Shown here: positions 1 through 64,000 of the stretch, in pieces
How positions within the stretch are numbered: the first letter of the stretch is position 1
Layout of the letters: the number at the start of each line of letters is the position of its first letter
Source of the DNA: Caprimulgus europaeus
Lineage: Eukaryota; Chordata; Aves; Caprimulgiformes; Caprimulgidae
Direction of reading: 5' to 3'
Assembly (NCBI GenBank): GCA_907165065.1
Contig: OU015529.1
Span: 9,805,554 to 9,869,553, forward strand
DNA length: 64,000 bases
The notes under the pieces: generated by a model
The model's input: the letters and a program-made list of their open reading frames with translations, nothing else
Told to the model about the DNA's origin: nothing
Database searches by the model: none
Translations under genes and position numbers: made by a program

Positions 1-390
1 CAGTAATTATCATAGCAATGATGTAGTACCATTATTAAGAGGTTTTTTTTATTGCAGAAATCCAGGTAACATGAGGTTGCATAGTATGTAATCAGCTTGC
101 AAGAATGAGACCGAGTCTTACATAAGAAAAAGTTAAATTACTTGTCCACTTAACTTGTTCCACTAAGTCAGTCTCTAAGACATTTCTCTTGCATACTATT
201 AGTTTGCAGAGCAGGTCTATACTGTTAGAATAGCTAAGTATTGAACATTATTTGACTTAATTTTTAAGTAATGATAAACCTTGAGATAGATTACTTGCAG
301 ACAGTAGAATGTAAATGGAAGTACTCAGGTAAATTCCAGTAGCTTGTGTATTTTATTCATCTGCAAGTTTTGCCTTTTTATATGCAATGC

Positions 391-473
391 TTCTGCAAGA
401 TTTGGGGGTTGGACTAGATGATCTTTCGAGGTCCCTTCCAATCCCTAATATTCTGTGATTCTGTGATTCTGTG
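391..473 (+). mobile_element. CR1 LINE 3' end fragment
   Basis: The sequence matches the CR1 3' end (GGACTAGATGATCTTT, then GTCCCTTCCAATC) and ends in three copies of an ATTCTGTG-type octamer, the usual CR1 3' microsatellite. Only about 80 bases remain. The element reads on the plus strand. Confidence 0.85.
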
Positions 474-2133
474 TTCATAGCTTCAGATCTATGAATAGCC
501 CCTGAGGTCAGGGCTGAACAAACACTTAGGATGACTGCTACTGAAGGTAGCAAGAAGAAATATTTTTTTTCTTCTTTTTTTAGCATGTTACAGGACCATA
601 TATCAAGGTTTTCAATGTTCTCCTTATCTCCTGAGTCCTTGCTTTCCCTTACATACCTGTGAGACATTTCTGCCTTAAAAAGCTGCTGTGCTGTCCACTC
701 ATTGTGGTGGCAGGCTCTCCGCTCCCTGCTTTCCATTCCAGTCAGGTGTGCTATCAGCAACTGAACAGATAAGCACATCTCAGTTACAGTAGTATGAGAA
801 ATGGCTGCAACCCTTGCCAGTACTAGCCTTTAATGTTCTGTGTTCTGTGACTGCAGTTTACTTCTCCAAGTACTCATGTAGTATTTAGAATGGACATAAT
901 ATGTGCTGATGCAGATTTAAACTTAATTTTTGTGAATATCACGGGATAATGAGGAAAAGTATGCATGCTCCTTGTTCCTTTGAAGAACACATCTATGATG
1001 AGAAAGTGTCTTTTTTAAAAAAGAAGAAAAAACCCCCAAGTTTTGGTTTTGAAAGGTACAACTTCTCTCTGTTTTGATGTATGTGTACAGAGAGATGTTT
1101 TGTTTGCTCGTGCAGACTGGGCCCTGGGCCCGTTATTGCTGTAAAGGAAGGTTGCCTGGGCTGCGTTCGTGTTCCTCATTCTCTGCTTCTCACATCACCA
1201 GGGTTTGAATTGATGCCTTTCCACTTGCATTGCTTTGCATTGTGGTGTTGTGGGGAAGCACAGACACTGTCTCCTTGGCTTTAGAACAGGAGCAGGAATG
1301 TGGGGAAGGTGTGTTAGAGTGTCAAAGTAATTGTGAGCTGTGAAACAGAGGAGGAGGAGGACAGGTCAAACCAGTTGTGTGAGTGCTGAGTCCTGTCACA
1401 GCAGCAGGAAGTGTTAAGAGGCCATTGACAGAAAGCTTTCCGTATGCCACACTAGGTATGTGACAGTTTCACAAGATGGCTTGTTATTCAAGGTATTCAA
1501 GGTATGCAGGCTGGCAAGCTTGGGCTGGGCTGATCTTAAAATGGGACTTTGAGAAGTTCCTACCCTGGGCGTTTTAAGTTGACTTGGAAGGGGTTACTTT
1601 GTCCTGTGGCATAGGCAGCAGAGGGACATACACCATGAGGGTGAGGCAGACAGCATGTGGAGGGGACTGAGGAGCAAGACACTTGCCATCCTGTTCAGAT
1701 GATGGTTGCCCCTGGGGAAGGAGCAGAGCAAATGGTTGAAGGTAGAGACTTAGCAAAACAGTGCAAGAAGGTCGGCTGGTGCTCACCTCGTGCTTTGCCA
1801 TGACTCAAGGCACTGTGCTGACCTACCATGACATACTCGTCTGATGCATTAACAGGATATCAGTACACAAAACAGCTGACCTGCTTGAGTCAGGATTTGC
1901 CTTTTATGATTGCTTTTGATGCTTTCTGAAGACACTAAGCTGTTTTGTTTTCTTCGTGTGGTATTTTGTAAGAGGGTGATACATAACCTTATTCCTTCCC
2001 TGATTTTGGGAGAGTCACTTTACAAGGATGGGGAGGATAATAGAAGATGGATATTAAACCTGGAGAGACGTGGAGCTGCTATCAAATATGTACCTGGTCT
2101 CTAAGTATTACCTGGGACTTTACTGTGTTTGTA

Positions 2134-2149
2134 TGTTTCACGTGAAACA
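2134..2149. repeat. 16-bp perfect palindrome with central CACGTG E-box
   Basis: TGTTTCACGTGAAACA reads identically on both strands. The core is a CACGTG E-box. No second copy was noticed nearby. A regulatory role is unproven. Confidence 0.6.
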
Positions 2150-2362
2150 GTCAAATACTAGCATGTTTCATTTCAACTAGCTACTGCTAGGCTGGCAAGG
2201 TTTATTTTTTTAAGCTACTTTCACACAAAACCTTTTTCTTACAAAGCAGGAGCCTTTTCTTTAGTTTTCTCTCTCTGGCCTTATAAAGGAGATATCTGCT
2301 GTTTTCAGTTGCCTGAGGTAGGCACAACAAACATGAGTATTCAAGAGGTATTTGAATATCAA

Positions 2363-4155
2363 GATCATAGAATCACAGAATGGTTTGGGCTGGAAGGGAC
2401 CTTAAAGCTCATCCAGTTCCAACCCCCCTGCCAGCAGCAGGGACACCTTCCACTAGACCAGGTTGCTCAAAGCCTCATCCAACCTGGCCTTGAACACTTC
2501 CAGGGAGGAGCAGCCACAGCTTCTCTGGGCAACCTGTTCCAGTGTCTGACCACCCTCACAGGAAAGAATTTCTTCTTAATATCTAAATATTAAATCTAAA
2601 TCTTAATATCATCTAAACCTCCGCTCTTCCAGTTTAAAGCCATTTCCCCTTGTTCTGTCACTCCCTGCCCTTGTAAAAAGCTCCTCCCCAGCCTTCCTGT
2701 AGACCCCCCTCAGGCACTGGAAGGCTGCTAGAAGGTCTCCCTGGAGCCTTCTCTTCTCCAGGCTGAACAGCCCCAACTCTCTCAGCCTGTCCTCACAGCA
2801 GAGGTGCTCCAGCCCTGGGATCATCCTTGTGGCCTCCTCTGGACTCGTTCTAACAGGTCCATGTCTCTCTTGTGCTGGGGGCTCCAGAACTGGACGCAGC
2901 ACTCCAGGTGGGGCCTTATGAGAGCGGAGTAGAGGGGGAGAACCACCTCCCTTGACCTGCTGGCCACACTTCTCTTGATGCAGCCCAGGACACGGTTATT
3001 GGCCTCTGGGCTGCAAGTGCACATTGCCGGCTCATGTTGATCTGCTCATCCACCACCACTCCCAAGTCCTTCTCTTCAGAGCTGGTCTCAAGCCACTCAT
3101 CACCCAGCCTGTATTTATGTTTGGGGTTGCCCCAAGCCAGGTGCAGGACCTTGCATTTGGCCTTGTTGAACTTCATCAGGTTAGCACAGGCCCACCTCTC
3201 AAGCCTGTCAAGGCCCCTCTGGATGATGTCCTGTCCCTCTAGGACGTCAACTGCACCACACAGCTTGGTGTCATCGGCAAACTTGCTGAGGGTGCACTCA
3301 ATGCCCCTGTCCATGTCACTGACAAAGATGCTGAAGGGCACCGGTCCCAATACCAAACCTTGAGGGACACCGCTCATCACCGGTTTCCACTCAGACATGG
3401 AGCTGTTGACCACAGTTGTTTGAGTGCGACCATCCAGCCAGTTCCTTATCCACTGAGTGGTCCATCCATCAAACCCACGTGTTTCCAATTTAGAGACAGG
3501 GATGCCATGCGGAAGGGTGTCAAACGCCTTGCACAAGTCCAGGTAGATGACATCAGTTGCTTTAGCCTTATCCACCAACGTTGTGACCCCATCATAAAAG
3601 GCCATAGGTTTGTCAGGAATTATTTGCCCTTGGTGAAGCCATGCTGGTTGTCACCAATCACTTTCTTGTTCTCCATGGGCCTTAGCATAGTTTCTAGGAG
3701 TATCTGCTCCATGGTCTTGCCTGGCACTGAGGTGAGACTGACCAGCCTGTAGTTCCCCAGGTCTTCCTTGTTACCCTTTTTAAAAATGGGGGTTATGTTC
3801 CCCTTTTTCCAGTCTGTGGGAACTTCACCAGACTGCCAGGACTTCTCAAATATGATAGATAGTGGCTTTGCAGCTTCATCCACCAGTTCCCTCAGGACCC
3901 ATGGATGCATCTCATCAGGTCCCATGGACTTGTGCACCTTCAGATTCTTTAGGTAGTCCTGAACTGTTCTTCTCCTACAGTGGGTGGCTTTTCATTCTCC
4001 TGGACCCTTCCTTTGCTTTCTAGGACTAGGGCAGCGTGGCACAAGGCCTTGTCAGTGTCCCAGGTGACCGGGTCTCCCGTTGCCTTCTGGAGAGGGCCCA
4101 CATTTTCCCTGGTTTTCCTTTTCTCCCCAGCATACCTGTAGAAGCTTTTTTTGCA
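2363..4155 (-). mobile_element. CR1 LINE, 5'-truncated, with decayed reverse transcriptase
   Basis: This is the longest CR1 copy in the window, about 1.8 kb, inserted antisense to CCDC186. Its 3' end is at 2363 (reverse complement of the CCATTCTGTGATTCTATGAT-type end). Reading leftward on the minus strand, the ORF2 reverse transcriptase is recognisable: [19 protein letters not shown] near 3770, [10 protein letters not shown] near 3545, SGVPQG near 3370 and the catalytic FADDTKL near 3270, then the C-terminal [11 protein letters not shown] and [18 protein letters not shown] blocks. The frame shifts at least at about 3610, 3000 and 2860, so it cannot make a working protein. The 5' part (endonuclease, ORF1) is absent, as usual for truncated CR1. 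Confidence 0.93.
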
Positions 4156-7100
4156 AGATGAACTTGCATTGGCAGTTGCTCCAGGTGATTTCTTTGTGTG
4201 GATATTTCTGGTGTGAAGATACATTGTGATCCTATGCCAAATTGTTAAGTTTTCTGTCTGTTTAAAAGTTAGTACTGAGAACATGAAAACTGGAACTGTG
4301 CGGTGGCAGCAGGGAAAATAAAATCTGCTCAGGTCATGAACAGATCCCGATAGATTTGGGCAGATAGACCTAAAATACTGTGTATTGGAATCAAAAGGGC
4401 TGTGAACATTCTCGGTGTGGTAACTTATATCCTGGGTAGCACAGAAAATTAGAGTAGGTCTGCAGGGAACACTTGAGTCATCATAATTTACTTCTCATGC
4501 TTTAACCGATTTGTATAGTTACTATTCAAATTCCCTGTGTGTTTGATACAAAACCTAGGCTTTATTTATGATGGATATTAAGTGCAAGATGTTATGGATG
4601 TGGAGTTGGTGGCATTTTATCACTCTGCAACTAATTGAGTTATGCAAATAATTGTATTTCTGCTTCTACCTAGATTAATCTTTCTCTCTAATACTAACTA
4701 ACAGTATTATTTACAGAAGGAGGTAACACAGTAAGATGAAAACTTAGTATATTTCCCAATGTACTGTCTTTTTCACCTGTTTTCATGTGAAGAGAAATAC
4801 CATCCAGTTTGCTGACTGGACTGGAGATTTTGGGTAATCAAAATTAATTACCTTCCTGTAACCAACAGGAAGGTTCACATATCTGATTTTACCACTCCTT
4901 CTCTTGTGGGAGTGGTGAGCCGCAGCAGCTGGGCAGTGATGAGCAGCTTTGAGGCAGTAATACATCAAACAACTGCACGTTTTTGGGGGGTTTTATAATA
5001 CTTTAGAGAGTACTTTAGAAAAGGCTTAAAATGAGACAAAATCCCCCTCTGATCATTCCAGAGAAAGTGTCAGCAAGAACTTAGGCTAGAGTAACTGCTG
5101 TAGGAAAAAAGATGTACCTCAGCTTTATACTAATAGAGTCTCTTTCCACAGCTGAGTATGTGGATTGTAAGCTACCTGTGACAAGAGGGAACAGATACTA
5201 GAAGGTGGATTTCTCTTCCTTCTTAACTACATCATTTGCAAATTGTCTTGTGGTGTGTTAAATGCACCAGTCTCAAAACATTGGGTTTTTTTTAACAGCT
5301 TTTTAATTAAGTAGGAACTTGTGTGTTCTGCTACTATCAAACTGAATGCTTTTTTTTGCAGTTGTGTTCATTTTCTTTGCTTGCAGATTGAGATGTCAGA
5401 GGGCATTGTTTCTTTTATTTGTTTTATTTTAGAATAACAGCAGTACATTGTGAACTTTCATAACTAGCAGAAGTTATCAAAAAGAAGATAGGTACCAAAA
5501 GAGAACTTGTTTTGGCTGCACAGAGTGGATGGATTTGTTGGCTCCAGTGTTGACCTAAGCATAAATCCTTTGATGCAAAGGGGAATCAGAGGTTTTATTA
5601 ATAACAGGCAAGATCTGTTTGTAAAATGGGGAGTCCTTGTAAAAGTTTCACATTGTGTATAAACTCACATTCACCATCTCTGTTCTCCTTTGTAGCTTTC
5701 CTTACCATTTGCTTTCTGGTCCCTATTGACTTGTACAGGTACAGGCTGTAACATTGAGGATTTTGCTTTGAAACCAAAAAGGAAAAGTGGTTTGCTTGTT
5801 ACTTAAAAATGTGTAATTGTCAGTTGATGATTTGTGACTGTTGTCCACTTCATACTTTCAGCCTTGTAGTCAGTTTTCCTTGTGCCTTTCTCTTGATTAA
5901 CTGGCAGTTGCAGCCCAACTGTTGGTTTCAGATACTAGCGGTAGGTTTTTTGTTTTATGGTATTTCCTGGTAGAAACAGCTGGGCTGAGGCTGCTGCTTT
6001 TTTCCCTTATCTGATTTTTATACCTAATAGTGAAAGGTGATAGTGGTAGCAATTAGTCACAGATCTAATGGGATCCACATATTCCTCTGTAAGCCTCAGT
6101 CCTAAGTGTCGGTTAATTAGGAGGAGCCCAGCAGCACGAAGGGTTTCCTTTCAGACTGAGTCAAGGTGCAGAGCACGGAGCTGAACAACTCAAAGTGTGT
6201 CAGAGGGAGATAAACAAATGAGAAAACAAGTACGAAAACAAGCTCAGTGAAGCAAGGTGGCAAGGTTACTGCTTCCTTGGAGATAATTGTCAAATAGCTG
6301 AGTTGAATTTATAAATGAAAAATTTGCCTTGTTACTAAATAGTCTAATTTAGCCAGTATTGGGGGATAGGGCTACATCTGAAAGTTATGACTGCTGTAAT
6401 GAATTCCTCCTAATAGAAATCATGTGATAAGGGCTTCTTGTGCTTGCTAAAAATGTCACCAGTCTTTTCAGACACCTGACCATCTGGGATTCCTGAAAAA
6501 GAAGATACAGCACTATACTCAGGCTCTTCCATAAGCGTTCTGGCTATTTGGATCTCAGTATGGTGTCATACTAGAAGAACACTTTCTGCATAGCTTTTCA
6601 ACTCCTCAAATGTTTGCTCTGCAAGCTACTTTTTTTGAGAGAGAGCAAATCTGCCCCAGGCCATCTGTGCTCTTCCAGCAAGGGATTTTGGCTGCTTGAA
6701 AGCAGATGGGAAAGAGGATCCCATCCCCATCCTCCCCCAGCCCCTTCCTTCCTGTAGGTTGCTGGGTACAAATACATTGTGCTGTATGAGTGGGGAGTGA
6801 GGATGTGACAGTGAGGAAGTTGTATGTTCTGCCTGGATGGAGTCACCATCTGGGGTAAAAATGGGTATTCCTGCATATTACTGCTTTCAAATAGTGTCTA
6901 GGAAAATAAAAGCTGTAAGGCTTTAGATACTTTGTTTTTCTAATTGTTCTTTTATGTCGTAGTGCTTTTCAGAGGTGATGACCTTGACTTTTTGTGCATT
7001 AAATCATAGAATTATTAATTCTAAAAAGCTCTGCTTTTTTAACTTGTCTTGGCATTTATGTCCCAGTACTTCCTGTTTGTTATCCTTGATTTCTCACCTG

Positions 7101-7305
7101 CTTTTAGAAAAACTTGTGCTGGAGCATTTACTTAAAAGTTAGGCTAGAAAAAGAACAAACTCTGCATAACATTTATATATCTAGATATTTTTGCCCTTTG
7201 AATTTTACTCTCCAGTAGCCTTTCTTTCTCCTTTCTCAATCTTTTTCAAATTTGATTTTGAATATAACATGTTGTGTACTGTGAATTCTAGATTTCCAAA
7301 GGAAA

Positions 7306-26487
<19,182 letters not shown>

Positions 26488-26866
26488 CTAAAACTTTTAT
26501 GGAATACCCAAGATGGAGATGCAAAAAAGGCAGGTGCTACAGACCAGTGTTTTTTTACATTTTTCCTGAAATTTGATTGCCTGCCAGCACAAGCATCTGG
26601 TATTTTGCATATGCAGCCTTTACCCATACAGGCTTACTCGTGTGAGAGATCTACAGGGTTTGGCATCACCATGGTTCTGTCTGCCCAAGGTTCTTTCTAC
26701 CCTGAGGAGTTGCTGAATTTTACTACACACTACGTCTATGTAAAACTTTTATTTGAAGTGACATGCAGATGCTTTGCAGTGCATACTATATTTTGAGTGA
26801 GTTGCAGTGAAGTTTTGATTTCTGCACTGTATAATTAATCAGTCTATTAATGATGGAGCTTGAAAA

Positions 26867-26872
26867 AATAAA
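26867..26872 (+). terminator. Proximal polyadenylation signal AATAAA (CCDC186)
   Basis: AATAAA lies 380 nt after the stop, with T/G-containing sequence downstream (TGTCTTAGTTGCTGTTG). It is a candidate for a short-UTR isoform. Confidence 0.55.
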
Positions 26873-29800
26873 CCCAATTATGTCTTAGTTGCTGTTGAAC
26901 ATATCCAATGTTACTGAGCTATAAGGGCTTTCAGACATTATTTCATTCCTTGCATATTATTTCTGATACTTCGGTTGATTAAGCATTTTTGACATATGCA
27001 TGGAAAAATGCTTTGTCACTAAATTTTGGGTTCTAACTGGTGGCCATGATATTGTATATTTTCTGCTTTAGATTAACATTCAGCTGGTCGGTTTCTTTAT
27101 TCAAAAGAAGTAAAGCAATGGTATAACTAAGGGATTAGCAGCTTTCTGATTCAGTTGTTGAGTATGTGTAACTGAAACAAATGGCAATTCAGCAGATCCT
27201 GTAAACCTTTGATCTTTAGATGTATGGATCTAAAGTAGTCTGCTATCAGATAATTGGTTAGTAAAGTTCTCTGACCTTCTGCATAACTAACAGCATTTAA
27301 AAAGTTGGAGTTTTAACTGCCCATTGTTACATACACACAGGCAGACATCATGATTGCATCTGTTTTCAGATGATCAGAAAATCTGTTTTCAAAGAGAAAT
27401 GGAAGCTGAGTACATTTTCTCATTAGCTGTGGCTAGACCAGCTAGTGAAAATAATAGTAAGAAATGGGAAATATATCTAAATGAGATTCTAATCTGTTGT
27501 TTGGACTGTGAAAGTAGCACAAAGATCTGTGCAACTCCTTAATTTTACTGTTGTGAAGAATTAGTTGGTGGAAATGGCATGAACTGAGAACTGTTACTTC
27601 TTCAGTATTTGAGAGGGTGGTGGAGGAAGAGTATCAAGATTTTCTGGTTAGTCACAACATCATGTTCACAATTTAATTCCAGGATAAGTAATTTACAGGA
27701 CCTGAAATATCTCTATTCCAGCAGTAAATGCATAGATTTCTGTATTTATTGCCTTTTGACCAGAATTAATTGAACAGTTCACAGTGTAAATACATACTTT
27801 GGTTTTTTATATAAATACTTGAGCTTCCTATTGTCATTAAAAGAGATTCCATGTACATTTAAAATAGCAATGCTTTAGCTATTTTAATTAGAAAGGATAC
27901 TTGGGGGGAGGGGGATCTGTCTTACTGCAGGCACCATTTGCTGTATGATACACAAAACAAGGGGCCTGAATCCAGCAGCACAGGAGAGGATAATTTATCA
28001 AAGCATCTAGGTGACTTATGGGTGTGTACTCCACTTCCAGGTGCCACTGAGTCCCTTGAGCTTTGTAATTAACCAAATTGAGTAAAGGGGGATGATTTGG
28101 TTTGAGTAGTTTGATTCAAGACAGGGAGACTTCCTGTTTATTTTTAAGATAAGCATCTCTGAAAGTTCTTGTGGGATCAAGAGCTGGTTTGTGGTCCAGA
28201 GAGCTTCAGGAATCTTGGATGGCAGGTCCCTTCAGTGTCGAAGGTTTAAGTATTTCTTTAGAAGGGGAGGGTGGAAAAAAATTATTTAAAACCTGACCAA
28301 GCATTCTAGAAACTGTGATCCTTTAATCTGGATGGGGTTTTATACATATATTTTTCTAATTCCTGAGAGCAATGGTTATCTGAAGCGTGAGGGAATTTGG
28401 ACCAGTCCAGCCTCATGGGACTACCTCTGCTTTACTGTTGTTTAAGTGATGTGAAGAGGAAAATACCTGGCTCTGCTAAAACAGACCTGTCACCAGCTTC
28501 CAGGAAGTGAACACGCAGTTGTTCATGACCCAACTAGGCCTTCTACTGAAAGAAAGTATTTAGAACAATTTGCATGTCAAAACATAGCTTAGGTCTTGTA
28601 TGTTTGTGTTTTCATGCTTTAATGTACCAGATCTCTGGATATTTTCAGACCTTCAACTGAATGACTCCAGTATTTTAGATACCATGTGAATATTGTAATC
28701 ATTTAATGTATGTTCTCCAGATGTACAATGTGAATGAAGGAGAGGTGTGGTGCAGATGGAATAAGTGCAATGACATTGTGGAAATTCTTCTTTCTTTTTG
28801 GTGTGGTTATTTCTCTTTTTAAGTTATTTGAGAAACCTAGTTGTTAGCTGCCCTGCCCCGCTGGAAATCTTGCTTCCTCTTTGTAGCACTAGTAACTTCT
28901 CAGACTCTTTCTTGGTTATAGAGACACAAAAAGCAGCCAAAATATCACATTGTTTATTGTGCACGGTATTTCCATGGACCAAAGTCATCTTCTACAGGAG
29001 TTATTTTAAATATACCTGGGAGAGAGGTATAAGTTTTGTTGTAGCTCACACATTGGCAAATGACTCTCTATCCAGTAAGCCCAGGATGTGACGAATACAT
29101 GACAAGGGTCAGCCAGCAACTTTGATTAATGATGTTGCCCATTGCTGAGAGGCAGTGGTGTATTAGCCAGAAAAATGTTGGTGGCCAGCCACCTGCCTGT
29201 TGTTTCCATAGGGTAATTGTCAGGAGTGTGGTATTGTTGGTGCACGTAGCAAGAACCCTGCTGTGAAAAGGTGTGTTTCTGTGGGGTGGTTCACACAGGT
29301 GAGCACCAGCCGGTGCAAGGCTTGGGTGACAGTCACATTTCACTCACTCTTGTTTGGGAAACTCTTTGTGTTATCAGCCTGAGATTGAAAACTGTCCTCA
29401 GATAAACTGAATTTTAGGGACAAACTGATAAACTGATTTTGAAGGCAGCCTTGAGCAGTTAGCTACATACCTCTGATTGAAATTCAGTGTCCATTAGAGG
29501 TGTAGTTGCCACAGGCTGCTTTTGAAGACTCTGAGCTTGTAGCTAGTTGTGTCCTACAGGCTTAAACATCTGCTTCTTAAATACTCAGGGTGCTCATTTA
29601 ATTCAAACATCACACATCCAGATGTTGTTAGAGGCCCTACACGAAGCTGCCTGTGCTTTTCCACCCTCTGAAAAATCCAGCATTGTTGTTGTCTAAAGCC
29701 AGCCCATCTGAACTGTTGTACACTATAGATTCACCGGCTTTCTGCCACACAGGCTTGTGCAATATTTTTAATTTTAGTCTTCAGAAAACAGTGGAGATCA

Positions 29801-30391
29801 ATTGGTTCCTCAGATAGGTTTTCATCATCTTCACTTGCTGCTGGCAACACCTGCAGTATCTCTAGGTAATAAAACCGAAGTTACTATCTTGAAACATTTT
29901 TCATGATGATATTTTGGTGCATAACTAAAAAAAAGTGAAATAAATAAAAAAAAAAATTAGATCTCTGGCTCCCACTGAATGGGGTGTGAAGCTGAGTGCC
30001 CACATGCTGCAGGGACCCAAACAGGAAGGGGTTCAGAGGAGAAGGGCTGTCCCAGGGGCCTGTGATGGAAGCAGCTGTGCTGGTAACTGTCAGCAGTAGG
30101 TGGCACTAGAAATCAGAGTTACTGTGTCTGCACCACGACCTGAAACCGGGCAGAGGGCTGCCTTGCAGAGGGAGCTGGGTGGCATTTAAAGCTTTTCCAA
30201 GGTGGATGGGGCTTTCCTTTCCTTCCCATTTTCGTGTTCTAACTGAAACTCTGTTGAATCTTCTAATGTATGTGTGTATGTTGTCTGGATATACACAGAA
30301 TGTCTATTGATTTTAATTTTGTAGATACCTGTTCCTGTATAAAGTTTTTGAAGATACCACTATACATTATGTATATATTGTACTTTGAAAT

Positions 30392-30397
30392 AATAAA
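30392..30397 (+). terminator. Distal polyadenylation signal AATAAA (CCDC186)
   Basis: AATAAA is followed after about 20 nt by GTGTGAAAGTCTGGTTTGGG, a GT-rich downstream element. It is the best polyadenylation site by inspection and marks the likely end of the gene. Confidence 0.7.
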
Positions 30398-30981
30398 CAG
30401 ACAAATGTGTGAAAGTCTGGTTTGGGTCTGTGGTTTCTACCATTGAGGATTGGCTCTGGATTGCACTGGTAGCCCTTGGTGAAGGCCTGTGGTGGCAGCA
30501 GGTGCTCTGTGTTGGGTGATCATCTGCAGCGAGTGGGAGCCTCCCCTCTCACAGTCGTGGCACGGCTCATAACCCAGTACTCTGGGCTAAAAACAGCTCT
30601 TAACTGGCAGGAAACCATTCTTGCCAGCATAGGTGCTGGGAGGGCCCCATAAAAGCCCTCTCTTGTTTCCCCTCGAGTGGATGTAACTCTCTATAACTCT
30701 TTATCATTTGATCTGTGGCTGGAGCATCCACAGCTGGGCAGGGTGATGCTTGCTGCCAGCTCCTACTTTTCTATTGTCCTATCTAAACAAGCGGTGGCAG
30801 AGCATCTTGCTGCACACCTCTCCTGCTGCCAGTCAGTCTTAACAGCAAAGGCAGAGAGAATAGGGCTGCACACCTTTCCTGCTGTGCTTCATCTCTGGGA
30901 AATGGCTGGGACTGGTCCATCCTAAGGAGAGGTGATGGCTGTGCAGCAATTCAGTGCTGCCCATCCCAGTCCTCTTTTCCT

Positions 30982-31051
30982 GGCAGTGCCAGGTTTATGG
31001 TTGGACTGGATGATCATAATGATCTCTTCCAACCAAACTATTCTGTGATTC
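30982..31051 (+). mobile_element. CR1 LINE 3' end fragment
   Basis: The segment has TGGCAGTGCC, GGTTGGACTGGATGATC, TCTTCCAACCAAACTATTCT and a terminal GTGATTC. It is a plus-orientation CR1 tail of about 70 bases. Confidence 0.85.
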
Positions 31052-34000
31052 CCTTGTGTCATGTGAGTTTGACCAACTCATAGTCCCAGTAGCAAGGGCT
31101 GGTTCCCTTGGCCACAGCTCCACATTTGGAACACTGTTTTGCTGCTCTGGTTTTTACTACCTCATGTAGTTTGTTTTTTAGCCACGATATTATTGTTTAA
31201 GAAAAAAATAAAAAGGGGTGCTGACAGATTGCTGGCTGTTCATTGTGGCTATGCTTGTGTTAAAAATCTGGGAATCAGATCTGTATGGGCTCTCCTGCCC
31301 TTGCAACCTGATTGTAGGGAGACAGAGAAAGGGGGAAAAAATGAAGACCTGAGATAATTTATGGAGTTTATTCTGGTGCCTCCCAGAGTACCTTAAGTGA
31401 GAGAAGGAGGTGTCCTATTTTTTGTGGAAATTTACTGGCACACTACCACTAGCTCCCCAATATCAGGGTGAGGGCTCCCAGTAAGTTTTCTGGTGCCAAT
31501 TGTCTGTCTGACCCTTTGCTGCAACTGTTCTGCAGTTCACCATCTTTCTTCCAGCCTTTTCCTCTGATAGCAGATACAGCTCTTGCTGATGGATGACACC
31601 AAAAATCAAGATTTACTTGTGCTCCACAAGTACATAGTGATGCTGTTTGGAAACAACAAGCCTGAAGCTAAACTTCCTCAAATACTGACCTTGGTTTTGG
31701 TGGTATTTGCAAGTAGCTGTTTGATGAACACCTTCTCCCCCTCATTTTACAGACAGGTCTGTATTTCAGGCTGACACAGCACAACTGCACATGCAGGGGT
31801 TCTCGTGGCATGTTAGTGGTAGGCACTCGGTCCTGGAGCAAGCCTCTCAGATGCTGGAGCTGTTGGGTAAGAAATGTCTAACCTGATGCTACCAGTTTGC
31901 TTCTCCAGCTGATTGTGAAAGAGGAAATCAGCTCTGCTATTTTTCTCTCCCTCCCTGCTCTATTTTAAGGGGGTTTTTAATAGAGAGGGATGGTTGATGT
32001 TCTTTGCTGTTGCGGTTGTTTTTTTAGGCTATTTTGCAGTAAACCACAGTGGGTCTGTGCCAGATTTTGCAAGATTTTTGCATGCATAAATGTAACTGTT
32101 GCAGGAGAAGAGTGCTGTTGAACAAGTTGTTCTCATCTAATGTGTGTAAATACGCCCTTAGATGTGTTTGTTGCTGTTCTGCTCCAGTGGATGCCCCCCA
32201 GCCAGGAAATCCTCCAGCCTTCAGGTTCTGCAGGGCTCTTTACCACATGCAGCTGCCCACTGCTCTCAGCGGGGCTGCTCCAACGCCTCAAGTGAAGCAC
32301 CTCGCTGACTAAAAGGCTGAATCCATTCTGATCTGAATGCCTGTGGGCTTCTTAAGAAGCTTCTATTTAAAAAATAATCCCATGTGTGTGTGGGATATGG
32401 AAAAGCAGCAGATGAGAGCACGGAGAAGTTTGCGAGCTCTCGAACACCAAAATGCGGGTGTTTTGCAGGAGGTGGGTGAGCACAGCCCAGCAGCCACAGC
32501 CATTCCCTTATACACTGCCCTCTGCTTCAGGAACTGCTCCTGCCTTTGAAGATAGAGATGAAGAAAGGTGTGGATGCAGGGCAATATTTTTCAAGCTGTG
32601 GTCTGCAGCCTGACAGAAGGGTTTGTGAGGCTGCATTGTGAAAGCAGATGGTTAAAAATACTCTGAAAATTATGAGATCTGGAATTGGTTTAATTCCAGT
32701 CGGTGCCTGGCACAGGGGAGAGGAAGAAGGTGAGAATCCCTTACATCAACACTGCAGGTAAAAGCAGCATATGAACAAGTTACAGGCTGAAAAAACAAGC
32801 CCAGCGCTGGTCATCCTAAACCTGTTTCGTTGGTCTGCAGATCCCTGGAAACTTTGGCAAGTCAAAGAGGCTGAAAAACACCGACCTTGGGCTCAGAGCT
32901 GTAACCTGTTCATGCTGTAGGTGGCTTGTACTAATCAGCTGGTCTGGCTTCACCTTAGTAATTAAATTATCAGAGAAATATTGATCACGTGGACCCTGGA
33001 AAATGTTTAAGGTCTTCACCCTTCCAGACAAGAACATGGAAGGTGTGTTCAGCCGTAAGCTGAAGTGAGAAATCTGAACAAGCTGCTGTCAGCTTGTCAT
33101 GGGCTTAACGTCAGGAGTGGCACAGGCTGCTGGCAGTCAGGCTGGCAATGTGCTTTCCCTGGTCCCTTCCCCTTGCCATGTCTCTGATCTGGCCCTAGGG
33201 CTCCATCAACCAGTGGGTACAGCTTGTGTAGGGAACAGGGCTCCACTGCGGTGGGGACAGACACCACTGTCCCAGGGGTAAGGTTATTGCCTGCTGCTGT
33301 TCACCTGCTCCCAAGATGTGCAGTTATTCAGCTGTTCGAGCAGGTCCTGACACACTGCAGGTCACTGCTCAGCCTTTTGAGGCAAAGCAAATCTATTTTC
33401 CCTGGTAATGCCACGCTGTGACCTGCAGTGCCAGAGGTGGTTGCACAGCTCCCACATCCTCCATGTTGAGGAGACAGAGCTCCTTGAGCGAGGCAGGATG
33501 GCTGGCAATGAAACCCCTGCATGGCTCCAGGTAAGCCCTCCCCCAGCATCCACAACCCCTTGTTTCACTTGGCTTTAATCAGACATTTCTGGGCTCTAGA
33601 AAGATCCAGCTGGAGCCAGGCAGGCGTTTTCCATCAGCAAGAACTGGTGGAGGAAAGCCTCTGCTTTGTAAACCAATCTAGTGAAGCGAGGAGCCATCAG
33701 TCCAGGTACCCACAGCGCTGGACACCATGCTTTGAAGCCCTCGTGGTTTTTCTTGGGCCATGCAACCCTGATACCAAATGCAACAAGAGAGGCTGCAGGC
33801 AGGGAATGACCCCCATGCTGGCACTGCAAAACTGTAGGTGCACTTCTAAACCAGGACGTGACAAAACACAGCTTGGATGAAGTTACCTTCGCTCCTAAGG
33901 CAGGTGAAGCCCTTGGAAAGGAGATGTGACAGATTTGGCAGTAAGCCTGGAGCACGAGGCTCGCAGATTACATTTTTTTGTTACCTGAATTACGTCAAAC

Positions 34001-34850
34001 CATTTCCCTCTCTCAGACTTTCCTTGCAATCTTCCAAGGCTGCTTGTTGACGGTGAAAGACCAGTCAACTATTTCAAACTGATTTGACCTTGCCTGGGTT
34101 GGTGACAGAGCCTAGACCTTGCTGGTAGTGGTCACCTTGTATGCCAAATCCACTGCAGGGTGTCTCTCATTAAAGACAGTGTTTAGGCAACCACAAGCCA
34201 TGCCAAGGAATGGTGGTGGGCAAGCTGCCTCCCATCTCACTGAACGTGATTTAGCTTTCCTTGGCTTTGGCAGGAGCTGAAACAATAGAAATGTCCCCAA
34301 GGGCCAGGGCATGCAAGCCAGCAGGGTTTCTCTAGAGAGCAATAAATGGAGGCATTTATGTTTAATTAATTGTGTATCAGAGGAAACACTGGAAAAAACC
34401 CAAACCAGCCAGCCCTCCCAACCCAAAACAGCGAGTTTACCACTGGCTGCTGGAGGAGGCCTCTGCCAAGAAGCAGCCTTGGATCAGAGAGCAAGGAAGC
34501 GAGGCCCTTCCAAAGGGTGACTCAGAGCAGTCTCGCAGGCTCCTGCGCTGGCGTCCCATCCCCACCGCGCTGGACCGGGGCAGGGGGGAGCAGCTCCTGG
34601 CCAGCACTGTCACTGTGCAAGTGCCTTGTGACCAGCGAGGAGTCTGACACAGCCACTGGGGAGGTCAGCTGGAGTCCTGATCTCTCCTATATATATATTA
34701 AGAGTTCATACATTGTTCATACATTTTCCAACATGAGATGGTTCCTTTGATTTTTCAATCTTCTGGCCACCAGGGACCTGATATATGCAACAGCACAGGG
34801 ATGCTGAAGGACCTGCTGTTCCCGTAACAACCTGCTGGCTCATCAGCTAG

Positions 34851-34886
34851 GGCAAACCTTTGAGCAGGGGCAAACCTTAGAGCAGG
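34851..34886 (+). repeat. 18-bp tandem repeat, two copies plus a decayed third
   Basis: GGCAAACCTTTGAGCAGG and GGCAAACCTTAGAGCAGG are adjacent and differ at one base. A weaker GACAAAGCTGGAG follows. Confidence 0.75.
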
Positions 34887-36025
34887 GACAAAGCTGGAGT
34901 AGTCAAGGCAGGACTGGAAAAGGAGCCAGTCTTCTTCAGAGAGAGACCAGACTTGGCTTTATTAGCTGAGGCTATGGAGGCAACCAGAAAACCCAGCTTG
35001 TGCTGTCAGGAAGGTGGAGCAGACCCTGCAACGAGCCTGTCATTGTGGGACTTTCCTACCTACAATTTGTCTATGAATTGAGGAATTGGGCTGGTCCGTG
35101 ACACATTCAGGCTAGGTCTGAACAAAGACTTTATTTCTGAAAACATCATGTTTGAAAAAAAAAAAATAAATCCCTGGTTCAGTTTGGTTTTGTGTCCTTG
35201 ATGGATTTCAGAAGAAGGTAAGCTTGGCCTGGGCACTATCAATTATACTTTTGGAAAACAGGCTGGTCAGGTGAGCAAAACCCGTGGGAAGCAGAGGTGT
35301 GAGCAGCCCCTGCCCCTGCCTCCCCCTGCCCGGCGCTGCCTCCAGCACAGCCCAGCTCCTCCGGGCACCTGGGGCTGGGGCACCTGCCTGTGCACAGCAC
35401 ACAGAAATGGCTTAGAAACAGCGAACGGGGGAGAGGACGGGGCTGGGAATGGGCTGGCTGGTGAAAGGATAAGAGATCGGGGGGAAAAAATAAGGTTTTT
35501 GGGTTTTTTGAGTTTTTTTGGAAAGGCCATCCTGACACAAGAGCAAACCCCACTTGGTTTTGGAGCCCCATGGCCTCTCCTCTCCTCTGCAGAATGAACT
35601 TGGGGAGCTGCAAGCCCAGATCTGGAGTGCAGCTGACAGCATGATCTTACCTTCTCCTTGTTCAACCCCAGGGCATCCAGAACGTGCACTTGGGAGCAGA
35701 TATATATGAAAAAGAAACAGAAAAGTCTGGCTCTCTTTGCCAACGTGCCACAGAAATGGCTTGCACATTGTATTTACTTCGGAGGTTCCCTTTGGGAAGC
35801 ATCTGCCTGCCCTGGGCTGTGTGTTGACTCCCAAGCCCATCAGTTTTCCCTTCCCCTCTTTCTTCTCCATGCCAGAGACCCCAGGCCCTGCCAGACCTCA
35901 CTCAGCATCGTGATTACTCACACAGCATTTCCATGAAGGAGCAGGACATGGCAGCAGCACAGGGACCATCCCCTGAGTTAAACTTTGTGCTTCCAGAACC
36001 ACTTGCTTGCAGAGTAACAGTCACC

Positions 36026-36496
36026 TTGATTGGAAAAGACCTTTAAGATCGTCAGGTCCAATCTTTAACCCAACACTGAAAAGTCCCCGACTAACCCATG
36101 TCCCTCAGCACTGTGTCTACAAGACTCTTCAATCTCTCCAGGGATGGGGACTCCACTGCTGCCCTGGGCAACCCCTTCCAATGCCTGAGAACCTTCTCAG
36201 TAAAGAAATTCTAACTGATATCCAACCTAAACTGCCCTTGGTGCAACTTGAGGCCATTTCCTCTTCTCCTGTCACTTGTTCCTTGGCTGAACAGACCAAC
36301 CCCCACCTCTCTACACCCTCCTTTCAGGGAGTTGTAGAGAGTGAGAAGGTCTCCCCTCAGCTTCCTTTTCTCCAGATTAAGTGACCACAGTTCCCTCAGC
36401 TGCTCCTCACAAGAGTTGTTCTCCAGCCCCTTCCCCAGCTCCATTGCCCTTCTCAGGACACACTCCAGCACCTCTGTGTCCACCTCCACTGGACCA
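36026..36496 (-). mobile_element. CR1 LINE fragment, antisense
   Basis: The minus strand carries about 470 bases of CR1 3' region. Translation shows the C-terminal ORF2 block [20 protein letters not shown] and then the 3' UTR, ending at GATTGGAAAAGACCTTTAAG. It has no catalytic motifs and lacks the terminal octamers. Confidence 0.9.
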
Positions 36497-37957
36497 ATTT
36501 CTTTCCTATTTCTTCCCAGATCTCATGACAAGAAGCCAGGGGGGCAGCATGTTGCTTGCATCTCTAGTTTCCTGGTAGGTTCCTGGAGGTCTGGAGTTTG
36601 GAGAATTTGCTCTGTGTGAAGTATGGCACATACCACACCTGCCCCCAGCTATCCTGGGAGCTGGCACTGGGCTGGCTGCAGCCGTGGCAGCGGAGAGCTG
36701 GGAGTGCCTGGGCAGAGAGCACAGAAATAGCAATATATGGGCAGGGGGGAAGAAAGGGAAGATGCAGATTGTAGCTCAACACCTTATGGGGTTTCTGGTG
36801 GATTTAAAGGAGAAAATGATTGTTGTTGGGGAGCAATTGCTTTGGTTTTGTTTAACAAAAAGCACTGGCAAGAAATATAATTGGCAATATAAGAAAACAG
36901 ACAACCCTTTACAGGGAAACTGTACATGTGTGATTTGACTGTCAGCTCTTACAAGAAAGGGCAGATTGTGTTATAATAGTATTGGGGATGAAAAAGGTGA
37001 GGATTTGAATGAATCCACCAAGAGCTCTGCACTAACGTTGTGGGAAGCTGGAGACACCTTGAAAGCAGAACTGCCAGGGGTAAGGAGCAGGGTTTGCTAA
37101 ACAGCCCAGGAAAAATACAATCCTAAATTCATTCTGTTGGGAAGATGCATATTCACAGAAGGACAAACAAAATGTGATAGTAGATCTGGGGATGCAGTCA
37201 TGAAAAACACTCAAAAATATCTAGTTATCCTTCACAGTTCCTTCAAAATCCCTTTGCACAGCTGATGACAGAGGTCTGAAAATGGTTAGTGCCAAGCAGA
37301 TACATCTGTCATGCTGGGTAATGCTGCATCGCCATTTCCTGATGCTCCCATTTTCCTGTCCATACCCCTCTGTTGTCCCATGTGAAGGTTAGAGGAGAAG
37401 CACTTGGGCACCAGGAGCATTGGGTTTTGCCTGTGCTGAACCAGCACAAATTGTTCCTGATCCTTGCCTGGATCTTCTGGATGCTACGATGAAAAAGGAA
37501 AACTTGAAAGATTTCATGTAAATAGTATAAGGACAAATTTAATCCAAGATACACAGTGACATACAAGAATTAAAGAGGAAGAGAAATGGTGTTGCCCTTT
37601 GTGAGGGCAAAAGCAAGGAAAGAATTGCAAAATAAGTACTTTGCAGTTTGTGTTTGCAGAGGCGAGCGCAAGGTGCACAAAGGAGGAGATGAAGTGTGCA
37701 GCTAGCAAGTGTACATGTCTGCAAAGATGCCCCAACTGTGATGCCAAGAAAAATCAAACCTGCAGCCAAGAAAAACACCGTTAAAATGATGCAATGACAT
37801 AATACAAATGCTGCTAGTGGAATCTAAATGACACGCAGAACAATCAAGAAGGAAAACACCGACAACGTTTGCTTGTGTAACAGGGATGTAGAGCTCAGGC
37901 AGGCAAGAGAGGGACACGAAAGCAGGCACGAGTAAAACCAGTGTTAGAAAGAGACTC
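36497..37957. other. Intergenic DNA, no gene recognised
   Basis: Unique sequence between two antisense CR1 copies. I see no gene, RNA or structured repeat in it. Confidence 0.6.
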
Positions 37958-39115
37958 ACAGAATAGTGTGATTGGAAAAGACCATTATGATCACCTAGTC
38001 CAACTGTAAACCCAGCATTGCCAAGTTCACCACTAAAGCATGTCACCAAGTACGACATCTACACGTCCTTTAGATACCTCCAGGGATGGTCACTCCATCA
38101 CTTCCCTGAGCAGCCTGTTCCAACACTTGACAACCCTTTCAGTGGAGAATTTTTTCCTAATATCCAACCTAAACCTCCCCTGATGCAACTTAAGGCTGTT
38201 CCCTCTTGTCCCATCACTTGTTATTTGGGAGAAGAGACCAACACCCACCTCTCTCCACCCTCCTTTCAGATAGTTGTAGAGGGTGATAAGGTCTCCCTTC
38301 AGCCTCCTTTTTTCTAGGCTAAACAATCCCAGTTCCCTCAGCCATGAACTCATCACACTTGTACTCCAGACCCTTCCCCAGCTTCATTCCCGTTCTCTGG
38401 ACATGCTCCAGCACCTCCATGTCCTTCTTATAGGGAGGGGCCCAAAACCAAACCCCGCACTTGAGCTGTGGCCAAGTACAAGGGCACAATCACTTCCCTG
38501 GTCCTGCTGGCCACATTATTTCTCATACAGGCCAGGATGCCGTTGGCCTTTTTGGCCATCTGGGCACGCTGCTGGCTCATACTCAGCCGGCTATCGACCA
38601 ACACCCCCAGTCCTTTTCCACCAGGCAGCTCTCCAGCCACTCCTCCCCAAGCCTGTAGTGTTGCATGGGGTTGTTGTGACCCAAGTGCAGGACCCAGCAC
38701 TGAGCCTTGTTGAACCTCATACAGTTGGTTGCAGCCCATCGATCCAGCCTGTCCAAATCCCTCTGCAGAGCCTTCCTACCCTCAAGCAGATCAACACTCC
38801 CACCCAGCTTGGTGTCATCTGTGAATGTACTGAGGGTGCACTCGATCCCCTCATCCAGATCATTGATAAAGATGTTAAACAGGACTGGCCCCAACACTGA
38901 GCCCTGGGGAACACCACTTGTGATCGGCCTCCAGCTGGATTTAGTTCCACTCACCACAACTCTCTGGGCTTGGCCATCCAGCCAGTTTTTACCCAGCGAA
39001 GAGTACATCTGTCTAAGCCTTGCCAGCTTCTCTAGGAGAACGCTGTGGGAGACAGTGAGGGACCTGATCTTACCAAAAGCATCAACAAGGCCTGTCCCTG
39101 AGGGGTCATCCTGAA
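37958..39115 (-). mobile_element. CR1 LINE with partial reverse transcriptase, antisense
   Basis: About 1.16 kb, 5'-truncated. On the minus strand, from 39115 leftward: a thumb-proximal [20 protein letters not shown] segment, [20 protein letters not shown], the catalytic region degraded to FTDDTKLGG (FADDTKLGG expected), then [20 protein letters not shown]. The upstream half of the reverse transcriptase is missing and frames break near 38600. The 3' end is the GATTGGAAAAGACC-type tail at about 37970. Confidence 0.93.
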
Positions 39116-42100
39116 GCAAGCCTGAAGACTGCAGGCTCAGATTTGTAAATTTTTAACTAATTACTTTAAAATCCACCACACTTACAAATCCCGCCAGAAT
39201 AGACCCACCTGGTGAGCAGCACAAGCCAAGAAAGCTGCAGCTCAGCACCAGGACACTACATCTTCCTCCAACAAAAAGCTGGGTAAGGATGTGATGAGTA
39301 TCTTTTAAAAAAAGAAAGAATACACAAAGGACTTTGAGGTCTCTGATCAAGAGATGTCCTACCTGGAGTATAAGCACTGGTGGTTACACTGCGGGTGGGA
39401 GAGAGATGCTGGGTATGTTCTCTAGACTTCTGCTCCATGTTTTTTATAAGTTATGAAAATTTTGTGGTTCCAGCACTACTCATACCAGCAATGCAGGCAG
39501 GTTATAGAACGAGACACAAGAAAATGCAAATGTAGAGCCACACAAAAATATAAACATCCTGGCTCAGACCTAACCCTATATTTTGCTAAAAAGCAGTGAA
39601 AAAGAATGTCTTTATCAGGGTGTAAAAGGCATTTTAGTCACCCAATACAGTTTATTAATGGGATGTGCTTCTGGGGTATCTACTGATGAGCAGTGTTTAT
39701 TATTCATGCTTCACAGCTTCATCTGTATTTTAGACTTTAATATAAACAACACGATGCAACCCCTGATAAGCAGGAGAGGGGAAATGCATAAACAATACAA
39801 GATGTTCCCACCAAAATCTCAGTTCCTCTTAATGCAAAGAGGACCTACAGGACACAGTGTCGCTAGGGCTCAAGTGCAAACATCCCATTCAGCAAGCACT
39901 CCCTCAGATTGGGAAGGAGAGTTCGTCTGGTGTTTTTAAACACAGCCCTCAGTTACCACGTCCTCAGAAGCTCCTGGGTGACCGCCGACCTCACCCTTGG
40001 ACTGGGGAAGTGGGGTGCAGACATGGGTTCATTTGAGGCTGTTTGTGGTGGATGCCAGGCTGGACCCTCAGCGTTGCCCTCGCCCCACGCACGGGCAGCA
40101 ACTCAACAGGGAGGTTCTCAGCAAAGACCTTTCAGTGTGAATCTCCAGATGGGCTCAAACCCAAAGACAAGTCACTTCACACTCTGTCCTGCCCTCCTCT
40201 TCCCTCCACCCCTCTAAAATACCTCTTTGTCTGCAGCTTTGGGACCTACATGTCTGCGGGTGAGAAGGGAGAAGTAGCACCCAGAGTCATCAGGCTACAG
40301 AAAGTACCCAAGAACAAAAGATTGATTTTAATGTCCCAGCTTTGAGCAAGCTTGGCCGTTAGCTTCAGGAAGTCTTCGTTATTTATGCAGAGGAGGAAGC
40401 AGATGGAAATCACAGAATTAATTTGATCTGAAGAGATTTTGTTCTGGAAAAACACACGTGTCAGGCCCCATTACTCAATGTCACAGGCAAAGGGACAGGA
40501 TAAGCCACGTGTGGCCTTTGAGCGTGAGCACGCTGGATGCCCATCAGTGGCATCAGCTGATCCTCAAGCCACAGGCCCAGGTCAGGTTTGCAGGGGGTTG
40601 TGGTGTGTCCCAGGTGGGTGGGCTGGTGGTGGGCAGGGAGCCATCCCTTCTCCACAGTGGTACCCAGAGAGGATGGGCAGGATCAGAAATAACCAGGGGG
40701 AAAAGGGACGAGGGCCTGGAAGGGCAGCTCTGGGCTTCTTCAGGGAAGGAGATCCCATACAGAAGCTGAGTCCTATGGGAGACACAACTCTCCTCTTTCC
40801 AAGGCCCACAGGTGTGAGCTCAGCAGCTTGCATTGCATTTAACATCACAGGTAGCGATGCAAGCCCCGCTTCTCTCCATTGCACAAGAGCAAAACCACGA
40901 GGTGACAGCTACAGTGACAGCTACCCAATATGGAGCTGGGGCTTTGCAGTGCTCTGGGTTCTGTGCAGAGGGTGGTGGAGGTCACAGCAGGCCCTGCTGC
41001 GTTCCTCTCACTTTGAAATTGCTCTTAAAAACATCGAGTTCAAGGATGGTTTATTCTGAGCCCTGTTCCCCATGCTGCAGGCACTGACCCTGGTGGCTTT
41101 TAAAGGGGATGTATCCATGCTCTTTGGCTAAATTAGCTTGTGGGTCCTTGCAGCCAGGAAGTCCACATGGTCTCATAGCTCACATTTAGGATGTTTGCAA
41201 AGACAAATGCAGTGCAGCAGAGACACTGGAGAGAGCTGCAACCTACTTACCATGCTGTAGCTCCTCATTAGAGGCTGCCACTGAGTTGGCAGCTAAAACT
41301 GCTCTTGATATGCACTTACTCCTCCTGCAGGTGATATTGATGGCTTGGTAGGCAAAGAGTTCATTTGAACTTTCCCATCTCAAAAACCAGATACTATGTT
41401 TTGTTGTGTGACAAACAGACACAGGACCTCTCCATGATGCCTCGGTGTCATCTCCACACTCTGCCCCAATCATGCTGCAGTGCAAACCAAGGGCGGGGTT
41501 TGACTTTTGTTCTTAATGCAGAGGAACTCATGAGCAGCAGCTTTTGGGACATCAGAGCCAACAGACTAGTCTAAATGGGGCTGAGGACATGTGTCCCACC
41601 ATGGTTTCGATGACACTGAGAAGACAGGCCAGTGACTAAGTACCAGACTAGGTCAGGGAAGGAGGTTTTTATTTCCCCTTGCAAAATGGGAAAACGTTGC
41701 AGACCACAAAGCCTTGCCTTGCACACTACAGCAGAGTCGAATGCAGAAACGTTCCTCCTGGCCCTTGGCCTGGCACCATGGTGTGCCCAAGCAGTGCCAT
41801 GTTTCTCCATGGATTCTCAGCTCAGCTCTGAGGCCAAATACTCCGTTGCACATGCAATGGAGCCACAAACTTCAGAAGAAAGGTGAACACAATGCACATG
41901 TTTACTACCCTTGTGCTCTGAGCAAGTGTGAATAGGCTACACATTAATCCACATGATAGTGCTGAGGGACTTGTAACATGGTTTGGGTCATGGCCTGTTG
42001 GGCAGTTGTACCTCAGTCTTACTTTCTAGCTCTCCTTTTCCTTGTGCAAGGAGCTGCTGTAGTCCATAGTGGCCAGCCCTCCAACGAGAAGGGGTTTTGC

Positions 42101-44267
42101 TGCCAGTCTGAGATAAGTCAGACAAATGAAACTGGAAGAAAATTCCTCAGTTTATCCACAGAGCTGGTTTCACTTGGCAAACTCGCGTTGTTTGAAGTGC
42201 CACCTCTGTGCTGACGTGGCCAGAGGAGGGAGAAATGGTGCTTTTGGCTGTCAGGTGGAAGGACACCCAGAATAGGGCTGAGGCCACCCCTTCTCCTCTC
42301 AGCCCAGGCCGTGGTCCCACAAGTGTTCAGTGTATTACACCCAGCTAACATGGGGTGCTGGGGGCTCAGAGAAGGGTAGGGCTGAGAAGCCTTCCCCCAT
42401 TTGGTATGGTTCAGGGCATGGTGCAAGGTGTGAAGGGGGTTATCAAATACAAACAGCCCCTCAAGTTGCTCTAACCTGAGCACCTGCCTCTCTCTCAAAG
42501 CAGAAGCATTTTGTAAAATGCAGCCACTACTTGAAGTGACCCCATGGTCACTTTCAGAGAGTCATCATCACAGTCTTGAAGTAGTTGCAACAGTTATTGG
42601 AACAAGTGCATGATAAAAACCTTTCCACCCCCATCTCCCTCAGCAATCACTTTTGGATCCCATGATTTCTTCCTTGTTTAAAATGATTCAGCAATAGACT
42701 CTCAGATAGTCTCTGTCTGGTTAAAAATAGTTGCTTGCCTCATATGGCTTTAGCGTGGTCCTGTCAACTGTAAAATGTTCCACCTTCCAAAAAAGTAGAG
42801 TGAAAAATGAAAGTGAGCTTTCACACATCATTACTCTCTGCAGTTGGACCTCCAGAGCTCATTCCAAACCCATCAAAGGAGGAGAGGCGAGCTGGGAGGG
42901 TGGGCAAGCAGATGCTTGTGCTACTGCTTGGTGCCCCGTGGATCCTCGTGAAGCTTTGCCCCCTACGCAAAAGCAACGAGGCTGATGCTTTGCCCATTTC
43001 CCGAAACAAAACACAATCTCATTTTCAAGAAACATTTATTTATTGGATTTCTGGAATGTAAGAAGAGCTTAGTCATCGCAGCTGGATGTCTCCTGATGTC
43101 AGTTAGGCGAACAGGCTCCAGCAGGGAACCAGTATAGCCCAGTTAGCTGAGCCACATTCCACAGCCAACCCATAACACTGGGGCAGGAGAGCATGAGAAC
43201 CCAAGAGCCCATCAGCCATCTCACAGCTCTTGTGCTTGGTAGGCATGTGAATCAGTGATGGGCTTGCACAGTGTGACTGGCTGCCCTGAACTGCATGTGT
43301 TTGGGGGTAAAAAAGGGGTAATTTGATTGCAATAGTGGACAAAAGGTGCAGGTGGGTTATTTCACTTGGCTCTCTGCACTGTTTGAAGCTTGGATGTGTT
43401 TGCATCCAAGCCCAGCTGCTGGAGGGTGGGGCTCCTCTGCCACAGAGATGTCACAGGGTGGTGGCAGTGAGGCACAGCAGAGTGATAAATGGAAACTGCT
43501 TCAGGTCCAGTCTACAAGGAGTCAGACTGTGCTTCTGCAGTATCCACAGCCACCTCCTGGTGCTCCTGCCTGAGGAGGGAAGCACGACATGGAGGGAAAG
43601 GCTGAGCTATAGCTTGCCCCATGGCTCCATGGTCAGAGGGAAGAGCCACTTGCAGTCAGCAGCTGAAGCATTCATTGTGGCTTCTCCCACTTGCTGAGCA
43701 GCAAACAGCCTTAGTGGTGTTCAGCTGCTCCCAGTGCCGAAGAACTTCAGGGAAGCCAGAGGAGCTGCAGAAGAACCCATCACTTTTCCCTGCACACTTC
43801 ACAGCATCAGAAGCTGGCTTTAGAGGCTGGATGAAAAATTCCTGGTTATTACCTGCATTCATTCATTTTTTCCCTGAGTTGCATGTGCTGTGCGTGCTGA
43901 GCCATCCTCTGCTCTTCTCTTCAAGGTGATACACTAAATCCTGCTCCCTGGCCCGCAGCAATCGGCTCTTGCTGGAACACAAGCCGCAGATGGCAGCTGT
44001 GGGAATCGCAGGGACTCTGCAGTGCTGAGCACCACGGGCAAACCCTGTCCAGCGTCAGTGGGGCTGGATTTGACCAGAGTCAGATCTCCCACAAAGACCT
44101 AAGTGAGCCAAGTGCTGCAGCCTGCCCCTGGGTGCTGCCAGCACCTACCTGCTGCTGTATGTATGAGGTCCTGAAGCACGCCCGTCACTCCACCACATTG
44201 CCTTATACTGGTAACGCCATCAAAAGCATGGGTTGCTCTGGGTTGCTCTTGACAAGACAAAGGATGA
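39116..44267. other. Intergenic DNA, no gene recognised
   Basis: Unique, moderately GC-rich sequence. Several open frames exceed 100 codons (for example 40439-41059), but they begin at TTG or GTG, have no recognisable domains and overlap frames on the other strand. I treat them as chance. Confidence 0.6.
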
Positions 44268-44632
44268 GCCTAGAAATGAGGGGAGATCTTATAGCAGCCT
44301 TCCAGTACCTGAAGGGGCTACAGGAACGCTGGGGAAGGACTTTTCATAAGGGCAGTTCATGACAGGACAAGGGGTAAGGGCTTTAAGCTGAAAGAGGGGA
44401 GGTTTAGATGAGATATTAGGAAGAAATTCTTCACTGTGAGGGTGGTCAGACACTGGAACAGGTTGCCTAAAGAAGCTGTGGATGCCCCCTCCGTGGAACT
44501 GTTCAAGGCCAGGTTGGATGAGGCTTTGAGCAACCTGGTCTAGTGGAAGGTGTCCCTGCTGATGGCAGGGGGGTTGGAACTGGATGATCTTTAAGGTCCC
44601 TTCCAACCCAAACCATTCTGTGATTCTGTGAA
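44268..44632 (+). mobile_element. CR1 LINE 3' fragment
   Basis: Plus-orientation CR1 3' region of about 365 bases, from GAGGGGAGATCTTATAGCAG through TGAGATATTAGGAAGAAATT to the terminal CCATTCTGTGATTCTGTGA. It is among the least diverged copies here. The ORF2 end is frameshifted and the element carries no enzyme domain. Confidence 0.95.
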
Positions 44633-47600
44633 TTACTGCTACAGAAAACGAGTGCTTTGAAGGGGTGCAGAAAGGGTGCAAGTTTTCTAGCTTTGGACAC
44701 CTACTTGTATGCCAGACCCCAGGAAAGAGCTGTGTTTATGGGAAGGGACATTTTCACATGCCAACAATTTTAATGCGCGCCAGGCCTCGTGCAATTTTTC
44801 TTTCCGTTTCCAATATTATGTATTTTATAGGATAAAGTTTGAAATGCGGCTTTTTGTGCATGAATGATACAGTTTCCATAATATTTTTTCATATGCAGAG
44901 ACATTTTGTTTTGATTTCATGGGGCATGAGTCAACTCCTATTTGAGGCCATTGGAGTCCTTCCAGTGACCTTCCCAGAGCCTGGCTAACTGGGCAGCCAA
45001 GCCCTGACACGTTGTAGGTGTGAGTTAGCACAACCTGCCGAGGCTCAGGGCAGCTCAGAAGAGCAGGTTGATCAAAAAAAGCCCAGATCAGGAAATCATG
45101 CTGACAGCATTCAGCATGCTCAGTGCAAAACCAGAGAAATGCACATGCTGCAGCATCATGAACCCCCCTGGACGTGCCAGCAGCAGTGGGTGCTCAGCCC
45201 TGCAAGATCCCCAAAGTTTGCCAACCAAAGCAGGTACCAAGTCCCTTAATCTCAAGGCTGCAGGAGTCAGGGTGAGCTACAGGATTTATTTGTCTGAGCT
45301 CCTCAAGTGGGACAAACATGACCCTGGGTTGTGTGGATGACACAGACCAGCTCCTGCACCCTCACAAAAGCAGCAGCTCTGTGGAGCTGACTTGGCTGCT
45401 GGGGAGTGCTGCCTGCACCATGATCCATCATTGCACGGCAGAGCTGGGTTCACGCTCCAGCACCACTTCCCATGAGGACCCCTAAGCATGCAAGGGTGCT
45501 TCCCATGAAGACCCTCCAGACCCCACATGGAAGTGAAGGATCCCACACAAATTCAGGCATGTGCCCATCCAGTTTGCATGAATTTTATTCCCCCTTCTTA
45601 AGGACTGTTGGAAGAGTCATTTATTTTTTTGGGGGGAGGAGCAAGTTTTGATGAAGAAATGTCAGGTTCTCCAGTTCAGCAAAATTCTGCCTCAGCTCAG
45701 AAAGGTGCCCCTGTTTTGCAGGGCCAGCAAAGAAGAGAGCACACCCAGACTCTGGAAAACACCCATCAGACCACAAATGAGCAACAAACTCAGGGAGCAT
45801 CCTCACCCTTTACACGGCTCACTCACATCACAGTGGCTCTGTTGTTGATGAAGAGCCAGCGAGGGGTGTTTGTGCCGCCGTGCTCAGCACATGGCATTGC
45901 TGCTGTTGCCCAGAAAGCCGTGGGTGCTGTCAGTAAATGGCATTGTGGAGAGGTTCAGAGCAGGGAGTCAATGAGAAAGGTCCAGCAGGTGGTAGCCTCT
46001 GCTTGGCTCTACTGCCAGCTCTAGCAGGGACCTCGATTGTTCTGCAGGACACAGAGCTGCAGCCCATGTCCACATGGGTGGCTCCTCCACCACCAGCCTG
46101 CTAAGGAAATGGCACATGATTTGGAAATCAAATCTTGTGTTTACGAAACAGCTCCTAAGGGTTTTAAAAAAGGACTAGTGGTGTTTACACACAAGCTGGA
46201 TGGACTCTAACACAGTGCATGCTCTGTTGTGTCAACTCCCACACCTGCATATGATATTTTTAAAAATCCTCATGAAATGAGGGAGCCAAACAACTGAGGC
46301 TGATCCGCCTCCTCTTGATGCTCTCCTTAGAGCCACTTTTTGAACATTTTTGCTAACGGAGCTGTAGGATGCTACAGAAAATCTCTCCAAGGAGCCTCTG
46401 TTCATGTCTGCAGTTAAGGCTGGCCAAAAGCAGGGAGTGGAATTGTAGGGGAGCTGGTGTTGGAGCAGCCTGCTGCAGAGCCTGCTCCCAGGGGTGATGG
46501 AGTGCTCCCTGGGAAGAGGAGAGGACTTGGAGGGATCCCAAGCCTTGCAGTGCTGCAGCCCACTGCCTGCACAGTGCAGGAAGGGGAGACCAGCAGCTCA
46601 GCTAACGCCACCTCCATCCCCTCTTAGGCAACAAGGAGACTCAGACAGAGAAGAACGAAGTTGAAGCACATTTTCTTGTGCTTTCCCAAACTACCAGAAT
46701 TGCCAGATATGCTCTTCACTGTGTGTTTTGGTTTTCTACACCAGGAAGTTTCTTAACCCTTTCTTAGCAACACAAGTTCTTCCATATCACTTGCAGAAGG
46801 TCTTGCCTGGACTGTGTTTGTTTGTAGGATGACACCAGGATTCAGTCCATAAAAGGTTATTGACCTGGGAAGAGAGAGTTTCTAGAATTTAAGGGCTGGG
46901 CAAGTTCTTGGAAATTGTCTTATCAGCATGGCTACAAGCGGGAGCTCTAACAACCCTTCCTGAGCTGCACGTCTCTAGTTCCGATTCCTGCAGTTTGGTG
47001 TTTGTCTCCACACGTATGCTTATTTATGATTTGTTATTTACAACAGCTTTGGGCCAAGATTGACACAAAACTGTGAAGCCAAGCTTGATTGTTTTGCTGT
47101 TACTGAATTCAGGTGTTAGCTAAGTCCCAAAGCAGACCAGGAAAGGGGAGCAGATGTCTCTGCAGAGACACTGCATAAAGGCTGGTGCCGTGCACCTCAC
47201 ATGGTGTCCTCCTTCGCTGGTGGAGAAGGGAATTGCTGGGAGAAGGCAGAGGGCAGGGAGGTGTCAGGGCTTGTTAACAGCAGAGGCACAAGGTGATAAA
47301 ACAGGAACACAGAGGCACTGACTTTGCACAGCAAGGAGTGTCACCAGGATGTATGCTGGTCTCTAAGGGTGGTGGAGGAGAACTGAGGCAATGGATGAGT
47401 GCAGCACTCGGGGGATTTAAAGCAAAACCTGAGGGTACATTAAAGACCACTGGAAGCACGAGTCTGCGCTTGCACAGGGACTTGTTCTGAAGTGTCTCAT
47501 GAAGGGGCTGGTTCACCCTAAGCCCCAGGGGGTCTGCAGTGCCTCAAGCCTTCCCCACTGGCGTGGACCTGGCAGCCCAGCTAGAGCTGCTATCCCTTGT

Positions 47601-47926
47601 TCTTCCTCCACCACTGCCTTGGCCCAGCCCAGGTTTTGAGGTGATGCCACTAGCTGCTGCATGGCTGGGCAGTCTCCATCCCACTCACAGCTGAGGCCTG
47701 GGGGAGGCATCTCTCATCTTTCCAGGAGAGCTGTAGAGAGCATGGGCTTTGCATCTGGGATACAGTCCTCATCCCCAAGGAGCTGGTCAGCAAAGCCCTT
47801 AATGCCAACAGCTCACCCGCTCACCCACCCACCTTGCTGGGACAGGCTGCTGAGCAGAGCCAGCGTCTGCCTTGGAAACAAACATCCACAGAGCCACACA
47901 GCCACAACTTCACCTCCTGAATCGCT

Positions 47927-48035
47927 GCTATGATAATCCTGTTTGCTCAGTCTTAGTGGCTGAAGCAAACCATAACCAAGAAAAACAGCAGGATTATCCT
48001 CCAGCACCTGTTCCCACTGAAAGGATTATCATAGC
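47927..48035. promoter_or_regulatory. Cluster of three GATAATCC motifs inside nested inverted repeats
   Basis: GATAATCC occurs at 47932-47939 and, reversed (GGATTATC), at 47991-47998 and 48023-48030. The outer two copies lie in exact 14-bp inverted repeats (GCTATGATAATCCT and its complement). Between them GTTTGCTCAG (47941-47950) nearly pairs with CTGAAGCAAAC (47960-47970). Each motif combines a GATA-factor core with a TAATCC core recognised by OTX/PITX/CRX-type homeodomains. Enhancer function is inference. Confidence 0.35.
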
Positions 48036-50075
48036 TGGCCGTGCTGGATGACAACCTCTAGATATTGCCCTGAAAGCAGCCTGAGCAACATGGCAACCCA
48101 CCAGAAGAAGACCTCCCTCCCTTTCTGGATGCCCCTTTCCCAGGTATTTTCAGCACAGCAGCTGGAGGCTCCTTGCAGATGGAGGCCAGTCCACATGGAT
48201 ACAAGCATCAGTGCTTACACGTCTCCAGCACACAGACTTGCTCTCCAAACAGCATCATCTCTTGTTTGGCTGTCTAACAGGGAGGCGGTGTGAGAAGTAT
48301 GGGCTGTAAGCTGCAGGGCTCAGAAGACAGACAGCAGCTTTAAAGCACTTTTAAACAGGTTGTTTTTCCTGCTCGTTGTTCCTTGTACATTTGCTGTTCA
48401 AGCACAGGATCTGACCCGCTCTCCTCACAACGTGTAAGGGCTCTGTTGTGCCCCATTTGCATCAGCAATACAATGGTAGCTGATGTGAGAGCTATTTTAC
48501 TGCAGAATGAAAATGTTTGCTTTCAGAAAAAGAGATCTTCCTCAGAGCTGTTTACAAGGGAAAACAGGAAAACCAGAGAGGGTCAGAGAAATTTTGGAGG
48601 GACTCAACTCATCAATGGATGCGTAGCTCAGGCAACGTGAATGCAGCCCTCCCATAGATGGAGAACTTCTGTTTAATCTCACCTTCCAGACATGAAGTCT
48701 GTCCCACTGTGCCTTCTAGTTTGTCTTTCTTTTGGGATCACCTTGAATATCAAAGTTAGCTCAATTGCTTAGAAGTTGCCAATGGGCTTTGCAGCAGCAT
48801 CCCGGAGGCTGGTTCTGTTACTGGACTCCAAGCCTGAGGAAGAGCCTTGGGAAGAGAGGAGGGATGCTCCATGCTCACAGATGTATTTTTTCTATAATTG
48901 AACCTAACATTAAACTAAACACTGGAACATGGAGACAAACAAAGCAAAAAATTCAGGGGAATAATCCTTTGCTCGTAACGATTTTTGCAAAACATTGTCA
49001 AAATTAGATTTCATTGGAACAAAAATGTATTTATCATATCTGTCAACACTGGAAAATTATGTTTAAATTAAAACTTTATTTTAAACCCTGAAGATGACCC
49101 AGAAGTGATGTGATATTTATAAATAGCTTATGATACACCACAGTATAAAAAATACATTTGTCCTCTTGCTATTGAGTCAAATTCATTGTTACATATGAGA
49201 TAGGAATTAGTTTTACCTTTCTGACTATCAAAACAAAGAAAAAAATGAAAACCACAGGGAGGAGAGCAACAACAGCCCATGAGACCATAGGAAAACAGTC
49301 CCCATCGGAAAAGGACACCCAATGCTTGTCTAGATCCACGCCAAGACTAGGCAGTACCAAGCAGCAGAGACCTCTGATCCCCACCGTTGTGTACAAGATT
49401 TCAACCTCTCATGTACTTAAAAGCTGTTCTCAAGCCCTGAGCCAGCCAGGTCCCCATTTAAACTCGTTTACGCTGTGGATGGGTGACTCTTTCCAAAGTC
49501 TTCACCCTGTTGTTTTTGGCCACGGCTTTGACAGGACAGCAGGACTGCAGACAACTTCCTGTGCCAGCTCAGCTTCAAAGCAAGAAATGTCTTGTGACCC
49601 CGATACCGAGCACTGCAAAGGCTCTTCTGACAGGGCTGAATCACATATTATATAAATTGGGCATAACACTAACTATGCAGCTGTTTTACCTGGCCAGGAA
49701 CCTCCATGGGGGTGCTGATGCTGATGCCCCGCTCTGTGTGCTTGCCATGTTCCCAGTGCATCCCAGTGGCTCACGTGCTGTGCTCAGCACAGGGTAGATA
49801 GAGCCCACCTGGAGTGTTAGGGGTGCTAGCTGAGATCTCAAGCAGCCCCACTGCAGTGGTGAGGATGCCTCTGCCAGAGGAGACCAGTGGCTGACAGGCG
49901 GTGAGGGCTGACATCCCCTCCTCCCCAACCCAACACCTGGGATTTAGGGGACCTCTTACAAAACCTCCTTTTTACCAGAGAGGAGATCAGAAATATCCTC
50001 CTTGAATATTTCAGTCTTTGAACCTCAGATAGAGGAGACTGCATTCCTCTATCCAGGCTTCATTAATATCCCATT

Positions 50076-50100
50076 AAAAAGGAGAAATATTCTCCTTTTT
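50076..50100. repeat. Perfect inverted repeat, 11-bp arms, 3-nt loop
   Basis: AAAAAGGAGAA, then ATA, then TTCTCCTTTTT. No function is evident in this intergenic setting. Confidence 0.7.
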
Positions 50101-53100
50101 TGGGGCCAAGCAGAGTCAATGTGCTGTGCTCTGGTCGTGGCTGTGGCCATAGCCCAGATGGCTCCGTATGTGTGGGAGGGAGGGGATGGGCTGTGATACA
50201 GCAGCATGAACGCAGCCCGTTGGGATGCTGGCTGGCTGTAGGTCACACAGCAGCTCAGACCTGCTGCTCCAGCATGCAATGCAGAGGCCATCACTGAAGT
50301 GGCAGGGAGCTGAGGAGGTGACTGTGGAAAACACTGTGGAGCCACCCGGAAAGGGGAGATGGGAAGCAAGAGTCCAGCCCCGGGTGGCAGGAGGCTCTGA
50401 GTGGCTGCGGCCAGGAACCGAACGGTGATGTGGGGAGATAAGGCTCTTGATGGATGGACCTCAGACCATTTGAAAGTTTTTGCTTTGTTTGGATAAGCAG
50501 TCAAATATTCACACAGATAAGCTTCAGAAATGCATCTGATCTGAAGCCCTTTGTATCTTAAAAAAAGCAAGCCTGGAAATAGAACAAGAGAATTCCTCTG
50601 CGGCTTCAGTGGTTCCTGGGCTTCCCTTCACCAGCACCAGGCTGTCCAGACCCACCCATGCAAACAAACCAGCAGGACAGCTCTAACAGCCAGACCCTCC
50701 CTGAACCTCAGGCATTCAACTGTTCCTAGCTACCACCTTTACTCACAGCCTGGGGGACAGGGGAGATGGTCCTTCACTTGGTCACTCCCTGCACTTTGTC
50801 ACCTTGGTCCACATAGTTGCTCTGGGTGGTTTAAAACATTGTTAAGGAAACGCCCTTGCAAACACTTGTGTATATCTTAACATATCCGTTGGCACAGAGT
50901 TTCTATAACATTGCCTGGCACCTCTTCACCAGCAGAGTTGTACCCACACTGAGCATCTCATCGCCTGCAAAGACCTGGAAGAACCTGCTGATGAATGGCT
51001 GCTGGTTGCAAGACCAGAAAGCAGCACAAGATGATCTTGGCAAACTCCTGCCCTCCTCCTACTCCTACACCACGCTCAGACCTAGATGAGGGCTGCAGGC
51101 AGCACCGAAGATGGACAGCAGTTCTCCTGCAACTTTAAATTGCAGTGCTTGAGTGGAGTGCTTTCGGAGAGTGCATCATTTCCTTGGAAATAAATTATAA
51201 CGTACTTTACTCCAGCGAGTTTCCTTGTACCATAAGTTGTCTAAACAGTTTCTCGTTATGCATTTCCCATTTGGACAGAAAACAGGCCAGACAAGCCTGC
51301 AGCACCAAGGCTGGCAGGAGAACGGAAATCCTGCTCCGACCATCCGAGCGGGCAGAGAGCAGCTCCCCGGCTCTGGGCAGGCGCTGGTGGAGCCAGCAAA
51401 GGTTTGGGGCAGGAAGGGGCAGGCAGGAGCAGCAGCAATTTGTGGCTCTGCAGAAAGTCTTCAGGTGTCCCAAGCACCTTTTGGGTTCACCTTTGAACAA
51501 ATACAATTCCTGATTAGTTACTCGGGGTTTCTGACTCAGCATCCCCCCTCTTGGGATGCCTGAGGGAGCACCCAGGTCCAAACCCCGAGGGCAGAGCAGC
51601 AAAGGGCTTTCTGCAAGCCCAGGGAGTCCACCCCATCTAGGGTCAACTCATTGCTTCCCCTTCCCCTGTGTCCCTCTCCAGGCTTCTCAACTTGCTGTTT
51701 ATATCTTTGCCCTAATGAGTCCCCCCCATCCACCCTCTAGCTTTAACCTCTTCCTTGCCAAGCGGTGTTTGGAATTTACATGGGAAAGTTGTTTACATTA
51801 TATAGCTTTGTAATAGTTTCCTCCTACACCACCTCCCTTCCTTCCCCAATAAAAGTCCTTACGGCGTGCTCGGCAAAGCCCATAAACAAAGGAGGGGTTT
51901 GGAGACTCAACCAGTTTTTGGTGAACCCAGTGGGGAAATAATGTCTCTCTTGAAGGATGTTAAAGCCTGAGCTCATAATAGTAGGAAACTAGTGTCCACC
52001 CTAAGTAAGGAATTGCCTACTTGCAGCTACCTAGCATAAAATACAGATGTTCACACAGCAGCATGCCACAAGTCATCGTTGGACGTCAGGAGTTAACCCC
52101 GTGTGTTTTCCTCCCTGGTCAGGATGGTGTTGATGGTAGTAAACTGGTGTATTTGCTAAGCTCCAAATACTTGAAGTTGTGACAAGTGAGCAGGGAAAGG
52201 AGAGCACAAAAGGCAGTAGTGTTTTGAACTCACCTAGATTGATGAACAGAAGCAGAAAGCAATGAAAATCCATTAGCCTGACTGTTCCCTGCAGAGGAAA
52301 AACAGGCACACAAAATCCAATTCATTATTCTCTTTCTTATTTAATGCTAACTAAGTCATTGAACTTTACTACTTGATCTATCCATTTTCTTTAGTAGCAG
52401 GGCTGCAGGAAAGCTTTCTCTTCTCAAAGGGGTTTCAAGTTTCCCACTGATATCATGTAAAAAATACTTGGAGTCTATAAGTAAAAAATAACCGCATTTC
52501 AAAGGGAGCTTGAGCCATGCAGATAATGATAATTTTTCTCTTTTGAAGCACAGAACCAAAGAGTGGAGGTCCCTGGGAGCTTGGAGCACCATTGTTCTTC
52601 TTCCAGGCCGCTATCTGGAGACAGGCCCTGCGATAGACTCCGATGAGGCCACCAAAGGGATTATCTGCTCAGAGTGCTAATGGCATGCATTTGACAACAT
52701 CAACCATTTAATTTATGAGGTGCCTTGTAACATAAAGGCGAATAAATCCATACCATGCAACATCCAGTGCAATTAAAGCGTATCTGATCAAAGCCCCGCC
52801 TGCTCTACAACACCACTTTCTTAATCATGGCTACACAGAAATGTTTCACCTTCCTAAAAGGCACCTGAGCAGATTTTGCACAGTGATGGCACTGTTATAA
52901 AATGAGAAATATATTAATGGAAACTATCCAGCACTGAAATCATTCCAGCCTTTTTATCACCACATTCCTTGCTCCCACATGAGCAAAGTACAGAGGAATA
53001 AAAGCAGTTTGGGATCATCCACCAGAAGACACGTGTGACGGGAATTACCAAGTCACTAACAGCTCAGTGGTGCCCATCAGCGTTGGGATCCACACAAAGA

Positions 53101-54499
53101 CATTGGGCAAACAGAGCTGCTCTTCCTGGGGAATTATTTTTCCACTGCCCATGGCTCATTGCCATGTCATCCTCTCACACTTGGGGACAGCTTAGTGCTG
53201 TCACCCAGTACCTGAGTTGCTCTTTCAGCTGCCCTGGTCCCGATCTCTGCCAAGAGTTGAGGAGTCTGTCCCATGCTTTTCACTGTGGTCTAGCCACACA
53301 GCTGATAATCAGACTTGAATCAAGGTTTTCTTCTGCCACACAAATATTAGTACAAAACTAAATTTATTTTCACTTTTCACATGCAATGATGAGCTTAACG
53401 GCTTAGTCATTAAGCTTCTAAATACTATATTCAGAGTGGCCCCTGAAGGGAGGGAAGGTCTGGATGGTGAGTCCTGCTTTTCCAATGCAGGTCAGACAAA
53501 ATGACAGACCCAGGGTCTGGGTCTCAGCTTCCTCAGCATCACCATCAGACATGAGGTTTGTGATCACAGCGATGGATCCAAATCAGGGCTGTGACCAAAA
53601 CCAATGATCTCAGCCCCATCACTCCACATGTTCCCACTCCCCTCATGCCATCACCTGTGTTTGTGCAACCTGCATGGATCAGCTGGAACAAACCTTTTCT
53701 GAAAGAGCCAGTTTTCAGCCAGAGGAGCCCGTTGCCCTGTGGTTGCACAGGCACAGAGCCAGTCCAGGCAGTGGGACACGCTAGGGGGGTGCTGAGGGCT
53801 GGGGAGGGTTTGAAGGACCAGCCCCAGCTTGGCCAGGCTCATGCCAAAAACCAGAGACATGCATTCACCCTGTTGCCACCAAGCTGGTAACCACCTGGCA
53901 GTGAAACAGGAACAAAACCTCTCCCATGGATGCTCTCAAGGTGGTTTAGAGCCCTGCTACAATACCTGTTGTTACTGGCAATTACTGCAGCAGCTGCTTT
54001 GTGCTGAATATTACATAAAAGCTCCAAAAAGCCCAAGTATTTGACACAAGCTGATCCGTGAGCAGATCGGATGCTCCTGTATCAGATCCAGGATTCCAGG
54101 CACAGCCTGGGCAAATGGGTGCTGTAGCTGTCCCAGTCGGGTGATGGGAAGCTGCCAGGGTGCCAGTGATGCTTCAGTTGGGGTGGGGGGGTGGTGAGCA
54201 ACAGGTCCTCCATCATCCCTCCTCACCAGCTCTGAGTCATAAGTGAGCTAATTGAGATTTGACAGCTCCCAAGGAAGTATTTAGGGGAAGAACAGACGAA
54301 CACCACATCCCTGTCCGCAGGCGGGCTCTGCGAGCGGGCGAGCTGTTAAACAATGGGAGCTTTGTGGGACCTCTACCTGTTTACCTGCTCCAGTCCAAGA
54401 GGAAGCGTTCCTCCCTCCACAGCACAATGGGGGTCAGCAAGGCCCGAGGGGGCACACAGGCTGGCATGCACCTTTGTGTCACAGGACACTTCTGGGGTC

Positions 54500-54775
54500 C
54501 CCTCCGATGTGTCCAGTTTTGGGCCCCTCACTACAAGAAGGACATTGAGGCACTGGAGTGTGTCCAGGGAAGGGCAACGAAGCTGGTGAAGGGTCTAGAG
54601 CATACATCTGATGAGGAGTGGCTGCCTAGGGAGGAGGTGGTTGAGTCACCATCCCTGGAGGTTAAAAGACAGGTAGATGGGGTGCTCAGAGATATGGTTT
54701 AGTAGTGGACAGGTACAGTTGGACTTGATGATCTCAAAGGTCTTTTCCAACCAAACAATTCTATGATTCTATGAT
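54500..54775 (+). mobile_element. CR1 LINE fragment with internal deletion
   Basis: The 5' half carries the ORF2 C-terminal block ([20 protein letters not shown], then [15 protein letters not shown]). The sequence then jumps directly into CCTAGGGAGGAGGTGGTTGA near the 3' UTR, skipping roughly 200 bases of the usual element. It ends in AATTCTATGATTCTATGATG. Plus orientation. Confidence 0.92.
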
Positions 54776-57700
54776 GCTCGGGCAGGGGGGAGGAGGTCAT
54801 GTTTACACCCAAATGGGAGCAGAGGGAGGGTGGCTGGGGGTACTGTGAGCTGTCCCCAAGGGTGGCCAGCACTTGTCCACCACCGTGGCTTGCACAGAGT
54901 GCCAGCAGCATCTGTAACACTCCCTGGACTGGTCAATGAAGGGCTCATCATCTGTACATAGAAACGTTAACCCAGGACCTTGTTTGCCCTTCCCTGCTAG
55001 GAAATCCTGCCAGGGACTTGTCTCAATTCCTTCTTAACAAGCACACTTTCAATTTTGGCCACAAAGCACTCTAAATTTTACCACATGGCAAATCTTTTGT
55101 CATGAGCTGTTGCCTTGTCCCTGCAATTTTCCCATACAGTGGCAGGGTATTCTGCAGTTCCACTTGGAGGGAGGGCAGCTGACAGACTCTGAGGGGGCTG
55201 CAGCACTCGCCCGGCCCTGCAAAACGACTTGTTGGTAGCTGAAATATTTATACACCTCGGAGCTGCTGAGATTTGGAGCTCGTTAGTGGCTCTGATTGCC
55301 TCTTTGGTGTGTACACTTAAATCTGCCTTTCAAAGCATTGTGCCAATGAGCTTAAGACCAATTATCAAACTAATTTTGGTAGGATGAAGTCTAAATATCA
55401 TGGCTTTGAGAGAGACACTGGGCCAGGCATGCAAAGGTACATCACTGCCTAGAGACGCACAACAGCAGCTAATGGCTGGAGCACCGAACTAATAGAAAAT
55501 CCTCATTTAATCTCATTAAGGACAACAGGATTCGGTGCATTGCACAGGATCAGAAGGGAAAGGCACACAATTACATCTGAGATGCGCTGCTAACTATGGC
55601 AATGGCAAAAGTCTGGGTAAGCTTCTGTTTTCCCCTTCAGGTTGTGGACCTGGAGGTCAGGACTCATTTCCTATTTGGTACTTTTCCACTTTGGTGCAGC
55701 TGGTATTAATCAATCTCAGCATCAATCTTGGAAGGAATGGGTCTGGCCAAACCCAGCCACTGCCCAGCATCTGGTACTGTTCATGTCTGGATGCAGGATG
55801 AAGACTGCTGTTGGGGCACAGACAAAAAACTCGTGCTGCTGGGTGCTAAGGCTGAGCAAGGAAACACCACCACGAAAAACGCGTGAGCTGAGCGGGAGGG
55901 AAGACGAGATGGCAGTTGGAGAAGAAAACATGTGTACCAAGCAGCCAGTTTTCATGAACCGGGAAGCTGATCACCAGTTTACACAACAAACCCAAACACT
56001 CTCCCATCTCCAGCACAGCGGGCCCGATCCTGTCACTGATGTTTGCTGGACGGAGCGGTGACTCAGGGGAGCAGCGTGGCCAGCAGCTTGCACTGGCACG
56101 CCCGGCACAGCCATGGCAGTGTGGGTGCACCCTGAACCCTGCAGCACCTGAACATCCCCCCCAGCCCTGCCAGCCCTGGGGTGCCACAGGACACCTTGTC
56201 TTTGGCACCAGGCAAGAGGACAACGGCTCCAGGCTGGGGGAAGGCTCCAGGTCCAATGAAACTTGGCATAAGCTGGAGCCCCTCGGAGAGAAGGGGGAGA
56301 TGCACATGTCCTGGGAGCCATGGATGGCCAGGGACCTGCACGGTTTTACATCAGCTGAGAAGCTGCTCAGGTGTGCTTTAGGCTGTTGATGTTATCCAAA
56401 AAGAATAAGAAAAACTTTTAGGGATGCTTGAGGCATGTTTCAGCGGCCAGTCCCTTGGTGGCATGATCCTGAATAGAAAGTGCCACCTCTCACCCTTCTT
56501 AACCCGTGCCTCTATAGTGCTTCTGCCTGGTGCATCCCCATCCAAACCAATTAGACTTCATCAGTAAAAGGCAACACCTCCAGTATGGACAAAGATGCCC
56601 TAGTTTTTGCTGTTTACAATGTCAATCCTGGGTTTGCTTGCCAGCATCACCTATTTTATTGTTTTCCCATCTCGGTCACTTTTTCAAGCACAGTTTGACA
56701 GCCTGGAGTTACTGAATTGCACAAATAAATCACCTGCTGTTACCACGGCTGCTCCTCACGGATGGGCAGGAGGACAAACATCTCAAATAAAAAGCATATA
56801 GATTTCTTCTGAGAGACAATTATCACAAATATTGTTGGTCTTACATTATATGCTATTGTTTATACAAAGAGAAAGACTCCTTACTTCCTCCTGGGGCCTT
56901 CGGGAACTTGGCAGGCTCTGAAAGGGAGTCAGTGGTGCATGGGGTAAAGCTTCTCGGAGGGAGTGTGCTTCGTGCCATTGCAGTAGATCATATTAGTGCT
57001 TTTGACACGATCAAACAGAAAGTTTCAGCTGAACAATGAGTTTTTAGGGCGAAAAGTGAAATGTTAAGAAGGTGTGTACGTCTCCATGAATTTGCTTCGT
57101 TTCACTCGTTGATGTGGCGGTAACAGAACTATTTTTAGGTATAATCCTGCAAACAGAACATGACTTCTCCTTTCTGATTAGTACAAAGCTGGCTGCTAGT
57201 CAAAGGATAATTATTTCCCAACACATCACCTAACACACACCAGCAAACAAAACACTCATTATTTGAGCTATCCGACATTAACTGTTGTTTAGCAGTTAAC
57301 ATTTTCTTGACAGCTTTGAATAGGACTAATTGCTCCAGCTTCATTAGCAGAGGTCATTTACTGCTGGTACAATACTTTTCTGGAGATAGTCTCTCCGTAT
57401 AAGATTAGATTATCAGGTCAAATTCTGCTCCCAGTGGCAATGATGCCTGACCACATTTGGCCTCAAGAAAGATTGCTCTTTCGGTTCATAGCTGCACAAT
57501 CTCCAGCCCTGCCGTTGATATATTACATAAAGGAAGTAAGTGCACTCCACCAGACGGGAAATTACGATAAATTAGGAAAGTGTGCAGCGCAAGAAAGGTT
57601 TGTAAAATAGCTACTTGAAAGTTATTAATAAAACCTCAACTTCAGATAGGGTTTAGAGGGGAAAAAAAAAACCAAACAACTGATAAAGAAGTTGTCTTTA

Positions 57701-60700
57701 TACTTGAAAACACATGCATGCCCAAAAGGGAAAGCAGCATTTGCAGAAGAACCAGTGCATGCCGTATCACAAACACCCGGCTGACACTGTCAAATGCTGT
57801 GTGTGCCACGGGCACAGTCAGATCACAATTTTAAGCCACATTTTTCACACATTGTTTCATTTGTTCATCAGTTACTGCTTGGAGCTACAGTCAGTCGATG
57901 CCGAGGGTCACAGTCTCAAAGCACACTGAGTTTGCAGGAGGGCTTTATGCAGCTCTCGCCTGTGGTTAGGTCCTTCTGCAGGCACTTCCATAGCCTGCTG
58001 GGTGTCTGAAACATCCTTAATTTCCCTGAACACACGGAAAACTGAAGCCAGGCTTTCCACCCAACACATTCCTGTTTAAGCACGTGGAGAGATGCAGCCT
58101 TCCCTTCAGAAGTGCTGAGCAAACACTGCTTAGAGTGAGGCCGGCGCCTTTGAGAATCAGACGTCTTGCACGTGGAAGTCTCAGGCCAAATAATTTTGGT
58201 CCTGGCAGACACAGGACATTTTCTCCGAGTGGATTTCTCTTCTACCTGCGTCTCCCTTTCCCACAGGCCTGCGGCTCTTTGCTGTTACTTTCCTGCCCAC
58301 GTACGTGTGTAGCCGCATGCCTACCACCTATACTTTCTGACTTGCAGCTCCAATTGCTAATCCATGTCTGGTTTTTGTCAGAAAAAAATATTCATCCTGA
58401 GTGTTTGACTCGTTGCCTGCAGAGTATTTCAGCTGCCCCGTAACACTTTTCAGAGTATCTTTCTTCTCTGCAGAGAACAGCCTGTTCTGAGCCTGAACCA
58501 CGGCAGACCGCTCGCCAGCAGCCTCCCCTTCCTCGCACACGTGCGTGCCACATGTCTTGCTCTGGCTGCACCATTACTGTGCCACTGTCTTTTTTACACC
58601 ATGTAAGATGAACCAGCATTTGCCATCCACGCTGCCAGGTGGATTATCTTAGCTGTCTACAAAGGGATTCAACGTGACAGCCTTCAGACTCTTCCAGCAT
58701 CTCCTTGTCTGGCCAAAACTCAACAGCAGACAAACCCTGACCACTTTGCCCATACAGCTGGCCCCACTGAGGCCAATGGGCAAAACTCATCCTACCTTTC
58801 ACCTTCTCAATGCCATTACACTCGTCCAGGGGAAGCATGACCCAGCACAGCTATTTGCCAGGAGAAGCCAAGCAAGTTCTGGCCGTAAATTTCCCACCTA
58901 AATTGGACCCTGTTGTGACAAAACTTCTTAACTTTTTCAAGTCTAAGGACACAAGCATTCGGATAATTTAAATCAAGCATGTGAACACATTTAGGAGGTG
59001 AAGAGCCAAGTCCATTTGACTGTCCCACACCAGGCAGTAGACACCACACTTCCCCAGGATCCAGCACCCTGCTGACGACAAGAGCTCAACAGCCGCTTCA
59101 GCTCCCAGCCAGGTGCTGGGGCTGGATCCTGCTTTGCTCTGCCTAGCAGTCAGGGACCCGATCCTGCCCCAGCTCATTGCAATCCCAACGTGCAGGAGGG
59201 CAACACTACCTGCCCAACGCGTCCCAACCCCGACACACACAGCCAACTTCTTGCCGCAGTCATTGTCATCAGACATCGCCATCCCGTGCACCCTTTTGGT
59301 CCTGTTGTCTTTGCTGGAAACACAGACAAAACCAGACTGAAAAAAAAAAAAAGAAAATTTGGTGGCAGAGCCTGCTTCACTCAGCACCTGCTCTGACATC
59401 ACCCTGGCATTTGAAGGAGCCCATTTCACTATTATAAAAGGAGATATCATTAACTGCAGCTCACATCGAACCCCAGTAACATCAATGGAAAAGTATTATT
59501 TACTTCCCCGGTCCCCTTATTTTGTCCTTGCATAAAAACTTTTTTTTTTTTTTCCCCTGAAAATACATCACTAGAAATTACAAATTCCTTAATTTTTAAA
59601 GCAAAAAAAATATGAACAAATGGTTTTGAAAACAAAGCATTGGCCACCACCCTAAAGAACTCGCTTTGGGAAGTGCTCTTCCTGGGAGCTGCATTCTAAT
59701 TTAAATATGCTTCTGAGTTTAATAAAGCTAAAAATGGCTTCACTTTTATTCTGCACTGCCTTTTTGTTGCTCTGTCTGCCATGTATTCATTGCACTGATG
59801 AAAAACTTTATGAAACCACAAGGATACAGTGTACCTTCATAAAGCAATAAAGGAAGGCAAACTTTTGGAGCAGGGACACAAATCTGCAGCCCTTCTGTTC
59901 ACAGAACCTCCGTACTTGGATCAGTCCACAATATAACTTTCAGTTATCACAACCTGGCCCCCAAGGAATATGTGACAGTCGGCAGCAGGCTGAAGCTGCA
60001 CACAACCATTAGCTTTATAATCTACAAACTAAGTAGTTTTATTTCACCCAGTGACCACAGGAGAGGTGTTTAAGTCTGTCCCAGAGTCCGATCCTGCTCC
60101 AGTCACGCCCCAACCATTCTCTCAGAGATTAACTCCTTTTTTACAGTAAGAGCCAAAGCCTGGGCTGCAGGGACCGGCTCCCCCGGTGCCACCTCCCCTT
60201 GCAGGGCACGAGCCTCCTCCGGCTGCTTTTCAGGCTGGGCTGTACCCTGACCTCCACGCTCAGCACCAGCACCTGGTCCCACCAAGTGCACCTCGCTCGG
60301 GCAGGATCAGGCCCACTGTTGGCTTGAGGTGGACTTACTTGTGGGGTGGTGTTTACTGCATATGGAGATTTCTTTCTATTCATTTTTATCTTTCAAATTA
60401 AACATTCTCTGTAATCTTAAATATTCTGGTCTCCTGACTCCCAGCCACGTACTCCTAACAAAAAAAGAAAAAAAGAAAAAGAATATATTCCAGAAAGGAA
60501 TAGTTACAGAAAATGAGTGTATTCATTATCAGAGTGGAAACACCTTGTCTTTAGCCATTAATTTTAAGGGAAGTCAGCAGACCTTGGTGCAACAGGAACA
60601 CAACCTTATTGGGTTTCAAACACCGTTTTTACAATACTGTGTCAGGAAAAGCCATTAGATAGAGTTGTATTGGTAATCTGAGCCATCTTTGGAGAAAAAC

Positions 60701-60754
60701 AAATGCTGTTCTTCCCATTACAGGTAGGTATTGTTTCAAAACCTATAGAGACAC
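54776..60754. other. Intergenic DNA downstream of ADRB1, candidate constrained blocks
   Basis: No gene is supportable. Two stretches, 55240-55520 and 56960-57460, are AT-rich, repeat-free and dense in developmental-factor-like motifs (TTAATTG types, CTTTGA, GATTAGATTATC). A further one is at 59690-59870. They look like vertebrate conserved noncoding elements, but no alignment was possible. Chance open frames on both strands are ignored. Confidence 0.4.
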
Positions 60755-60776
60755 GCTTGCTTGTGCTGCAATGGTA

Positions 60777-60782
60777 TTTATT
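60777..60782 (-). terminator. Distal polyadenylation signal AATAAA (ADRB1)
   Basis: The plus strand reads TTTATT, giving AATAAA on the minus strand about 290 nt after the remnant tail exon. GTGTCTC-type sequence follows on the minus strand. It is a candidate end for the longest ADRB1 transcript. Confidence 0.45.
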
Positions 60783-61068
60783 GCACATAGACCAATTACT
60801 TACACAGTAGTAAATTGCACCAGAGTATAAATATGTTATAAAACACACACAGAGAGGCAAATGGAAATGACACACAAGTGCTAAAATAACAGCAGACTCA
60901 CGTGGGCACTTGGAAATAAAAATAAAAATAATAAAATTCCCTTAAGATATTTTAATTTATAATTTGGATATATTTACAGTACCTTCATAAAATAATATTA
61001 AAAAAGTCACTCTCTTAATAAAACTATAACAGACCAGACAAAAACAGAAATCAGTTTCAGGGTTGGTG

Positions 61069-61243
61069 TTATTCAAACCTCCGTTTCGTTTTTAATTTGC
61101 GCGTGTGTACGTGTGTGCAAGTAACATCTTCAAATAACTTTACAACTCTTAACACTGTGCAAAAAACGGCTTCGTTGCCATCTTTAAAAAAATGTGCAGT
61201 AAATTTTTGTTGTTGCCAGGATTTTTTTCTCCCCCTTGTTCAT
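61069..61243 (-). other. ADRB1: Remnant of the avian alternative last exon of ADRB1, frameshifted
   Basis: On the minus strand a TTCATTGTAATTACAG acceptor (AG at 61244-61245) is followed by ATG at 61243 and a 19-codon frame containing KKILATTKIYCTF, ending in TAA at 61184-61186. It matches the start of the turkey beta-1 receptor long tail (ILATT, YCTF; remembered). After the stop, homology resumes in another frame at 61179 (AVFCTVLRVVKLFEDVTCT) and ends at TAA 61069-61071; about 26 of 36 codons match the remembered turkey tail. The shift is explained by one extra T in a T7 run. The donor would be AAG|GTATAG at 62162/62161, phase 0, so the V and TAG that end the short form are themselves the intron start. 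Spliced as is, it would give a 444-residue receptor lacking the PDZ ligand. Confidence 0.75.
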
Positions 61244-61359
61244 CTGTAATTACAATGAACAAGCTGCAGAAGGCTCCTCACACACCCTCCCCCCTCCTCC
61301 CTTTTCATAAAATACTATTAGTGGTATGTAAATACGCTGTTTAATATAAACATGGTCCG

Positions 61360-61365
61360 TTTATT
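61360..61365 (-). terminator. Polyadenylation signal AATAAA in the ADRB1 optional intron
   Basis: AATAAA on the minus strand lies between the main coding exon and the tail-exon remnant. Use of it would give the unspliced short receptor with about 800 nt of 3' UTR. Confidence 0.35.
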
Positions 61366-61989
61366 CCCCTGTACAATATGCACAGTTTGAGGTAGAAGTT
61401 TCCCAGCCTGACTGCTATTGTCTGGCCGAAGGAGATAAGCACAGTAACTCACTGCTCGCTGATGCAGAGAGAAAACACACACCAGTGTGGGCTGGGGTTT
61501 TTTATACCCCCTTCCAAAACATACCTGCGCTCCCCATTACTCATTCTTTTCCTCCATCGCTACTCCATGGAAGAGGGGAGCACAGCTACTCCGAGCTTAA
61601 CACTCAGCTTGCCCACAGGTCCGTACTCTGTGCCTGTGGCACCTGCAGCACAGACCCCCACGCTGTCTCCCCAAAAACTGCCTGGTGCTGGGGGTGAGGG
61701 AACAAAACCCGGGGTGTCCGACAGCCCTGGGTGAGATGGGGGACAGCTGGCACCCCAGCTGCACCCGGACAAAGGGCAGCAGCTCCACGCTCAGGTTCAA
61801 CCACAGTCCCGGGACAAGTGAGCCGAGCGAAGGGCGCTGCCGCCACAGCCCCTTCCGAAAGCGCCTCTCCTAAAGAGCAGCGGGCTGTCCTGGGGACGGA
61901 CGGGTGGTTGTTGTCTTTGTTCTCCGGTCAGTGCGTTTCCTGTTTGCTGTAGTTTCGGATGAGGTATGTCGTACACCAGTTCACCTGCT

Positions 61990-61995
61990 TTTATT
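61990..61995 (-). terminator. Proximal polyadenylation signal AATAAA (ADRB1 short form)
   Basis: AATAAA on the minus strand lies about 160 nt after the TAG stop, inside the optional intron. It is a candidate for a short 3' UTR mRNA. Confidence 0.35.
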
Positions 61996-62155
61996 CACAA
62001 GTCAACACCCGCTCTCTCCCCGCTGGGGCAGGGAGGGGGTTTGCTCGGCGTTAGCCTTACCACCAAGCAGCTGCCGGGGATTTCTCTGCTCCTGTGTCTC
62101 CCTGCCTGCCTTGCCCCCTGCCCCGGGTCCGACGCGCCCCCCCACACCCTCCCCC

Positions 62156-63436
62156 CTATACCTTGGACTCCGAATCGGACGTTTTGCTATTTCTCTCCTC
62201 CAGGCTGGACTCGCTGCCTCCCCGCGTGCCCCCGTTGCAGTCGGACCAGGTCCCTCCCAGGCTGCGCTCGGGGGAGCCCACGGTGCTGATGAAGCCCCCG
62301 GGCAGCCGGGCCAGCTCCCCACCGCTGGCGTGCAGCCGCCGGTCAGCTTTCCGGGGACAGCAGAGCAGCCTCTTGAAGGCCTTACGGAAGTCGGGGCTGC
62401 GGCAGTAGATGATGGGGTTGAAAGCGGAGTTGGCGTAGCCCAGCCAGTTGAAGAAAACGAAGAGCCAGTCCGGCACCAGGTCCCTGTTGAAGACATTGAC
62501 AATGTTCACCAGGAAGAAAGGGAGCCAGCAAAGGGTGAACACCCCCATGATGATGCCCAAAGTCTTGAGGGCTTTCTGCTCCTTCATGGCCATGATGCGG
62601 GGGGTCTTCCGCTTGCTGGCTCGGCCGTTGCCGAGGATGGGCTGGTGGTGAGGGTGAGGGGGCGACTGCGACTGCTCGTGGCTGCCATAGAACCGGCCCT
62701 CGCACCTGTCGATCTTCCTGATCTGCTCCTTGGCCTCTCTGTACACCCTGATGTACACAAAGATCATGATGAGGAGGGGGATGTAGAAAGAAATGATGGA
62801 CGAGGCGATGGCGTAAGCCCTGTTGGTGACAAAGTCACAGCAGCCCGGATCCTGGTAGCACTCCAACGCCTGGGGGTCCTCATCCCGCCACCAATGCATC
62901 ATGATGGGCAAGAAGGAGACCAGGGCAGAGATGGCCCAGACGGTGCAGATGATGCCCTTGGCTCGACCCTTGGTCATGAGGCTCTGGTAGCGGAAAGGCG
63001 AGGTGATGGCCAGGTAGCGGTCGATGGCGATGACGCACAAGGTCTCGATGCTGGCCGTCACGCAGAGCACATCCAGGGAGGTCCAGCATTCGCAGAGGAA
63101 GGATCCCCAGAGCCAAGTGCCCCGCACCACCAGCGTGGCCCCGAAGGGAACCACCAGCAGCCCCATCACCAGGTCAGCGCAGGCCAGTGAGGTGATGAAG
63201 AGATTGGTGAGGGTCTGCAGCCGCTGCGTACGCCCGATGGCCGCGATCACCAGCACGTTACCAGCCACGATAAGCAACACCACCAGTGCCATCAGCAAGC
63301 TCATCCCCACCACCCACTGCTGCGACAGCAGCTCTCCAGCCAGCTGCCTGCTCCCGGGCGGCGCCGCCGTCACCCCGCTGCCGGCCACGGAGCGGTTGTG
63401 GGGGCCGCAGTCGGGCGGCAGCCACCCATCGCCCAT
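62156..63436 (-). CDS. ADRB1: Beta-1 adrenergic receptor
   Basis: A 426-residue class A GPCR of the plasma membrane that binds adrenaline and noradrenaline and couples through Gs to adenylyl cyclase. Seen: N-glycosylation site N14-R-S; seven membrane segments starting near residue 44; amine-binding D122 (3.32); catechol-binding S212, S213 and S216; N330 (7.39); disulfide cysteines C115/C200 and C193/C199; DRY 139-141; CWLP 303-306; NPIIY 340-344; palmitoylation cysteines C359/C360; terminal ESKV, a class I PDZ ligand shared with human. R356 aligns with the polymorphic human Arg389. The transmembrane core is near identical to turkey beta-1, while residues 17-43 differ. The ATG at 63436 has G at -3 and +4. 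No coding intron interrupts the main exon, as in other ADRB1 genes. The V-stop end overlaps a splice donor (AAG|GTATAG). Confidence 0.98.
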
Positions 63437-63496
63437 GGCTGTGCGGGGCGCACCGCGGGATGGAAGGCGGCGGCGGCGCCGCTACCGCTGCTCCCG

Positions 63497-63508
63497 CTAC
63501 CGCCGCAT
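63497..63508 (-). other. Minimal upstream ORF (Met-Arg-Arg-stop)
   Basis: On the minus strand ATG CGG CGG TAG lies in the ADRB1 leader and ends 60 nt before the receptor ATG. G at -3 makes the start usable. It is relevant only if transcription begins upstream of 63508, which was not determined. Confidence 0.45.
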
Positions 63509-63559
63509 GGCCCCGCGCCGCGCCGCCGAACCGACCCGCCTCCCGCGTCACCACCCTCC

Positions 63560-63640
63560 ACCAATCGGCATCGCGGGGGCGGGGAAGCCACGCCTCGTAT
63601 TGCGGTTCGCTACCAATCAGTATCGCGGGGGCGGGGAAGC
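63560..63640 (-). promoter_or_regulatory. ADRB1 promoter: duplicated GC-box plus CCAAT module
   Basis: Two 29-bp units (63560-63588 and 63612-63640), 52 bp apart, differ at two bases. Each contains CCAATC beside CGGGGGCGGGG; in gene direction this is an Sp1-type CCCCGCCCC box followed by an inverted CCAAT (GATTGG). They lie 124-204 bp upstream of the start codon. Confidence 0.7.
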
Positions 63641-63666
63641 GCCGGCCGGCCCGCGCACTGCCTATG

Positions 63667-63706
63667 CCCCGCCTATACCGCGGACCGACCCCCGCCTATA
63701 GCGCGG
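63667..63706 (-). promoter_or_regulatory. ADRB1 promoter: duplicated TATAG plus GC-box module
   Basis: Two 17-bp units (63667-63683 and 63690-63706) repeat with a 23-bp period and one mismatch: CCCCGCCTATACCGCGG and CCCCGCCTATAGCGCGG. In gene direction they read TATAGGCGGGG, a TATA-like core next to a GC box. They are 230-270 bp upstream of the start codon. Confidence 0.55.
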
Positions 63707-63801
63707 CATACGCCCCGTGGCGGCTGCTGCTGCTGCGCTGCAGTTGTAAGCCCTGGCCGTTGCTCAACCCTCTATTCAGCTCCAAGGCTGGTGTGTTTAA
63801 G

Positions 63802-64000
63802 CTGGGGAGGGACTTTTGACAAGGGCAGGGAGTGACAGAACAAGGGGAAATGGCGTTAAACTGCAAGAGGGAACGTTTAGATGAGATCTGAGGAAGAAAT
63901 TCTTCACTGTGGGGGTGGTCAGACACTGGAACAGGTTGCCCAGAGAAGCTGTGGCTGCTCCTCCCTGGAAGTGTTCAAGGCCAGGTTGGATGAGGCTTTG
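63802..64000 (+). mobile_element. CR1 LINE 3' fragment running off the window edge
   Basis: From GCTGGGGAGGGACTTTTGAC through GAGATCTGAGGAAGAAATTC, GGTCAGACACTGGAACAGGT and GTTCAAGGCCAGGTTGGATG this follows the CR1 3' region on the plus strand, so it points away from ADRB1. The 3' end lies beyond the window. It begins about 370 bp upstream of the ADRB1 start codon. Confidence 0.95.

What the first reader, a model, noticed from the sequence alone, without database searches (positions are those of the whole stretch)
61069..61243. A frameshifted relic (or mis-assembled copy) of the bird-specific long-tail exon of the beta-1 receptor
Seen: acceptor, 19 codons matching the turkey long tail, a stop inside ACA TTT TTT TAA, then about 36 codons of further homology in another frame. 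Exactly one extra base in a T7 run accounts for the shift. Known (from memory): in turkey this exon is alternatively spliced and its tail keeps the receptor from being internalised and down-regulated. Inference: in this bird the long isoform is lost or shortened to 444 residues without the PDZ ligand, so receptor trafficking would differ from turkey. A homopolymer sequencing error is the main competing explanation.
Basis: partly seen in the sequence, partly recalled or inferred. Interest (0 to 1): 0.82.

Follow-up and report, generated by a model that had tools for sequence, protein, structure and literature searches.

The report
Conserved receptor 3'UTR, not proven relic
In this bird the stretch that resembles the turkey beta-1 receptor's long tail is most likely ordinary, conserved untranslated sequence at the end of the receptor's message, so the broken reading frame need not mean that anything was lost.

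Summary
The sequence facts hold. An intact single-exon ADRB1 gene (63436-62156, minus, 426 aa, ending in ESKV) is followed by a possible acceptor at 61243, 19 codons like the turkey long tail, a stop in ACA TTT TTT TAA, and 40 tail-like codons in the +1 frame. It is the only matching place found in a 1.18 Gb assembly, so not a second copy. The "relic exon" reading is not established. [quoted passage not shown] A human 3'UTR recalled from memory (scores 143 on the 145 printed bases) continues in order through the "exon" (61165-61114) to the poly(A) signal. In that block substitutions show no codon pattern (4/17, 3/17, 3/18), and the open stretch is not unusually long (358 of 3000 shuffles). Splice signals are better than about 91-93% of GT/AG sites but far from consensus. 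The resemblance to turkey is explained by 3'UTR conservation; gain in turkey or loss here needs other birds.

The parts
62156..63436 (-). ADRB1 coding sequence, single exon, 426 aa, C-terminus ESKV (type 1 PDZ ligand)
   Evidence: PDB beta-1 chains match best (E 7.2e-184); 391 of 423 aligned residues equal to recalled turkey; ESKV as the human PDZ ligand from passages of PMC3656048
62156..62164 (-). AAG GTA TAG: last Lys-Val-stop codons; also reads as a weak splice donor AAG|GTATAG
   Evidence: donor score 4.54 against 12.68 for consensus; 18th best of 150 GT sites at 63430-60760; 291 of 3228 GT sites of the strand score as high or higher
61314..61412 (-). conserved ADRB1 3'UTR block that holds the let-7 site; inside the supposed intron
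   Evidence: [quoted passage not shown] 0 of 2000 shuffles for each
61388..61395 (-). let-7 8-base site CTACCTCA
   Evidence: position, occurs once; mean 0.012 per shuffle of the UTR; luciferase test in human and rat 3'UTR in PMC4124018 and PMC5352438 (passages)
61222..61276 (-). predicted hairpin that holds the putative acceptor AG
   Evidence: -17.2 kcal/mol, z -3.24, 0 of 200 shuffles; picked after the fact. The 371-base stretch around it: z -1.64, 4 of 100 shuffles
61069..61243 (-). stretch like the turkey long-tail exon: 19 codons in frame 0, stop at TTT TTT TAA, then 40 tail-like codons in the +1 frame
61186..61192 (-). T7 run next to the frame change
61114..61165 (-). conserved 3'UTR block inside the 'exon'
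   Evidence: 42 of 52 bases equal to recalled human 3'UTR, 0 of 2000 shuffles; substitutions by codon position 4/17, 3/17, 3/18
61150..61163 (-). TTTGCACAGTGTTA: overlapping miR-19 and miR-141/200a seed matches (seeds recalled)
   Evidence: the two 8-mers occur 0.07 and 0.034 times per UTR shuffle on average; motifs chosen after seeing them
60762..61003 (-). conserved 3' end of the ADRB1 3'UTR
   Evidence: 82% identity to recalled human 3'UTR over 244 columns
60777..60782 (-). poly(A) signal AATAAA
   Evidence: the third of three AATAAA in the UTR; inside the conserved end block

Best explanation
The stretch is part of the conserved 3' untranslated region of ADRB1. The gene makes the short, ESKV-ending receptor from one exon, followed by about 1.4 kb of 3'UTR with conserved blocks (let-7 site; miR-19 / miR-141/200a seed matches; poly(A) end) that act on the RNA. 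The turkey long tail reads through the homologue of this UTR, so its resemblance to the window is UTR conservation, not proof of a lost exon. Shown: intact short form, one place in the genome, let-7 block homology to printed mammalian 3'UTR, no open tail frame here. Shown only with recalled human sequence: homology through the 'exon' and the lack of codon pattern. Inferred: that the microRNA sites work in this bird, and that turkey gained the frame.
For: [quoted passage not shown] The recalled human 3'UTR scores 143 against the 145-base printed part and puts the let-7 site at 707 (paper: 704-711). It gives three collinear blocks 61412-61314, 61165-61114 and 61003-60762. No codon pattern in the middle block. 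T6 here against T5 in recalled human just before that block (by eye) is a further frame-changing difference. The open stretch of 56 codons is reached by 358 of 3000 shuffles. Tail divergence from recalled turkey is 16 of 54 residues against 8 of 63 in the shared C-tail (Fisher p 0.037) and 32 of 423 in the whole CDS (p 1e-5).
Against: In the recalled human piece, one of three frames is also open for 40 codons and reads similar residues (CTVL....EDVTCT): openness without known coding there, but it could be read the other way. Donor and acceptor, though weak, rank in the top 9.0% and 7.3% of GT and AG sites of the strand. Turkey shows (recalled) that the same stretch can be spliced and translated, so it may have been coding in an ancestor of both birds. 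The frame 0 part keeps ILATT..YCTF, outside the human-aligned block.
Confidence: 0.73

Rival explanations
1. Relic: the long-tail exon was coding in an ancestor of this bird and of turkey, and one base gained here broke it.
For: Both halves match the recalled turkey tail strongly; acceptor and donor are still present and rank in the top 7-9% of sites; one net base accounts for the shift.
Against: The stretch lies in conserved 3'UTR; no codon pattern against recalled human; at least 0.123 nonsynonymous changes per base against 0.048 for the shared C-tail and 0.026 for the whole CDS. The direction of the change is unknown.
Confidence: 0.18
2. Sequencing or assembly error: reads have six Ts and the long frame is open in this bird.
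For: The change sits at a T7 run; no reads could be seen.
Against: Assembly of 1.18 Gb in 121 contigs; 36 of 37 receptor stretches at E up to 1e-20 without a stop (98 of 639 candidates scored, several rows belong to one gene, and the 37th may only run past its own stop); window CDS intact. A T7 run is short for such errors (recalled).
Confidence: 0.07
3. Programmed +1 frameshift at TTT TTT TAA (phenylalanine tRNA slips forward at a slow stop) keeps the long tail alive.
For: TTT re-pairs perfectly in the +1 frame before TAA, and the +1 frame is open for 40 tail-like codons.
Against: No stimulatory element was sought beyond simple folds; the following stretch 61110-61170 folds worse than 199 of 200 shuffles; tail residues diverge fast.
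Confidence: 0.02

Closest known systems
Mammalian ADRB1 3'UTR with its let-7 site (PMC4124018, PMC5352438; passages read)
   Same: Same gene, same let-7 site, same following TTTATATTAA(ACAGC) block; with recalled human sequence, the same order of blocks to the poly(A) signal
   Different: Blocks carry about 18-21% changes, and the stretch with the possible acceptor did not align; function not tested in birds
Turkey beta-1 receptor long tail (P07700, recalled; Parker and Ross 1991, title seen in the PMC10085991 reference list; [quoted passage not shown]
   Same: Residue similarity in two frames, same position downstream of ESK
Human beta-1 receptor ending in ESKV (PMC3656048; passages read)
   Same: Same C-terminal PDZ ligand
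   Different: 426 residues here against 477 in the human chains

Membership tests
ADRB1 orthologue | Best match to solved beta-1 receptors, above beta-2 and beta-3 | tested here: met
   best beta-1 chain at E 7.2e-184, best beta-2 at 7.4e-135, best beta-3 at 7.8e-113
ADRB1 orthologue | C-terminal ESKV PDZ ligand | tested here: met
Conserved ADRB1 3'UTR | let-7 site block homologous to printed mammalian 3'UTR | tested here: met
Conserved ADRB1 3'UTR | Collinear homology through the tail stretch to the poly(A) end | tested here: inconclusive
Functional turkey-type long-tail exon | Open reading frame through the tail | tested here: not met
   (one TAA)
Functional turkey-type long-tail exon | Strong donor and acceptor | tested here: inconclusive
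   donor 18th of 150 GT sites in the gene and top 9.0% of the strand; acceptor 9th in the list of AG sites at 62100-60760 and top 7.3% of the strand; matrices recalled
Functional turkey-type long-tail exon | Spliced transcript 62162 to 61243 | not testable with these tools
   No RNA data
Relic exon | Frame open in sister lineages | not testable with these tools
   No other bird genome was found to be held; others (viral contigs; genome contigs, one pattern) gave no vertebrate ADRB1

The most novel reading that the evidence does not exclude
The turkey long tail is a young protein extension made by exonising a conserved microRNA-bearing 3'UTR. One splice choice at the Lys-Val-stop codons (AAG|GTATAG) would switch three things at once: it removes the PDZ ligand, adds the tail, and cuts the let-7 site out with the intron while the miR-19 / miR-141/200a sites become codons. 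In this bird the switch is absent or was lost.
Probability: 0.3. Interest if true: 0.55.

Novelty: new member of a known kind. Interest (0 to 1): 0.33.

Why it matters
If the tail is read from a conserved regulatory 3'UTR, it may be a lineage-limited addition, many birds might carry only the PDZ-ending form as mammals do, and similarity of an 'exon' across birds would not by itself show that it is coding. It also makes a clear test possible across bird genomes.

Tried and rejected
Rejected: mis-assembled or duplicated copy (one place each at high identity; the control, the pattern read backwards, had 2 places). Rejected: chance resemblance. Nowhere: turkey tail in PDB (only E 0.59 and 1.5); Rfam on the window at gathering scores (none); tRNAs (none); ADRB1 protein in viral contigs (one stretch matched a pattern, none confirmed) and one block pattern in genome contigs (none); Pfam on three open pieces of the neighbour gene (no family above its cut-off). 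Paper searches aimed at the turkey splice forms listed 0 of 0, 3 of 3, 15 of 631, 30 of 48 and 5 of 6 papers; by title and abstract none listed was about the spliced tail, and I opened two of them (PMC10085991, PMC4403299; passages). One search (3'UTR, AUF1) gave none. Twelve sequence fragments were searched in papers: one search listed 8 papers, two of them useful, both for the let-7 block; one search listed one trout paper that holds the 14-mer GCACAGTGTTAAGA, which I did not open. miR-19a and ADRB1: a listing of 20 papers, then only a title in the reference list of PMC6311877; that paper is not held. Passages of PMC9821655, PMC7866753 and PMC10889313 added nothing on the tail.

Full report
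What is there. The minus strand carries an intact, single-exon beta-1 adrenergic receptor gene, 63436-62156, of 426 residues ending in ESKV. Solved beta-1 receptors are its best PDB matches (E 7.2e-184) and Pfam gives 7tm_1. Spliced, this would give 444 residues.

More than chance. The two halves score 61 and 141 against the recalled turkey tail; 0 of 5000 residue shuffles reach either score, and they are the best two of the stop-to-stop segments of 8 or more residues in the window's six frames. The tail finds one place in the window's own genome of 1,177,730,439 bases in 121 contigs. The DNA of the stretch and the inner block (up to 2 mismatches; 2 places for the backward control) were each found once. 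The next closest receptors in the genome are 66% and 62% identical. So it is not a second or mis-assembled copy.

What it is. [quoted passage not shown] passages read). They align to 61412-61341 and 61396-61314 of the window, with scores 57 and 74; none of 2000 shuffles of each reaches this, and window 1-60600 gives at most 28. The tested let-7 site CTACCTCA stands at 61395-61388. This block lies about 70 bases upstream of the supposed exon, inside the supposed intron. It is therefore 3'UTR by homology to mammals.

Does the UTR homology run through the 'exon'? Over the printed part it scores 143 for 145 bases, and it puts the let-7 site at 707 where the paper says 704-711, so it is a fair but not certain stand-in. 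It gives three blocks in the same order in both: 61412-61314, 61165-61114 and 61003-60762. The last holds the poly(A) signal (AATAAA 60782-60777). The middle one is the only part of the 'exon' that aligned, 52 of 175 bases. It corresponds to the turkey residues from FCTVL to DATCT. The other hits in that listing are weaker (E 0.002 and above), by eye mostly T- or A-rich runs; one, 62008-61916 (E 0.25), is also collinear.

Coding or not. In the middle block the ten human-window changes fall 4 of 17, 3 of 17 and 3 of 18 on codon positions 1, 2 and 3, so there is no codon pattern. One frame of the recalled human piece is open for 40 codons too, and reads CTVL and EDVTCT. As human ADRB1 is known as a one-exon gene ending in ESKV (recalled), I take this as a sign that such stretches stay open without coding, but it could be read the other way. 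The longest open stretch in the window, 56 codons, is matched or beaten by 358 of 3000 shuffles of the 175 bases. Against turkey, 16 of 54 tail residues differ, compared with 8 of 63 in the shared C-tail (p 0.037) and 32 of 423 in the whole receptor (p 1e-5). The least number of amino-acid-changing base changes is 0.123 per base, against 0.048 for the C-tail and 0.026 for the whole CDS. This does not prove that the tail was never translated, but it does not look like a protein under strong selection. Numbers that involve turkey beyond the crystallised core rest on memory.

Splicing. By recalled frequency matrices the donor scores 4.54 (consensus 12.68) and is 18th of 150 GT sites in the gene. 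The acceptor scores 5.99 and is 9th in the list of AG sites at 62100-60760. Against all GT and AG sites of the strand they are in the top 9.0% (291 of 3228) and 7.3% (342 of 4689), so the intron is not ruled out. The acceptor is also predicted to sit in a hairpin (-17.2 kcal/mol, z -3.24, 0 of 200 shuffles), which I noticed after the fact; the 371 bases around it fold only slightly better than shuffles (z -1.64, 4 of 100). Use of this intron in this bird is unproven.

Mechanism. The likeliest working picture is the ordinary one: the short receptor with its ESKV PDZ ligand (the human one binds SAP97 and others; PMC3656048 passages), and a 3'UTR that tunes its message through let-7 and perhaps miR-19 and miR-141/200a. 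The seed matches TTTGCACA and CAGTGTTA overlap at 61163-61150 and are rare in shuffles (0.07 and 0.034 per UTR), but I chose them after seeing them and the seeds are recalled. That miR-19a targets ADRB1 was seen only as a title in a reference list.

Relic or new gain. One net base separates the turkey frame from this one, but its exact place and its direction are unknown. I found no other bird sequence in the collections scanned. Conservation of the stretch as 3'UTR makes gain in turkey's line at least as good an account. A read error is possible but not needed: 36 of 37 receptor stretches found in this assembly at E up to 1e-20 have no stop (98 of 639 candidates were scored).

Verdict. The interpretation as a lost exon is not established and is less likely than conserved 3'UTR. 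It is interesting mainly because it suggests that the turkey tail is a UTR-derived addition whose splice choice would also remove the let-7 site.

Noticed in passing
61222-61276 (-): The putative acceptor AG lies in a predicted hairpin (9-bp perfect stem CUUGUUCAU / AUGAACAAG); z -3.24. It could hide the acceptor.
   Followed up: partly
62156-62164 (-): The codons for the end of the PDZ ligand and the stop (AAG GTA TAG) double as a weak 5' splice site; recalled human AAG GTG TAG scores alike (4.41 against 4.54).
   Followed up: partly
7285-25806 (+): Open pieces of a coiled-coil-like gene, CCDC186-like by recall (a neighbour of ADRB1 in human, recalled); Pfam gave no family above its cut-off for three pieces.
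   Followed up: partly
2162-3991, 38428-39152, 44289-44735, 63830-64000: CR1-like LINE remnants, named by recall and by eye from open stretches (the 63.9 kb one).
   Followed up: no
61163-61150 (-): Overlapping miR-19 and miR-141/200a seed matches, TTTGCACAGTGTTA, in the block of the 'exon' that aligns with recalled human 3'UTR.
   Followed up: partly
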